A DNA stretch of 64,000 nucleotides from an uncultured Bacteroidales bacterium (GTDB taxonomy: Bacteria; Bacteroidota; Bacteroidia; Bacteroidales; P3). A program made the position numbers and the translations under genes. This document shows positions 1-64,000 of this stretch, piece after piece. The notes below the pieces were generated by a model. That model ran no database searches and was not told the origin of the DNA. It was given only the letters and a program-made list of their open reading frames with translations. Where the stretch lies: positions 1-64,000 of the forward strand of contig CAJONE010000002.1 of the NCBI GenBank assembly GCA_905235855.1, written 5' to 3'. Position 1 is the stretch's first letter. Each line of letters starts with the position of its first letter.

Positions 1-122
1 AACCTCCGACCGAGAAAACTTTTGAACTTCGATACCCCCAAACTTAAATTTATGCTATATTTGCACAACTGTGTTGCACTTGGTAGTTGAGTCTACACAA
101 CGGCAACAAATGTGAAAAAAAA

Positions 123-153
123 TTTGCCGTTTAAAAAAAATGTTGTACTTTTG
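123..153 (+). promoter_or_regulatory. Bacteroidetes-type promoter for tRNA-Gln
   Basis: TTTG (123-126), N19, TACTTTTG (146-153); matches the TTTG-N19/21-TAnnTTTG consensus about 30 bp upstream of the tRNA. Confidence 0.75.
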
Positions 154-181
154 CAACCGCTCTCGAGAGAGAGATTGACAA

Positions 182-252
182 TGTCCAATGGTGTAATGGT
201 AGCACATCTGACTCTGGATCAGCCAGTCTAGGTTCGAGTCCTGGTTGGACAA
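182..252 (+). tRNA. tRNA-Gln (anticodon CTG)
   Basis: Acceptor TGTCCAA/TTGGACA pairs (182-188 with 245-251); T-arm GGTTCGAGTCC; anticodon loop CTCTGGA gives CTG. Confidence 0.85.
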
Positions 253-256
253 CAAG

Positions 257-293
257 AGAGACTCACAAACGCAAGGTTGTGAGTCTCTTTTTT
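257..293 (+). terminator. Rho-independent terminator after tRNA-Gln
   Basis: 12-bp stem AGAGACTCACAA/TTGTGAGTCTCT followed by a T-rich tract. Confidence 0.85.
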
Positions 294-315
294 CTTTTGT
301 ATCCCTGGTATATGG

Positions 316-2139
316 CTACACTATTTGCGAAGCAAGAAGTCGACAGTATTCACCGCCAAGTCGTACCAGCTCATCGTGCGAGCCAGATTCGACAATCCGT
401 CCGTTGTCGAGCACGTGAATGACATCGGCGTCGCGGACTGTGGAAAGCCGGTGAGCGATTACGATGGTAGTCCGGTTGTGCATAAGCGACTGCAGGGCGG
501 CCTGCACCTGACGCTCGGATTCGTTGTCGAGCGATGCGGTGGCTTCATCGAGTATGAGTATGGGAGCGTTTTTGAGCAGAGCGCGAGCGATACAGAGGCG
601 CTGCCGCTGTCCGCCGGAAAGTGTGACACCCCGGTCGCCGACAAGTGTATCGTAACCGTCAGGGAGGGATTCTATAAAACCGTCGGCACAAGCAAGCTTG
701 GCAGCGCGACGAATATCGTCGAATGTGGCTGCAGTATTGCCAAAGGCTATGTTGTTGGCGACAGTGTCGTTAAACAGGATGCTTTCTTGTGTAACGAGAG
801 AAACAAGACGGCGCAGATCGTCGATTTTGAAGCGGCAGATATCGATGCCGTCGATGACTATTGAGCCACCGGTCGGATCGTAGAAACGGAGCAACAAATC
901 GACCAAAGTGGATTTTCCGGCACCCGAAGGACCAACCAGTGCAACAGTCTTACCCTTGGAAATGACAATGTTTATATGATTGAGTACAATGTTGTTGCTT
1001 CCCATAGCTACAGCATTGTCGGAGACGCTGTCGGTGTAGGCAAAGGATACATCGCGAAATTCAATATTGCCGTTGAACGAGCTGACAGACAGAGCATCGG
1101 GAGCCTCTACAATCACCTCGTCGGCATCGATAATTGCGAAAATTCGTGCGGCGGCGGCATTGCCTTTCTGCATCGCAGACCAAGACTTCACAAGATTGTG
1201 TATTGGGGGTACGATACGGGCAAAGACCACAACAAAAAGAATGAATACCGAAGGGTGCATACGACCAGCAATGACATAGGAACCACCGATAACGACAATG
1301 GCAGCCATGGCAATGGTGGCGAGAATCTCGGAGAGCGGGCTGCCAAGTTCTTTTAAACTGACAACACGGTTCGTCCTCCGACGGTAGTCACCAGCTACCG
1401 AAGCAAAAAAAGCTGCCTGACGCTCCTCTGCGCCAAAAGCTTTTACCACCCTTATGTTGGCAAGGCTCTCCTCGATTACAGAAAAAAGCGAACCCAATTT
1501 GTCCTGTCCTTTACGGGCATTGCGTTTCAGATGCCCCCCCACAAAACCCACAAGCATAAACACAACAGGAGTTACAAGCAGGAAATAAAGAAAAAGCGTG
1601 GGGCTTATGAAAACCAGAGTGGCGGAAAAAACAACAATATTGACTGGAGACTTCACCAACGACGTGATAGAGCTGATGACACCCCACTCGACATCGGCGA
1701 TATCGTTCGACATACAACTCAGTATGTCGCCCGTGCGGTGACTCTTGAAGAAAGCCACCGGCAAAACGGTAATCCTGCGATAAAGATTGTTTCGCAAACG
1801 TTCGACAATACCATTGCGGACGGGAGCCAGAAACCAAAGAGCAAGGTAACGGAACAAGTTGGAAAAAAACGAACATGCAAGGTAGACCAACGCAATGACA
1901 AGAAGACAGTAGAGCACGCCGTGGCGTTCGCTCCACACGGACAACTGCCAGCTCATCCATTCGCTTATATCCTTCTGGTTGAACGAAAAGCTGTGGGGAG
2001 AGGCATCGCCGACACCAAAAAGCAGTTCGACAAAAGGAACAATAAAGACAAATGACGAGAGATTGAACAGAATTCCCAGGAGCTCGAAAAAAACGGAGGC
2101 TGCAATATGGCCAGGATAAAAACGCAAATAGCCAAACAC
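316..2139 (-). CDS. ABC transporter, fused permease and ATP-binding protein (MsbA-like exporter)
   Basis: 607 aa; N-terminal TM domain; Walker A GPSGAGKST, signature LSGGQRQR, Walker B ILILDEATASLD. Confidence 0.9.
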   Translation of the reverse strand: MFGYLRFYPGHIAASVFFELLGILFNLSSFVFIVPFVELLFGVGDASPHSFSFNQKDISEWMSWQLSVWSERHGVLYCLLVIALVYLACSFFSNLFRYLALWFLAPVRNGIVERLRNNLYRRITVLPVAFFKSHRTGDILSCMSNDIADVEWGVISSITSLVKSPVNIVVFSATLVFISPTLFLYFLLVTPVVFMLVGFVGGHLKRNARKGQDKLGSLFSVIEESLANIRVVKAFGAEERQAAFFASVAGDYRRRTNRVVSLKELGSPLSEILATIAMAAIVVIGGSYVIAGRMHPSVFILFVVVFARIVPPIHNLVKSWSAMQKGNAAAARIFAIIDADEVIVEAPDALSVSSFNGNIEFRDVSFAYTDSVSDNAVAMGSNNIVLNHINIVISKGKTVALVGPSGAGKSTLVDLLLRFYDPTGGSIVIDGIDICRFKIDDLRRLVSLVTQESILFNDTVANNIAFGNTAATFDDIRRAAKLACADGFIESLPDGYDTLVGDRGVTLSGGQRQRLCIARALLKNAPILILDEATASLDNESERQVQAALQSLMHNRTTIVIAHRLSTVRDADVIHVLDNGRIVESGSHDELVRLGGEYCRLLASQIV

Positions 2140-2210
2140 ACGCCAGAAATGTCCAGCATGAAAGAGAGCCTGCGGATATTTGGAGTTACTTGTCAGCTGA
2201 GTTTTGTTTG

Positions 2211-4091
2211 TTAATTCCTTATCACCACGAGTTGCAGTTCGGCAGAGCCGCCAGCCTTGTAGGATAGACGTTCGGCACGCGTTTTCTGCTCAATCATATA
2301 GTCATACACGGCCTTAACCATGTTTTCGGTCACCCCTTCTATACGCACATGCACCATCGGATTGTCGCGAAGAAAAGCGATATAGGCGTCAATTATGGAC
2401 TTGGAGGCAGGCGAAAGGCCTTTCGAACCCACCTGTATATCGCTGATGGTGTAGCGACCGTCTTTTTTCAGCTTACGCAAGGCAAGGTCTCCTATCGCGA
2501 AACCGGACGAGCGGGCGACAGCGGCGGCCTTAATACGTTTAACCGTAGGCAAACAGCCCTTGGCAGTGGCAATGAGCAGATTGTCCTCCCGCATAGAGAG
2601 CATTGCCACAAGTGAGCCGTCGGTGCTGTCGGCAGCGTAGCGAGAGTTGTCGGCATCTTTGCGGCATACAGTGAGGATGCCGCCACTCGGCGTTCCGTTG
2701 TCGGAAACGAGACGCGCGGCGCAGAGACGCATCGGTTCGGGACGGGCAGCCGGGTAGAGGTCGAACGACAGGATGTCGGTGCCGCCACGTCCATCGACCC
2801 CTTCTGGCGGCTTGGCGGCATAATAGGCTAACCGTCCGTCGGCGGAGACCCCGAAACAGATTTCGTCGGCCTCGGAGTTTATGGGCAGCCCCATATTGGC
2901 AGGACGTTGCATGTAAGTGTCGTTGACGTTAATAAAATACATATCGTAGCCGCCAAACCCCTGCCATCCGTCGGATGCGAAATAGAGCGTCTTTCCGTCG
3001 GCATGGATGAACGGGCATTTCTCGTTGCCCGCCGTGTTAATTGCAGGACCGAGGTTCTCAGCACGGCTCCAGTCGCCATTGGGTAGCCTATGGCAGCGCC
3101 AAATGTCAGTGCCGCCCATGCCGCCATCGCGATTGGACGCGAAATAGAGATACTCGCCATCGGCGGTGATAGAGGGTTGCGACTCCCACGATTTGTCTCC
3201 ATTCACATTGGTTCCGGCATTTTCAAACTCGCTCCATCGCCCTTGATTGTATGTGGTGCGCCAGATGTCGCAGTTGGGCTTGCCGTTTTTTATGGCCATA
3301 CGCGAATAGTACATAACACGGTTGTCGGCAGTCATGGTGGGACTGCCCTCGTTCTCGGATGAGTTGAAAGGTAACGACATCTCAACCCCGTCGGCGAAGC
3401 TGCTGTCCTTAAATTCGCTGCGGAACAGTCGCCAGGTTTTCGTGGCCAACTCGCGCTTGTAGAACGTGGCCGCATGAGTCTCCGGCACCTGCCGAAGGTA
3501 GAACATGGCTCGTCCGTCGGGAGTGATATAGGGCAGATAATCGTTGTAGGGTGACGAAACACCCGGAAGAACGCGCGGTTCAAACGGAACCTTGTTTTTT
3601 GAAGCCTCGGAGAGGAACTGTGACCAGTAGAGATAGTTGGAGGCCTCTTCGTATACGGCTTCGAACTCGGCCAGCCGCTTTTCGTTGGTGATTTCGAAAT
3701 ACCGATTGAGGTTGCGCACAGCCTCGTCGTAGTTCGCATCAGTATAATCGACAATAGCCTTGTAGTAGTGGGCCAACGCATTGGGATAGCTTGGACACAA
3801 AGCAATGACCTTTGGAAAATAGCGGCGAATGCCGGCAGCATTGAAGTCTTTTTTCACCGCAATCATGCCAAGGTAGAAACAGGGATCAGGTGCGGCAGGG
3901 TATTTTGAGGCGAGCTTATGTAGAATGTCGCGACTTTCCTTGTATTTTTTCGCGTCAAACAGGGCTTTCGCCTTGTCGAACAACGCCTGGTCAGATGTTT
4001 TGAATCTGGGACCGCAAGTGACACCCTGATCCTGTGCGGAGAGCGATGCACAAAGCAGAAGCATTGCGGTTATGTACAGCAGACGGTTCAC
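2211..4091 (-). CDS. TPR / PD40 beta-propeller / degenerate OmpA-like envelope protein (PorE-like architecture)
   Basis: Signal peptide, N-terminal TPR-like region, repeated PD40 motifs (ITADGEYLYFASNRDGGMGGTDIW), C-terminal OmpA-like remnant. Confidence 0.7.
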   Translation of the reverse strand: MNRLLYITAMLLLCASLSAQDQGVTCGPRFKTSDQALFDKAKALFDAKKYKESRDILHKLASKYPAAPDPCFYLGMIAVKKDFNAAGIRRYFPKVIALCPSYPNALAHYYKAIVDYTDANYDEAVRNLNRYFEITNEKRLAEFEAVYEEASNYLYWSQFLSEASKNKVPFEPRVLPGVSSPYNDYLPYITPDGRAMFYLRQVPETHAATFYKRELATKTWRLFRSEFKDSSFADGVEMSLPFNSSENEGSPTMTADNRVMYYSRMAIKNGKPNCDIWRTTYNQGRWSEFENAGTNVNGDKSWESQPSITADGEYLYFASNRDGGMGGTDIWRCHRLPNGDWSRAENLGPAINTAGNEKCPFIHADGKTLYFASDGWQGFGGYDMYFINVNDTYMQRPANMGLPINSEADEICFGVSADGRLAYYAAKPPEGVDGRGGTDILSFDLYPAARPEPMRLCAARLVSDNGTPSGGILTVCRKDADNSRYAADSTDGSLVAMLSMREDNLLIATAKGCLPTVKRIKAAAVARSSGFAIGDLALRKLKKDGRYTISDIQVGSKGLSPASKSIIDAYIAFLRDNPMVHVRIEGVTENMVKAVYDYMIEQKTRAERLSYKAGGSAELQLVVIRN

Positions 4092-5197
4092 AATCTGGTT
4101 ACGTCTATCTCGAAACGGGCATCGTCGCCATTACATGGGGAGCTGCACGGGATAGCGCAGTTGCCGCATGGCAAAAGTTCGCCGTGCAAGCGTTTTTTCA
4201 CCATATCCTCAATAGCTTGACGCAGTTCGGGGATGCTAATATTACGGATAACCTCGTCGCAAAAAGCATAGGAGAGCATCGTCATGGCCGTCCGTTCGCT
4301 AATGCCGCGCGAACGCATATAGAACAAGGCCTGGTCGTCGAGCTGGCCTACGGCACTTCCATGCGAACATTTCACGTCGTCGTTGTAGATTTCGAGAAAC
4401 GGCTTGGTTTCGACATGGGCTTTGTCGGTCAATAGAATGTTGCGGTTGTTCTGATAGGCTTCGGTCTTCACTGCACCGTCCATAACGAGCACATGCCCAT
4501 TGAAGGAGGCACGCGCTTGGTCGTCGAGGATACCTTTGTAGAGTTCAGAGCTGGTGCAATGCGGAGCGTTGTGCTGAACAAATATATAGTTGTCGCAACG
4601 CTGCTCGCCATCGATAAGATAGAGGCCGTCGGCACGCAATTCGCAATGCTCGCCCAGCATTCGAATTTCGCAATGGTTGAAGATATGGCCGCCGTTGAGC
4701 GTGATGCAGTCGGTGAACAGGCGAGAACCACGCTCCATAGTGATATAAGTTTTGTTTATAAGGCCAGAACGGTTGTTGATGTTTTGCAGTTTATAGTATT
4801 CCACCTGTGCACCCTCGGCAATGCTGATATGAGTCTCGTTATTGCCGAGCGAGCGGGTGTCGCCTACAGTGTCGTCGCAATGGATGATTGCGACACTTGC
4901 ACCGGCACCGACGTTAATGGTGTTGCGGAGTTCGATGAGCGACTTGTATTCGGTGCTGACCACCGATTGAATCTGAATAGGCTTTCCGAGCACCTGGCCA
5001 GGCTCAACGGTGATGTTCAATCCATCGCCAACACCGTTGACAACAGTTCGCTTGTCGGTGTCGAGATTGGGTATGTTGCACGAGCAACAGATGTCGGCGT
5101 CCGAATGCGACACGTCAGGACGCTTCAAACCATCATTCCAGAAATCGGAGAAATCGACCCCTTTCAGAGCCTCTGGCAATACGTCTTTCCTAATCAT
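4088..5197 (-). CDS. sufD: Fe-S cluster assembly protein SufD
   Basis: 369 aa; SufBD C-terminal motif [24 protein letters not shown]; directly after sufC. Confidence 0.93.
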
Positions 5198-5952
5198 TTT
5201 TCCATTTCTTTCTTAATCCAGTCGTAACCCTTCTGCTCCAGCTCCAAGGCGAGTTCCTTGGGGCCAGTTTTCACGATACGTCCCTCGTAGAGGATGTGCA
5301 CAAAGTCGGGCACAATATAGTCGAGCAATCGTTGATAGTGGGTTATGACCACGATGGCATTGTCGTTTGAACGCAATTTGTTCACACCCGAGGCTACGAT
5401 GCGCAAGGCGTCGATATCGAGTCCCGAATCGGTTTCGTCGAGAATGGAAAGAGTTGGATTGAGCATTGCCATCTGGAATATCTCGTTCTTCTTTTTCTCG
5501 CCGCCCGAGAACCCCTCGTTTACCGAACGGTTGGCCAACGATGCGGTCATTTCGACCACCTTTTTCTTCTCCTCCATCAGTTTCAGGAAGTCGCTTCCGC
5601 TCAACGGGTCAAGGCCACGGTATTTGCGTTGTTCATTGACAGCAGTTCTCATGAAGTTGGCAATACTCACTCCTGGTATTTCGACAGGATACTGGAAACC
5701 GAGGAAAATGCCCTCTGCGGCGCGGACCTCGACTGGCATATCGAGAATATTCTTGCCATTGTAAACAACTTCGCCATCGGTGACTTGATATTTCGGATTG
5801 CCGGCAATGATACCAGCAAGGGTGCTTTTGCCATTGCCGTTGGGTCCCATGATGGAGTGCACTTCGCCCGTATTGATTTCAAGATTTACGCCCTTGAGTA
5901 TTTCCATATCGCCGATACCGGCGTGAAGATTGCGTATTGAAAGAAGAGACAT
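5194..5952 (-). CDS. sufC: Fe-S cluster assembly ATPase SufC
   Basis: [52 protein letters not shown]. Confidence 0.97.
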
Positions 5953-5956
5953 AAAT

Positions 5957-5984
5957 TGGTGATTAATGATTGGTGATAAGTGAA
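5957..5984. repeat. 7-bp tandem repeat, 4 units (TTGGTGA TTAATGA TTGGTGA TAAGTGA)
   Basis: Direct reading; immediately upstream of the sufC start codon. Confidence 0.85.
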
Positions 5985-6039
5985 AAAAAGTTTATCAACT
6001 GGAAAGTGTACGAAGTAATGCGTTGTTTCAAGTTATTCC

Positions 6040-6810
6040 TCAATTCCTTACTACAATATCGACTATATCGAGAAGGCCGATTCCGAGAATATCGCACACG
6101 CGCTGCTTGTACATGGCAATTTCCACAAATCCTGAAGCTGACACGGTTAGCGACGGCTCTTTGCAGTCGGAATAAGACTCCTTTATTTCGCCGATTCGCA
6201 CACCGCGGTATGAGATGTCGTACTTGCGGCCAGCCAGCACATTCTCAAGCTCGTCGATGCGAATGTCGAGGTAAGCGTTGCCATAGCTGTCTATATGCCA
6301 CACATGTGCTTTCACGAGACTGTCCATCACCATATAACGGAAATGACGCTCAACGAGAGCCACGTCGCGCCCGATTTCGGACAACGGCGTGCCAGACAAA
6401 ATACGCGCGGCCTGAACGCAGAATATATCGTAGGCCGCAAAATTCAGATACTTCGTGGGCCACTGTAGGGTTATCTCGACAGCCCGCTGATAGTCGTTGC
6501 CGAAAACCATGAACGGCAGACCATTGTTGGTGCAGATATAGTATTGCGAATTGTGTTGCACTATCACAAATCCCTCTCCCGACTCCTCTTCGGACAGTAT
6601 GTCGATTATATGAACCGTGCCCGATGGAAAACCCGTACACGCACTCTTCACGAGATACGGTGCCACACGCAGATCGAAAGGCTTGAGGCTATGGTTTATA
6701 TCTACCACCCGCACATCGGGAATCATCGAGTAGAGACGCCCTTTCACCATACCGGCGAAAAAGGCACCGTCGCCCCAATCGGTCGTTAATGTGACTATAG
6801 GACCAGACAT
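6040..6810 (-). CDS. SAM hydroxide adenosyltransferase (DUF62 family)
   Basis: MSGPIVTLTTDWGDGAFFAGMVKGRLYS...ADVRVVDINHS-type N-terminus typical of the family. Confidence 0.88.
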   Translation of the reverse strand: MSGPIVTLTTDWGDGAFFAGMVKGRLYSMIPDVRVVDINHSLKPFDLRVAPYLVKSACTGFPSGTVHIIDILSEEESGEGFVIVQHNSQYYICTNNGLPFMVFGNDYQRAVEITLQWPTKYLNFAAYDIFCVQAARILSGTPLSEIGRDVALVERHFRYMVMDSLVKAHVWHIDSYGNAYLDIRIDELENVLAGRKYDISYRGVRIGEIKESYSDCKEPSLTVSASGFVEIAMYKQRVCDILGIGLLDIVDIVVRN

Positions 6811-6911
6811 TTGTGCGCTTCGATAATTGAAAGCCTAAAAACGGTACGCCTACCTTAACGTGGGCCAAGAGTCAAATCCAACGCGAAGAGAAGACGCACT
6901 GCATCGCTGCA

Positions 6912-8030
6912 TTAAGATTCTTTCGGAGTTTTCCAGTTGAAGTAGACCTGCAGTCCAGCAGTCTGGAAAAACTGTAGAGCACCCATAGCACCCTTATTCA
7001 TAACATTCTGGCCAAGCTCGTTGGTGGAGCGGAAATCACTGTCGTACTTCATCTGGAAGCCAGCGTAGGCTGCAAGCCACGAGCTGAAGCGGTATTCAAG
7101 TTTCACCTCCAAGTCGTAGTCGATTTCATGCCAAAGGCTGAAGCCGAATTTCTGGCCGCCATTCATGGAGGCATAACCGCGATCAATAAGCTCCTGACGG
7201 CTATTGGCCTCACGGTTCAAGTTGCTGCACTTCATATAGTCATAGAAAAGTTCGGCACGGACATAGAGATTAAGGTTCTTGGCGATGTCTTTTTTCATAT
7301 AGAACTTGATATACGAACCGAGTCCGAAATAGGCGTGACGATACTTGCCGTTAGCGAAGTCGGCGCTGTCCTGAATGACACCGTAAGTGTAGCCCGTGCG
7401 GATTAGCTCGTCGTCGCACACGAAAGTAGTCTTGCCAGTCAAGAACGAGAGCGACACGTTCCACCACTCTTTCTTGTACTCAAAACCGATGGCTGTGGTG
7501 AGGTATGCCGGAGCCATAAAATTCGAAATCAGCACAGTGTCGTCGCCATACTGATAGCCCTTGTAGAACTGGGTCTTGAAGTTGGCAATGGCATTGATGT
7601 TCCACGAATCGCGCAAGGCGCGCGAGTATGTGCTTGTGAGGTCAATCTTGTCCTCGTTTTTGCGAAGACTCTCGAGCAAGGGCGTGTTCTTGCCATCGAG
7701 GTCCTGCCAATGGATACCGAAAGCGAGGTCGGCTATATTGTCCCAGATGTTCTTACCGTTGACATACTTGTATGTGCCGTTGAAAGAAGCCGTAATGGCT
7801 AAACGCGCGTTGCCCGCCGAGGACCAGTTGTTGTAGTAGGCCTCATCGATTTTCAGAGCCGGGGTAGACGAGGTGGTCCATATCCCCTTGGGCTTTTCGT
7901 TGACTTCCGCGGCGGGCTGCTGCCCGTCGGTCTCTTGAGATTCGACAGGAGCGGGGTTTTCTTCCTGTGCCATCAGTTGGCACGAAACCGAAACCATCAG
8001 CAAAACGGCTAAAAACTTGAAACTTTTCAT
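6912..8030 (-). CDS. DUF3078-type outer-membrane protein
   Basis: Signal peptide; WTTSSTPALKIDEAYYNNWSSAGNARLAITASFNG motif. Confidence 0.8.
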   Translation of the reverse strand: MKSFKFLAVLLMVSVSCQLMAQEENPAPVESQETDGQQPAAEVNEKPKGIWTTSSTPALKIDEAYYNNWSSAGNARLAITASFNGTYKYVNGKNIWDNIADLAFGIHWQDLDGKNTPLLESLRKNEDKIDLTSTYSRALRDSWNINAIANFKTQFYKGYQYGDDTVLISNFMAPAYLTTAIGFEYKKEWWNVSLSFLTGKTTFVCDDELIRTGYTYGVIQDSADFANGKYRHAYFGLGSYIKFYMKKDIAKNLNLYVRAELFYDYMKCSNLNREANSRQELIDRGYASMNGGQKFGFSLWHEIDYDLEVKLEYRFSSWLAAYAGFQMKYDSDFRSTNELGQNVMNKGAMGALQFFQTAGLQVYFNWKTPKES

Positions 8031-8494
8031 TGTTCTATGTCTTTTATAACATCTTTAATAATATCCAGCTCATAACCGCGCGACATGAGAAAAGCCGTCA
8101 GTTTGTTGACGTTTTTCTCGTCGTCGTCGCCGGTGTAAGTCCTCCACTTGGTTTGCGCCACGCCGAGAAGCACCTTTCTGTACTCCTCGTCGTCGATGAC
8201 CTTAATGCCTTTGGCAATCACGTCGCCGGCAATGTGTTTTTGGCGTAGCATGGAAGTGATTTTAATCCTTCCCCATTTCTGGTGAAACGCCTTGCTCTCG
8301 CAATAGCGGCAAACATATCGGTACTCATCGATATAGCCGCCCGCCGTGAGCATGGTAACAATCTTGTTGGTGGAAGTCGCGGGGCATCCCCAATCGACCA
8401 GTTTTCTCATCACAGTGGCAGTGCACTGTTCGTCGGCAGCACAGAACTGCTGCGCTTTTTCAAGAAAGACTTGTTCTTTAGCGTCGATTTTCAT
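8027..8494 (-). CDS. recX: Regulatory protein RecX
   Basis: Three-helix RecX pattern (GYIDEYRYVCRYCESKAFHQKWGRIKITSMLRQKHI); likely start MKIDAKEQ at 8494; the ORF track extends to 8515. Confidence 0.8.
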   Translation of the reverse strand: MKIDAKEQVFLEKAQQFCAADEQCTATVMRKLVDWGCPATSTNKIVTMLTAGGYIDEYRYVCRYCESKAFHQKWGRIKITSMLRQKHIAGDVIAKGIKVIDDEEYRKVLLGVAQTKWRTYTGDDDEKNVNKLTAFLMSRGYELDIIKDVIKDIEQ

Positions 8495-8624
8495 AAGGTT
8501 TGCAAAATTACACATTTTTTTTGAAAGCCATAAGACAACGCGCCCATTCGTCTATTCTGCCGCCACTTGCAAAATTAAACTTCATTTTTTCGACCGTGAG
8601 GATGATTGGCGTTATTTCGAAAAA

Positions 8625-8656
8625 TTTGGCGTTTTTTTTGGAATGGTGTATTTTTG
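8625..8656 (+). promoter_or_regulatory. Promoter for uvrB
   Basis: TTTG (8625-8628), N20, TATTTTTG (8649-8656). Confidence 0.75.
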
Positions 8657-8680
8657 CAATATTCAAAGCAACAAAGGACA

Positions 8681-10840
8681 GTGAACTTCGAATTAAAATC
8701 AGATTTTGCACCCATGGGAGACCAGCCGGAGGCAATAAGCCAGCTGGTGGAGGGCATCAATGCGGGACAACGGGCACAGGTGCTGCTGGGCGTGACGGGG
8801 TCGGGCAAAACGTTCACCGTTGCCAACGTGATAGCACGGCTTAACCGCCCGACACTGGTGATGAGCCACAACAAAACGCTAGCGGCACAACTGTATGGCG
8901 AATTCAAGCAGTTCTTCCCGAACAACGCAGTGGAGTATTTTGTGAGCTACTACGACTACTACCAGCCAGAAGCCTATATACCGGCCACAAACACATACAT
9001 AGAGAAAGACCTCGCCATCAACGATGAGCTGGATAAGTTGAGGCTACGAGCCTCGTCGGCTCTGCTGAGCGGACGACGCGACGTAATCGTGGTGTGCTCA
9101 GTCAGCTGCATCTACGGCATCGGCAACCCCGAAAGTTTCAAAGAAAGCACGATACAGGTCAAGGTGGGCGATCGGCTGGTACGCGACCACTTGCTGTCTC
9201 AACTGCTTGACGCGCAGTATGTACGCAACGAAATAGAGTTCACAAACGGGCGATTCAGGGTCAAGGGCGACACGGTTGACATTTTCCCATCGTTTGCCGA
9301 TTTCTGCTACCGCATATGCTTTTGGGACGACGAAATTGAAAGCATCGAAAGTTTCGACCCAGTGAGCGGGCAGACAATCGAGCGCCTAACGGAAGCCAGC
9401 ATCTATCCGGCAAGCAATTTCATCACATCGAAAGAAAGCATGGGGGACGTATTGCACCAGATACAACTCGACATGTTCGAGAGGCGCGACTGGTTCAAAG
9501 AGCAAGGGCGCAACCTCGAAGCCGCCCGACTGGAGGAGAGGGTGAACTATGACCTGGAGATGATTGCGGAACTGGGCTACTGTAGCGGCATCGAGAACTA
9601 CTCGCGCTATTTCGACGGGCGACGAGAAGGCACACGGCCATTCTGCCTGCTCGACTATTTCCCCGACGACTTCCTACTGGTGGTCGACGAAAGCCATGTT
9701 ACGATACCTCAGATACGCGCCATGTACGGGGGCGACCGAAGCCGAAAGACAGCACTGGTCGAATACGGTTTCCGGCTGCCATCGGCACTTGACAACCGCC
9801 CGCTAACCTACGACGAGTTCTACGGAATGACCAACCAGACCATTTACATCAGCGCAACCCCCGCCGAGTATGAGCTGGCTGAGGCCGAGGGGATAGTGGT
9901 GGAGCAGGTGATACGACCAACAGGATTGCTAGACCCCGTGGTCGAAGTGCGTCCGGCCATAAACCAAGTGGACGACCTGCTGGACGAAATCGAAAAAACC
10001 GTTGACAAGAAAGAGCGCGTGCTGGTAACAACCTTGACCAAGCGCATGGCCGAGGAGCTTTCATCGTACCTGATAAACCTCGGCATCAGAACCAAATACA
10101 TTCACTCGGACGTGGACACACTGGAACGCGTCGAAATAATGCGCGACCTGCGGATGGGCGTTTTCGATGTTTTGGTAGGAGTAAACCTGCTGAGGGAGGG
10201 TCTCGACTTACCCGAAGTGTCGCTGGTGGCCATTTTGGATGCCGACAAGGAGGGATTTCTGCGCAGCGACCGAGCTTTGATACAGACAATCGGACGCGCC
10301 GCGCGCAACGTGCACAGCAAGGCCATCCTTTACGGCGACAAGATTACGGGCAGTATGCAACGTGCAATCGACGAAACCAACCGCCACCGCGAAAAACAGA
10401 TACGATACAATCTGGAACACCACATAGTGCCACGCCAGATTGTGAAAAGCACAGAGGCCATTATGGGAAGCACCTCAGTGATAGAGCGAGCCGCCGAAGA
10501 ACGCAATGAATTCAAGGCACCCGAACCGCCCAACGTGCCCAACATTGCAGCCTCGCCCTATGCGCTGAACACGCCGGCCACAGCACCGTCGAAAGTGGCC
10601 GAAAACGGCCACAACTACGGCGGCGGCCAACGTGGGACAGACAACTTGCATAAAGCGGCAGGAAATCCGTCAACTCCGCATATCGACTGCCGCAGCAAAG
10701 ATCAACTGCGCAAAGACATACGCGAGGCACAACGCAAGATGCAAATTGCCGCCAAAGAGATGGATTTTATGGCCGCCGCGCAATACCGCGATATGATAAA
10801 GGCAATGCAAACTGCACTGGAAGACGCACGCGGCGACTGA
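8681..10840 (+). CDS. uvrB: Excinuclease ABC subunit B
   Basis: [48 protein letters not shown]. Likely GTG start at 8681, 25 bp after the -7 box. Confidence 0.96.
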
Positions 10841-10881
10841 CCCCGACATATATAACGACAAAAAAAAGTCCGCGACCGGAC

Positions 10882-12478
10882 GTGAACACGCATAAAACAA
10901 ACATAACGAACAATATCTTTCAGGCAGAGCACATCGCGCAACAACAAATGGACAATCAGACCGATAGCAACAAGTCCCAAACCACGAACACGACACCGTC
11001 GTACATAGCAATCGACCTCAAGTCGTTCTATGCCTCGGTGGAGTGTGTGGAGCGCGGACTTGACCCGTTGTGCACGAACCTGGTTGTAGCCGATCGGAGC
11101 AGGACAGATAAGACCATCTGTCTGGCGGTGTCGCCGTCGCTCAAGACGCGCCCGCCTGTTCGAAGTAGTGCAACGAATAGGCGAAGTGAACAGGGAGCGA
11201 TGGACAGCCGCGGGCCGACGCTATACAGGAAAGTCGTACAACGATGGCGACCTGAAAGCACACCCCGACTGGCAAGTGGACTATCTGGTTGCGCCTCCAC
11301 GCATGGGGCACTACATAACGGTAAGCGCACAGGTCTACAAAACCTACCTGAAATACATCGCACCCGAAGACATACACGTTTACAGCATCGACGAGGTGTT
11401 TATCGATGCCACCAACTACCTCAACACCTACAAGACAACCGCACACGACTTGGCCATAACCATGATACGCGACGTGCTTTCGACAACGGGCATCACGGCG
11501 ACAGCCGGCATCGGAACGAACATGTATCTCTGCAAGGTAGCGATGGACATTGTGGCCAAACACATGCCCGCCGACAAGGACGGTGTACGCATAGCCGAAC
11601 TCAACGAGAAGAGCTATCGCCAGCAACTGTGGAACCACCGGCCGCTGACCGACTTCTGGCGCGTCGGACACGGCATTGCAGAACGACTGTCGCCACACGG
11701 TATCGACACTATGGGCAAGATTGCCCGCACATCAGTCGAAAACGAGGATTTGCTATACGGACTGTTTGGCGTGAACGCCGAATTGCTCATCGACCATGCA
11801 TGGGGGTGGGAGCCCTGCACCATCGACATGGTGAAAGCCTACCGTCCGTCAAGCAATTCGCTGAGCAGCGGACAAGTGCTGCAGGAGCCATACAGCAGCA
11901 CAAAAGCACGGGTGGTGGTACACGAGATGGCCGATGCCATAGCACTCGACTTAGTAGCCCGACGCCTGGTGACCGACCAACTGACGCTTACAATAGGCTA
12001 CGATGTCGAAAGCCTGCGAAACCCTTCGGTGCGAAGCCAGTATATCGGACCGGTTGTGCGGGACCATTACGGACGTGAAGTGCCGAAACACTCACACGGC
12101 ACCGCAAACCTCGAAGCACCATCGTCATCGGAGCAGGAAATCGTAAGTGCAGTTCTCGACCTGTACGACCGAATCGTAAATCGCAACCTGCTCATACGAA
12201 GAATAACAATCGCCACGAACCATGTGGTGAACGAGCAAGCGGCAAACAGGCATCATAAAAATCAGGCTCGCCAACTGGATCTGTTTGAAGACCACGAGAC
12301 TTCCGAATCCGAGCGAGCCGCCAAACGTAAGGCATTGGACAAGGAACGACGGCTGCAGGAAGCCAAACTCGCCATAAAAAAACGCTTCGGCAAAAACGCC
12401 ATACTAAAAGGGCTGAACTTCGAGGATGGGGCCACTGCCAAAGAGCGCAACGCCCAAATTGGCGGCCACAAAGAATAG
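10882..12478 (+). pseudogene. Y-family DNA polymerase (UmuC/DinB-like), frameshifted near 11145
   Basis: N-terminus YIAIDLKSFYASVECVERGLDPL...ICLAVSPSLK is in ORF 10882; RLFEVVQRIGEVNRE...YSIDEVFIDATNYL...FGKNAILKGLNFEDGATAKERNAQIGGHKE is in ORF 11168. Confidence 0.85.
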
Positions 12479-12523
12479 TGATTAATGCTTTGTGATTGAT
12501 GATTAGCAAATAGCGAATAGAAA
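12475..12523. repeat. 7-bp tandem repeat, 7 degenerate units filling the polymerase-companion gap
   Basis: ATAGTGA TTAATGC TTTGTGA TTGATGA TTAGCAA ATAGCGA ATAGAAA, then ATG at 12524. Confidence 0.9.
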
Positions 12524-12745
12524 ATGGAAGACACATACGACGACATAATCAACATACCACACCACGTCTCCCCTACCCGACCAAGAATGGCCATGATAGA
12601 GCGTGCAGCCCAGTTCGCGCCATTCGCAGCGCTGACCGGATACGACAAGGCCATAGACGAGACGGCACGACGAAACGAAGAATCGTACGAAGCCAGCCCA
12701 ACAGACGAGGACGAGTGGCAGCCAGACTATGACGAAAACCGCTAA
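12524..12745 (+). CDS. Small protein associated with Y-family polymerase
   Basis: 73 aa; HHVSPTRPRMAMIERAAQFAPFAALTGYDKAIDETAR pattern commonly found beside this polymerase type. Confidence 0.65.
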   Translation: MEDTYDDIINIPHHVSPTRPRMAMIERAAQFAPFAALTGYDKAIDETARRNEESYEASPTDEDEWQPDYDENR

Positions 12746-14028
12746 AGCCTTCCGTCTACCACATCACGCGGCAGAATACCCTTCACGTCATAGATCACCC
12801 CGCCAGGCTTCGCCAGCGAGCGCACATCCATTTCGAGAAACTCATTGTGGGCAACGGCCAATATCACGGCATCGAAAGAATTGGGGCTTTGAGTGAAGGT
12901 ATTCCGAATCTCGACCCCGTATTCACACATTACCATATCAGGATTTGCCCAAGGATCATAGATAGTGATATTAGAGGTATACTCCAACAGAGTGTGGTAA
13001 ATGTCGACCACCTTAGTGTTTCGGATGTCAGGGCAGTTTTCCTTAAACGTCACACCGAGAATGAGAATGTCGGCATCTTTGACAATCACGCCTTTCTTGT
13101 TCATCAGTTTAACCGTCTGGTTAGCCACATAAGCTCCCATGCCGTCGTTAAGTCGACGTGCGTTGCTCATCACGCGAGGCAGGACACCATACACCTGGGC
13201 TTTCTGTATAAGATAGTAGGGATCGACCGAAATGCAATGGCCGCCAACCAGACCAGGACTTAGCTTTATGAAGTTCCACTTCGACGATGCGGCTTCAATC
13301 ACGTCGTGAGTGTCGATACCCATAGCGTTGAATATCTTGGCCAGTTCGTTCATGAAAGCGATGTTTACGTCGCGCTGCGAGTTCTCGATAATTTTCGAAG
13401 CTTCGGCCACCTTGATAGACGGAGCCTTGTGAGTGCCGTTGACGAGTACCGAGTTGTAGACCCTATCGACCAAGTCGGCTATTTCGGGAGTGCTGCCGGA
13501 TGTCACTTTCTTTATTTTTTCGACGGTGTGTGTTTTGTCGCCCGGATTAATGCGTTCGGGGCTATAGCCGGCAAAAAAATCAACATTAAATTTCAGACCG
13601 CTTACGCGCTCAACGACAGGGAGACACTCCTCCTCGGTGACACCAGGATAGACCGTGGATTCATACACAACCACATCGCCTTTCGATATGACACGGCCCA
13701 CCGTTTCACTGGCAGCCCAAAGGGGGGTGAGGTCCGGTCGGTTGTTTTCATCCACCGGCGTGGGGACTGCCACGACATAAAAATTGCATTGCCGGATGTC
13801 GTCCAGGTTGGTGGTGCACGAGAAACCATGCTTCGAGATAGCCTCGCGCAGCATGTCGTCGGGCACCTCGAGCGTGGCGTCGTGACCGCTCATGATAGAG
13901 TTCACGCGATTGGCATTCATGTCATAGCCAACCGTGTGGTATTTGGTTGAAAAAAGACGTGCCAACGGCAGCCCGACATAACCGAGACCTATAACGGCTA
14001 TTGATATTTCCGATTGTAACATATACAT
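12742..14028 (-). CDS. Nucleotide-sugar dehydrogenase (TviB/WbpO-like UDP-HexNAc dehydrogenase)
   Basis: ISIAVIGLGYVGLPLARLF, GLVGGHCISVDPYYL, LGVTFKENCPDIRNTKVVDI. Confidence 0.9.
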   Translation of the reverse strand: MYMLQSEISIAVIGLGYVGLPLARLFSTKYHTVGYDMNANRVNSIMSGHDATLEVPDDMLREAISKHGFSCTTNLDDIRQCNFYVVAVPTPVDENNRPDLTPLWAASETVGRVISKGDVVVYESTVYPGVTEEECLPVVERVSGLKFNVDFFAGYSPERINPGDKTHTVEKIKKVTSGSTPEIADLVDRVYNSVLVNGTHKAPSIKVAEASKIIENSQRDVNIAFMNELAKIFNAMGIDTHDVIEAASSKWNFIKLSPGLVGGHCISVDPYYLIQKAQVYGVLPRVMSNARRLNDGMGAYVANQTVKLMNKKGVIVKDADILILGVTFKENCPDIRNTKVVDIYHTLLEYTSNITIYDPWANPDMVMCEYGVEIRNTFTQSPNSFDAVILAVAHNEFLEMDVRSLAKPGGVIYDVKGILPRDVVDGRL

Positions 14029-14036
14029 ATAAGAAA

Positions 14037-14064
14037 TTAGTGAATAGTGATTAGCGAATGGTGA
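14037..14064. repeat. 7-bp tandem repeat, 4 units (TTAGTGA ATAGTGA TTAGCGA ATGGTGA)
   Basis: Direct reading; contains the upxY stop codon. Confidence 0.9.
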
Positions 14065-14599
14065 TTTTTCTGACTTTCGGTTGGTTTTGCGGTTTGGCTG
14101 GACGCAGGAGAAGTCGGTCGACAGTTGTTACGATAGTCGCACCGATCGCGTCGATACGCACAGCAAAATTGCCGTCTTTGCAGCCGGACAAGAGGATGCC
14201 CGACATACCTGCAAAATGCCCTTCGACGATGTCGACCTTTTTTCCTTTCGTCAACGAGGCCGTCTCATGTACAAAAAGCTCCTGCTTGGAGGCGACAAGG
14301 CGCTCAATAGCGTCAATCTGAGCCTGCGGCACGGTCACTATTTCGCCTCCAAACGACACAATGAAACAGACCCCTGGTGTGGACCGTATCGGAATGACAT
14401 CAGTATTTTTTATCTTGACGAAAACGTATGACCTGAATAGCGGCTCCACGACCATCTTGTATCGGTCGCTCCACCGATGGCAGCGCTCGACCTGAGGCAA
14501 ATAGCATTCAAAGTCCTGCCCCGCTAACAACTGTGCCACGCGCTTTTCGGCGCGCGAACGCGTGTATATCGCAACCCATTGCGGTGTTTGTGTGAGCAT
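14051..14599 (-). CDS. UpxY-family NusG-like transcription antiterminator
   Basis: WVAIYTRSRAEKRVAQLLAGQDFECYLPQVERCHRWSDRYKMVVEPLFRSYVFVKI; ATG at 14599. Confidence 0.85.
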   Translation of the reverse strand: MLTQTPQWVAIYTRSRAEKRVAQLLAGQDFECYLPQVERCHRWSDRYKMVVEPLFRSYVFVKIKNTDVIPIRSTPGVCFIVSFGGEIVTVPQAQIDAIERLVASKQELFVHETASLTKGKKVDIVEGHFAGMSGILLSGCKDGNFAVRIDAIGATIVTTVDRLLLRPAKPQNQPKVRKITIR

Positions 14600-14601
14600 C
14601 A

Positions 14602-14643
14602 ATTGTCAATCGTTAATGGCGACCCGTGATTAGTGATTAGATT
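14602..14643. repeat. Degenerate 7-bp tandem repeat (ATTGTCA ATCGTTA ATGGCGA CCCGTGA TTAGTGA TTAGATT)
   Basis: Direct reading; immediately upstream of the upxY start. Confidence 0.7.
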
Positions 14644-14678
14644 GTGTGTCCTGTCTTTTCACTATTCACTTTGAATTG

Positions 14679-14686
14679 CAAAGATA
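14679..14686 (-). promoter_or_regulatory. -7 element TATCTTTG for upxY
   Basis: TAnnTTTG match on the minus strand; no clear -33 element. Confidence 0.5.
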
Positions 14687-14729
14687 CGTCATTTTAAAGA
14701 AACGGCAGGCCTGTGTCAGGAATTTGTAG

Positions 14730-14737
14730 TACTTTTG
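14730..14737 (+). promoter_or_regulatory. -7 element TACTTTTG for lipoprotein gene
   Basis: TAnnTTTG match 20 bp upstream of ATG 14758; -33 element weak. Confidence 0.5.
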
Positions 14738-14757
14738 CAGTCAAAACAGAGGCCACG

Positions 14758-15159
14758 ATGACTAAAACTGCAATACAGCCAACCTTATTTTTCAAATTCA
14801 TTCTCATTGCTTTAATATTGTTTCTCTCAGGCTGCAAAAGCGACAGTGCGCAAAGCAACCGCAACACCCCGTCGGCAACCGTTGCAAGCTTCAATTCGGC
14901 CATTCTTGCGAGAGACTACAAGCGAGCTCTGACGCTTACCGACACCGATGAGGAGGAATATCCGCTTTACGAGACATGGATGAAACTGATGTTCGACGAA
15001 ATGACCGGCGCGACACTTGACGTGCTGACGGAAGAGATTGCACCCGACAGCAGCAGCGCGCTGGTCAAAGTCAAACTCACCAATGGCAAAACCCACGACA
15101 CACTCTACACGCAGACTGTCAAGGCAGGGGGGCTTTGGAGGATTCGTCTCAGTGAATGA
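14758..15159 (+). CDS. Small lipoprotein (DUF4878-like)
   Basis: Lipobox FLSGC; NTPSATVASFNSAILARDYKRALTLT; start placed at ATG 14758. Confidence 0.6.
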   Translation: MTKTAIQPTLFFKFILIALILFLSGCKSDSAQSNRNTPSATVASFNSAILARDYKRALTLTDTDEEEYPLYETWMKLMFDEMTGATLDVLTEEIAPDSSSALVKVKLTNGKTHDTLYTQTVKAGGLWRIRLSE

Positions 15160-15214
15160 GTGATTGATGAACAGTGAACAGACAATACACGTTTGTCGAA
15201 TCACTAATCGCCAA
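15151..15214. repeat. Degenerate 7-bp repeat region, both orientations (+ AGTGAAT units; - TTGGCGA TTAGTGA TTCGACA)
   Basis: Spans the convergent gap and contains the stop codons of both flanking genes. Confidence 0.7.
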
Positions 15215-16178
15215 TATCCTCACATTTGTAAGGTTTTTGCAATTCGCTGCAAGCCTTCTGCAAGTTACGGCTCCACTGCGCAAATGAAATCCTGCTCAAC
15301 GGCGTGTTGCGCGTTGTCTCGCTGAATTGCATTTCATTTGCAGAAAAAAGGGCTTTCAACATGCTTATTTTCTCGTCGTTTACTTCGAAAACGGCATGAG
15401 TGGCTGCATTGTAAGGGCACACCTCCTGACAAATGTCGCAACCAAACACGTAACCCTCCATACGTTGCGCGGCTGGAATGGAGACAGCCCTATTCTCTAT
15501 CGTGTTATAGGCAGTGCAACGAGCCGCATTGAGCATGTAACGTCCATCGACAAGCCGCAAAGCCTGATTTGGACACATCTGCACACAGAGGCCACACTTG
15601 TCGCAGCCGTCAGCGACGGGTTTGTCGTAGCAATCCGCCTCAAATTCGGTCACCAACTCGCCAATATTGCAAAAACTGCCGTATTGACGGTTTATGAGCA
15701 AGGTGTTGTGGCCAATCCAACCCAGACCGGCAGCCGCAGCCCATCGTTTGTCGCTTACTGGTGCTGTATCAACAAAAGGGCGGGCCTTGAAGTCGGGATA
15801 CTCGCCCTTCAGCAATTCAATCAATTCGAAAAGCATACGCTTGATACGCAAATGATAGTCTTCGGCGTATGCGTAGCGTGCAAATTTGAGCGGTCCTTCT
15901 ACAGTATGTGAAGGCTTGTATGCCAGCAGCACCGAGATAACACTGCGCGCACCGGCGTAGAGCAGCTGTGGATTAGCACGCTTGTCGGCATTGCGACGCA
16001 TATACTGCATATCGGCATCGAAGCCATGGGAAAGCCACGCCTCGAACGATTCGCCAAAGTCGCGCAAAGGTGATGCCGGGGCGATACCACAAGCATGGAA
16101 ACCCACTTGGAAGGCATATTTTTTGATATGTTCGGAGCAAAGAACCGTCATCAAGACCGAAAGCAGAGCATGCAGCAC
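15204..16178 (-). CDS. queG: Epoxyqueuosine reductase
   Basis: CDKCGLCVQMCPNQAL and FGCDICQEVCPYN Fe-S motifs; DTAPVSDKRWAAAAGLGWIGHNTLLI. Confidence 0.92.
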   Translation of the reverse strand: MLHALLSVLMTVLCSEHIKKYAFQVGFHACGIAPASPLRDFGESFEAWLSHGFDADMQYMRRNADKRANPQLLYAGARSVISVLLAYKPSHTVEGPLKFARYAYAEDYHLRIKRMLFELIELLKGEYPDFKARPFVDTAPVSDKRWAAAAGLGWIGHNTLLINRQYGSFCNIGELVTEFEADCYDKPVADGCDKCGLCVQMCPNQALRLVDGRYMLNAARCTAYNTIENRAVSIPAAQRMEGYVFGCDICQEVCPYNAATHAVFEVNDEKISMLKALFSANEMQFSETTRNTPLSRISFAQWSRNLQKACSELQKPYKCEDIGD

Positions 16179-16189
16179 TGTGTAAGTGC

Positions 16190-17431
16190 CTATTGGTTCG
16201 GCACCTCGTCGCGCCGGCCACCGGACGAATTTTTCCGGCTTCCCTCATACAACTCGAACTTCATAAATCGGCAGTCGAGCGAGCCATTCAGCAGAGGAAT
16301 CTTGCGAGAAGGCTTTAGTCCGATGTGTTTCAACGCCTCAAAATCTGAAGAGATTAGCCACACCACACGCTCTTCTCCATAAAGTCGTTTGAAGGTATCG
16401 CCCAGTTTCTCATACATCGCGTTGAGATCCTCGATTTTGATACGCTCCCCGTATGGCGGATTGGTGATAATCATGCAACGGCCCTCGGGCGGTTTCTGGT
16501 TCTCGAAAGAGCCGTGAAACAGCATAACATCCTTGTGCAATTTGGCGAACTGTAGATTTTTTTCGGCCTGCTCAAGCACACCATAGTCAATGTCGTTGCC
16601 CCAAATTTCGAAGTCGAAATCGCCTTCACCTATTTTACGGTTTTCGGAGTCGAGCACAGACTTCCAGTCGCCGAGGTTGAAATCCTTCCACCGTTTGAAG
16701 CCAAACCTGCCGCCACGGTAGTATTGAGCCGGTATGTTGTTGGCCAGCATGGCCGCCTCGATAAGGATAGTACCGGAACCGCACATGGGATCAAAGAAAT
16801 GGCTGTCGCATTTCCATCCTGAAAGTTTTATCATACCAGCGGCGAGCACTTCGTTGATAGGCGCCATACCCACGGCCTGGCGGTAACCGCGTTTGTGCAG
16901 CGAGTCGCCACTCGAGTTCATGAGGAGCGTCACGTGCGTGTCGGCTATGTGAAGGTTGAATTTGTAGTCGGCGCTCTCGGTGTCGATACTCGGTCGCTGG
17001 CCAAACATTTTCCTGAAACGGTCGACAATGGCGTCTTTTGTCTTGAGAGCCGCATAATACGAGTGGGTGAACACGTCGCCACTGGTGGCGGAGTCTATCA
17101 TAAAGGTGCAGTCGACATCGAGGATTTTCTCCCAACGGATGTTATAAACCTGATCGTAGAGTTCCTGCTCATTGTGTGCCTCAAATTCAGCAAAGGGCTT
17201 CAATATGGCAAGTGCCGTGCGGCAACAGTAGTTCGTGCGGTACAGGGTAAGCATATCGCCCTGAAAAGCCACCGCACGGTTGAGTATCTCGATATCGGTG
17301 CCGCCGAGTTGGCGTATTTCGTCGGCAAGCACTTCCTCCAGCCCCATCATGGTTTTGCCTATCATCTTGAATTTTCCACCTTGGGCCACGGATGTGCCAT
17401 TGCTGTTGCTTTCTTCTTTTTTTAGTATCAT
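16190..17431 (-). CDS. THUMP-domain rRNA guanine-N2 methyltransferase (RlmL N-domain type)
   Basis: FFDPMCGSGTILIEAAMLANNIPA, IITNPPYGERI. Confidence 0.9.
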   Translation of the reverse strand: MILKKEESNSNGTSVAQGGKFKMIGKTMMGLEEVLADEIRQLGGTDIEILNRAVAFQGDMLTLYRTNYCCRTALAILKPFAEFEAHNEQELYDQVYNIRWEKILDVDCTFMIDSATSGDVFTHSYYAALKTKDAIVDRFRKMFGQRPSIDTESADYKFNLHIADTHVTLLMNSSGDSLHKRGYRQAVGMAPINEVLAAGMIKLSGWKCDSHFFDPMCGSGTILIEAAMLANNIPAQYYRGGRFGFKRWKDFNLGDWKSVLDSENRKIGEGDFDFEIWGNDIDYGVLEQAEKNLQFAKLHKDVMLFHGSFENQKPPEGRCMIITNPPYGERIKIEDLNAMYEKLGDTFKRLYGEERVVWLISSDFEALKHIGLKPSRKIPLLNGSLDCRFMKFELYEGSRKNSSGGRRDEVPNQ

Positions 17432-17464
17432 ATTGTTTACTGTTTTTCAAATAATAAATGATTG

Positions 17465-18505
17465 CTAAACAAAGCGATCCTGTTTGTCGAGTGATGACGA
17501 CTGTCGCTGATGCTCATACTCATACATTATACTGCGATTCAGTTCGTAGCCAACCAAAAGCATCCGGCAACTGAAATATATCCATAAAAACACCACAAGC
17601 AGCGTCCCGATCGACCCATAAAGCAGGTTGTAGTTCGTGAAGTTGTCAATGTATAGCTCGAAAAGACCTGTAAAGGCGAAAAACATAAGCGACGACATTA
17701 CGGCACCTACAGAGAAAAAACGCATTCGCGATGAACGGTTTTTCATCCAATAGAAATCAATACAGTAGTATATCGAATTGATAACCAGTAGTGTCATTAA
17801 ACCCAAAACTACCCATCGTCCGATGCCCACAATATTGCGCACATTCCCCGACCATCTGATTATACCCTTTTCGGTCAAAATATTGAGGAAATGGTGATAT
17901 TCCATCATCAGCACAAGCATCAGGATGATAAGCAGATAAAGAACAATAACAAGCATGAAACCCATCAGATAGCGCACTATCCAAGGACGTGTTTTTGCCT
18001 CAATCTTTGGATTGCGAAAGGTGCGAAAAAGGGACATCAGGCCGTTGGCTGCGAGAATGAGCGAAGAAAGGAATGCCACCAGCTGCAGGCCACTGCGCCG
18101 GTTGCCCATAATGTCGTTGACGGTGGCGATAACCGGCTCTGCTATTCGGGGCGGTATCACGGCGGCCATGTTATTTACAAATTCGCCCTGAATGCCGTCG
18201 AACGGGAGGTAAGCGATGAGGGTTAAGAGAAACATCAGCATTGGCGGAAAAGCCACCACAAACGAGAACGAGAGCGATTTGGCGCGCTGTCGCGTGTCGC
18301 CGCTGAATATTTCTTTGAGAAACGACCGCAACACGTCGTCCCAACAGACACCCTTCACACCAGGGACCTGAAAACGGTGAAGGAAATTGAGTACACGTCC
18401 CGAACTGATTCGGTCGTAGGTTTCCATGCACCAACGCCTTATAGGGTCGTTCGGATCCTTGAGTTTCGCTATTAACGACTGCCAATACTGTTTAGGCGTC
18501 TTCAT
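17465..18505 (-). CDS. YihY/UPF0761 family inner-membrane protein
   Basis: Multiple TM segments; RAKSLSFSFVVAFPPMLMFLLTLIAYLP; GSIGTLLVVFLWIYFSCRMLLVGYELN. Confidence 0.85.
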   Translation of the reverse strand: MKTPKQYWQSLIAKLKDPNDPIRRWCMETYDRISSGRVLNFLHRFQVPGVKGVCWDDVLRSFLKEIFSGDTRQRAKSLSFSFVVAFPPMLMFLLTLIAYLPFDGIQGEFVNNMAAVIPPRIAEPVIATVNDIMGNRRSGLQLVAFLSSLILAANGLMSLFRTFRNPKIEAKTRPWIVRYLMGFMLVIVLYLLIILMLVLMMEYHHFLNILTEKGIIRWSGNVRNIVGIGRWVVLGLMTLLVINSIYYCIDFYWMKNRSSRMRFFSVGAVMSSLMFFAFTGLFELYIDNFTNYNLLYGSIGTLLVVFLWIYFSCRMLLVGYELNRSIMYEYEHQRQSSSLDKQDRFV

Positions 18506-18581
18506 CCCTTGTCGTTTCGAATTTGTATTCGGTCAGACCGCTACCAGTTAAGATTCCCCAATAGTCACAATTTTCGGCCCG

Positions 18582-19424
18582 TTACAGACTGACCAGACTC
18601 AAGTCCAAGCTCTTGATGTGGTGAGTCAAGGCACCCACTGAAATGAAATCCACGCCAGTCTCGGCATATGAACGCAGCGTTTCGGCAGTTATGCCTCCCG
18701 AAGCCTCAGTCTCGTAACGTCCGCCTATCCGTGACACCGCCTCGCGCAAGGTGGCCACGTCGAAATTGTCGAGCATTATGCGGTCGACGGAGCCATGACG
18801 CATGACCCGCTCCAACTCGTCCATATTGCGCACCTCTATCTCTATTTTGAGACATTTGCCCGTGCGTTCCAGGTAATCGTGCGTTCTGTCAATAGCTTGC
18901 TCAATGCCTCCCGCAAAATCTATATGGTTGTCTTTGAGCATAATCATGTCGTAAAGTCCTATGCGGTGGTTCGTGCCTCCGCCGCATTTCACCGCATACT
19001 TTTCGAGCATACGCATGTTGGGGGTCGTTTTGCGCGTGTCCAAAAGACGTGTATGCAAACCTTCAATAGACTTCACCATCGAGTTCGTCTGCGTGGCGAT
19101 GCCGCTCAGTCGCTGCATATAGTTTAGGGCCGTACGCTCGGCCGTGAGTATTGACGCTGCCCTGCCCTCGACAGTCATCACCACGTCGCCAACCTTCAAC
19201 CCGTCGCCGTCGCTTTTCAGTTTTGTCACTTTCAGCGAGCCATCCACGAGTTTGAAGACCCTTTCGCCTACCTCAATTCCACAGAGAACGCCCTCGGCCT
19301 TTGCTACCATTTTGGCGGCGCGATGCGCATCGGCAGGGATGCAGGCAAGTGTCGAGTGGTCGCCGTCGCCCACATCCTCACGCAAAGCCATACGTATCAG
19401 TTCGTCGATTCCGGATATATCCAT
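18582..19424 (-). CDS. nadC: Nicotinate-nucleotide diphosphorylase (carboxylating)
   Basis: EDVGDGDHST, ERTALNYMQRLSGIAT, LLDTRKTTPNMRMLEKYAVKCGGGTNHR. Confidence 0.95.
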   Translation of the reverse strand: MDISGIDELIRMALREDVGDGDHSTLACIPADAHRAAKMVAKAEGVLCGIEVGERVFKLVDGSLKVTKLKSDGDGLKVGDVVMTVEGRAASILTAERTALNYMQRLSGIATQTNSMVKSIEGLHTRLLDTRKTTPNMRMLEKYAVKCGGGTNHRIGLYDMIMLKDNHIDFAGGIEQAIDRTHDYLERTGKCLKIEIEVRNMDELERVMRHGSVDRIMLDNFDVATLREAVSRIGGRYETEASGGITAETLRSYAETGVDFISVGALTHHIKSLDLSLVSL

Positions 19425-19491
19425 TCAAAGAAAAATTCTAAATAAAACCATCAAACGCGCAAGCATGGTACCCACGCCATAATTTAAAGTG

Positions 19492-19519
19492 CAAAATTAC
19501 GCAAAAAATAGTACTTTTG
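19492..19519. promoter_or_regulatory. Divergent -7 elements for nadC (minus) and cinA (plus)
   Basis: TAATTTTG on minus (19499-19492) and TACTTTTG on plus (19512-19519). Confidence 0.6.
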
Positions 19520-19567
19520 CATCGCTAAACAAGAGTTTTGTGAAACGGCCATTGTGAATAATCAGAA

Positions 19568-20830
19568 ATGAATGCCTCAATTGTCAATATCGGTGATGAG
19601 CTGCTTATCGGTCAGGTGGTGAACACCAACGCAACCTATATGTTGCAAGCACTGACACACAGCGGCATCGCCGTGGTGGAAGTCTGTACGGTGGGCGACA
19701 ACGCAGATGCGATAGAGTCGGCCATACGTCGCTGTCAGGAACACTCCGACCTGATACTCCTTACCGGAGGACTCGGTCCGACCAAAGACGATATCACCAA
19801 AGAAACACTATGCCGCTTTTTCGGAAGCGAACTATACGAGAACACGGAAGCGCTCGCCAACATAGAACGGCTTTTCGCCCAACGCGGATTTCCGCTCACC
19901 GAAACAAATCGCCGGCAAGCTCTCGTGCCACGCTGTTGCGAAATGATCAACAACGACCACGGTACCGCACCCTGCATGTGGTTCAACGCTGGAAAGAAAG
20001 CCATTGTTTCGCTGCCGGGAGTCCCATTCGAGATGGAATATCTCATCGCCGAAAAGATAATCCCGCTGGTACGAGAGCGCTTCAAAATAGGTTCTATCGT
20101 CTGCAGGAACATCCTGGTTCAGGGCATCGGCGAGTCGTTTCTCTCCGACCTGCTCGAAGATATCGAAGCCGCGATGCCCAAAAACACCAAACTGGCCTAC
20201 CTGCCGCAAGCCGGTATCATAAAACTGCGTATTACCGCCATTGGCGAAGGTGCATCCTCGCATGATGAAATCGAAAAACAGGTAGAAGATGTTGCGTCCG
20301 CTGTCAGCAAGGCCGCAGGACAATACATCGTTGGCGAAAACGTCGAAAGCATTGCCGAGGCCGTGTCGAATATGATGCACAGCCGCCGTTGCACCCTCGC
20401 TACTGCCGAAAGCTGCACAGGCGGGCACATCGCCGCAATGCTGACTGCACTCCCTGGTGCGTCGGAATACTTCAAAGGCGGCATCACAGCCTACTGCAAC
20501 GAGGCAAAACACAAACTCCTCGGCGTCGCACAGCACACCCTCGACACCTACGGTGCCGTAAGCGAACAGACCGTCAGCGAGATGGTCCAGGGAGCACGCA
20601 CCAAATACAATGCAGACTATGCCGTCGCCACAACAGGAGTCGCCGGACCCGCAGGCGGCACCGAGGCCACACCAGTCGGCACCGTCTGGATGGCCGTGGC
20701 GACACCGACCCACACCGTCACCATGAAAAAACACTACAACGGACGCCGACAGCAAGTGACAGACCGAGCCACAAACGAAGTGCTCGCCATGCTGATTCGC
20801 GAATGCGAAAATTTGCCCCCCAATGCGTAG
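19568..20830 (+). CDS. cinA: CinA family nicotinamide-nucleotide amidase/competence-damage protein
   Basis: NIGDELLIGQVVNTNATYM, LTGGLGPTKDDITKET, TAESCTGGHIAAMLT. Confidence 0.93.
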   Translation: MNASIVNIGDELLIGQVVNTNATYMLQALTHSGIAVVEVCTVGDNADAIESAIRRCQEHSDLILLTGGLGPTKDDITKETLCRFFGSELYENTEALANIERLFAQRGFPLTETNRRQALVPRCCEMINNDHGTAPCMWFNAGKKAIVSLPGVPFEMEYLIAEKIIPLVRERFKIGSIVCRNILVQGIGESFLSDLLEDIEAAMPKNTKLAYLPQAGIIKLRITAIGEGASSHDEIEKQVEDVASAVSKAAGQYIVGENVESIAEAVSNMMHSRRCTLATAESCTGGHIAAMLTALPGASEYFKGGITAYCNEAKHKLLGVAQHTLDTYGAVSEQTVSEMVQGARTKYNADYAVATTGVAGPAGGTEATPVGTVWMAVATPTHTVTMKKHYNGRRQQVTDRATNEVLAMLIRECENLPPNA

Positions 20831-20844
20831 CTTTCACGCCCCCC

Positions 20845-20900
20845 TCCGACCAATCCGATTACTCCGACCAATCCGATTACTCCGATTTTTTCCGATTACC
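20845..20900. repeat. 9-bp/18-bp tandem repeat (TCCGACCAA TCCGATTAC)x2 plus degenerate units
   Basis: Two exact 18-bp copies at 20845-20862 and 20863-20880, then TCCGATTTTTTCCGATTACC. Confidence 0.95.
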
Positions 20901-20925
20901 TCAACCACCACCCACCCACTCTCAT

Positions 20926-21309
20926 ATGCCCCGCGGCCTGATTACAATTCTGCTCCTGCTCGCCAGCAACGTCTTCATGACATTCGCATGGTACGGAAAC
21001 CTCAAACTCCAGCAGATGAAAATCATCACCGACTGGCCACTCATCGCCATCATAGCCCTTTCGTGGGCTGTCGCACTGCTGGAATACTGTTTTATGATAC
21101 CCGCCAACCGGATAGGATCCACCATCAACGGCGGACCATTCAACCTTATGCAACTTAAAATCATACAAGAGGCCATCTCGCTCTCTGTATTCACCCTCAT
21201 TGTCGCCACCGTATTCAAAGGCGAACCAATCCGCTGGAACCACATCGTCGCTTTCGTCCTAATCCTGCTCGCAGTCTTTTTTGCGTTCCTAAAAGACGGG
21301 AAAAGTTAA
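20926..21309 (+). CDS. DMT-family small membrane protein (DUF486)
   Basis: MPRGLITILLLLASNVFMTFAWYGNLK; ATG at 20926; the ORF track extension to 20389 overlaps cinA. Confidence 0.8.
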   Translation: MPRGLITILLLLASNVFMTFAWYGNLKLQQMKIITDWPLIAIIALSWAVALLEYCFMIPANRIGSTINGGPFNLMQLKIIQEAISLSVFTLIVATVFKGEPIRWNHIVAFVLILLAVFFAFLKDGKS

Positions 21310-21337
21310 AAGTCAAACCCTAAATCCAAATATACAC

Positions 21338-21718
21338 ATGACTCTGAAAACAAAAATCCTCACATCAACAATCCTCGTCCTCGCACTCGCACTGACAGTT
21401 TTCATCTATTTCCGTTTCTTCTTCGTCTACAGCGACGGCTACAACACGGGCGACATCAACTACTTCCAAAAACAGGGCGTATTATTCAAGACCTACGAGG
21501 GCAAAATGATACAAACCGGATTCAAGTCGACCGGCAGTGGTATGGGCAACCTTAAGTCGAACGAGTTCAAGTTCTCGGTCACCAACGACAGCGTCGCGGC
21601 CAAACTTATGCGTTGTTCGGGCAAAGAGGTCGAACTGCACTGGAAACGCTATTTCGGGACCCTGCCTTGGCGCGGAGAAAGCCAGTTTATCGTTGACGAG
21701 ATAATGTCGATCAAATAA
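21338..21718 (+). CDS. Small membrane-anchored hypothetical protein
   Basis: 126 aa, one N-terminal TM segment, collinear between DUF486 and the AtoE-type gene. Confidence 0.6.
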   Translation: MTLKTKILTSTILVLALALTVFIYFRFFFVYSDGYNTGDINYFQKQGVLFKTYEGKMIQTGFKSTGSGMGNLKSNEFKFSVTNDSVAAKLMRCSGKEVELHWKRYFGTLPWRGESQFIVDEIMSIK

Positions 21719-21757
21719 GCACCAATCGACGTTTTCCAAAACCCAAATTCCACAAAC

Positions 21758-23110
21758 GTGTTTCAGAAGATCATCAACGGCAGCGTGCGTCTTGTGCAGC
21801 GTTGGCTACCCGAACCGTTTATTTTCGCCATCGTCTTGACCCTTGTTGCGGCAGTAGTGGCCATTCCCGTCTGCCAGCAGACACCGATAGAAGTGCTCGG
21901 AAACTGGGGTGGCGGAATCTGGAACCTGCTCTCCTTTGCAATGCAGATGGCACTCGTACTCGTATGTGGTGCCACATTGGCGGCAGCGCCAGTCATCAAA
22001 CGCGGCATAACCATACTTGCCCAAATCCCGAAAACACCGCCCGCAGCCATTGCCATCGTGACAGCCGTGTCGGCACTCGCCTGTTGGCTCAACTGGGGTT
22101 TCGGCCTCATTGTAGGGGTCATTTTCGCGAAAGAGATTGCCCGTACACTTCGCGGTGTCGACTACCGGTTGCTCATTGCATCGGCCTATAGCGGTTTCGT
22201 TGTTTGGCACGCCGGTCTCTCGGGTTCAATCCCACTCACCATGGCCACACCGGGCGATGCACTGACCACTGCGACCAATGGCATACTCACAGATCCTGTA
22301 CCAGTTAGCCAAACCATACTCAACATACACAATCTTGCAATGGTGGCACTGGTAACACTTGCCATTGTTACAGTCAACACGCTGATGCACCCCAAACCCG
22401 CAGAAGTTGTCAGCATCGAGCCGTCACTGCTGGCCGAACCCGAACCAGAACCCCGAACAAAAGCCACAACCCCTGCAGAACGTCTGGAAAACAGTAGGAT
22501 TTTGGGCTGGATTATAGCCCTCGTGGGGCTGGGATATCTGGTGCTCAAGCTTGGTTTTGGCGGTGGGACACTTGACCTGAACAGCGTGATAATGATGTTT
22601 CTGTTCACTGGCATCATACTGCACGGATCTCCCGTGGCCTACGTAAGAGCCTTTGGTAAGGCTGCCACCGGAGCGAGCGGCATACTGCTGCAGTTCCCGT
22701 TCTATGCCGGGATAATGGGCATTATAACAGGTGTCGGAGCCAGTGGCATCAGTCTCGGCACCGTGCTCAGCAACGCCTGCATATCCATCTCCACCCCCCT
22801 CACCTATCCCCTGCTCACCTTCCTGTGTGCCGCAATACTCAACATGTTTGTCCCGTCGGGCGGCGGACACTGGGCCATACAGGCACCCATCATGTTTGCA
22901 GCGGGGGCTGACCTCGGCGTTGACCACGGGCTGACTGGCATCGCCATCGCTTGGGGCGATGCATGGACCAACCTGATTCAACCCTTCTGGGCACTGCCGG
23001 CACTTGCCATAGCAAAACTCAACGCCAAAGACATTATGGGTTTCTGCCTCATCGACTTGTTGGTTACGGGAGTGGTGATTTGTGGCGGCCTGCTTGTTTG
23101 GGCGATATAG
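21758..23110 (+). CDS. Short-chain fatty acid transporter family protein (AtoE type)
   Basis: VRLVQRWLPEPFIFAIVLTLV; FVPSGGGHWAIQAPI; ~12 TM segments. Confidence 0.88.
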   Translation: MFQKIINGSVRLVQRWLPEPFIFAIVLTLVAAVVAIPVCQQTPIEVLGNWGGGIWNLLSFAMQMALVLVCGATLAAAPVIKRGITILAQIPKTPPAAIAIVTAVSALACWLNWGFGLIVGVIFAKEIARTLRGVDYRLLIASAYSGFVVWHAGLSGSIPLTMATPGDALTTATNGILTDPVPVSQTILNIHNLAMVALVTLAIVTVNTLMHPKPAEVVSIEPSLLAEPEPEPRTKATTPAERLENSRILGWIIALVGLGYLVLKLGFGGGTLDLNSVIMMFLFTGIILHGSPVAYVRAFGKAATGASGILLQFPFYAGIMGIITGVGASGISLGTVLSNACISISTPLTYPLLTFLCAAILNMFVPSGGGHWAIQAPIMFAAGADLGVDHGLTGIAIAWGDAWTNLIQPFWALPALAIAKLNAKDIMGFCLIDLLVTGVVICGGLLVWAI

Positions 23111-23273
23111 TCGCCACATATAATCCAGCACGGACACTGGACACTTCATACGTGTCTCCTCTGTCAAAACGTTTTGCCCCCCCTGTCGATCGCACATTGG
23201 CTTTTATTCCTGCAACCGTCAAGGGCGTAGACGGGACGTGGCACACACTGCGTTTTTGCTGCAGGCGAGCCAT

Positions 23274-23310
23274 AAAAAAAAGCGGGACACCCGAAAATGT
23301 CCCGCTCTTT
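23274..23310 (-). terminator. Terminator hairpin between convergent genes
   Basis: GCGGGACA/TGTCCCGC stem with T8 on the minus strand; partly T-rich on plus. Confidence 0.8.
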
Positions 23311-23327
23311 GGTTTTAGGCGTATCTG

Positions 23328-24266
23328 CTATTCTGCATATTCGTAGTATACGGTATGCGTATATGTGGTCTTGTAGTTGTCGCCATCACCGTAAGTGGAT
23401 GTGCGTGTGCGAGAGACAGGGTATTTGCCGTCATACTCATAAGTATAGGTGTCGGTATCAGCGTCATTGCTTTCGCCGTTATTGGACCATACGGTTCTCT
23501 CGGTCAGCACATTGTTCTCGTTGATGAAAGATGCCTCGCCTTCGCCACCGGCCACAAGAGCGTAGTTGCCTTGGAAGGGGTTTTTCATCTCGTCGTAGGT
23601 GAAATCGGAGGTCATTCGCTCCTCACCATAGGTCACAAGCAGTTGCGACACATTGCCACCATCGTAGGTGAACTCGATGGTCTCGGTCATTGAGACAGCG
23701 GCTTTGGCTTTGCGGTGGGCGAAAATGGTTTCCACGACCTTTTGGCTTGGCACAACAGAGTTCAAGGCGAACTTCGCCAAAGTTTCAGGGGCATCCTCTT
23801 CGTAAATCGTCATGACAACCTTCGAGATTTTTTTGCCGTCGTGGGTTATTTCCATTACACACGAAAGTTCGCCATCGTTGTAGCTTTCGATTTTGGAGAT
23901 TTGGTTGCCGTCGTAGATATAGTTGGCGTAGTTGTTAGAGCCTTCTGACACTTTAGACAGCTTCTTGCCATCGTAAGTCAAGTCCATCTTGTACGAGAAT
24001 ACCGACTGCTTTCCACGTTCGTCATAATTATAGTACGAGATGCTTTTGAGCAGTTTGCCGTCCCAGGTCCACTCTTGCGTCATGTGCTTTGGTGTCGTGT
24101 CGGCATAGGAGAACGTTTCGCCGCCGTAAGAGTTTTCGGTGGTGCTTAACGAATACTCGTAGATTTTGGCAATTTTCTTTTTGGGGTTGTAGACTCCCTC
24201 CTTTTGGCAGGAGGCGAAAGCGAGCAGCGTGGCTGCAGCAACCGTAAGGGTCAGAATTTTTTTCAT
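23328..24266 (-). CDS. Lipoprotein with YDGKKL-type repeats, paralog 1
   Basis: Lipobox FASC; CQKEGVYNPKKKIAKI; QEWTWDGKLLKSI; LTYDGKKLSKV; THDGKKISKV. Confidence 0.75.
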   Translation of the reverse strand: MKKILTLTVAAATLLAFASCQKEGVYNPKKKIAKIYEYSLSTTENSYGGETFSYADTTPKHMTQEWTWDGKLLKSISYYNYDERGKQSVFSYKMDLTYDGKKLSKVSEGSNNYANYIYDGNQISKIESYNDGELSCVMEITHDGKKISKVVMTIYEEDAPETLAKFALNSVVPSQKVVETIFAHRKAKAAVSMTETIEFTYDGGNVSQLLVTYGEERMTSDFTYDEMKNPFQGNYALVAGGEGEASFINENNVLTERTVWSNNGESNDADTDTYTYEYDGKYPVSRTRTSTYGDGDNYKTTYTHTVYYEYAE

Positions 24267-24401
24267 GTTTTTTTTGATTTTATGGGTTAATAATAGAATG
24301 TCCTATTTTTTTTTGATTCTCTCTGCATAACTAAAAATACAACAATTTAGTATAAACTGCATTGAAAAAAATGCCATCATTGAGAGTTCTTGAGACGTCA
24401 C

Positions 24402-25328
24402 TCAGTCACCATACACGTATGTGTCGGTCTCCCTGGTCGTTCGGGTAGCAGAGTTCTCGAGTGTTTCAACAGTGCTGGTTGTCATAGTTGCGGGATAGTC
24501 GTCGTCGGTATAGGTATAGGCACACACCTGGTTTTGCGGTATCATACCACCGGCGGCAGATGCCCCCAATCCACTTACGCTTATCTCACATATATTGTTC
24601 TTGCTCAAAGCCGAAGGGCCGATATCGGCATAGTTGCCATACTTGGGGTTGTGTTTCTTGTCGTAAGTGCAGTTCACCGTGATGGCAGTAAGACCGCTGT
24701 ACGAGACCGTCATCTTGGTCACGTTGTCGTCGACATACGTAAGGTTGACCACCACCTCAATGGGCTGACCCGCTTTCGACTTGGCCATTGACGACGAAAA
24801 CAGAACACAGGCCAATTTTTCTGGCATTACATAGCCCAATGACTTCTTGGCAAAGTTGAAATCGTCGAGGTTAAAATCCGACAGGTCGATGGCGAATTTC
24901 AGTTTAGATATTTTTCCTCCATCGTGTATCACGTCGGCATTCATTAGACTGGTTCCGTCGGACACGGTCGCTATTGTCGTCAGTTTGCCGTTTTTGTAAC
25001 CGTATTGCGTATAATACTTGCCGCTTTCGTCGGCAACTTTCACAAGTTTTTTACCGTCGTAGGTTAACAACTGCTTTGCCGTTCGAGCTCCCGTTTGGTC
25101 GAACGACGTGACAGCCGTCAGAAGGTTCCCCTCCCAAGTCCACTCCTGGGCCTTGTACTTGGCGATGTTGTAAGTTGTGTCCGCTCCGGTAGCGTCACGC
25201 TCGGTAACGGTCGCCTCGATATGGATTTCGCTGATTTTTTTGTCGGGTGAATAAACTCCCTCTTTTTTGCAAGAGACCACCGCAAGCATCGGCAGCAACA
25301 CAGAGAAAACGACAAACAGTTTTTTCAT
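24402..25328 (-). CDS. Lipoprotein with YDGKKL-type repeats, paralog 2
   Basis: Lipobox VVSC; CKKEGVYSPDKKISEI; QEWTWEGNLLTAV; LTYDGKKLVKV; IHDGGKISKL. Confidence 0.75.
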   Translation of the reverse strand: MKKLFVVFSVLLPMLAVVSCKKEGVYSPDKKISEIHIEATVTERDATGADTTYNIAKYKAQEWTWEGNLLTAVTSFDQTGARTAKQLLTYDGKKLVKVADESGKYYTQYGYKNGKLTTIATVSDGTSLMNADVIHDGGKISKLKFAIDLSDFNLDDFNFAKKSLGYVMPEKLACVLFSSSMAKSKAGQPIEVVVNLTYVDDNVTKMTVSYSGLTAITVNCTYDKKHNPKYGNYADIGPSALSKNNICEISVSGLGASAAGGMIPQNQVCAYTYTDDDYPATMTTSTVETLENSATRTTRETDTYVYGD

Positions 25329-25376
25329 AATTTACCGTTTAAAATTTGTACATATCCTTTAACGTGTAATGCGGCA

Positions 25377-26009
25377 CTAATGTTTCTTTTTTTTGTTGGA
25401 AATCAACGGAAAAATTTCGTTCTCGAAAATGTCGCGACGGATTATGCGATAGTGGAAATTGTAGGCCGTGTTGAACGAAAAACTGTGGTGCACGGTGTAG
25501 CCGCCGCGGTTGAGCAAAGAGCGGATAGACTCGCTGTCGAGGGCAAAATGTCCCGGTTGCGGTTTCATATCCGCCAAGATGTTCTCCAACATATTCCATT
25601 TTGCTTTCCATTCCTCGACCGACATCGGATGCGGCTGCGCGACACTGCGGCGCAGGCAATCGGCCAATTGGGCTGCTGAGAGTTTCCCGTTTTTGACCAA
25701 GGCAAGGTTTACCCTCACGTAGTTCCCCTCACACCCTGCATATTGGTAGTCAGGGCCACCGAGCGTTTTTGACTTTTCCAACTCTGACCGTATATACATT
25801 ATGGCCGACGCACTGTCAAGGGTCAGGTGGGCCGGGCCGAAGATGTCCTGAAAACAGAACTTGTATACGTCGCAGAGGTCAGAAGCAGGATATTCGTCCA
25901 TATAGCGCTGCAAAACACTGCAGCAATCGCTTTGGGCATTCATGGCTGTTGATAAAAATATCGTGAAATATGAAAACGCGGCTATAGCCGGCAGTATGAA
26001 AGACTTCAT
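25377..26009 (-). CDS. Secreted hypothetical protein
   Basis: N-terminal signal-like segment; intact 210-aa ORF in a minus-strand gene run. Confidence 0.6.
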   Translation of the reverse strand: MKSFILPAIAAFSYFTIFLSTAMNAQSDCCSVLQRYMDEYPASDLCDVYKFCFQDIFGPAHLTLDSASAIMYIRSELEKSKTLGGPDYQYAGCEGNYVRVNLALVKNGKLSAAQLADCLRRSVAQPHPMSVEEWKAKWNMLENILADMKPQPGHFALDSESIRSLLNRGGYTVHHSFSFNTAYNFHYRIIRRDIFENEIFPLISNKKKKH

Positions 26010-26021
26010 TCAAGTAACAGT

Positions 26022-26801
26022 TTAAGGCATTGTGTTTTCACTTTGTTTCGGTTTTTCGGCATGAGTGTTTCGAACCACTACGATGCTCATTTCGTAAAGC
26101 AGATAAATGGGGAGGGCGACAATGGAAAGCGTGAAAGCGTCGCCTGTGGGCGTTATGACAGCTGCGGCTATAAGAATGGCCACCACAGCATGGCGTCGAT
26201 ATTTCCGCATAGGAGCAGCCTTAAGAAGCCCCATCTTCGCCAACAACCAACTTAAAACAGGCAACTCGAACACAGCACCCATCACTAAGCTCATCATAAG
26301 AAACATTGAGATATATGATGTGAGAGAAATCATATTGACCACCTCGTCGCTTACCTGATAGGTTGCAAGGAAACGAAACGTAAGCGGAAAAATAATGAAA
26401 TAGTTGAGAGCCACGCCAACCATAAACATCATATAGCCACCTACAACAGCAGCCACAGCACTGCGTCGCTCGTTTTTGTAGAGTGCCGGTGAGACAAAAC
26501 CGAACAACACATAAATCAGATAGGGCGACACAACAAGCAAACCCATCCAAAAAGCAACTTTCATGTGAGTAATGAACTGCTGTGCGATTTCAACATTTAT
26601 CAGTCCCACCTCGAACAACTCACGATGGCCGGTGATTCGTTCAAAAAGACGCCATGTGACAAAAGCGTCGTCGGTTGGTGCCAGCACTATCGAGAATAGA
26701 ATATCCTTGAAACAAAAAGTCACAACCATCGCCAACATGGCGACAATCGCAATTCGAACCAGACGACTGCGCAACTCGTCAAGGTGTTCCCAAAAGGTCA
26801 C
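26022..26801 (-). CDS. tatC: Sec-independent translocase TatC
   Basis: VTFWEHLDELRSRLVRI and multiple TM segments; likely GTG start at 26801. The ORF track extension to 26879 is repeat-derived. Confidence 0.88.
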   Translation of the reverse strand: MTFWEHLDELRSRLVRIAIVAMLAMVVTFCFKDILFSIVLAPTDDAFVTWRLFERITGHRELFEVGLINVEIAQQFITHMKVAFWMGLLVVSPYLIYVLFGFVSPALYKNERRSAVAAVVGGYMMFMVGVALNYFIIFPLTFRFLATYQVSDEVVNMISLTSYISMFLMMSLVMGAVFELPVLSWLLAKMGLLKAAPMRKYRRHAVVAILIAAAVITPTGDAFTLSIVALPIYLLYEMSIVVVRNTHAEKPKQSENTMP

Positions 26802-26834
26802 GAGCGGTCGAGAGATGAGGTTATGAGCGGCCGA

Positions 26835-26880
26835 AGTAATCAGAATAATCCGAGTAATCGGAGCAATCTGAATAATCAAT
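26835..26880. repeat. 9-bp tandem repeat, ~5 units (minus strand GATTATTCA GATTGCTCC GATTACTCG GATTATTCT GATTACTTC)
   Basis: Direct reading; same 9-mer family as 20845-20900. Confidence 0.9.
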
Positions 26881-27057
26881 TTATTCGGGTTTCTCCGAGG
26901 AATCCTTTCCGTTTAGCCCATCCTTGAAACTTTTCACCCCCTTGCCCATGCTGCGCATAAGTTCGGGTATCTTCTTTGCCCCGAAAAGCAACAAGACTAC
27001 AAACACGATAAGCAGAATCTCGGGCAAGCCGAGCGAACTGAATAACAAAAGGTTCAT
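26881..27057 (-). CDS. tatA: Twin-arginine translocase subunit TatA (absent from the ORF track, 58 aa)
   Basis: MNLLLFSSLGLPEILLIVFVVLLLFGAKKIPELMRSMGKGVKSFKDGLNGKDSSEKPE*. Confidence 0.93.
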   Translation of the reverse strand: MNLLLFSSLGLPEILLIVFVVLLLFGAKKIPELMRSMGKGVKSFKDGLNGKDSSEKPE

Positions 27058-27110
27058 AACAAATAGCTATTTTTAGTTGTTTTGTTTTCATGTTATAGCC
27101 AGTTCGCCTG

Positions 27111-28532
27111 CTAAAGCGCGCTGGCCTTAAGTTTTTCCACATAACCGTTGATGCGTTTCATCTGAGACGGTATCTCGATTTTCTGCGGACATTTGTGCAC
27201 ACACTCGCCGCATGAGATGCAATGGTCGGCCTGCCGCAAACGCGGCACTTTCCGGTCATATCCCACAAGGAAAGCACGACGGGCGTGCCTATATGCCTTC
27301 TTGTCAGTATCGGCATCGTCGGCCAAAGCCACATTGCCCTCATTGACACATTTGTTATAGTGTGCAAAAATGCTTGGGATATCAATGCCATAACGACATG
27401 GCATACAGTACTGACACCCTGTGCACGGAACAGTCGGGAAATTGGAATACTGGTGTGCAATGTTTTCCAACATAGCGTATTCGTCGTCGGTGAGCGGTTT
27501 TAGAGGCGAATAGGTGCGGATGTTGTCCTGCAGGTGTTCCATATATGTCATTCCACTCAAGACCGTAAGAATGCGCGGCTGCGACCCTGCAAAGCGGAAA
27601 GCCCACGATGCAATAGAGGCCTGCGGGTCGCGTTGCTTCAGTTGCGCGACCGCCGCATCGTAGAGTGTGGCCAACGAGCCACCCAACAGTGGCTCCATAA
27701 CAAATATCGGTATGTCGAGCTCCGCCAGCCGGTTATACATATACTCCGAGTCGGCATCGCCTCCCTGTTCGACCTGTTCATGGTGCCAATCGACATAATT
27801 GTGCTGTATGAGCACGTGGTCCCAATGCACAGTGTCGTTCATCGACAAGGCATGGTCGAACACACGCACGTCGCCATGATAGGAAAAACCCAGATTGCGA
27901 ATACGTCCCTTCTCGCGCTCTTCCATAAGGAAATCGAGTATGCCGTTGTTGATAAAACGCGCTTCGAACACCCGCATAGGGTCGAGCTCATTGCCGTTCA
28001 CATCACGCCCGCGGCCTCCAATAGAGTGGAGCATCATGAAGTCGATATAATCCAACTTAAGTTCCTTGAGGGTGTTGTTGTATATCTTAATCGAAGCCTC
28101 ACGACTCCACGTGTTGGGCGGAAAATTCGACATCTTGCTGCTCACTAAATATTTGTCTCTCGGATGACGGCTCAAGGCGATGCCCATTACATGTTCAGAT
28201 TTACCCTTGCAGTAGGGCGGAGCCGTGTCGAACAAGGTTACACCATGCTCTATGGCATAATCGGTCAAGCGGTTTATCTGCTCTTGATCAAGCTCGGAGG
28301 CGTTGTCACGGCCACTGTTGTTGTCGACCGTTGGCAGACGCATACACCCATAGCCCAGCAGCGACACTTTCTCGCCGTGTTTGCCCGTACGGTAGGTCAT
28401 TTGGTCGGTCGGAACCTCGCCAACAGCAAAGCCCTCGGTCGAGACCTCCGGAGCAGGTCTGCATCCCGTCATAACCGCGGCCGTGGCCACAGCCCCACCT
28501 CCTATTGTTTTTAGAAATTCTCGTCTATCCAT
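27111..28532 (-). CDS. Aldo/keto reductase with C-terminal 4Fe-4S motifs and Tat lipoprotein signal
   Basis: MDRREFLKTIGGGAVATAAVMTGC; LLGYGCMRLPT; CISCGECVHKCPQ. Confidence 0.9.
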   Translation of the reverse strand: MDRREFLKTIGGGAVATAAVMTGCRPAPEVSTEGFAVGEVPTDQMTYRTGKHGEKVSLLGYGCMRLPTVDNNSGRDNASELDQEQINRLTDYAIEHGVTLFDTAPPYCKGKSEHVMGIALSRHPRDKYLVSSKMSNFPPNTWSREASIKIYNNTLKELKLDYIDFMMLHSIGGRGRDVNGNELDPMRVFEARFINNGILDFLMEEREKGRIRNLGFSYHGDVRVFDHALSMNDTVHWDHVLIQHNYVDWHHEQVEQGGDADSEYMYNRLAELDIPIFVMEPLLGGSLATLYDAAVAQLKQRDPQASIASWAFRFAGSQPRILTVLSGMTYMEHLQDNIRTYSPLKPLTDDEYAMLENIAHQYSNFPTVPCTGCQYCMPCRYGIDIPSIFAHYNKCVNEGNVALADDADTDKKAYRHARRAFLVGYDRKVPRLRQADHCISCGECVHKCPQKIEIPSQMKRINGYVEKLKASAL

Positions 28533-28569
28533 TTTGTGTTCTGATTTTCAGTTTCGGTTTTCAAATCGT

Positions 28570-30084
28570 TTACCGGCTTACATGCTGCTCGCGGCCTTCT
28601 ACATATATAGCCGCCAACGGCCTTGCCGGACACAGGTATTCGCATTTGCCGCATCCAAGACAACGGTTTTCGTCGACAGCAGGGACATCATAGCCAGAGG
28701 CATAGTCGCGAACCATCTTGACGGCCTCCGCCGGACAAACGTCGGCACAGTGGCCGCACTGTTCACCACGCGCCGACAGACAGTTTTGGACCACCACCAC
28801 CGCACGACCTATGCTAATGGATGTTTTTTCGTCGGCTGTAATCTTGACTATTGCCCCAGTAGGACACACCTCCGAACATTTCACACATTCGGGACGGCAA
28901 TAACCGTCGTGGAAACACATCTCGGGCTGCATAAGCGTTTTCAAGTCTTTAGACGGACGCAACAGATTGCCCGGGCAGGCGGCAACACAGAGCTGACAGG
29001 CTGTGCAGTGTTTCGAAAAATGGCGCAGGCCACGCGAGCCTGCGGGCTTGAGCGGCGTATTGAGTCTTGGCATCACCCTGTCTTCAATCACAGCAAGCCC
29101 GCCATCGATATTCTCTTCCTGGGCCTGTAGAGCCATGGCAGCTCCCACAGCAGCCGATGAAACCAAAAACTTACGGCGGGAAGAATCCACCTCACCGACT
29201 GACGGCGACCGGCGACCAGCGACCGGCGACAATTTGAAACGTATCGCATCTGATTTGCATTTGCCAATGCAGTTCATACAGGCCACGCAACGGCTGCCGT
29301 CGATCTCGCCCGTTTTGGAATTTATACACTCGGCCTTGCAGTTGCGCTCACAACGACCGCAGCCGCTACACTTGCTCTTGTCGATGACAGGTTTCATAAG
29401 CGACCAGCGCGAAAGAAAGCCCAAAACCGTACCCACAGGACATATAGAGTTGCACCAAATACGGCCACGCCACAAAGACAAAGCACCGACCAAAACCAGC
29501 ATCACCGCCGCTGTCACGAGAGTCACCGCCGAAACCGCCTTCACCTCAACACTATAGAAAGCATAACTGTCGTGCTTTTCGGCTATCGAGGCAATTATAT
29601 TGTTAAGCCAAACATAGACCGGCTGCCCAATCGAGCTCACTATGCGCCCATAAGAACTGTAAGGAGCGATGACGGCAACAATAGCATTGACACCCAGCAG
29701 CATACCTGCAACAAACAAAACCAGTAGCGTCCAGCGCAGCCAAGTGAGCGGCTTGCTGTAACGATAGCGATTCTTTTTGAAACGGTCGCCTATCCAGGCA
29801 AAGAAATCCTGCATAACACCCAATGGGCATATAATCGAACAATAGACACGCCCGAACAGCAGTGTCACAACCACCAATGCGATTATGACACCCACATTCA
29901 GAGACATCACGGCTGGCAAAAACTGCACCTTAGCCATCCATCCGAGATAGAGGCTCACCACACCAGTGAAGTCGAGAAAAAGCAAGGTTATTCCTATAAA
30001 GAATATCAATGCAAGAATAATACGGATTTTTCGTAACATAAGATATTTTTCGATTGTTAATTCGGGATTCCGTCTTCCAAACAT
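28570..30084 (-). CDS. NapH-like polytopic ferredoxin fused to NapG-like multi-4Fe-4S domain with internal Tat-like motif
   Basis: TM segments then CSGCGRCERNCKAECINSK; CVACMNCIGKC; internal SSRRKFLVSSAAVGAAMA; then CTACQLCVAACP, CVKCSEVCP, CLGCGKCEYLCP. Confidence 0.85.
   Translation of the reverse strand: MFGRRNPELTIEKYLMLRKIRIILALIFFIGITLLFLDFTGVVSLYLGWMAKVQFLPAVMSLNVGVIIALVVVTLLFGRVYCSIICPLGVMQDFFAWIGDRFKKNRYRYSKPLTWLRWTLLVLFVAGMLLGVNAIVAVIAPYSSYGRIVSSIGQPVYVWLNNIIASIAEKHDSYAFYSVEVKAVSAVTLVTAAVMLVLVGALSLWRGRIWCNSICPVGTVLGFLSRWSLMKPVIDKSKCSGCGRCERNCKAECINSKTGEIDGSRCVACMNCIGKCKSDAIRFKLSPVAGRRSPSVGEVDSSRRKFLVSSAAVGAAMALQAQEENIDGGLAVIEDRVMPRLNTPLKPAGSRGLRHFSKHCTACQLCVAACPGNLLRPSKDLKTLMQPEMCFHDGYCRPECVKCSEVCPTGAIVKITADEKTSISIGRAVVVVQNCLSARGEQCGHCADVCPAEAVKMVRDYASGYDVPAVDENRCLGCGKCEYLCPARPLAAIYVEGREQHVSR
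29203..29230. repeat. 7-bp tandem repeat x4 (CGGCGAC CGGCGAC CAGCGAC CGGCGAC) inside a CDS
   Basis: Direct reading; encodes the SPVAGRRSPS linker between the two fused halves. Confidence 0.95.
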
Positions 30085-30141
30085 TAGAAATCTCGGACTT
30101 GAAAAGAATTTATCGTAATAAACACAAACTTTGTAATAATG

Positions 30142-30654
30142 CTATCGACCCGTTTTATGCCACAGGGTCGCAAACACAGCCGCTATAGCAGCCATACTGA
30201 CCAACTGCCACACAATCGAAGTGCTAACGAGTTGAGCCGGATGAAGAATAAGCAGTTTGGACATGTAGTATACCACTTTGCCTGCAAGGACAGCACCTAT
30301 AAACATCGCAAAAACCGCTGGTGACGTTTTTGCCTTGTGGTGTTGCGACAGAAAACCGAACATTGCAACCACCGTGGTATATTCAAAAACCATGCAAAGC
30401 GCGCCAAGGGGCGAAGGCATGCCAGCCACAAGGCATGTTGTGAACGGCACTGCCACAGCCAAGAGATAGGAATTCCATTTATCGGCGGTCAGCAACATCC
30501 CCGCTGCAAGAACCATAAGCATTGGATTAAGCTTGTAAACAGACCACGCCAGAAGGTGCGACACAGACGGAATGAGACAGGCCGTAGCAAGCAACGCCGC
30601 ATCAGTCAAAGCCGTGTGTAAAAGGGGTCTTTCCTTAATTTCGTAACTTGTCAT
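30142..30654 (-). CDS. Small polytopic membrane protein (possible ECF S-component-like)
   Basis: 170 aa, about 5-6 hydrophobic segments; next to the Fe-S fusion gene. Confidence 0.5.
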   Translation of the reverse strand: MTSYEIKERPLLHTALTDAALLATACLIPSVSHLLAWSVYKLNPMLMVLAAGMLLTADKWNSYLLAVAVPFTTCLVAGMPSPLGALCMVFEYTTVVAMFGFLSQHHKAKTSPAVFAMFIGAVLAGKVVYYMSKLLILHPAQLVSTSIVWQLVSMAAIAAVFATLWHKTGR

Positions 30655-30719
30655 TGTGGAGATTATAAGTTGATGAGTTTTGACGTTTTATAAAATAAGC
30701 AAGAGCAAGGACAAGTGCG

Positions 30720-31442
30720 TCAGGGCGACACTAAAACAGACCTTGCAGTGTCCAAGTCGTGCTGCGTTGTAATCTTTATGTTGTTGGCATCGCCACGCAC
30801 CAAGTGTATTTTTTTTTCAGGCATATAGCGCGAGACCACGCCGCAGTCGTCGGTAGGCCGAAACATGGGATACTGCAATCCACGCTGGTAGGCATCTCTG
30901 ACAACAGGCAGGCGAAAAGCCTGCGGAGTCTGCGCCATCCAGTAGCGCCGGCGTTCCGGCACACGGAGCAATGCATACGGTTCAGCCGGCGAACGCTCCA
31001 TGCTGTCAGACGTCACGGCCACTTCCCAAAGCGTGTCTGTGGCAGGCACCCCAACTCCAACAGCCTCGTAAACATGCAAAGCCTTGATTACCGAATTAAT
31101 AACCTCGCCGCTAACACAGGGTCGTGCGGCATCGTGAAATATCAGGTTCGTGTCGTCAGGGTAATCTATATAGGCCATAATAGCGTTAAGACTTGACATA
31201 AATCGCTCCTCGCCTCCTGCGATGACCTTTGTTGCCAATCCACGCTTTTCGAACATATCGCGCACCCGTCCAATCCAGTTTGGGTGCGAGACGATGCATA
31301 TTTCGTCAACGGCATCGACACACGCGAATGCCTCTACCGAATGTTCGAGTACGGTTTTATCGCCCACAAGGGCAAACTGCTTGGGTTCTTCGCCACCGAA
31401 ACGACTACCCGTCCCACCTGCCAATATGATCGCAATATTCAT
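30720..31442 (-). CDS. ispD: 2-C-methyl-D-erythritol 4-phosphate cytidylyltransferase (IspD family)
   Basis: IILAGGTGSRFGGEEPKQF; LIFHDAARPCVSGEVI; TDDCGVV. Confidence 0.92.
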   Translation of the reverse strand: MNIAIILAGGTGSRFGGEEPKQFALVGDKTVLEHSVEAFACVDAVDEICIVSHPNWIGRVRDMFEKRGLATKVIAGGEERFMSSLNAIMAYIDYPDDTNLIFHDAARPCVSGEVINSVIKALHVYEAVGVGVPATDTLWEVAVTSDSMERSPAEPYALLRVPERRRYWMAQTPQAFRLPVVRDAYQRGLQYPMFRPTDDCGVVSRYMPEKKIHLVRGDANNIKITTQHDLDTARSVLVSP

Positions 31443-33475
31443 TCGACGATTTCCTCCATAGTTTCGGACGAAACGGCATATCCAGACTTTTTTAGGCCGG
31501 GTATCATAGTCGTTGATATGCTTATCTGTTCGGGACTGACACCCTCTTGGCCCGTCATATATTCTGTAACAATCTGGTTACGGCGTTCAAACCTTGCAAT
31601 CATATCCTCGTCGGCAGTGGAGTCGACCTGCTGTTCCAAAACAAGCCTGATATTGTCGCTGCTCTTCACGATTTTGGCCAAATCTGCAAACTGGTGATAT
31701 TGTTCGGACGTGAAATCACGTTGTTGAGCCTCTATCTTGACAAAATCGGGCGAGTTGCCGATACCCATGGCCTCGCCAATGGCTCGTATCGGAGACGTGG
31801 CCACCTTAACAAAGAGGTTGCCAAGTGTTTTCCAGACCAATTTCATATAGTTGAATTCCGGGCTATCGATATTGCCTTTGATTGGCACGTCGAGAAGAAT
31901 CTTGTCGTCCTTGTCCTTGAGTATATAGAGTGCTGTTTTGAACGGGATTTTCACTTGGGCATCAACATCTTTGCGTTTTTTTCCCACTTCGGCCTTATAA
32001 ATGTCAATATGGTTTTTGCCATCGAGGACACTGTTGTTTAGAGTGTTGCGCGAAGTGAACGAGAAGGTGCCGTCGGTGAACGGACGTCCGAGATATGCAA
32101 CCGTGTACGGACTCACCCGTGTGAGATCGAGTCCTTTGATGCGCAGCATAACGTCTTGATGCTGTTTCCAGTCATTGATAGCACCATTCCATCGCAGACT
32201 GAGACTGCCTCCCCCTGGCAACGAGGCTTTCAGCGTGGCATTGTTGTCGCCCAACAACGAGATATTGTCCGATTCGATGCACACCGCCGACATCGGAAAC
32301 TCGAACAAGTCGGCCAACGTATGGTCAGCAAATGTAAACCTCGTGTCGCTCACGCGGAGATATCCGACCGTCAGGTTCATCGGCTTATTGACCGCAGTCG
32401 CGCGAGCGGATGTGTCAGCCTTACTGCTTTCGTCGTATTCAGGCCGATTGGAGATACCCTGCCTTTTTACAGTCAATTTTGAAAAATTTGTACCGTCGGT
32501 GTAACGGTCAAAACGTACGACAAGGCCATTGATGCACACACTGTCAATGGCATAGACATTATCGTGGATGTTTATCCTGTTCACTTTCACAGAGAGGCTG
32601 TTGCACGAGGCGAACGAATTGCCGCCACTCATTGGGAGATCAAGTCCAGAGATGGCAACACGACCGAAAATATCCATCTGTGCCGCATGGTCGAAGTTTC
32701 CCTCGGCCTTAAGGTGAGCATCGAGAGTGCCTTTGACCCCGGTGATATTCAACACATCGGTTAGGTAAGGCTTTACAACCGCCAAATTCACACTTTCGAG
32801 GTCGAGCATGGCCTCGAAGTCGTTGTGTTCCATATTATACTTGGCGTCGGCATGCAGAATACCGCCGTCGGCCAGCTCGACCGAGAGACCCGCGTCGGTA
32901 GCCTGATCGACACCAATACAGAAGCCAGGCACCTCAAGATTCAAACCTTTCAGCCGCCAGTCACTTCCGCGCTCCAAATCACTGTATTGCACGGCTCCAC
33001 CCAAGAGCCTTATGTTATAGAAATAGAGTTTCCATTTTGAGGGTGTGTCGTCATCATCATCTTCATCGTCCGACTTGAAATGGTCAATCAGGCTCTGGAA
33101 GTTAAAGTTGCTGCCATTTTGCATGATACGCACACTGGGGTTCACCAGCGTGATATGCGACAGATAGACATCTTTTGCGATGAGACGCAGGAGACGCGCT
33201 TTGACATCGAGGGTGTCGAAGGTGACAAATTCGGTTGTACGGTCGTCTTCATAAAGTTTCAGTCCGCGAATAGCCACGTGGCCTGTCAAGATGTTGGCAG
33301 AGATACGGTCGACCGTAAGCCTGCGGCCCACGAGTTTCTCGCCATTTTTGTTTACATAAGCAGTGGCTATAGGCGACAAAAGAACAGCGACCAACAGTAC
33401 AAGACCCACAATTACGCCCAATGTTACCAAAACAATTTTTAGAGACTTTTTCATTTTGTTTCTTCGTTCAACCAT
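31439..33475 (-). CDS. DUF748/AsmA-like large envelope protein
   Basis: N-terminal TM anchor then repetitive beta-rich sequence (LTGHVAIRGLKLYEDDRTTEFVTFDTLDVKARLLRLI). Confidence 0.7.
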   Translation of the reverse strand: MVERRNKMKKSLKIVLVTLGVIVGLVLLVAVLLSPIATAYVNKNGEKLVGRRLTVDRISANILTGHVAIRGLKLYEDDRTTEFVTFDTLDVKARLLRLIAKDVYLSHITLVNPSVRIMQNGSNFNFQSLIDHFKSDDEDDDDDTPSKWKLYFYNIRLLGGAVQYSDLERGSDWRLKGLNLEVPGFCIGVDQATDAGLSVELADGGILHADAKYNMEHNDFEAMLDLESVNLAVVKPYLTDVLNITGVKGTLDAHLKAEGNFDHAAQMDIFGRVAISGLDLPMSGGNSFASCNSLSVKVNRINIHDNVYAIDSVCINGLVVRFDRYTDGTNFSKLTVKRQGISNRPEYDESSKADTSARATAVNKPMNLTVGYLRVSDTRFTFADHTLADLFEFPMSAVCIESDNISLLGDNNATLKASLPGGGSLSLRWNGAINDWKQHQDVMLRIKGLDLTRVSPYTVAYLGRPFTDGTFSFTSRNTLNNSVLDGKNHIDIYKAEVGKKRKDVDAQVKIPFKTALYILKDKDDKILLDVPIKGNIDSPEFNYMKLVWKTLGNLFVKVATSPIRAIGEAMGIGNSPDFVKIEAQQRDFTSEQYHQFADLAKIVKSSDNIRLVLEQQVDSTADEDMIARFERRNQIVTEYMTGQEGVSPEQISISTTMIPGLKKSGYAVSSETMEEIVE

Positions 33476-33573
33476 ATACGCATGCGGAGACTTTCACGCC
33501 TATCGGCTCCGAATCTAATACAAATCTCACACATGCGTGGAACTTATTGGTTTTATTTGTATATTACAGTATG

Positions 33574-33605
33574 CAAAGATACTAACAAATAAAGGATTAT
33601 GCAAA
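33574..33605 (-). promoter_or_regulatory. Promoter for the DUF748-like/ispD transcription unit
   Basis: Minus strand TTTG (33605-33602), N20, TATCTTTG (33581-33574). Confidence 0.75.
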
Positions 33606-33644
33606 GGCAGCAAACCAAACCACGCTATTACATTTGAACAGGGT

Positions 33645-34457
33645 TCATTTTATGCCCCTTGAACGACATATTATTTCGTAGGCCTCGTTGATCATCTTAA
33701 ACTGCTGTTCTGCGTTTTTTTTGATTTCCTCGCCCATGGTTTCCACCCTATCGGGATGATATTTCATGGCCAAGCGGCGGTAGGCTTTCTTTACTTCTTG
33801 GTCGCTGGCGGTGTTTTCGATGCCAAGAATCTTGTAGGGGTCACGCACATTGCCAGACTGGGCAGTATGCGACCTCTCATTGGAACGCGAGTCGTAGTAA
33901 CTGGAGTAAGCTGTACTATGCCTTGCATAGATTGATGCAAAATCGGAGGCGTTTATACCTAACCCCACAACGATAGCACGGATTACACGGTGTTCAGCAT
34001 AGTCGAAAGAGCCGTCGGCGCCAGCCAGACCACACAGAAAGTCGACCATGTGGTAGCGCGTTGTGTAGTCGGTATTCACCTTTATCTGCTGGCAGACATC
34101 GTGAATCGGGATGTCGCGTTTCACCATATCGCGCAACATGAGAAGCATTTTTTTTGCATCCTCCTCGTGGTAATTGTTTGCGAGAAAACGCTTGACATAG
34201 TCCAGCTCGCTGTGTTTTACATCGCCGTCGGCTTTCATAACCGCAGCGATAAGAACGAGAAGAGCCGCATGCACGTCGGCGACGGTGCCGGTGTTGCGAT
34301 AAGGACCACGTTTGGGCGAGTCATTATCAATTCGTTTTCTATCATCTTTGTTAAACGACGATGAAATGGCCGTGCTTATGAAATAGCCTATCACGGCCCC
34401 TATTGGTCCGCCAACGGCCCATCCCAGTCCTGTAATAATCCACTTTGCGATTGACAT
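33645..34457 (-). CDS. DjlA-like protein: TerB-like N-domain plus C-terminal J-domain
   Basis: [68 protein letters not shown]. Confidence 0.88.
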
Positions 34458-34562
34458 TCTTATATAGTTTGAAGTTTATTGTTGTTTGTTGTATGCTTGC
34501 GATACCTAAGATAGCAATCGCGCACGGCATCCACTTATGCCACACTGTTCCTGACGCATCTT

Positions 34563-37223
34563 TTATTCAATCCGAATTGATTTGTAAATCAAGCTTTGCA
34601 CGTCGGTCCGGATATTCATCTTTGCAAGTTTGTTGGGCGTAGCGCTTGGGTGAACCCTGTTGGAGAGGAAAACATAGACAAGATTGTATTCTGGATCGAC
34701 CCATACCATAGTGCCCGTAAAACCCGTATGCCCGAAACTGCTTTGAGAGACTTCGACCGCAGTTTGCCCCGACGGAGATGGCTTAAACATCGGTTTGTCG
34801 AATCCGAGGGCGCGACGGTTGCCACGGTCGGCATAGTAACGAGTATTGAACTGCACAATGACAGAAGAGGATATATAGCGTCGCCCGTTCCATTCGCCAC
34901 CATTCAGAAGCATTTGCAGTATGGGGAAAAGGTCAGTAGCGGAGGAGAATAGGCCGGCATGCCCCGAAACGCCACCCATGGCATCCGCGTTCTGATCATG
35001 CACAGTGCCACGAACGAGACGTTGGCGATAGACGTTGTCCTGTTCTGTGGGAGCAATGTTTACCGTGTCAAAGCCATGGTCGAGCGGGCAAAAGGAAGTG
35101 CGGGACAATCCCATGGGCTGATAGAAGTTGCGAGCAACAAAATGATCGAGCGTCTCACCGCTGACATAGCGCACCATATCGCCAAGAAGGATAAAGCCCA
35201 GATCGCTGTACACATATTTCCTTTCCTTGCTGACTGGGCTTTTGGCGATTTGACTCAATACCGACATATAAGGATCGCTCGACAACTGAGCCTCTTTCCA
35301 GTAGCTGTCGTAGTCTTTTAGGCCCGCTATGTGACTCAGAACCTCCCGTATGGTGATGTTTTTCTTGTTTGTGTGTTTCAGATATGGCAGGTAGCGCGAC
35401 AGTTTGTCGTCGAGTTTTACTTTGTTCATCTCAACAAGTTTCATGACCGCAAGTGTCGTAGCCATAACCTTGGTCAGCGAAGCCAGGTCATAGATGGTGT
35501 TTGTGTCCACTATCGGCGATGCGGCATCATAAGTGAGACGTCCATAAGCACGATTGTAGACCACCTTGCCATCCTTGGCCACGAGGAGTTGGCAACCTGG
35601 ATAGGCCTGTTTGTCAATGCCATTGAGCACAATACTGTCAATTGACTCAAAACACTTGGGGTCCATGCCTGCGGACACAACACGGTCGTAGGGTGTTGTA
35701 AAATCCATCTGCAGGCCGTGACCGATACTGTATGGAGCGGCAGTGACAGGTAAGCGACCGGAGAACTGTGCTCTGCCATAGAGAAGGTCATCCACGGCGC
35801 GACGCACAACCGGACTGTCCTGGTAAGCCAATACAACAGCCCGAGCCGAGTCGATAGCACCGATACGTCTGGCTATTTTATACGGGGATTCATAAATAAC
35901 AAGACATTTTGTGGTGTCGAGTTTCTCACCATCACGAAGCGGCAAGTAGTTGTCCTCGTTTTTCAAAAGCGTAACGCCATGCAAGGCCATCTGATAGGCG
36001 ATGCTGTCGCATCGGGACCAACCATCGTTCGGATTGAACGAGAGTTTCTGCCATGCAGTTTCGTCTGTGAGGCCGCACTTGAATTTCATAACCATTATAT
36101 TTCGGCAGTGCTGCTCAACCATAGTCTTGACTGTATTGTTGCGCTTAGCCGCATCGACAATAGTATTCACCGCCTTTTCGACATCAGGAGGCAGCAACAG
36201 AACGTCGTTGCCTGCCATCATGGCCTGAAGTTCACCATCGCCATTGGTATAGTATTTTGTAACCCCCTTCATATCAAGCCCATCGGTAAATATAAGACCC
36301 TTGAAACCAAGTTTCTCACGAAGCAAATTCTGCACCAAATTTTCAGACAACGAGGATGGACGGTTAGATCTGTTTTCGTACGAATTAACCTGAAGGTGGG
36401 CAGACATTACACCTTTCACACCCGCTTTTACAAGAGCCTCGAAAGGATATGTGTCGACGCTGTCGATATACTCCTTCGAGTGCTTGATGAGCGGCAAGTC
36501 GAAATGGCTGTCGGACTCGGTGTCGCCATGACCCGGAAAGTGCTTAGCCACCGCCAAGACGCGGTGGCTTTGCATTCCGCGCATATAGGCGATTCCCTTA
36601 CGAGCAACCGCCATACGGTTTTCACCAAAGGAACGCAAGCCGATGACGGGGTTTTTCGGATTAGAATTCAGATCAACCACAGGGGCAAAGTTTATATGCA
36701 CACCCATGGCTCGACACTGGCGCCCCACTTCCCTTCCCATTGCCTCGACAAGACCGTCGCATTCGGGCGGCATAGCCCCCATCAACATCTGCTTCGGGAA
36801 AGAATAGCAGTCTCTTAACCGCATTCCCAAGCCGTTCTCGGCGTCGATGGCAACAAACAACGGGATTTTGGACACTTTCTGGAAACGTCTGGTCTGAGCG
36901 AGCTGCACATCGGAAGTGCCGGCAAAGAAACAGACGCCCCCCACCTTGTTCGATTTGATTAGCTCGACAAATTTCTTCTCGGCTTTTGGATTCATATTCA
37001 GAGGGACTCGAATCATCATCAGTTGCCCCACTTTTTCTTCGATCGACATTTCGGCCATTACCGAATCAGCCCAACGCTCGGCAGGCGTGACATAAGCCTG
37101 TTGCAGACGGGTGTCCGTTGCCTTATGTTTTCCACCGTGACGGCTGTGTTTACGGCTCTGCGCATCAGCAAAGCCTATCGAGAGGGCCACTGCAAGAAGA
37201 AAAAAGAAAAACCTTTTTATCAT
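34563..37223 (-). CDS. GH3 beta-N-acetylglucosaminidase (NagZ-like) fused to beta-lactamase-type serine hydrolase
   Basis: KHFPGHGDTESDSHFDLP, IFTDGLDMKGV (GH3); DLASLTKVMATTLAVMKL SxxK motif, GHTGFTGTMVWVDP (class C-like). Confidence 0.9.
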   Translation of the reverse strand: MIKRFFFFLLAVALSIGFADAQSRKHSRHGGKHKATDTRLQQAYVTPAERWADSVMAEMSIEEKVGQLMMIRVPLNMNPKAEKKFVELIKSNKVGGVCFFAGTSDVQLAQTRRFQKVSKIPLFVAIDAENGLGMRLRDCYSFPKQMLMGAMPPECDGLVEAMGREVGRQCRAMGVHINFAPVVDLNSNPKNPVIGLRSFGENRMAVARKGIAYMRGMQSHRVLAVAKHFPGHGDTESDSHFDLPLIKHSKEYIDSVDTYPFEALVKAGVKGVMSAHLQVNSYENRSNRPSSLSENLVQNLLREKLGFKGLIFTDGLDMKGVTKYYTNGDGELQAMMAGNDVLLLPPDVEKAVNTIVDAAKRNNTVKTMVEQHCRNIMVMKFKCGLTDETAWQKLSFNPNDGWSRCDSIAYQMALHGVTLLKNEDNYLPLRDGEKLDTTKCLVIYESPYKIARRIGAIDSARAVVLAYQDSPVVRRAVDDLLYGRAQFSGRLPVTAAPYSIGHGLQMDFTTPYDRVVSAGMDPKCFESIDSIVLNGIDKQAYPGCQLLVAKDGKVVYNRAYGRLTYDAASPIVDTNTIYDLASLTKVMATTLAVMKLVEMNKVKLDDKLSRYLPYLKHTNKKNITIREVLSHIAGLKDYDSYWKEAQLSSDPYMSVLSQIAKSPVSKERKYVYSDLGFILLGDMVRYVSGETLDHFVARNFYQPMGLSRTSFCPLDHGFDTVNIAPTEQDNVYRQRLVRGTVHDQNADAMGGVSGHAGLFSSATDLFPILQMLLNGGEWNGRRYISSSVIVQFNTRYYADRGNRRALGFDKPMFKPSPSGQTAVEVSQSSFGHTGFTGTMVWVDPEYNLVYVFLSNRVHPSATPNKLAKMNIRTDVQSLIYKSIRIE

Positions 37224-37843
37224 CGTATTTTACCTGTTTTTGGGTTGAACTGACATTGGCACGGCTTGCAGATTTTGTCCACAATAAATTTAACCTGCCG
37301 CGCCCTCGGATTTCCCTCATAGTTCAGTATAACATAGTCGGACAGCATCGCCTTCTGTTCGTCGGGCAGTTGGTTTCGCATCCGGGTTTCGATATCATTC
37401 ACACTGCATTTGTCGCGTTGCAAAAGGCGCCGAATCCGCTCACCCCTTTCGAGGAAAACCGTGACCACGGCATCCATCATTCGGTCGAGACCATATTCGA
37501 AAAGAATTGCACTTTCAAAAAAAACAACCGGCTCGTGCTGCCGTTCTGCACACCATATTCCGAAGTCGCTCATCACACGTGGATGAACAAGACGATTAAG
37601 CGTGTCCAGCTGCCGCCGGTCCGAAAAAACTTTACGAGCTATCGCCTTTCTGTCGACAGTTCCATCCGCTGTGCAAAACTTTTCGCCCAAGGCATCCTCG
37701 ACATCACTGACAAACGAGCCGTCGGAGTAGTAGCTCCTCGCCACCTCGTCGGCCACAAAACAAGAAATGCCCAGCCGTCGCAACTCAGCAACCACAGTGC
37801 TTTTGCCACAGCCGATACCACCTGTCAAACCAATGCGCTTCAT
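37220..37843 (-). CDS. coaE: Dephospho-CoA kinase
   Basis: MKRIGLTGGIGCGKSTVVAELRRLG; HPRVMSDF. Confidence 0.93.
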   Translation of the reverse strand: MKRIGLTGGIGCGKSTVVAELRRLGISCFVADEVARSYYSDGSFVSDVEDALGEKFCTADGTVDRKAIARKVFSDRRQLDTLNRLVHPRVMSDFGIWCAERQHEPVVFFESAILFEYGLDRMMDAVVTVFLERGERIRRLLQRDKCSVNDIETRMRNQLPDEQKAMLSDYVILNYEGNPRARQVKFIVDKICKPCQCQFNPKTGKIR

Positions 37844-37857
37844 AGTTGTAAAACCTA

Positions 37858-38808
37858 TTACTTAATAATGACGTATTGGATCCGGTCCGGCACTACAGAC
37901 TTGATTCTTACATCAGAAGGAAAATCTGTGATAGAGATAGGAAGCTCGGTTTGGCCAGACGATTGATCGTGACGAACCACGGCTTTCATGTCGCTCAGCC
38001 CGTCTTCAAAGGAATGTCCCTGCGGAACCCACACCGTAACAGCGACCTGATCAGGATATAGCCTTACTCGTATCGTAGTGTCGTTACTTAAAAATCTAAC
38101 ATTAACCAGCCTGCGTTCTTCGACATACGCCTCAACCGGCACCGTAAGTTTCACTGTGGAACGGGATACTCTCAAATCCGGATATTCATTCCAAACAGGC
38201 ACAAGATCGAGCTGGTAAACGCCACCTGAATCGGATACGTCCACACTGGAAGCATTCGTGTATAGTTCGTTCACGTCGCTGAGAGACTTTTCACTACCGT
38301 ACAGGTAAATCGTGTCGGGATACAAGTTGGGGGTGCCAGAGAGACCATAACCGTCGGAAAAGACAAACGAAACGTTACGAAGTTGCGGAGCATACGCCCT
38401 ACACTTGCGCTCGCACAAAGTTACCGAAAGCGAATCCATGTCAAATGATACAGAACAGTTCTTCAAATGAGAGAAATGGCTCTGAATCCACTCACGGTAA
38501 TCACCGGACGGTACCGAAAGCCGAATTTCAGCCACATGCCGTGCATTCTTCAGTTTGCCCGACATGTCAACCGACAATGCGTTACGCCCCCACGACCAAT
38601 GATGCAGCAAAGCCGAAAAACCGTCAGACTCGACAGTCAGCGGCAATTCCCTATCTTCGGAAACAACAGAATATCGGGCCGTATCGATTCCAGTATACAC
38701 AACACGCACTGTTGTACGATAACTTCGCACAGTAGACATATCCATAACAAGCCACACCAACGACACAAATACAAGTATGACAAAAAACAACCTGTATTGC
38801 CGAAACAT
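37858..38808 (-). CDS. YbbR-like domain protein (CdaR-like)
   Basis: Single N-terminal TM, YbbR-like repeats (LPVEAYVEERRLVNVRF); between coaE and yajC. Confidence 0.7.
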   Translation of the reverse strand: MFRQYRLFFVILVFVSLVWLVMDMSTVRSYRTTVRVVYTGIDTARYSVVSEDRELPLTVESDGFSALLHHWSWGRNALSVDMSGKLKNARHVAEIRLSVPSGDYREWIQSHFSHLKNCSVSFDMDSLSVTLCERKCRAYAPQLRNVSFVFSDGYGLSGTPNLYPDTIYLYGSEKSLSDVNELYTNASSVDVSDSGGVYQLDLVPVWNEYPDLRVSRSTVKLTVPVEAYVEERRLVNVRFLSNDTTIRVRLYPDQVAVTVWVPQGHSFEDGLSDMKAVVRHDQSSGQTELPISITDFPSDVRIKSVVPDRIQYVIIK

Positions 38809-38905
38809 AGCGAGAGCGTTATGAATGAAACGATATGAACTTAGGCTACTATACGGTTTACCAAGTTAATCTTCAACCGGATACGATTAGCTTGATTACA
38901 ACTGG

Positions 38906-39232
38906 TCACTTGCTTTTCGAGTCCTGCTGTTTGTTCTCCTCCGGAGCAGGCTGAACCATCGACTTCTCGACAGTAAGCACCACACCGTTGGATACTTCGA
39001 CTTCAACAGTGTCGGTATCGACAGAATGGACCTTGCCGAATATTCCGCCACTAAAAACAATACGGTCACCTTTTTTTAGACCCTCACGGAACTTTTGTTC
39101 CTCTTTGGCTTTTTTGCGCTGGGGACGCATCATAAGCACCCACATCAACACAATCATTCCAATCAACAGCCACAGCGACATACCCATACCCTTGGGCTGC
39201 TGGTCCTGCAACAATACCAATAGACTATTCAT
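38906..39232 (-). CDS. yajC: Preprotein translocase subunit YajC
   Basis: MIVLMWVLMMRPQRKKAKEEQKFREGLKKGDRIVFSGGIFGKV. Confidence 0.93.
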   Translation of the reverse strand: MNSLLVLLQDQQPKGMGMSLWLLIGMIVLMWVLMMRPQRKKAKEEQKFREGLKKGDRIVFSGGIFGKVHSVDTDTVEVEVSNGVVLTVEKSMVQPAPEENKQQDSKSK

Positions 39233-39333
39233 AGTGTTTTGAATGTATTTTTTTGATTATATATTCTAACTCTTTGGGGTCATGTGATTTTGAGAGATCT
39301 ACCCAAATAACTGTATTTTATAATTCTGCGAGA

Positions 39334-39777
39334 CTATATGCCGACCTCGGCCATAACACGAAGTTTTACGCGTGACGGCTCGCCATTGGTGGAAACCGTC
39401 ACCTCTTTTACTTGCCTACCACTCATGCCTGCCGACTTGAACGAAACCTTCACGTAGCCGTCTCCCCCCGGTGCAATTCGCTCACGAGGGTAGTCGGCCA
39501 CAGTACAGCCACAGGTGGCAGCACATCCGCCTATTACCAAATCGGCTTTGCCAACATTGGTGAAATGGAAACTGTAGCTAACATTTTCACTGGCAGAAAG
39601 ACGCCCAAAGTCGTGACTGTCGCGGTCGAATTTTATTGAAGGCATTTTTTCGCCACTGCCCTTGCCATCGACAGTTTGCGTGTTGTGGATCAGGTCAATT
39701 CCGACGTTGTCTCTCTTGTGACTGCAGCAACATAACGACAAAGAGAGAATTGCAAAAAACAAAACCTTACTGTTCAT
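39334..39777 (-). CDS. DUF1573 lipoprotein
   Basis: MNSKVLFFAILSLSLCCCSHK; IKFDRDSHDFGRLSASENVSYSFHFTNVGKADLVI; start at 39777, not the ORF-track 39993. Confidence 0.85.
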   Translation of the reverse strand: MNSKVLFFAILSLSLCCCSHKRDNVGIDLIHNTQTVDGKGSGEKMPSIKFDRDSHDFGRLSASENVSYSFHFTNVGKADLVIGGCAATCGCTVADYPRERIAPGGDGYVKVSFKSAGMSGRQVKEVTVSTNGEPSRVKLRVMAEVGI

Positions 39778-40765
39778 TGGTTTCCTCCAATCCTTCAGAA
39801 TCCATATCAGGATGCAGCAGTCCACGTCCTGTCTTGACAATTTTGCCTTCGGCACGGAGTTCAACAATAAGCCGGTCGAGCAGACCGTTGATGAACAGCT
39901 TGCTACGTTCGGTGCTGAATTCTTTCGACAGTTCAATATATTCATCGACCGTAACACGTTCGGGAATCGATGGACAGTTCTTGAGTTCGGCAATAGCCAT
40001 CGAAATTAGGTAAATGTCCATTGGGGCAACCCTTTCAAACTCCCAACCCTTAAGGTGGGTACGAATCAGCTCATTGCTTTCCTTGGCGTCGCGCAAAGTC
40101 TCGCGCAGGACTGTGCAAGCGAATTCGACAGCCTCGTTTTCTTCAGCAGAACGGTCGTCATAGACCATAGGCCACAGCATAGTCTCGGTGAAATTGTCAG
40201 CGGTCAGGGTTTTGAGCATCATATACTCGTATTGCGCGACCTGGTCGAAGTCGTCCTCCCACAAGAGACTACGCTCGACAATGGAGGAGCGCAACCCTTC
40301 ATCGTTCATGGCGTAACGAAACAGCTTAATGAAAATGTCCTTGTCGGCACCGAAACCGGCCTCGCTCGTCATATAGCTACTATAATGCGGCGATTGAACA
40401 AAGGTCAGAAACGCTTTGCGGAATCGGCTTTGCTCGCCGTCCCACAACTTTACGATATGTTCCGACTGTTTTTTATAGTCATAATTGTCAGCAATGCGAC
40501 GTGCAAATTCGTTGTCAACAAACCTGCGGTCAGGATTGCGGTCAGAGTCCGTTGCCATATATTTTTGCATAGACTCGTCGGTAACGATTCCGGCGACTCT
40601 GATGATTTCAAGAGTCATCGCAATCTGAGTAACGCCCAAATCATTGAGACGTTTTATGTTGTGCATAAGCGAATCGACAGATGCGCGTATACTTGGTTTC
40701 TCGTTGCAATAGAAGGCGTAGACTTCTTGCAGTACCTTTGCACGTAAAAAATGTCTGCTAAGCAT
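39767..40765 (-). CDS. nusB: Transcription antitermination factor NusB
   Basis: C-terminal NusB fold signature MDIYLISMAIAELKNCPSIPERVTVDEYIELSKEFSTERSKLFINGLLDRL. Confidence 0.9.
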   Translation of the reverse strand: MLSRHFLRAKVLQEVYAFYCNEKPSIRASVDSLMHNIKRLNDLGVTQIAMTLEIIRVAGIVTDESMQKYMATDSDRNPDRRFVDNEFARRIADNYDYKKQSEHIVKLWDGEQSRFRKAFLTFVQSPHYSSYMTSEAGFGADKDIFIKLFRYAMNDEGLRSSIVERSLLWEDDFDQVAQYEYMMLKTLTADNFTETMLWPMVYDDRSAEENEAVEFACTVLRETLRDAKESNELIRTHLKGWEFERVAPMDIYLISMAIAELKNCPSIPERVTVDEYIELSKEFSTERSKLFINGLLDRLIVELRAEGKIVKTGRGLLHPDMDSEGLEETNEQ

Positions 40766-40838
40766 TTATCGTAAGTGATGATTGAAAAAAATCGAGTAGA
40801 AGTTTTTTTTGACAACAACTGGATTGGATTGCGGTAGT

Positions 40839-43709
40839 TTAAATCACAATATTGATTATCTTTTTCGGAACAAAAATAACCTTTCTTGGTTCCTTTCCGT
40901 CAAGCCATTTTTGGCCGACACTGTGAGCCTTCACCGCAGCGAGAGCCTCCTCTTGTGTTGCCGCAATGGGAAGTTCTATCGTGAAACGCATTTTTCCATT
41001 GAACGAGACAGGGTAGCTGAAGGAATCCTCAACCAGCAGAGTTTCATCACACTTGGGCCAGGGTGCGTCGCACACGGTGGTGTCGTTACCAAGACGGTGC
41101 CATAATTCCTCAGCGATATGCGGGGCAAAAGGCGCAATAATCACGACCATCGGTTCGAGGGCCTGCCGGCTATGGCATTTGGCCGATGTCAGTTCATTGA
41201 CCGTTATCATGAAGGTCGAGACGGACGTGTTGAACGAAAACCGCTCGATGTCGTCAGTAACCTTTTTTATGGCCTGATTTATCGTCTTGAGGCACTTTCG
41301 GTCGGCCGGTTCGTCATTAACGATGCATTTGTCGCCGTCGTCCACAAACAGTTTCCAAAGTTTGCGAATAAACCGGAAAACGCCTTCAATTCCGTTGGTG
41401 TCCCACGGTTTAGCCTGTTCGACCGGGCCGAGGAACATCTCGTACAGACGGAGGGTATCGGCACCATAGCGTTCGACCAAATCGTCTGGATTCTGCACGT
41501 TATACATCGATTTCGACATTTTTTCGATTTCCCATCCGCACACATATTTGCCATCCTCGAGTTCAAATCTGGCATTAGCGAACTCCGGTCTCCACTGGCG
41601 AAACTTTTCGATGTCGAGCAGATCGTTGTCCACAATGTTTATATCGACATGTATCGGAACAGTGTTTTCCTCACGGCCAGGCAGATTCTTTGAGACAAAG
41701 AGGTTGCTGTCCTCTTTGCTGCGGTAGACAAAGTTTGAGCGACCTTGAATCATACCCTGGTTAATGAGCTTGCGGAAAGGTTCGTCCTTGACCGCATAGC
41801 CAATATCGAACAGGAATTTGTTCCAGAAACGGGCATACATCATGTGACCAGTGCCGTGTTCCGAGCCGCCTACATAGAGGTCAACGTTCTGCCAATATTC
41901 CACAGCCTGATGGGAGAAATAACGCTCATCGTTATGAGGGTCCATATATCGCAGGTAGTAGCCGCTACTGCCGGCAAAGCCAGGCATCGTGCTCAACTCC
42001 AAGGGGAAAACCGACTTGTTGTCGATCAGGGAATTGTCGACCACCTGGCGATTTTCTACATCCCAGGCCCAGCGTGTTGCGTGGCCGAGCGGCGGCTCGC
42101 CCGTACTTGTTGGCTTGAAATCTTTCACATCGGGCAAGCAAAGCGGGAGACAATCCTCAGGTATAGTGTATGGCATACCGTCTTTATAATAAATCGGGAA
42201 CGGTTCGCCCCAATAACGCTGGCGGCTGAAGATGGCATCGCGTAGACGGTAGTTTATCGTTTTGTGGCCTATACCCATTTCCTCGACTTTAGTAATGACA
42301 GCCTTCATGGCATCCTTCACATTCATTCCCGATATAAAGCCGCTGTTCACACATACCCCCGTTTTCGCATCCAAGCTTTCCGTCCATGTTTCGGGGTCTG
42401 ACGTTGCGTCTATCGACGGAGCCACAACCTGACGTATCGGCAATTGGAAGTGCTTGGCAAAGGCGAAGTCGCGGCTGTCGTGGGCGGGCACCGCCATAAT
42501 CGCTCCGGTTCCATAGCCGGCAAGAACGTAATCGCTTACCCAAATTGGTATTTTCTCTTCGGTGAGAGGATTTATGGCGTATGCTCCCGTAAAAACGCCG
42601 CTCACTTTCTTTACCTCGGCCTGCCGTTCACGCTCGCTACGGTTTTTAGCCCAGGCCACATAAGCCATCACCTCGTCGCGACACTCGGCGGTGGTGATAC
42701 GTTCGATCATCTCATGTTCCGGACAGAGAACCATAAACGTGACACCGAAAATCGTGTCGGGGCGAGTGGTAAAAATCTCGAAAGAATCTGACGGTTGCGG
42801 GTTGACTTGACCCATATACAAAGCGGTAGGCTTGTCGACCGTTGTTGCAGGCACATCGAGCGGAAACCACACAGCCGCACCCTCCGAGCGACCTATCCAG
42901 TTGCGTTGTATTTCTTTAAGCGATTCGCTATACTCCACTTCATCAAGGCCATCAACCAGACGCTGGGCATAAGCCGTTATACGCAAGCTCCACTGTCGCA
43001 TAAGCTTTCGTTCTACTGGGAAACCACCCCGCACGCTCAATCCGTTGACCACCTCGTCATTGGCCAACACAGTACCCAGACCTGGGCACCAGTTCACCGC
43101 AGTGTCGGCGAGGTAGGCTAACCGATAGTCCATCAGAAACGACTGCCGTTCCGTTTCAGTCATGTTCGTCCACTGCCTGCTGCTTATTTCAGGCCTGTTG
43201 CCAGCCTCAATTTCACTTATAAGATAGTTTATGGGCATCGCCTTGCCGCTGCGAGAGTCGTAGTAGTGGTTGAAAAGCTGCACGAAAGTCCACTGCGTCC
43301 ATTTATAATAGTCGGGGTCACAGGTGCGGACCTCGCGACTCCAGTCAAAAGAAAAACCGATTTTGTCGAGCTGTTCACGGTAACGGGCAATGTTCTTCTC
43401 GGTTGTGACTGCCGGATGTTGGCCGGTCTGTATTGCATACTGCTCAGCCGGAAGACCATAGGCATCGTAACCCATCGGGTGCAAAACATTGTAACCACAT
43501 TGCCGCTTAAAGCGAGCAAAAATGTCGCTTGCAATATAACCGAGAGGATGCCCCACATGCAAACCCGCACCGGAAGGATAAGGAAACATGTCGAGAACAT
43601 AAAAATGAGGTTTCCCACCACCGTTATCGACACGGTAAACGCCATTCTCGCGCCAAAAACGCTGCCACTTTGGCTCTATTTCCCTAAAGTTATAGTCCAT
43701 ACCGACCAA
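40839..43709 (-). CDS. leuS: Leucyl-tRNA synthetase
   Basis: [17 protein letters not shown] (HIGH-type), [12 protein letters not shown] (KMSKS). Confidence 0.97.
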
Positions 43710-43911
43710 AAGCTTTTATATAACATTTAATTATTTTACAACACGTTGTCATATATTAATACAATATGACCGTTTGAATCGTGAAAAAACAAAATTACGA
43801 AAAATAAGCGAAAGCGAAAAAAAATCATTTTTACTTGCAAAACAAATAAATTGTGTAACTTTGCAATCCCAAAACGAATTATATCAAAACACAAAAAACA
43901 AAATAACCGTT

Positions 43912-44196
43912 ATGACAAAAGCAGAAATTGTAACAGCAATCAGCAACAAAACAGGAATCGAAAAAGTCGCCGTCCTTGCCATCGTCGAAGAACTCATGAG
44001 CACTATCAAGACATCAATTTCGTCGAATGAGGAGGTCTATCTCCGCGGCTTCGGCTCTTTTATAATCAAGCACCGCGCAGCCAAAATCGGACGCAACATC
44101 AGCAAAGGGACAGCCGTTAACGTTCCGGCGCACAACATTCCAGCATTCAAACCCTGCAAGGAATTCGTAAACGAGGTCAAAACCAAAACCAAATAA
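43912..44196 (+). CDS. HU-family DNA-binding protein
   Basis: MTKAEIVTAISNKTGIEKVAVLAIVEELM...EEVYLRGFGSFIIKHRAAKIGRN; ATG at 43912; -7 box TAACTTTG at 43856-43863. Confidence 0.92.
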   Translation: MTKAEIVTAISNKTGIEKVAVLAIVEELMSTIKTSISSNEEVYLRGFGSFIIKHRAAKIGRNISKGTAVNVPAHNIPAFKPCKEFVNEVKTKTK

Positions 44197-44234
44197 ACTC
44201 GTAGCCTGTCGTGACTGGACATCACGACAACCAT

Positions 44235-44268
44235 AAAGCCGCCACGTCAAAGCACAAGGCGGCTTTTT
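44235..44268 (+). terminator. Rho-independent terminator after the HU gene
   Basis: AAAGCCGCC/GGCGGCTTTTT stem; a second 8-bp hairpin TGTCGTGA/TCACGACA lies just upstream at 44207-44229. Confidence 0.8.
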
Positions 44269-44302
44269 AAGTATCATTCTGAACGAATAACAACAGCAAC
44301 AA

Positions 44303-44965
44303 TTGAAACTTAAAGCCATCACCCTGCTATTGCTCGCTCTGGTTGCGAGAACAGCCGTTGCACAGTTCGATGTGCACGGCGGCTACAGCCTTGTTATGGA
44401 ACGTGCAGACAAAACGACCATCCTAATGCACGGTGGCCATATTGAAGCGGGCTACAATTTCCGCCTTGTGGAGCAGCTCGGACTGCGAACGGGAGTATCG
44501 CTTCACATGAGCATGCTCACACAAAACTCCCTCTCCTACCTACGCAGCAAAAACACGCAGGCACCGGTAAGGATTGACAACCCGTCGAACAGGGAGTATG
44601 ACATCGTAATACCCGCACAGGTGAACTACAACTTTGACCCGACATCGCAGCTACATTTCAATGTGTTTATCGGACCGAGCATAGGATTAGCCTTTAACGA
44701 GCTCAAAGCGGTGACGTTTACGAACGTCAACTATGTTGGAGCGGCAAAGCATCCGGCCTGCGCTGTTAACCTTGCACTTGACATGGGACTTGAATTCCGT
44801 TTCAGACAGTTTGGCCTGCGTATTGCATTTAACCGCGAGATGCTCAGTTCGGGGCACAAATTCAGCGGCAAGCACAGCATCAAACGCGACATGCTCACGC
44901 TCGGAGTTGCCTACCACTTTGGCGACAGTCAGCAAGCTGTCGCAAACAGCCGACAAACAGAATAG
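44303..44965 (+). CDS. Outer-membrane beta-barrel protein
   Basis: Signal peptide (possible TTG start); amphipathic strand pattern; short aromatic-terminated strands. Confidence 0.7.
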   Translation: MKLKAITLLLLALVARTAVAQFDVHGGYSLVMERADKTTILMHGGHIEAGYNFRLVEQLGLRTGVSLHMSMLTQNSLSYLRSKNTQAPVRIDNPSNREYDIVIPAQVNYNFDPTSQLHFNVFIGPSIGLAFNELKAVTFTNVNYVGAAKHPACAVNLALDMGLEFRFRQFGLRIAFNREMLSSGHKFSGKHSIKRDMLTLGVAYHFGDSQQAVANSRQTE

Positions 44966-44970
44966 ACAAG

Positions 44971-45909
44971 ATGGTCACATTTAGGATAACCCGTTCAGTA
45001 AGAATCTTTGCCGCAACCGTAACGGCGATACTTGCTGTATCGAGTTGCGAAAAATACGAGGGGGAGTATGCCGCCAAAAAGAAAATCGCCGCAGTCCACG
45101 TCGAAAAGTCCGGATGGTACACATCCTATAATGATGCCACCGGAAATTTGGAGCGCATAGAATACAGAGACACGAAATACAAGAGCGAAGACTGGACATG
45201 GGAAAAAAGGAATCTTCTGTCAATTACACGTATGCACCAGGATGGCAGCACAGACGGCAGGGAGACATTCACGTACAGTGGCGGGAAACTGACAGTTAGG
45301 GAGAATCGCACTGCCGGTGTGAAAACCACTTTCACCTACGAGGACGACAAAATACGTGCAATCGAATGTTATATCGACGGGCAGATGTATTCGACAAGCG
45401 AAATAACCCACACCGGTGACAAAATAAGCCGGATAAAGACGGATGTATTCAGCATGGGCAGAGCAAAAGACCAAGCCGGTAACGACATGAAGCTCGCCCT
45501 TGCACCATATTTCAACTATACAGCAAGAAAAGGCAATCCGCCACAAGATCCGATTTATACAGAAACACTTGTAGTCAAATGGTCGGCCGACAACATAGCC
45601 AGCGTTGAATCATACAATGGCGACAGAATCAACTGTATATGGCATTACACCTACGATTCGAAAGAAAATCCCCTGTTCAATTTCTGGACAAAGGAGGAGC
45701 TTGCGGCCACGACACTTCCTACATTTGGCAGCAGAAACAACATAGTTTCGTCGACAATGCTGATGAACGGAGAGACAAGGGAAAGGTACGACTTTGAGTA
45801 CCAGTATGACGGCAAGTACCCCATAGTTAAAATACGCCACGACAGCAACACGCCCGATAGTCAATACCCAAGGGAAGAAACCGTAATGACCGAATACACG
45901 TACAAGTAG
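44971..45909 (+). CDS. Lipoprotein with YDGKKL-type repeats, paralog 3
   Basis: CEKYEGEYAAKKKIAAV; SEDWTWEKRNLLSI; FTYSGGKLTV; ITHTGDKISRI; 5 bp after the beta-barrel gene. Confidence 0.72.
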   Translation: MVTFRITRSVRIFAATVTAILAVSSCEKYEGEYAAKKKIAAVHVEKSGWYTSYNDATGNLERIEYRDTKYKSEDWTWEKRNLLSITRMHQDGSTDGRETFTYSGGKLTVRENRTAGVKTTFTYEDDKIRAIECYIDGQMYSTSEITHTGDKISRIKTDVFSMGRAKDQAGNDMKLALAPYFNYTARKGNPPQDPIYTETLVVKWSADNIASVESYNGDRINCIWHYTYDSKENPLFNFWTKEELAATTLPTFGSRNNIVSSTMLMNGETRERYDFEYQYDGKYPIVKIRHDSNTPDSQYPREETVMTEYTYK

Positions 45910-45959
45910 GCCATTCAGAATAAAAAACACAGAAAATTCCACTTTCAAAAAACATATAC

Positions 45960-47189
45960 ATGAAATCAATAGCAATCTTAACGGGCGGCGGTCCCGCCCC
46001 AGGAATGAACACAGTAGTGGCATCTGTTGCCAAAACCTTTTTGCGAGACGGCTATCGGGTCATAGGTCTGCACGGCGGCTACAGTGCACTTTTCACAGAC
46101 AAACCGCGGATGCAGGATGTGGACTTCCTTATGGCGGACGAAATTTTCAACAAGGGAGGCAGCATCTTGAAGATGAGTCGCTTCAAGCCCACACAGGACG
46201 ACTTCGAGCAACGGTTTAACCTAAAGCTATTTACCGAAAATGAAATCAAACTGCTCGTCACCGTCGGTGGCGATGACACAGCGTCGACGGCCAACCGAAT
46301 CGCAAAGTTCCTTGCCGACAAACACTATCCGATTGCGAACATACACGTGCCCAAGACGATCGACAATGACCTTCCGTTGCCCAACTCGAGTCCCACGTTT
46401 GGCTACAATAGTGCCAAGGCGCAAGGGTGCGTGCTTGCCACCGCCGTAATGGAGGATGCCCGAACATCGGAAAACTGGTTTGTCGTGAGTGCGATGGGAC
46501 GGTCGGCGGGACACCTTGCGCTTGGGATTGCTGGTGCCTGCCACTACCCTATGGTAATAATACCCGAATTTTTCAACAAAACGGAGATCACGATTGAGAA
46601 AATCATCAATATGGTTGTGTCGTGCATCATCAAGCGCAAACTGATGGGCATAAACTACGGAGCGGCCATGATTTCGGAAGGGGTATTCCATTCGCTGAAC
46701 GACGAGGAAATCAAGAAAAGCGGCATACATTTTAGCTATGACGAACACGGACATCCCGAACTGGGCAAGGTATCGAAAGCACACATATTCAACGACCTTT
46801 TGGAGCGAAAGATAAAAGAACTTGGTCTAAAGGTAAAAACGCGTCCGGTGGAAATAGGCTACGAGATACGCTGCCACACCCCAATAGCATTCGACCTGAC
46901 ATACTGCTCACTTATGGGAATGGGCGTTCACAAGCTCTTCAACGAAGGATGTTCAGGCTGTATGGTATATGTTGACCATAAGGGCAATGTAAGTCCGCTG
47001 TACCTCAAAGACCTGCAAGACCCCGAAACGGGCAAAATACCGCCAAGGCTGGTAAACGTGGACAGCAACAAGGTGCGCTCGTATGTGGACGACATTATGG
47101 ACTACATCACGCCCGGCGACTACGAAAAAGCGAAGAAATACGTATCCGACCCTGAATCATACGACTTCAAGAAAATACTGAACTGGTAA
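45960..47189 (+). CDS. 6-phosphofructokinase, PPi-dependent type
   Basis: TGGGPAPGMN, VGGDDTAST, VPKTIDNDLP; GGDD and PKTIDND are PPi-PFK markers. Confidence 0.9.
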   Translation: MKSIAILTGGGPAPGMNTVVASVAKTFLRDGYRVIGLHGGYSALFTDKPRMQDVDFLMADEIFNKGGSILKMSRFKPTQDDFEQRFNLKLFTENEIKLLVTVGGDDTASTANRIAKFLADKHYPIANIHVPKTIDNDLPLPNSSPTFGYNSAKAQGCVLATAVMEDARTSENWFVVSAMGRSAGHLALGIAGACHYPMVIIPEFFNKTEITIEKIINMVVSCIIKRKLMGINYGAAMISEGVFHSLNDEEIKKSGIHFSYDEHGHPELGKVSKAHIFNDLLERKIKELGLKVKTRPVEIGYEIRCHTPIAFDLTYCSLMGMGVHKLFNEGCSGCMVYVDHKGNVSPLYLKDLQDPETGKIPPRLVNVDSNKVRSYVDDIMDYITPGDYEKAKKYVSDPESYDFKKILNW

Positions 47190-47243
47190 GCAAGTTTTCC
47201 GGTCGCAAAGGAAATGTGACATATCAACATTTTGATTTTGATA

Positions 47244-47278
47244 AAAAAGCGGACAGAAAGTTGAACTGTCCGCTTTTT
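47244..47278 (+). terminator. Terminator after the phosphofructokinase gene
   Basis: AAAAAGCGGACAG/CTGTCCGCTTTTT, 13-bp perfect stem. Confidence 0.9.
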
Positions 47279-47291
47279 GTTTATACTTTTG
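47261..47291 (+). promoter_or_regulatory. Promoter for the EnvC-like gene, overlapping the upstream terminator
   Basis: TTG (47261-47263), N20, TACTTTTG (47284-47291). Confidence 0.6.
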
Positions 47292-47316
47292 CCAATTCGA
47301 AGTATACAGTTGAGAC

Positions 47317-48633
47317 ATGTCAATTTTCCGAACCATACACTTTGTGTTGCCCATAGCCATGCTGCTGCTTGTCGGGGCGAGTGCCCAAGGCCAGTCGAAA
47401 AAACAGTTAGAAAACGAGAAAACAAAACTCGAAAAAGAGATAAAGCAGCTCAACAAGGAACTCGCGGGAGCAAAGAAAAACACAAAACTCAACTCGTCGC
47501 AGCTTAAAAACCTAAACAAAAAGATTGAAGAGCGCACGAAACTGATAGCCAATATCGGGATACAAATTCAATTGCTTGACGAGCAAATAGGACAAACGCA
47601 GGACAGCATCGGCAAAATGCGATCACACATTGACAGCCTGAAAAACGAATACGCCAAGGTGGTGAATGCAATGTACCGCAGTCGCATGAACCTGAACAAA
47701 GAAAGCCTCGTGCTCGACAACAGAGCGTATAACCACGCATACCTACGCACACGCAGTTATAACGATTACAGTGCCTACCGCCGGCAGCAGGCTGCCGAGA
47801 TAGAGTCATGCCGGCTGGCACTGCAAGCAGCATCTGAACAGCTTGGCCAGCAACGCGCCGAGCAAAACACCCTTCTTCTGAAAGAGAACCACAACAAAGC
47901 GCTTCTGGCAAAAGAGCAGAAACAGAAACAAGAGTCGCTCAACGCGTCGAAACAACAGGAGCAAAAACTAAGCAAACAGATAAGCCAAAAGGAGAAACAG
48001 CGCCAACAGCTGCAAAAGCAGATACAAAAAATCGTGAACGAAGAGATAGCCAAGGCCCGACAGGAGGAAGCCCGCCGTCGCGAAGCCGAACGCAAAGCGG
48101 CAGCGGCGAAGAAGAACGCAAGCAGCGGCACGACATCGAAAACCGGCACAGCATCAACCACCACACAAAAAACGGCGACAACACTCCCTTCGGACAAAGC
48201 GACACCAAATACGATGGAAAATGCCGAAAGTGCGGAGTTTAGCGCAATTCGCGGACGTTTGCCGTGGCCCGTCAGCTACAAGAGCGTATTGCGCGAATAC
48301 GGGAAATACACACATGCCTCGGGCGGCGTAAACATGAACAACGGAATAGACTTGAGTTGTGCGGCTGGAGCAACCGTAAACTGCATAGCCAACGGCAAAG
48401 TAAGCCGCGTTTTCACCACGCCCAACGGGTCGAAGGGCATAATCATACGGCACGGCGACTATATGTCAGTGTACGCGAACCTGCAAACCGTTACGGTCAA
48501 AGAAGGCGACAAAGTCACGGCAAGACAGTCGATTGGCACTGTATGGAAAGGCGACGGCAGCGGACTTGCCGAGTTCAGTTTTCAACTATGGAACGGCACC
48601 AGCAGCCTAAATCCGCGCAGCTGGCTAAAATAG
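47317..48633 (+). CDS. EnvC-like coiled-coil protein with degenerate LytM/M23 domain
   Basis: Signal peptide, long coiled coil (KKQLENEKTKLEKEIKQLNKEL), C-terminal LytM-like GRLPWPV...NNGIDLS...YANLQTV. Confidence 0.88.
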   Translation: MSIFRTIHFVLPIAMLLLVGASAQGQSKKQLENEKTKLEKEIKQLNKELAGAKKNTKLNSSQLKNLNKKIEERTKLIANIGIQIQLLDEQIGQTQDSIGKMRSHIDSLKNEYAKVVNAMYRSRMNLNKESLVLDNRAYNHAYLRTRSYNDYSAYRRQQAAEIESCRLALQAASEQLGQQRAEQNTLLLKENHNKALLAKEQKQKQESLNASKQQEQKLSKQISQKEKQRQQLQKQIQKIVNEEIAKARQEEARRREAERKAAAAKKNASSGTTSKTGTASTTTQKTATTLPSDKATPNTMENAESAEFSAIRGRLPWPVSYKSVLREYGKYTHASGGVNMNNGIDLSCAAGATVNCIANGKVSRVFTTPNGSKGIIIRHGDYMSVYANLQTVTVKEGDKVTARQSIGTVWKGDGSGLAEFSFQLWNGTSSLNPRSWLK

Positions 48634-48673
48634 CGAAACAAGCACATTGCGCAGCAACTATGCGGCACGGGGA

Positions 48674-49141
48674 CTAATAGGCAGTCTTGTCTTCCTTGTC
48701 GCGCCAAAGTCTGAAAGCATGCAAGGCCTCGTCGCGCATCATCTGCACGCTGGGGATGCTACGTTCGGCACGACTGAGCGCAAGTTGCTCGTAGATAAAA
48801 GAGTCGTCAAAGTCAATTTCCTTGGCATCGTCCTTTGTGTTGGCGAAGTAAATCTTTTCTATGCCAGCCCAATAAAGAGCACTGAGACACATAGAGCATG
48901 GTTCGCAAGAACTGTATACGACACAGCCCTCCAATTTAAAATTTTCGACTTTGCGGCAAGCCGTTCTGATGGCCGAAACCTCAGCATGAGCAGTCGGGTC
49001 GTTGTTGGCAGTGACGCGGTTAACGCCAGTCGCGATGACCTCGCCATCGCGTGCAATGACAGCGCCAAAGGGACCGCCACCATTTCGGACATTTTCCTCC
49101 GAAAGACGAATGGCCAACTGCATTAGTTCCTGATGGGTCAT
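48674..49141 (-). CDS. Nucleoside/guanine deaminase (CDA fold)
   Basis: THAEVSAIRTA-type HAE motif and SSCEPCSMCLSALYWAGI; ATG at 49141, not the ORF-track 49441. Confidence 0.88.
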   Translation of the reverse strand: MTHQELMQLAIRLSEENVRNGGGPFGAVIARDGEVIATGVNRVTANNDPTAHAEVSAIRTACRKVENFKLEGCVVYSSCEPCSMCLSALYWAGIEKIYFANTKDDAKEIDFDDSFIYEQLALSRAERSIPSVQMMRDEALHAFRLWRDKEDKTAY

Positions 49142-49384
49142 TTTGATTATATTTGTTAGTATTACATTTTTCGCACTACAAAACACATTATCACACCGGA
49201 ATGCCTCACCTAAAATCCCCTCACATACTCGGATGCAGCGATGAGTCGGATTGCAAAGATAACAAAAAAAGAGTTTCTTTGAAGACAGGGGAATAGACAA
49301 TCCGAGAACACGGACAATGCCACCGTTAAACAGGAACAAGTGTGTATAGGAAAAAAGCGAGCGCAAAGCGTTTATAATAGAGAC

Positions 49385-49416
49385 CAGACATTTGCTCCCG
49401 TCAGACAGACATTTGC
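49385..49416. promoter_or_regulatory. Direct repeat pair CAGACATTTGC, 21-bp spacing
   Basis: Exact 11-bp copies at 49385-49395 and 49406-49416, upstream of the ferritin operon promoter. Confidence 0.5.
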
Positions 49417-49492
49417 ACACACATGGCAGGATTACACACAAACAGTATCGTGCACGACTTATCTACAGAAAGTTGATATTTGCGACAATAAA

Positions 49493-49523
49493 TTTGCAAT
49501 TTTAAAAAAAAAGTGTATATTTG
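49493..49523 (+). promoter_or_regulatory. Promoter for ferritin/redox operon
   Basis: TTTG (49493-49496), N19, TATATTTG (49516-49523). Confidence 0.75.
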
Positions 49524-49569
49524 CATCGTGAACGATTTACTTTTATACTAACCTAAAACAGCTAAAAAC

Positions 49570-50025
49570 ATGGATTTTAAAAACACATTACAAATCAGCC
49601 AGCTTATCGTGAACCGCCTGACCGAGGGAGCATTTGTCCACAAAATGCAGGGGCAACTTTTCAAGTCGCAAGGATTTGAGAAACTTGGGAAGAAGTATAT
49701 TGACCACTACAACGAAGAGATGGGATGGGTTGAGAAATACACAGACCGAATGCTCGACCTCGGATTCAAGCCACAGGTGCAACTCAACAAAGAATACGAA
49801 CTAATAGAGGATGCGAAGGCATACATAGAAAGTGACTTGAAGGAGCAGCGCGAAGGAGTTGAAATGCTGTACAAGATTATGGCCGATTTAAGAGACGACC
49901 CGACGACCTACGACATCACCAAAGCCTACCTTCTGGACGAAGAGGAGGATCAGTATTGGAGCGAGGAACAGCTCGAGCTTATCGAAAAGATTGGCCTTCA
50001 GAACTGGCTTGTCAAGCAAATGTAG
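49570..50025 (+). CDS. Ferritin-like/bacterioferritin-like protein
   Basis: Four-helix pattern with EGAFVHKMQGQLFKSQGFEKLGKKYIDHYNEEMGWVEKY and EEEDQYWSEEQLELIEKIGLQNWLVKQM. Confidence 0.75.
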   Translation: MDFKNTLQISQLIVNRLTEGAFVHKMQGQLFKSQGFEKLGKKYIDHYNEEMGWVEKYTDRMLDLGFKPQVQLNKEYELIEDAKAYIESDLKEQREGVEMLYKIMADLRDDPTTYDITKAYLLDEEEDQYWSEEQLELIEKIGLQNWLVKQM

Positions 50026-50061
50026 TATTGATATTGCAAATCTTGAAATAGCATAACCGGA

Positions 50062-51186
50062 ATGGAAGAGCTTAAAGAATATATGAGCAACAGCATACGC
50101 CGCATCATGGGACGGGCATACTCCAACATGTTGTCCGCTCCGCGAGAGGCGCACTTTGCATTCCGTATGAAACGGCTTTTTGAGCATTCAGAGAAATGCC
50201 GCCAGGCGGTTGCTGAGAAGGCGGGGGTGGAAGTGCCGCCATTCCTTATCAGCAGCGTATCGACAACATGCAACCTTGACTGCAAGGGGTGTTATGCACG
50301 CAAAAACGGCATAGCGTCGAAGAGCGGAAAGCAAGCGCGCAAGACATTGACACCAGCCCAATGGCGCAGCATATTCGAGGAGGCGGCCACGCTGGGTGTG
50401 AACTTTTCGCTTATAGCCGGCGGCGAGCCACTAATGCGACGGGACTTGCTCGAGTCAATTGCAGAGGTAAAAGAGATGATATTTCCCGTTTTCACGAACG
50501 GCACACTGATGAAAGAGGAAATGCTCTCGTTTTTTGACAAGAACCTGAATATGGTGCCAGTGATCAGTATAGAAGGTCAAAAGACCGAGACCGACGAACG
50601 GCGCGGAAGTGGAGTGTATGCCAATGCGACGAAAGCGATGAAAAGCCTGTCGACACACGGTCTGTTTTTCGGAACGAGCATCACGGTGACTACGGAGAAC
50701 CTCGAATATGTGACATCGAGAGAGTTTCTTGACCAGCTGCACAAAATGGGATGCAAACTGGTGTTTTATGTGGAGTATGTGCCAATAGAGGAAAAAACGG
50801 AGCATCTGGCATTGAAAGACGAGCATGTCGAGAGGATGGAACGAATACTCGAAAAGCGACGTTCAGAATATGAACGGATCATATTCCTGTCGTTTCCGGG
50901 CGACGAGAAGGCGTTGGGCGGCTGCCTGGCCTCCGGGCGCGGATTTTTCCACATAGGGCCCGACGGATCGGCCGAGCCGTGTCCGTTCTCACCATACAGC
51001 GACAGCAACGTGGCACAACAGGGGTTGCTTGCATCGCTGAAGTCGCCATTGTTTAAAGCCTTGCGCGACATGCGTGACAGCGGGTGGAGCCACACCGGTG
51101 GATGCACGCTATATGAACACCGAGAAGAAGTAGAAAACATAATAAAACAACAGAAAAGAGATGAAAACAGCAATCAGATTTCATAG
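50062..51186 (+). CDS. Radical SAM protein with SPASM-like C-terminus
   Basis: STTCNLDCKGCYA (CX3CX2C); GPDGSAEPCPFSPYSDSN. Confidence 0.85.
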   Translation: MEELKEYMSNSIRRIMGRAYSNMLSAPREAHFAFRMKRLFEHSEKCRQAVAEKAGVEVPPFLISSVSTTCNLDCKGCYARKNGIASKSGKQARKTLTPAQWRSIFEEAATLGVNFSLIAGGEPLMRRDLLESIAEVKEMIFPVFTNGTLMKEEMLSFFDKNLNMVPVISIEGQKTETDERRGSGVYANATKAMKSLSTHGLFFGTSITVTTENLEYVTSREFLDQLHKMGCKLVFYVEYVPIEEKTEHLALKDEHVERMERILEKRRSEYERIIFLSFPGDEKALGGCLASGRGFFHIGPDGSAEPCPFSPYSDSNVAQQGLLASLKSPLFKALRDMRDSGWSHTGGCTLYEHREEVENIIKQQKRDENSNQIS

Positions 51187-51595
51187 CAAATTCGGACACA
51201 CACGCACAATGGCCGAGGCCGTAAAGAACATTGCAGGCGCGACACCGCTCGATGTGAAACAACCCATACGCGAACCAGTAGACGTGTTATTTCTTGGAGC
51301 CGGCGTGATGATGGGCAAGGTGGACGGGAGTGTGCTTTCGTTTATCAAGACACTCACGCCCGACAAAGTGAAACGGGTGGTGTGTTTCGGTTCGAGCGCG
51401 ATAATCCCGTCGCCGGTGCCCCAAATGCGGCGAGCCCTTGAGGAGTCGGGGATCGAGGTAGACGAGCGCTCGTTTACGTGTGCGGGATCAATGGGACCAT
51501 TGAAGGCCGGACACCCCAACACAGACGATATCGAAAATTTCAAAAAGTTTGTAAGCGATATTGTGGCATCCGACGCGAATCAAAACATGCAATAG
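51161..51595 (+). CDS. Flavodoxin-domain protein
   Basis: MKTAIRFHSKFGHTRTMAEAV; FLGAGVMMGKVDGSVLSFI; overlaps the preceding gene by 26 nt. Confidence 0.75.
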   Translation: MKTAIRFHSKFGHTRTMAEAVKNIAGATPLDVKQPIREPVDVLFLGAGVMMGKVDGSVLSFIKTLTPDKVKRVVCFGSSAIIPSPVPQMRRALEESGIEVDERSFTCAGSMGPLKAGHPNTDDIENFKKFVSDIVASDANQNMQ

Positions 51596-51686
51596 AGATT
51601 TCCTTGTATGGCAATACGCGGATGCGGCAAGGCGTGCAACGGAATCGAATCGGCAACAATCACCAACATTACAAAAAGGAAAAAAT

Positions 51687-52229
51687 ATGGAAAGAATTTA
51701 TGATTACAAAGCAGTGGCCTCGAACGGCCAGGAGATAGATTTTGCCCAGTTTGAGGGCAAAGTGCTGTTGATTATCAACACTGCCAGCAAGTGCGGCTTC
51801 ACACCACAGTTTGACGGGCTTGAAAAACTGAACGAGAAATACCGAGACAAAGGGCTGGTGGTGATAGGCTTCCCCTGCAACCAGTTTGCGAGCCAGGATC
51901 CCGGTACGGACGGCGAAATAGAGTCGTTTTGCAGACTCAACTATGGTGTTTCGTTCCAGATTATGAAGAAAATAGATGTTAACGGAGCCAACGCCCACCC
52001 TATTTTCAAGTATCTGAAGGAGCAGGCACCGACCGAGACAGCAAACGGGCTTAAGGCAAAGCTATCGAACGCCATGTTCTCGAAAATCAGCAAGTCGATG
52101 GAGAGCAAGAGCGACATAAAATGGAATTTCACGAAATTCCTGATTTCGCGCGACGGCAAAAGCATCAAGCGATTCGGACCCACGGTGAAACCCGAAAAGA
52201 TAGAGAAGGAAATCGAAGCAATGCTCTGA
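51687..52229 (+). CDS. Glutathione peroxidase family protein (Cys type)
   Basis: LLIINTASKCGFTPQFDGLEKLNEKYRDKGLVVIGFPCNQFASQDPG; ATG at 51687. Confidence 0.93.
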   Translation: MERIYDYKAVASNGQEIDFAQFEGKVLLIINTASKCGFTPQFDGLEKLNEKYRDKGLVVIGFPCNQFASQDPGTDGEIESFCRLNYGVSFQIMKKIDVNGANAHPIFKYLKEQAPTETANGLKAKLSNAMFSKISKSMESKSDIKWNFTKFLISRDGKSIKRFGPTVKPEKIEKEIEAML

Positions 52230-52240
52230 AGGCAAAGATC

Positions 52241-52684
52241 ATGTACGAACAGCTGAAAATCGAGAACCAGCTTTGTGTGCGCCTATATACGGCGACAAGG
52301 CTGGTTATACAGAACTACCGGCGTTTTCTCGAACCGTTGGGTCTCACCTACCCCCAATATATAGTGATGATGGCATTATGGGAGCGCGACAACCAGCCCG
52401 TGAACGAGATTGGGGCACGTTTGCTACTCGAAAGCAACACCCTCACCCCTCTGCTTAAACGTATGGAAAAGCAGGGACTGGTTGTAAGGACACATGGCGT
52501 GGCAGACGGACGACGCACGCTGGTCAGTCTCACCACGAAAGGCCGTCGGCTCGAGGAAGATGCCAAAGAGATTCCGGCATGTTATGCACAGATACTGCAG
52601 TGCCGACCGTTCAACAGCGGCGAAATCGTACAGCTTGCGCACACACTCGACGCACTTATCAACACATTGCGAGACAACAGATAA
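52241..52684 (+). CDS. MarR-family regulator, OhrR-like
   Basis: IENQLCVRLYTATR (OhrR-like sensing-Cys region), LTYPQYIVMMALWERDNQPVNEIGARLLLESNTLTPLLKRMEKQGLVVR; ATG at 52241. Confidence 0.85.
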   Translation: MYEQLKIENQLCVRLYTATRLVIQNYRRFLEPLGLTYPQYIVMMALWERDNQPVNEIGARLLLESNTLTPLLKRMEKQGLVVRTHGVADGRRTLVSLTTKGRRLEEDAKEIPACYAQILQCRPFNSGEIVQLAHTLDALINTLRDNR

Positions 52685-52770
52685 TCGGTGAGAAGCAAGA
52701 GCTATATTCACCCCGCAACATAAAATATCGGGTACGTTTTTATGTGGAAATGTGAAGGGTCGAACAAAAG

Positions 52771-52803
52771 CAGCAGAGACGCAAGCGATTTGCGTCTCTG
52801 CTG
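52771..52803. terminator. Hairpin between convergent transcription units
   Basis: 14-bp perfect stem CAGCAGAGACGCAA/TTGCGTCTCTGCTG; CTTTTGTT on the minus strand; no strong T tract on plus. Confidence 0.6.
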
Positions 52804-52851
52804 TTGCAATTTAGCCATATGTGGGGAATTGGCTTTTAACTTAGGTTCCGC

Positions 52852-52878
52852 ATAGATATTATAGATATTATAGACATC
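52852..52878. repeat. 9-bp tandem repeat x3 (ATAGATATT ATAGATATT ATAGACATC)
   Basis: Direct reading. Confidence 0.85.
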
Positions 52879-52913
52879 AGTCTCTTTTGCTTACAACGGT
52901 TACAATTACGCAA

Positions 52914-54170
52914 CTATTGTACCAACAGTTTTCTGACGGCACTGCCTGCCGATGTCATAACATTCAGGAGGTATAGTCCGCTGGGCAGGTTTGACGTATC
53001 GATAGAGACAGAAACTCCGCAGTTGTGCAAGGTGATCATTGGGCATCCGTTGATGTCGCGAAGTGTGAGTTCGTTTATAGGCAAGGTGCATGAAACGACG
53101 GCGCACTCGCTTGCCGGGTTGGGAGCGACGTGCAGGCCGAATAGATCGGGCGATTGGATAGATTCGTTATTGCCTGGGTCTGCGGGGTCATCCGGATCTC
53201 GTGGGTCTTCGGGGTCATGTGGGTCTGCGGGTGTCTGCGGCTTCTGCGCGTCAGGTATAACCTGCGTCATGCCCGGCACTTCCCATTCGGGCAGCGGCGA
53301 CAGAATCGGGTACAAAAAGTCCATAGTGCTTGGACAAAAACCCCAACGAGTCATCACCTCATTTTCAAAAAAGACAAAGGGTATGAAAACATACGGATGG
53401 GTAGCAAGAGAGCCACAGAAGACACTTCCGTTGGGAACTGAAATTCGGAGTTGCCAGAACAGCAATCTATTATTGACACTATAGCTCCTGCCATTATCGA
53501 AATAAAGCTCAATGAGCTGTCGATACATAACGGTATCAATACAATCCGCCATCGGTTCAGTGTTCATGTCGATGTTGTTCTCTGCCAGTTCGTTTTTCAG
53601 CACCGGAACTTCCATCCAGCGACGTTTGCCTCTCTCTCCGCCTTTTATGGTTATCGAGTCGAGAGCGAATAAACGGTTGTGGTCGTCTGCAAGGGTGTAC
53701 AATATCGCTGTCATCGAATCGCCCTCGGTCAGGTTTGCAACGGTATCGATGGCGAAAGCTATGCCATAGACTGTCTGCCTCTCTGTGTTCAAGGAATAAA
53801 CCCAATACACTTTTTCAGGAGAGGCACCCCCACCGTTGTATAGATAACCGTTTTGTCGTTCAAGTATATCGTAGGCAAAAGGTTCTCCATCATTCAATGC
53901 ATCATCAAGGCTGCTCCATATCGGACTATCAAATTTCCAATACATTACCTTGTCAAAACCCACTCCGTTGGGGCATACTGCTTGCCAAATGGTACGCAAG
54001 TAGGGGATATAATTACCATAACCAGTATTACCACCAACATCCCATCCATCCTCATCCCGAAAATAGCCTTTTCCGTACCTATAGTAACTTGTGTCGATGG
54101 TGTCTTGAGCATGCAATGCCGATACGCCGACAATAAGCGCTGCCACGATGCAAAGATAATTTTTTTTCAT
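52914..54170 (-). CDS. Secreted protein with XDP-repeat linker and T9SS type A-like C-terminal sorting domain
   Basis: Signal peptide; PADPHDPEDPRDPDDPADPG linker; C-terminal FGLHVAPNPASECAVVSC...LPSGLYLLNVMTSAGSAVRKLLVQ. Confidence 0.8.
   Translation of the reverse strand: MKKNYLCIVAALIVGVSALHAQDTIDTSYYRYGKGYFRDEDGWDVGGNTGYGNYIPYLRTIWQAVCPNGVGFDKVMYWKFDSPIWSSLDDALNDGEPFAYDILERQNGYLYNGGGASPEKVYWVYSLNTERQTVYGIAFAIDTVANLTEGDSMTAILYTLADDHNRLFALDSITIKGGERGKRRWMEVPVLKNELAENNIDMNTEPMADCIDTVMYRQLIELYFDNGRSYSVNNRLLFWQLRISVPNGSVFCGSLATHPYVFIPFVFFENEVMTRWGFCPSTMDFLYPILSPLPEWEVPGMTQVIPDAQKPQTPADPHDPEDPRDPDDPADPGNNESIQSPDLFGLHVAPNPASECAVVSCTLPINELTLRDINGCPMITLHNCGVSVSIDTSNLPSGLYLLNVMTSAGSAVRKLLVQ
53176..53229. 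repeat. Coding 9-bp tandem repeat x6 (GGGTCTGCG-type) encoding XDP triplets
   Basis: GGGTCTGCG GGGTCATCC GGATCTCGT GGGTCTTCG GGGTCATGT GGGTCTGCG. Confidence 0.92.
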
Positions 54171-54210
54171 AGCGGTTTAAATTTATTAAAAAAAGTGTAT
54201 CCGGTGATGA

Positions 54211-55572
54211 TCAATTGTTTTCTTCTTGCTCTTCCAACTCGCTGTCGCCGAACGGTAGCACAACGCATGGGGTGGACAGATTGAAACTACCAATAACAGC
54301 AGTTACAGTGGAGGAAACCATCTCCAAGGAAACGCGATGGGTTGCCCCTCTTGACTTGACGGCGCTTGACACCGTCGAGGTCGCCGTCTTTAGAACTGAA
54401 AACTGACAACCGGAATTTTGAGCGTTCCAAAAAACGGATTTGCCGCCATAGAGCCCTGTTATAACATAACCGGAAGAAGGTTTTCTCGTCACCGACAGAA
54501 GCCGCGTCTGAACTGGCAACAAGGGAGAGTGGCTGTCCGTCAGATACGGGATGTATGAACCCGTGAGGGATAGCAGTGGAAACGACGAGCAGTTGAATAG
54601 CATGGCCGTTCCGGCAGTGCCGACATTGTGCAAAACAACCAGTGTGTTGTCCGTACTGTTGTAGGCCAGGTCGCCGATAGTCGGCAGTGAGGTCGTGGCT
54701 ATGGAGTAATATCTATGAAGCGAAAGTATCCCGCTGAAGTTAACGGTGTATGTATTGATGTAGTAGGCCGAGTCTCTGCAATAGACAGCAACCAGTCTGT
54801 TCGACCCTGTTGTCTGTAGCCTCACGTCGCCAACCGACTCGATTTCACCGTAGTTAAAGTAGTAGAAGTCAAAAAGAGGATCGTAGAGTGTGAACGAATT
54901 ACGACCAAGTACCCTTAAATAGCGGGGGGCGTGGTCGTACTTCATTGATTTTTTTCGTTCGATTGTCACCACATAGTCATCGAGCAGCGCGATGTCCTCG
55001 AAATATTCAACATCGCCGTATGCAACTGTGCAGGTGTTGTTGTTCTTGATATGGAACAATGAGCGAAAGGGACGGCTGCCGTTTTGCTGATAGGTGCCGA
55101 TGAGAAGAACGTTCAAGTCCGACCCAGAGCGGAAGACTTTTATCCTGCTCATATCGTAGCTTGTGGCGAGACCACTGCTGTAAAGCTTTTTGATATTCAA
55201 TGTCCAGTTGAATCCCGTGGCACTTGTCCAGCCATAGAAGCCTATGCCACTGGTGTCTTCGCCGCAAAAGTAAACGGTGTCGTTAAAAATGGTGAAGTCG
55301 TTGATATTGTAGCCCGAAACACTGTGGCCACCAAAATAGGGACTGTTGCCGCCCAATGTCAGACTGTGCAGAAATACGCCTGCCGTGGCTCCGGTTTTCA
55401 CATAGTGCATGCGATTGCCACTCGCATCGTCGCTGCGCGTTATGATGGCGGTGTTATTGCCGTTGCTGCTCATGTAAATCTGACCGAACGCGGGCATTGC
55501 CATAAAGTACACGAATAAGGCCAGCAGCGTTTGGTGCAAGCTTTGCATGTGCTGTTGCTGTTTTATTTTCAT
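54211..55572 (-). CDS. Secreted hypothetical protein
   Basis: Signal peptide LLALFVYFMAMPAFGQ; ATG at 55572 (MKIKQQQH). Confidence 0.65.
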   Translation of the reverse strand: MKIKQQQHMQSLHQTLLALFVYFMAMPAFGQIYMSSNGNNTAIITRSDDASGNRMHYVKTGATAGVFLHSLTLGGNSPYFGGHSVSGYNINDFTIFNDTVYFCGEDTSGIGFYGWTSATGFNWTLNIKKLYSSGLATSYDMSRIKVFRSGSDLNVLLIGTYQQNGSRPFRSLFHIKNNNTCTVAYGDVEYFEDIALLDDYVVTIERKKSMKYDHAPRYLRVLGRNSFTLYDPLFDFYYFNYGEIESVGDVRLQTTGSNRLVAVYCRDSAYYINTYTVNFSGILSLHRYYSIATTSLPTIGDLAYNSTDNTLVVLHNVGTAGTAMLFNCSSFPLLSLTGSYIPYLTDSHSPLLPVQTRLLSVTRKPSSGYVITGLYGGKSVFWNAQNSGCQFSVLKTATSTVSSAVKSRGATHRVSLEMVSSTVTAVIGSFNLSTPCVVLPFGDSELEEQEENN

Positions 55573-55847
55573 GGTTTTATTTTTTCGTAATCTCTCTCGA
55601 AAACGATCGTCCCTATATTGAAACAACTTGTGGGAACGCCTTAACAGTTTGTTTGATCGTGACAGATGAGATTTGATTAGTTTGGCATTTAATAACTTAT
55701 GGACACCTCTAAAATAACAATCACACCAACGCCTCTGCCCATCTCTTATCTAACAGGGGGAGTTAGTGACAATCAAACCATTGCATATTTGTATGGCATA
55801 TTATATTCATCCAAAAAACAAGATTAAGAGGTTGTATTATTTTAGAA

Positions 55848-55875
55848 AGGAAGTCCGAATAGAATCGGACTTCCT
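55848..55875 (-). terminator. Hairpin downstream of the ADP-forming synthetase gene
   Basis: 11-bp perfect stem AGGAAGTCCGA/TCGGACTTCCT; weak T tract. Confidence 0.6.
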
Positions 55876-55895
55876 CGTTGTAGTGTGGCAATCAG

Positions 55896-57968
55896 TTATT
55901 TCTCGATGCGGATACGGGCATCGACAGCTGTAACGTAGCGCGGGTTGCCGAGGAGCGGGTTGAGGTCCATCTCGGCGATTTCGGGAGCGGCCTGGACGAG
56001 TGCGCTTACGCGAGCAATCTGGTCGGCGTAGAGGTCGAGGTTGACCCCTTCCTGTCCGCGTACGCCCTGAAGGATTTTGTAGCCCTTGAGCTGGGTGAGC
56101 ATCTCTTTGGCTTCGGCAGCACTGATAGGCGCAAGGGCGCTCTGAACATCCTTGAGCACCTCGATGAATATGCCGCCAAGACCAAAGAAAATCTGGTGGC
56201 CGAACTTGGGGTCCTTAATAGCACCGATATAGACATCGGTACCGTCGAGCATAGGGTACATCTCCACGGCGTAGGTTTCGGGGATGACGATGAGACGATT
56301 GAATTCTTTTTCGACGGTCTCAAGGTCCTTCACGCCAAGGGTGACACCGCCGACGTCGCTTTTGTGGAGTGGGCCGACGACTTTCATGACAAGCGGCACG
56401 TTGTTCGAGCAACCGACCTCTTTGGCGAAGGCCAAGGCATCGTCGAGTTTTGAGACCTCGACGCTTTTTTTGCGGCTGATGCCTGCGGCATCGAGCAGCT
56501 CGTTGTAGTCGGCAATCTCGAGGTAGCCGCTATTGCAGCGCTGGATGGTCTTGCGAATGCGCTGGACATCGACCGAGGGCTGTTCGACATTCTCGGGTTG
56601 CGGCTTGGGGGTGTTATAGACTTTGCAGAGGGCATTGCCGAGGACACACTCCTCGGGGAAGTTTATACGGCCCTTGGCGATGAAGTCGTCGATTTCGTCC
56701 TTGACGTTGATAATGCTTGGGAGAACCGGGAATATGGGTTTCCGGCAGGTTTTCATCTTTTGGTCGAGGAGGTCGTAGACCTCTTTGTTGGAGAATAGTC
56801 CCGGGGAGCCAAAGATGACGACCGAGAAATCGATTTCGTCGTAGTCGTTTTCGACGGCATCGAGGATGTAGCCAAGTTGTTCGGCGGTGCCAGTGGCGAG
56901 GAAATCGATGGGATTGCCGACCGAGGAGCCAGGGAATAGCTTGCTAAGCAGCTCGGGCGACTTAGGGTGTTCTTTAAGGCTTGGAACCTCCATGCCGCCA
57001 TTGCTGAGGACGTCGGTGAGCATGACGGCTGGGCCGCCCGCATGGGTCACAACGGCGCAGCGTTTGCCTTTCAGTGCGGGGTGCATGAAGACGGCGCATA
57101 CGGTTGTCAGTTCCTGACGGTTTTGGCAACGGACGATGCCGGCTTTGCGGAAGAGAGCGTCGACAGCCGCATCGTTGGTGGCGAGAGCGCCGGTATGACT
57201 CGAAGCGGCGCGGGAGCCTGCGGCAGAGCCACCGCTCTTGATGGCGGCAATGCGGCAACCTTTGTTAATGAGATTGCGGCTGTGTTTGAGCAGACGTTGC
57301 GGGTCGCCGATTTTTTCCATATAGAGCATGATGACACGGCTCGACTTTTCGGGATCGAAGGATTCGTCGAGATGCTGAAGTACATCCTCGATACCGAGTT
57401 GGGCGCTGTTGCCTACGGCCCAGACGCTGTTGAAAGTGAGACCGTTGCTAATGCCGTACTCTTTGATGAAGACGGCAGTTGCCCCGGAGCCAGTGATGAA
57501 ATCGACACCGTGAGGGTCGAGTTTGGGGATGGGGGTGTCGAAACAGCCGCTGTAGTTGGTGTTGAGGAAACCGGTGCAGTTAGGGCCGATGAGCGAGCCG
57601 CCGACGGCGTTGATGCTATCGACGATATGTTTTTCGATGGCGGCACCCTCGGCGTTCTCCTCGGAGAAGCCAGCAGAGACGATGATGAAGCCCTTGGTGC
57701 CCTTTTGTTGAGTGAGAACATCAACGGTGGCGGCGCAAAATTTGGCAGCGATGCAAAGGATGGCGCAGTCGACCTGCGGGAGGTCGTCGACCTTGGCGTA
57801 GCATTTGACGCCCTGGACTTCGGATTCTTTGGGGTTTACGGCATAGACCTGACCTTTGAAGTTGCTGTCGAGAAGGTTTTTGAGAGCCTTGCCGCCTGGT
57901 TTGTGTATGTCGCTCGAAGCACCACAAACCACAATGCTCCGAGGATTGAGAAGTTCTTTTGCTATCAT
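55896..57968 (-). CDS. Acetate/acyl-CoA ligase (ADP-forming), fused alpha-beta
   Basis: LNPRSIVVCGASSDIHKPGGKALKNLL; SSHTGALATNDAAVDALFRKAGI; ATP-grasp-like C-terminus PLVMKVVGPLHKSDVGGVTLGV. Confidence 0.92.
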   Translation of the reverse strand: MIAKELLNPRSIVVCGASSDIHKPGGKALKNLLDSNFKGQVYAVNPKESEVQGVKCYAKVDDLPQVDCAILCIAAKFCAATVDVLTQQKGTKGFIIVSAGFSEENAEGAAIEKHIVDSINAVGGSLIGPNCTGFLNTNYSGCFDTPIPKLDPHGVDFITGSGATAVFIKEYGISNGLTFNSVWAVGNSAQLGIEDVLQHLDESFDPEKSSRVIMLYMEKIGDPQRLLKHSRNLINKGCRIAAIKSGGSAAGSRAASSHTGALATNDAAVDALFRKAGIVRCQNRQELTTVCAVFMHPALKGKRCAVVTHAGGPAVMLTDVLSNGGMEVPSLKEHPKSPELLSKLFPGSSVGNPIDFLATGTAEQLGYILDAVENDYDEIDFSVVIFGSPGLFSNKEVYDLLDQKMKTCRKPIFPVLPSIINVKDEIDDFIAKGRINFPEECVLGNALCKVYNTPKPQPENVEQPSVDVQRIRKTIQRCNSGYLEIADYNELLDAAGISRKKSVEVSKLDDALAFAKEVGCSNNVPLVMKVVGPLHKSDVGGVTLGVKDLETVEKEFNRLIVIPETYAVEMYPMLDGTDVYIGAIKDPKFGHQIFFGLGGIFIEVLKDVQSALAPISAAEAKEMLTQLKGYKILQGVRGQEGVNLDLYADQIARVSALVQAAPEIAEMDLNPLLGNPRYVTAVDARIRIEK

Positions 57969-58018
57969 TTAGATTTTGCTATTTGGGGATTTTTGTTATT
58001 TGGGAGAGTTTGAATTAT

Positions 58019-58081
58019 AGGACTAATAAGACAAATAAGTCTTGTAAGTCCCATAGGCATTATGGGACTTACAAGGCTTTT
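58019..58081. repeat. 9-bp-period degenerate repeat, ~7 units, containing a 15-bp perfect hairpin (58041-58075)
   Basis: AGGACTAAT AAGACAAAT AAGTCTTGT AAGTCCCAT AGGCATTAT GGGACTTAC AAGGCTTTT; CTTGTAAGTCCCATA/TATGGGACTTACAAG. Confidence 0.75.
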
Positions 58082-58090
58082 GCTTGGTTG

Positions 58091-59542
58091 CTATTTTATT
58101 GGCACCGCTTCGAGTGCAGCAACCAGGTAGTCGTAGAATTTGGTGACGCTTGCGATGTTGCAGCGCTCGTCGGGGCTATGGGGGCTTTGCAGCGTTGGGC
58201 CAAAGGAGATCATTTCCATGTCGGGGTATTTGCCGCCGAGGAGACCGCATTCGAGGCCAGCGTGAATGGCGACCACGGCGGGTTCCTTCTTGTAGAGTTT
58301 CTTGTAGGTCTGCTTCATCATTTTGAGGAGACCACTCTGCATGTTAGGTTTCCATCCTGGGTAGGCACCAGTAAGCTTGCAGTTTCCGCCGGCGAGTTCG
58401 GCGAGGCAAACGAGACGTTCGGCGAGAGCGTCCTTGGCGGAGTCGACCGAGCTGCGGAGAAGAGCCATGATGGTGAATTTCTTGCCGTCGGTTTTCATGA
58501 TGGCGAGGTTAAGAGATGTTTCGACGAGACCCTCCATATCCTTGCTCATGCGGATTACGCCGTTGGGGGCAATCATGACGGTGTTGATGATTTTCTGGGT
58601 ATCGGAATCGGTGATCACCTTCGGTGACATGCGCACATCTTCGAGTTTCATGAAGAAGTCGGGTTCGACGGAGCCGAGTTCTTTCTTGACCCAGCCGGCC
58701 ACTTTTTCGAGTTCGTCGGAGATGCATTGCTTGTGTTCTTTCGGCATGGCGAAAACAATTTCGGCATCGCGGGGAATGGCGTTGCGCATGTTGCCTGCAT
58801 TGACGCTGATGAGTCGGATGCCGCATTCGGCGACCCAGCGGAGATGGCGGAAGATGATTTTGCCTGCATTGCCACGTCCGCAGTTGATTTCCATGCCAGA
58901 GTGTCCACCCTGCAGACCGCCGATGGTGAGTTTCATGGCACAGTATTTCTTGGGAGCAGCCTCGGTTTGATAGGGAATATTCATGGTAGCGTCGATGCCG
59001 CCGGCGCAACCGACATAGAGTTCGCCCTCGGTTTCGGAGTCAAGGTTGAGGAGGTAGTCGCTCTTAAGGACACCTTTCTTCAAGCCGAAAGCGCCAGTCA
59101 TGCCGGTTTCCTCGTCGGTGGTGAAGAGAGCTTCGAGAGGACCGTGCTTGATGGTTTTGCTTTCGAGGACAGCCATGGCAGCTGCGACCCCCATTCCGTC
59201 GTCGGCGCCGAGAGTAGTGTCGCAAGCATAGACCCAATCACCAACGATTTTGGTCTTGATGGGGTCTTTCTCGAAGTCGTGTTTGACACCAGCGCGAGCC
59301 TGTGGCACCATGTCCATGTGGGCCTGCATGCAGACCATTTTGCGGTTTTCCATGCCTTTGGTGGCCGGTTTGCGTATAATGACATTGCCCGTTTTGTCAA
59401 CTTCGCATTCGAGTTTCTTTTTCTTGGCCCAGTCGACAAGAAACTGGCGCACAATCTCTTCGTGTTTTGATGGACGAGGGCACTGGGTGAGGGCGTGGAA
59501 ATTGGCCCAAACAGCTTTCGGTTCGAGATCTTTGATTGTCAT
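58091..59542 (-). CDS. pepD: Aminoacyl-histidine dipeptidase (M20 family)
   Basis: MVCMQAHMDMVPQ, LGADDGMGVAAAMAVLE, LFTTDEETGMTGA, GGLQGGHSGMEI. Confidence 0.95.
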   Translation of the reverse strand: MTIKDLEPKAVWANFHALTQCPRPSKHEEIVRQFLVDWAKKKKLECEVDKTGNVIIRKPATKGMENRKMVCMQAHMDMVPQARAGVKHDFEKDPIKTKIVGDWVYACDTTLGADDGMGVAAAMAVLESKTIKHGPLEALFTTDEETGMTGAFGLKKGVLKSDYLLNLDSETEGELYVGCAGGIDATMNIPYQTEAAPKKYCAMKLTIGGLQGGHSGMEINCGRGNAGKIIFRHLRWVAECGIRLISVNAGNMRNAIPRDAEIVFAMPKEHKQCISDELEKVAGWVKKELGSVEPDFFMKLEDVRMSPKVITDSDTQKIINTVMIAPNGVIRMSKDMEGLVETSLNLAIMKTDGKKFTIMALLRSSVDSAKDALAERLVCLAELAGGNCKLTGAYPGWKPNMQSGLLKMMKQTYKKLYKKEPAVVAIHAGLECGLLGGKYPDMEMISFGPTLQSPHSPDERCNIASVTKFYDYLVAALEAVPIK

Positions 59543-59637
59543 AGGTGATATGTTTTGTTATTTAATGAATATTTCTGTTTAGAAGGATAGATTAGAAGGA
59601 TAGAGGGGACGGACAAAGGTTATACTGTATGGAGTTG

Positions 59638-59669
59638 CAAAGTTACGAAATAAAAAGGCAATTTACAAA
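59638..59669 (-). promoter_or_regulatory. Promoter for pepD
   Basis: Minus strand TTTG (59669-59666), N20, TAACTTTG (59645-59638). Confidence 0.75.
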
Positions 59670-60265
59670 TAATCGTTGTCAGGGGAGTTGCCAACAGCCA
59701 ATATAAGGTTTTTCAAACAGGTGTCGATTTCGCGGAAATAGTTGTCGACCTTGGAGAGAGCCCTTTCGGAAAAGCCGGCATAGACAGAGGACAAAGGCTT
59801 GCTGACGTCGCGGAAATCGAAATAGTCGACTTGAGCCACAGAGGAGCGCAATGATTGGAGAGCGGCATATTTCTGCGTTGCATTCCAGTCGTAATCGGGA
59901 GGGATGGGGACGGTGCCATAGATATCGTTATAGATCTCGCGTTGGCAGTTCCAGGCGTAGTCGCCGGTCATCATCAGAATAGCGCTGTAATAGTTCATCC
60001 TGCCACCCAAGCCGCCGCTGAATACCGGGTTTCCGACAAGAACATAGAAAAGCTGGCGCATGTTGTCGCAGTAGGTGAAGCAGGGGCAAACGATGGAGCT
60101 GTGGGCCGTGCAGACCATGAGGTCGTCGTCGCGAACCAGATTCAGCCCATAGACGCCATTAAGTCCGATGGCGAGACGATAAAGCTCGTCGGGGTGGTTC
60201 CACATCAGCACGGCCGTGTCGTCGGTGGTTGGCATCAGATCCTTGTCGTACTTGGGTTTTCTCAT
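59663..60265 (-). CDS. Hypothetical protein
   Basis: 200 aa ORF two bp from the 3' end of the radical SAM gene; no family recognised. Confidence 0.5.
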   Translation of the reverse strand: MRKPKYDKDLMPTTDDTAVLMWNHPDELYRLAIGLNGVYGLNLVRDDDLMVCTAHSSIVCPCFTYCDNMRQLFYVLVGNPVFSGGLGGRMNYYSAILMMTGDYAWNCQREIYNDIYGTVPIPPDYDWNATQKYAALQSLRSSVAQVDYFDFRDVSKPLSSVYAGFSERALSKVDNYFREIDTCLKNLILAVGNSPDNDYL

Positions 60266-60267
60266 GT

Positions 60268-61212
60268 TCAGGAGAGGGTTTGGAAAGGGTGAGATTTAGC
60301 AAAGTCAGGCCTATAGTTTTCGTTTGAAGAAATTTCCTGGAGCCACACGTTGACGAGGCCCACCTCATTCACGACATTCGCGACTTGAGCGTATTCGTCG
60401 GGAGACAAAGTACGGTTGAGGGAGTCGACGAGGCAATTGTTGTTGGGGTAATACTGCGCCATGACAGAGAGATGCACATTCCAAGGCAGTTCATCGGCCA
60501 CCCACTGCACAACACGCTTGGAATTAGCGACTTGTCCTGGGAGCACGAGATGCCTCACAACGACTCCCCTGAAGGCGATTCCGCGATTGTCGCAGAGAAG
60601 CCCCCCTCCTTTCTGCCGAATCATTTCCTTTATCGCAGCAGTGGCCACAGCGGGATAATCAGCAGCCCACGAATAGCGGTGGGCCAGTTGCCCGTCCATG
60701 TATTTCATATCGGGCAAATAGATGTCGACGTAAGGTTCGACCAACCGCAAGGTGTCGATTGTCTCGTAGGCGTTTGTATTGTAGACTATCGTAGGATGCA
60801 GCCCGCGAGAATGCAGGGCTTGCACAATGAGAGGGATTGCATAAGCATAATGAGTGGGGCTAACAAATCCGACCAGATTTTCGCAGGATGGCAAAACGAG
60901 AGCGATTTGCCCGACAAGTTCGTCAACAGAGCGAAAACGTATAAGCGAGTCATCGACGAGACTGCCGCTGATTTCGTGGTTCTGACAATAGAGGCAGTGC
61001 AGGTTACAGTGGGCGAAAAAAACATTGCAGATGCCCTTTTCTCCACATAAAGGCGGTTCTTCGCCGGTGTGCCGACAAACGGTTGCGACCTCTACATTGG
61101 CGGGTGCATGGCAGAAGCCGGAGGCAGAAGCGTCCGGATGGGAAGTGGTTTCCATGCGACGAGCGCCACAATGTCGTGGACAACATCTGCAACTATTCAC
61201 TGCGGGACTCAA
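60268..61212 (-). CDS. Radical SAM protein, PflX-like (COG1313 type)
   Basis: N-terminal CRCCPRHCGARR; CNLHCLYCQNHEISG. Confidence 0.85.
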   Translation of the reverse strand: MSPAVNSCRCCPRHCGARRMETTSHPDASASGFCHAPANVEVATVCRHTGEEPPLCGEKGICNVFFAHCNLHCLYCQNHEISGSLVDDSLIRFRSVDELVGQIALVLPSCENLVGFVSPTHYAYAIPLIVQALHSRGLHPTIVYNTNAYETIDTLRLVEPYVDIYLPDMKYMDGQLAHRYSWAADYPAVATAAIKEMIRQKGGGLLCDNRGIAFRGVVVRHLVLPGQVANSKRVVQWVADELPWNVHLSVMAQYYPNNNCLVDSLNRTLSPDEYAQVANVVNEVGLVNVWLQEISSNENYRPDFAKSHPFQTLS

Positions 61213-61288
61213 TTTTCAACTTTTTCTGCTTATAGGATGGTATGCATTTGCAAACCGTCTCCGTGCCGAATCGAGCGGAACAAGGCCT

Positions 61289-62236
61289 TCAAAAGTGCCT
61301 GCTGCGTTTCAGAAGATAGGGAATCATAACCTGGTCAAAGCCTTTTTCGATAGCAACGGGAATGTAGTCGATGCCATACTGGACGGTTTTTTGCTTGAGG
61401 CTGTCGCGACGACGATGCATTTCGGCCACGTAAGAGTCGGCAATATCGGCAGGGTTGAGCCGCAATCTGCGGTGAGTTTCGAGGTCGACGAACTCGGTCG
61501 GCTGGTTGTCGAAAGAAAGATCGAGCTCGCGTGCCTGCTCGTAGGTGTGGAAAAGTAGCACCTCGTGGCGACAATGACGCAGATGGCGCAACGCATCGAG
61601 CATTGGTTCCCACTCCTCTTGGCGTATGAAGGTGTCGGTGAACAACACTACGAGCGAACGGCGATGCAAGCGTTCGGCAGTAAGATGCAAGGCTTCGACA
61701 AAAGATGTTTTGCGCGCCGCCTGGTCGGACTTATGGTCGGTGGCGAGAATACTCTCGAGGACAGAATAGACATAATGTTTATGGGCGGCATTGCTACGGG
61801 TTTCGGTTTGAAGGTCGATTCCGTCGCTGAGCAGCGTCAGTCCGAAAGCGTCACGCTGGCGTTGCAGCAATTCAACCAGAAGTGCGGTGCCATAGACAGC
61901 GAACGTTAGTTTGTTTGGATGCTGCAGACGGTTCATGCCATCGACGGGGAAGAGCATTGACCCGCTCCGATCGATAAGCAGCTGGCAGCGCAGGTTTGTT
62001 TCCTCTTCGTAACTTTTCACATACAGCCGGTCGGTGCGTGCATAGAGACGCCAGTCGATATTGCGAGTGGATTCGCCGATGTTGTACTGACGATGTTCGG
62101 CAAACTCGACCGAGAAGCCATGAAACGGGCTACGGTGGAGACCCGTGATAAAGCCCTCCACCACATGGCGTGCAAAAAACTCAAGCCCTCTATATTGCTC
62201 GACGACCTCTAACATGCCTGTGCATAGCCTGGGCAA
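61289..62236 (-). CDS. DUF58 domain protein
   Basis: FSVEFAEHRQYNIGESTRNIDWRLYARTDRLYVKSYEEETNLRCQLLIDRSGSM; likely start at 62215. Confidence 0.85.
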   Translation of the reverse strand: MPRLCTGMLEVVEQYRGLEFFARHVVEGFITGLHRSPFHGFSVEFAEHRQYNIGESTRNIDWRLYARTDRLYVKSYEEETNLRCQLLIDRSGSMLFPVDGMNRLQHPNKLTFAVYGTALLVELLQRQRDAFGLTLLSDGIDLQTETRSNAAHKHYVYSVLESILATDHKSDQAARKTSFVEALHLTAERLHRRSLVVLFTDTFIRQEEWEPMLDALRHLRHCRHEVLLFHTYEQARELDLSFDNQPTEFVDLETHRRLRLNPADIADSYVAEMHRRRDSLKQKTVQYGIDYIPVAIEKGFDQVMIPYLLKRSRHF

Positions 62237-62270
62237 AAGCCGACAAAAACTGACCGCCGGTCACCGGTGG

Positions 62271-62579
62271 CTACAGCATAGCATCGAGTTTCTCGGTGAG
62301 AGTGGATTTCGAAACCAACCCAACACATTTGTCTACGGCTTGGCCACCCTTGAAGAAAAGGACAGTGGGGACACTGCGGATGCGAAACTGTGCGGCGAGG
62401 TTGGCGCATTCGTCCACGTCGGCCTTTCCGACCACTGCACGACCTTCGTATTCTTTGGCTACTTCTTCGACAACGGGAGCCAAGGCCTTGCAAGGACCAC
62501 ACCATGTGGCGCCAAAATCAACCATAACAGGCAGACTGCCTTTAATAATCTCTTCAAAATTTTGCTCTGTGATAGTCAT
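62271..62579 (-). CDS. trxA: Thioredoxin
   Basis: VMVDFGATWCGPCKALAPVVEEVAKEY; ATG at 62579, not the ORF-track 62726. Confidence 0.93.
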   Translation of the reverse strand: MTITEQNFEEIIKGSLPVMVDFGATWCGPCKALAPVVEEVAKEYEGRAVVGKADVDECANLAAQFRIRSVPTVLFFKGGQAVDKCVGLVSKSTLTEKLDAML

Positions 62580-62846
62580 AATGATGTATTTTAGTGTTAT
62601 TTGCTGCTGCTTGACTTGGTTGGCACCGAGTTGTGCCCGCCTAATAAACAATGCTGCAAAAATACTACATTTTTCTGATTTTTTCCGACTACGTTGCCGT
62701 TCTGAAATAAAAACTGGGTAGAACACGGTTGTGTAAAAGAAACAATAAACTGTTTAGGCCGCGTGGTTAAATGGTTCATGTAGGTGGAGCCAACAAACAT
62801 ACCAACATTCGAACATTCAGTGCAGTTTTTGATGTTGCATTACGTA

Positions 62847-62901
62847 GCTACGTCAAGTCTATATCCAGTCTATATCATGTCTATGTATTCTCTATGTATT
62901 G
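62847..62901. repeat. 11-bp tandem repeat, ~5 units (TCTATATCCAG TCTATATCATG TCTATGTATTC TCTATGTATTG)
   Basis: Four clear units 62858-62901 and a degenerate one before; upstream of the porin-like gene. Confidence 0.85.
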
Positions 62902-63010
62902 TCCGCGAGAAGAACTTGCTTCACCAAATTTGGCTACTCGATGTTAAAAATTCATCATTTTTTGTGAGGTAACAAAAAAACAGAAGAAAATATTTTTGCA
63001 CAATAAAAAT

Positions 63011-64000
63011 ATGACACATACTGCCATGGTTCACAGATTTACAGCCATTTGTCTATTATTTTCCCTATCATGTATAGCCAATGCCGTTGCACAAGACACC
63101 ATAACGATACCGACGGGAGGGAAGGCGTCAAAAGTACTCGACCGGCTTACGGTAGGCACATACGGAGAGGCAACATTCAAATATAACTTCTACAGCGACA
63201 ATGTTTTCCGCTACACATTTGCTGAGCGCTACCGCGACGCAAAGGGTCACGGGCAGGTAGATGTGCCCCATGCTGTAATCATGTTGGGATATGATTTTGG
63301 AAAAGGATGGAGTTTCGGCACCGAGATAGAGTTTGAGCATGGCGGAATTGAGGCCGCCATTGAGCTCGAAACCGAGGAGACCGGCGAATACGAGAAAGAG
63401 ACCGAACGGGGCGGAGAGGTTGCACTCGAACAGTTCTGGGTGCAAAAATCGTTTAACCAATACGCCAACATCCGTGCTGGACACATTGTGGTTCCGGTTG
63501 GAGCGACAAACAATGCGCATCTGCCCACACAATTCTATGGTGTGTTTCGTCCCGAGGGCGAGAATACAATACTGCCATGCACGTGGCACGAGACTGGCAT
63601 CAGTTTTTGGGGCAGAAGCAAACATTGGCGCTACGAACTACAGTTGCTGCCGGCACTGAATTCGAGCATGTTTTCGGTAGGACGGTGGGCAAATCAGGCC
63701 TCGGCCTCGCCCTACGAGTTTCGTCCGGCCAACAGGCTCGCTTTCGCAGCCCGTGTGGACTACACATTGCCTCATTGGCGCCTAAGCCTGAGCGGTTACG
63801 TGGGAAACACATTCAACAACGACATAGTGACCAGCAACGCCGAGAAATACAAAGGGGTGAAAGGCACGGTGGCCATTGGAGCATTCGACTTCAAGTGTAG
63901 CTACGGAGGGTTTCTTGCGCGAGGAAATTTTGATTACGGCCATCTTGACCAGGCGGACGCGATTTCGGTTTTCAACCGCCGACTTTCAAACAGCAACGGT
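63011..64000 (+). CDS. Porin-like outer-membrane protein, partial at the window edge (absent from the ORF track)
   Basis: Open from ATG 63011 to the window end (330 codons): MTHTAMVHRFTAICLLFSLSCIANAVAQD...GTYGEATFKYNFYSDN...GTEIEFEHGGIEAAIELE; -7 box TATTTTTG at 62991. Confidence 0.85.
   Translation, partial: MTHTAMVHRFTAICLLFSLSCIANAVAQDTITIPTGGKASKVLDRLTVGTYGEATFKYNFYSDNVFRYTFAERYRDAKGHGQVDVPHAVIMLGYDFGKGWSFGTEIEFEHGGIEAAIELETEETGEYEKETERGGEVALEQFWVQKSFNQYANIRAGHIVVPVGATNNAHLPTQFYGVFRPEGENTILPCTWHETGISFWGRSKHWRYELQLLPALNSSMFSVGRWANQASASPYEFRPANRLAFAARVDYTLPHWRLSLSGYVGNTFNNDIVTSNAEKYKGVKGTVAIGAFDFKCSYGGFLARGNFDYGHLDQADAISVFNRRLSNSNG

Follow-up and report, generated by a model that had tools for sequence, protein, structure and literature searches.

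WWAGTGA heptamer arrays in an uncultured Bacteroidales genome belong to a genus-wide class of period-locked intergenic repeats

The short WWAGTGA tandem arrays found in the window (the whole stretch of DNA analyzed here, 64,000 nucleotides of contig CAJONE010000002.1 from an uncultured Bacteroidales bacterium) form one sequence family within a larger class of intergenic arrays, whose units vary widely in sequence and are locked in length to almost only 7, 8 or 11 bp. This lock, which holds regardless of sequence, is unusual and genus-wide. The arrays are concentrated between genes, overlap stop codons more often than expected, differ in presence at the same gene junction between relatives, lose similarity between units with distance along the array and, in a duplicated period-11 array, differ by whole units. 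They are probably short, drifting arrays that expand and contract in place in steps of whole units, with the capping of reading frames as a by-product.

Heptamer arrays in the window

The original prediction listed period-7 arrays at 5957-5984, 12475-12523, 14037-14064, 14602-14643 and 15151-15214, and these sites are given in Table 1 with the limits that we read. The first three are present; four units can be read directly at the first, the second is recognizable though strongly drifted, and the third is the best array of the window, with the top TRF score. At the fourth a clear direct array occupies only about 14626-14643, and an inverted arm at 14659-14672, a - strand match of the genome-wide WWAGTGA search, had been overlooked. 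The fifth has units at both ends and is not a single array, since forward units are separated by a 24-base spacer from reverse-complement units with which they form an inverted pair; TRF reports nothing for 15151-15214 at a score of 30. The four stop codons (of the polymerase, upxY, lipoprotein and queG genes) lie exactly where they had been placed. Individually the window arrays are weak (TRF scores 30-48), and the case rests on the repeat family and not on any one of them. We also note a period-11 array at 62853-62903, a further member of the same period-locked class.

Table 1. Positions and gene context of the repeat arrays in the window
Position	Strand	Units	Read by	Context
5955-5984	+	degenerate heptamers, ATTGGTG ATTAATG ATTGGTG ATAAGTG A	direct reading, TRF	directly upstream of the start of a SufC-like ABC ATPase gene (5194-5952, - strand)
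12475-12523	+	drifting heptamers, AATAGTG ATTAATG CTTTGTG ATTGATG ATTAGCA AATAGCG AATAGAA	direct reading, TRF	fills the gap that separates the Y-family (IMS) polymerase gene from a 73-aa ORF beginning at 12524; polymerase TAG stop (12476-12478) within the first unit
14036-14066	+	WWAGTGA, TTAGTGA ATAGTGA TTAGCGA ATGGTGA	direct reading, TRF (score 48 at period 14)	overlaps upxY 3' end; upxY stop 14051-14053 (TAA on - strand)
14626-14643	+	GTGATTA GTGATTA G		upxY leader; left arm of inverted pair
14659-14672	-	AAAGTGA ATAGTGA (- strand reading), TCACTATTCACTTT		upxY leader; inverted arm
~15151-15175	+	degenerate heptamer units	direct reading	lipoprotein gene end; encodes final residues (SE) and TGA stop 15157-15159
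15200-15214	-	reverse-complement units, GGCGATTAGTGATTC read on -		encodes queG final residues (GD) and stop 15204-15206 (TAG on - strand)
62853-62903	+	period 11, TCAAGTCTATA-like	TRF	intergenic

A class of arrays with periods of 7, 8 and 11 bp

Two tandem copies of WWAGTGA occur 14 times in the 2.25-Mb genome, where we estimate that about 0.3 occurrences are expected. When at most one mismatch was allowed, matches were found at 13 intergenic and 2 coding places in a 464-kb sample, whose densities are slightly inflated (whole-genome counts are unaffected) because the stretches from the window's genome, G000, and from the nearest relative sampled, G014, were partly picked for holding matches. 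In the same 464 kb, 89 scrambled heptamers gave means of 1.2 intergenic and 1.4 coding places, with maxima of 9 and 6, and only 16.5% of the sample is intergenic, against 13 of the 15 WWAGTGA places. Scrambled heptamers served as the control because the reversed motif is unsuitable; AGTGA reads the same backwards, and reversal gives the same tandem repeat, shifted. The excess at period 7 is found throughout the genome and extends to its relatives, and the arrays are mostly intergenic, both in keeping with the original prediction.

Across 17 species of the genus (442 kb of intergenic DNA), the period spectrum contains 128 tandem arrays of period 7 (4.7 expected), 61 of period 8 (4.0 expected) and 124 of period 11 (4.7 expected), and the other periods yield 4 against 9.7 expected (period 5), 9 against 3.7 (period 10) and 3 against 3.0 (period 13). 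Unit sequences are diverse, with 71 distinct units in 104 arrays at period 7 and 95 in 104 at period 11. Species differ in their use of the periods: G006 has mainly 7, G016 mainly 11 and G014 all three. Period 11 was not seen in 80 other Bacteroidota loci, an outgroup set from a queG search. The genus is a natural experiment in which relatives differ in period (7, 8, 11 or mixtures) and unit sequences vary freely, so that length is separable from sequence, and such period differences between relatives could tie repeat length to a gene.

Turnover of the arrays and how they may arise

Among 35 gene junctions conserved between G000 and G014, 11 carry an array in G014 and none does in G000 (Fisher p = 0.0004). 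G014 lacks the queG-lipoprotein array of the window, and its copies of these two genes overlap tail to tail; the leader of upxY spans 78 bp in the window and 26 bp, without an array, in G014, with promoter-like boxes conserved; and the queG-rlmL gap holds a 118-bp array in G014 and measures 11 bp in the window. At orthologous junctions, where a comparison of copy number had been proposed as a check, the difference seen for WWAGTGA arrays was one of presence or absence only. A whole-unit difference was found only in a duplicated locus of the window's genome (L112:16206-16370 and 17556-17654), where period-11 arrays with identical 60-bp flanks have 15 and 9 units and differ by exactly six 11-bp units. 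Within period-7 arrays, the identity of units falls from 0.77 through 0.70, 0.64, 0.57 and 0.53 to 0.50 at separations of one to six units, and the decay is similar for periods 8 and 11. This decay argues for local sequential duplication; the curve would be flat for the consensus of a binding site, or if the units had mutated once the array was complete. Some long arrays also have 3-unit higher-order repeats, as in L192, where identity is 0.98 at lag 3 and 0.88 at lag 1.

The presence or absence at junctions and the whole-unit difference in the duplicated array favor an idea already contained in the original prediction, that of an expanding minisatellite tolerated only between genes. Growth and shrinkage in place would proceed by local tandem duplication of whole units, either by replication slippage or by unequal exchange, with point mutations in between; slippage is the likely enzymatic event, and arrays would be quickly gained and lost at single gene junctions. 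They would persist mainly between genes, where they may be neutral or tolerated, since units that carry stops and repeat at a non-triplet period destroy a reading frame. An array extending over a gene tail would provide that gene's new stop codon, and capping would then be a by-product of growth and not its purpose. A non-triplet array can in this way reset neighboring gene ends and extend a leader, which bears on the evolution of intergenic regions and gene ends.

It is possible, although we consider it rather unlikely, that the heptamer arrays are instead the arms of palindromic, foldback or MITE-like units copied to new sites, isolated arrays being their decayed remnants. Inverted pairs are frequent (14626-14672 and 15151-15214 among them), although most arrays are unpaired, and short-gap pairs of the same period are more often inverted than direct, by 21 to 13 at period 7, with a single locus cluster accounting for most of the direct pairs, and by 6 to 1 at period 11. 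The core GGCTNVCGC adjoins period-7 arrays in 15 of 473 cases, compared with 1 of 605 when the pattern is reversed, and is found in four species with differing arm sequences; about 30 places in G006 and 5 in G053 have two arrays linked by a 19-bp core, ACAAATGANNGCGGCAGCC; and an identical unit is found at many sites. However, the arms vary in sequence among copies of one core, the window's genome lacks the 19-bp core (found, among 41 genomes of the genus, in G006 and G053 only), and of the species sampled, G000 among them, only G006 has flanking words that recur next to period-7 arrays. A mobile element with common flanks carrying WWAGTGA was rejected, the enrichment of 9-mers at period 7 being null in G000, G014, G002, G021, G005, G012 and G023.

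Three observations sit less easily with in-place growth. The many arrays that are paired in inverted orientation, in some cases flanking a recurrent GC core, suggest dispersal or structure as well; the WWAGTGA word is found at many unrelated sites in several species, which is not expected from independent slippage at random sequence; and plain slippage birth and death should leave many two-copy states, whereas isolated exact two-copy duplications in intergenic DNA are about as frequent as chance predicts (34 against 25 for 7 bp and 9 against 6.8 for 8 bp). Nucleation by length-specific duplication of random DNA is, by the same counts, unsupported for 7 and 8 bp. Somewhat less probable than foldback copying is the idea that a trans-acting machine, be it a polymerase, primase, nuclease or recombinase, fixes repeat length independently of sequence, which would be an undescribed fixed-length repeat-making activity. 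It would fit the finding that arrays of unrelated sequence share periods 7, 8 and 11 and that species differ in their choice among the three, and the lack of an excess of two-copy states at 7 and 8 bp would mean that arrays have several units from the outset.

A regulatory function, with tandem heptamers as the sites of an RNA- or DNA-binding regulator or inverted pairs as leader or terminator hairpins, seems to us improbable. Such a role has been proposed for TAACTGA repeats, which lie mostly just upstream of start codons (MacGregor 2015, PMC4679880), and the upxY-leader pair at 14626-14672, which has the upxY start on one side and a conserved TAnnTTTG box (14678-14686) on the other, folds better than its shuffles (z = -2.65 on the + strand and -2.44 on the - strand). 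On the other hand, the 15151-15214 pair does not (z about -1.2), the start-codon side is not enriched within 20 bp for arrays of all kinds (43 against 45 expected), and a single genome holds widely different units, which drift over the length of each array. The region has no Rfam match at the gathering threshold, and its terminator-like sites are not above shuffles; a known RNA family and intrinsic terminators were rejected on these grounds.

The original prediction had also offered a dedicated ORF-capping element, kept by selection because a period of 7 with TAG, TGA or TAA halts translation in all frames at gene ends, and this appears very doubtful. Its expected stop-codon enrichment does exist: four window genes have stop codons inside arrays, and WWAGTGA arrays overlap 12 stop codons where random placement in the same gaps predicts 5.7 (binomial p about 0.009) and 1 start codon where 5.0 are expected, with array and gene on the same strand at 9 of the 12 stops. 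Units with at least one stop on either strand also exceed shuffles, 96% against 83% at period 7 and 88% against 74% at period 11, a small excess that is biased upwards by the gene caller itself. But 35 of the 55 WWAGTGA arrays touch neither a stop nor a start codon, arrays in co-directional gaps have no strand preference (19 same, 17 opposite), and periods 10 and 13 would serve equally, yet are near chance. Nor are the arrays kept at orthologous junctions, where the genes of the nearest relative manage without them, and since other units of equal period behave alike, stop-bearing sequence does not define the class. Chance selection by eye of short AT-rich heptamer runs, to which the low score of every single window array might point, is hardly credible, as it is refuted by the scrambled-heptamer and shuffled-sequence controls across the genome and genus.

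Comparison with known repeat systems

Bacterial heptamer repeats have been noted for decades and, to our knowledge, have no proven cause. The STRR repeats of cyanobacteria are heptamer tandem arrays dispersed in the genome, with no known function. By description, they resemble the arrays here in being dispersed and heptameric and differ in phylum; calling them a loose precedent understated the matter, as the literature holds nearer ones.

Heptanucleotide LSSR (Mrazek et al. 2007, as cited in PMC4679880 and PMC4692102) are one of these. According to those later papers, 7 is the commonest length among repeats of 5-11 nt in many bacteria, and polymerase-related slippage has been proposed as the cause. 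The arrays here are similar in having tandem 7-bp units beyond expectation (128 against 4.7 in the genus) and, in the window's genome, non-triplet units mainly outside genes (13 of 15 places); they differ from LSSR as described there in being short and degenerate and in the equally sharp peaks at 8 and 11 that this genus shows besides 7. A tandem repeat of GTGATTA, a rotation of the window's TTAGTGA, has been described in Helicobacter pylori (van Belkum, as cited in PMC4692102).

The TAACTGA direct repeats of Beggiatoaceae, cyanobacteria and a few Bacteroidetes (PMC4679880) are likewise heptamers lying between genes, bring stops into every forward frame and are strain-specific, being missing at the same junction in close relatives. 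They have one fixed, forward unit mostly just upstream of starts, whereas our arrays have many units, little orientation preference and a weak stop preference. WWAGTGA cannot be reached from TAACTGA by rotation or complement, and placement a few nucleotides upstream of starts is not seen here (43 against 45 for all arrays, 1 against 5.0 for WWAGTGA). The GGGAATC and GGGGA(T/C)T repeats of Xanthomonas and Nostoc (Rehm et al. 2015, PMC4692102) are also intergenic heptamers that vary in length and sequence between close relatives, with some inverted (convergent) pairs; they are G-rich, quadruplex-capable and, unlike the arrays here, mostly kept at the same junction between species. Within the Bacteroidales, a Porphyromonas gingivalis MITE, as outlined in PMC4596501, has a minisatellite of tandem repeats inside an inverted-repeat element and so resembles the array-core-array units of G006; for the window arrays, no terminal inverted repeat with shared flanks, as in that outline, was found.

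Heptamer repeats with such properties, GTGATTA included, are thus already published, and by themselves the WWAGTGA arrays are merely a further example of a known repeat type; what is new is the genus-wide lock to periods of 7, 8 and 11.

Unit length of the intergenic arrays

Intergenic DNA of 17 species of the genus was scanned without bias for tandem repeats of every period, with expectations taken from shuffles. Excesses appeared at period 7 (128 arrays vs. 4.7 expected), period 8 (61 vs. 4.0) and period 11 (124 vs. 4.7), and strong signals also at the multiples 14, 16 and 22. In the same DNA periods 5 and 13 do not exceed chance, and period 10 is only about twofold above expectation. Period use varies by species; genome G006 has mostly 7, G016 mostly 11, and G014 has 7, 8 and 11 together. 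Among 80 loci from other Bacteroidota (96 kb intergenic), periods 7 and 8 are again in excess (17 vs. 1.7 and 12 vs. 0.7) and period 11 is not (0 vs. 1.0). The period-11 arrays are stronger than the heptamers and have been documented less. Unit sequence is free within wide limits, with 71 different units among 104 period-7 arrays; the class is defined by unit length rather than sequence, and the drifting heptamer WWAGTGA (TTAGTGA/ATAGTGA) is one member of it.

The predicted excess of WWAGTGA in the window's own genome is borne out. WWAGTGAWWAGTGA occurs 14 times in the 2.25 Mb, against a rough expectation of 0.3 (our estimate from base frequencies). With at most one mismatch it lies at 13 intergenic and 2 coding places in 464 kb of this genome, whereas 89 heptamers with the letters scrambled average 1.2 intergenic and 1.4 coding and none reached 13; part of the stretches from this genome and G014 had been selected for containing WWAGTGA hits. 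The distribution is patchy, with whole-genome tandem counts from 0 to 131 within the genus and, at the level of the order, a three-unit version in 11 of 149 genomes, each from a different genus.

Arrays in the window and at gene ends

Units of WWAGTGA type are present at all five places named in the original prediction, and the stop codons it named are found at the positions it gave; as arrays these places are short and drifted, and two of them are more complex than a simple array (see table). Nearby genes encode UvrB-like, Y-family (IMS) polymerase-like, UDP-glucose/GDP-mannose dehydrogenase, NusG-domain (upxY-like), QueG, RlmL-like methyltransferase, SufC-like ABC ATPase and SAM hydroxide adenosyltransferase proteins; the small ORF termed a lipoprotein gene has no Pfam match. 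The inverted pair in the upxY leader folds more stably than shuffled sequence (z about -2.5).

Positions of arrays and core-linked sites in the window and at sampled loci (L-numbers)
Feature	Location	Description
Clearest heptamer array	window 14036-14066	TTAGTGA, ATAGTGA, TTAGCGA, ATGGTGA
Place 14602-14643	window 14626-14643	clear array restricted to this part; opposite inverted arm 14659-14672
Place 15151-15214	window 15151-15214	degenerate forward units, spacer, reverse-complement units (15200-15214)
Inverted heptamer pair	window 14626-14686 region	leader of NusG-like upxY, between start and conserved TAnnTTTG box
Intragenic period-7 array	window 29203-29230	CGGCGAC; inside coding frame 28570-30084 (- strand), without stop codons; one of few intragenic heptamer arrays
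Period-11 arrays	window 62853-62903; L107:6573-6626; L112:16206-16370 and 17556-17654; L113:9308-9442; L116:7012-7140	
Heptamer run, G014	L246, reverse complement 2478-2595	successive blocks ATCTTAC, ACTATAA, TTAACCA
GGCTNVCGC-like cores	L127:12703; L128:133; L189:9772; L190:5187 and 9179; L202:7007; L213:3500	
19-bp core composites, G006	L132:17218-17700; L144:1500-3100; L134:93-160	

The enrichment at stop codons holds, with 12 WWAGTGA arrays touching a stop vs. 5.7 expected by random placement in the same gaps (p about 0.009) and one touching a start vs. 5.0 (p about 0.03). In co-directional gaps, the 20 bp next to the upstream stop contain 61 arrays of period 7, 8 or 11 where 45.7 +/- 4.3 would be expected; the 20 bp next to the downstream start show no excess (43 vs. 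45.1). Units that carry a stop on one or both strands are somewhat commoner than among shuffled units, a figure biased because stop-free arrays are more readily called coding. Gene calls came from a simple script based on codon usage instead of a published caller, and seven WWAGTGA arrays fell inside called genes, mostly close to the predicted start. The proposal that the arrays are boundary elements capping ORFs is not upheld, as 35 of the 55 WWAGTGA arrays touch neither a stop nor a start. The simplest reading of the stop overlap is tolerance of arrays at gene tails, not design; an array overrunning a gene tail would supply a new stop there, and start regions would not be overrun.

Junctions shared with G014, the nearest sampled relative by queG and SufC identity, differ in length. 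There the 3' ends of queG and the lipoprotein gene overlap; in the window 44 bp separate the two genes, and the final residues and stop of both (SE-stop, GD-stop) come from the array. The conserved TAnnTTTG box lies 78 bp from the upxY start in the window, against 26 bp in G014, and the inverted array pair falls within the additional DNA. Conversely, the gap from queG to the next gene contains a 118-bp run of several different heptamers in G014 and is 11 bp in the window. Other relatives examined do not share the window's gene order at these junctions.

Growth, turnover and inverted pairs

In arrays of at least five units, period-7 units one to six apart are 0.77, 0.70, 0.64, 0.57, 0.53 and 0.50 identical (arrays were chosen by one-unit similarity, which inflates the first value and leaves the later fall unaffected), and periods 8 and 11 fall similarly. 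Copying of units from their neighbors during ongoing mutation should give such a steady fall; it is not expected of an array made at once and then decayed, nor of units all held to a single binding consensus. Several long arrays contain three-unit super-repeats, and long repeats may be collapsed in these draft assemblies. Two copies of a locus in the window's genome (L112, G000:C7), with identical 60-bp flanks and the same 11-bp repeat, have 15 and 9 units, a difference of exactly six. The suggested comparison of orthologous junctions revealed presence/absence variation, arrays being found in 11 of 35 conserved junctions in G014 (our count from the junction list) and none in the window genome, where most of the array-bearing gaps have a shorter counterpart.

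We infer an enzymatic cause. Three features are still odd, namely the restriction of periods to 7, 8 and 11, the behavior of two-copy duplications and the inverted pairs. Isolated exact two-copy duplications in intergenic DNA of 17 genus genomes show no clear excess at 7 bp (34 vs. 25) or 8 bp (9 vs. 6.8), so array birth from a single duplication is not obvious. At 9 bp such duplications exceed expectation in both intergenic (14 vs. 1.8) and coding DNA (33 vs. 5) and are possibly target-site-duplication footprints.

Short-gap array pairs are inverted in 21 cases and direct in 13 at period 7, and 6 and 1 at period 11. Several species have a GC core, GGCTNVCGC, next to period-7 arrays (15/473 vs. 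1/605 for a reversed control); heptamer arms that are inverted and differ in sequence also surround GC-rich cores like it in several species. In G006 a composite consists of a heptamer array, the 19-bp core ACAAATGANNGCGGCAGCC and a different heptamer array. This core lies between two arrays in about 30 copies in G006 and five in G053, with zero copies among 39 other genus genomes. The composite is a possible new foldback/MITE-like family, and such an element may spread arrays in some species; around the window arrays there is no sign of one.

Comparison with known heptamer repeats

The new part is the genus-wide 7/8/11 lock with free unit sequence, of which we found no description in the literature searched. 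Heptamer repeats are already known, and the literature (Mrazek 2007, as cited in PMC4679880 and PMC4692102) ranks them the commonest 5-11-nt simple repeats in many bacteria and offers as a guess slippage tied to the polymerase footprint. Rehm (PMC4692102) reported inverted-pair heptamers, and MacGregor (PMC4679880) described TAACTGA repeats that carry stops in every forward frame and whose presence is specific to the junction, and gave them a reading similar to ours of the stop overlap. By themselves the window arrays are a further example of these known repeats; GTGATTA, listed by van Belkum for Helicobacter pylori according to PMC4692102, is a rotation of the present unit.
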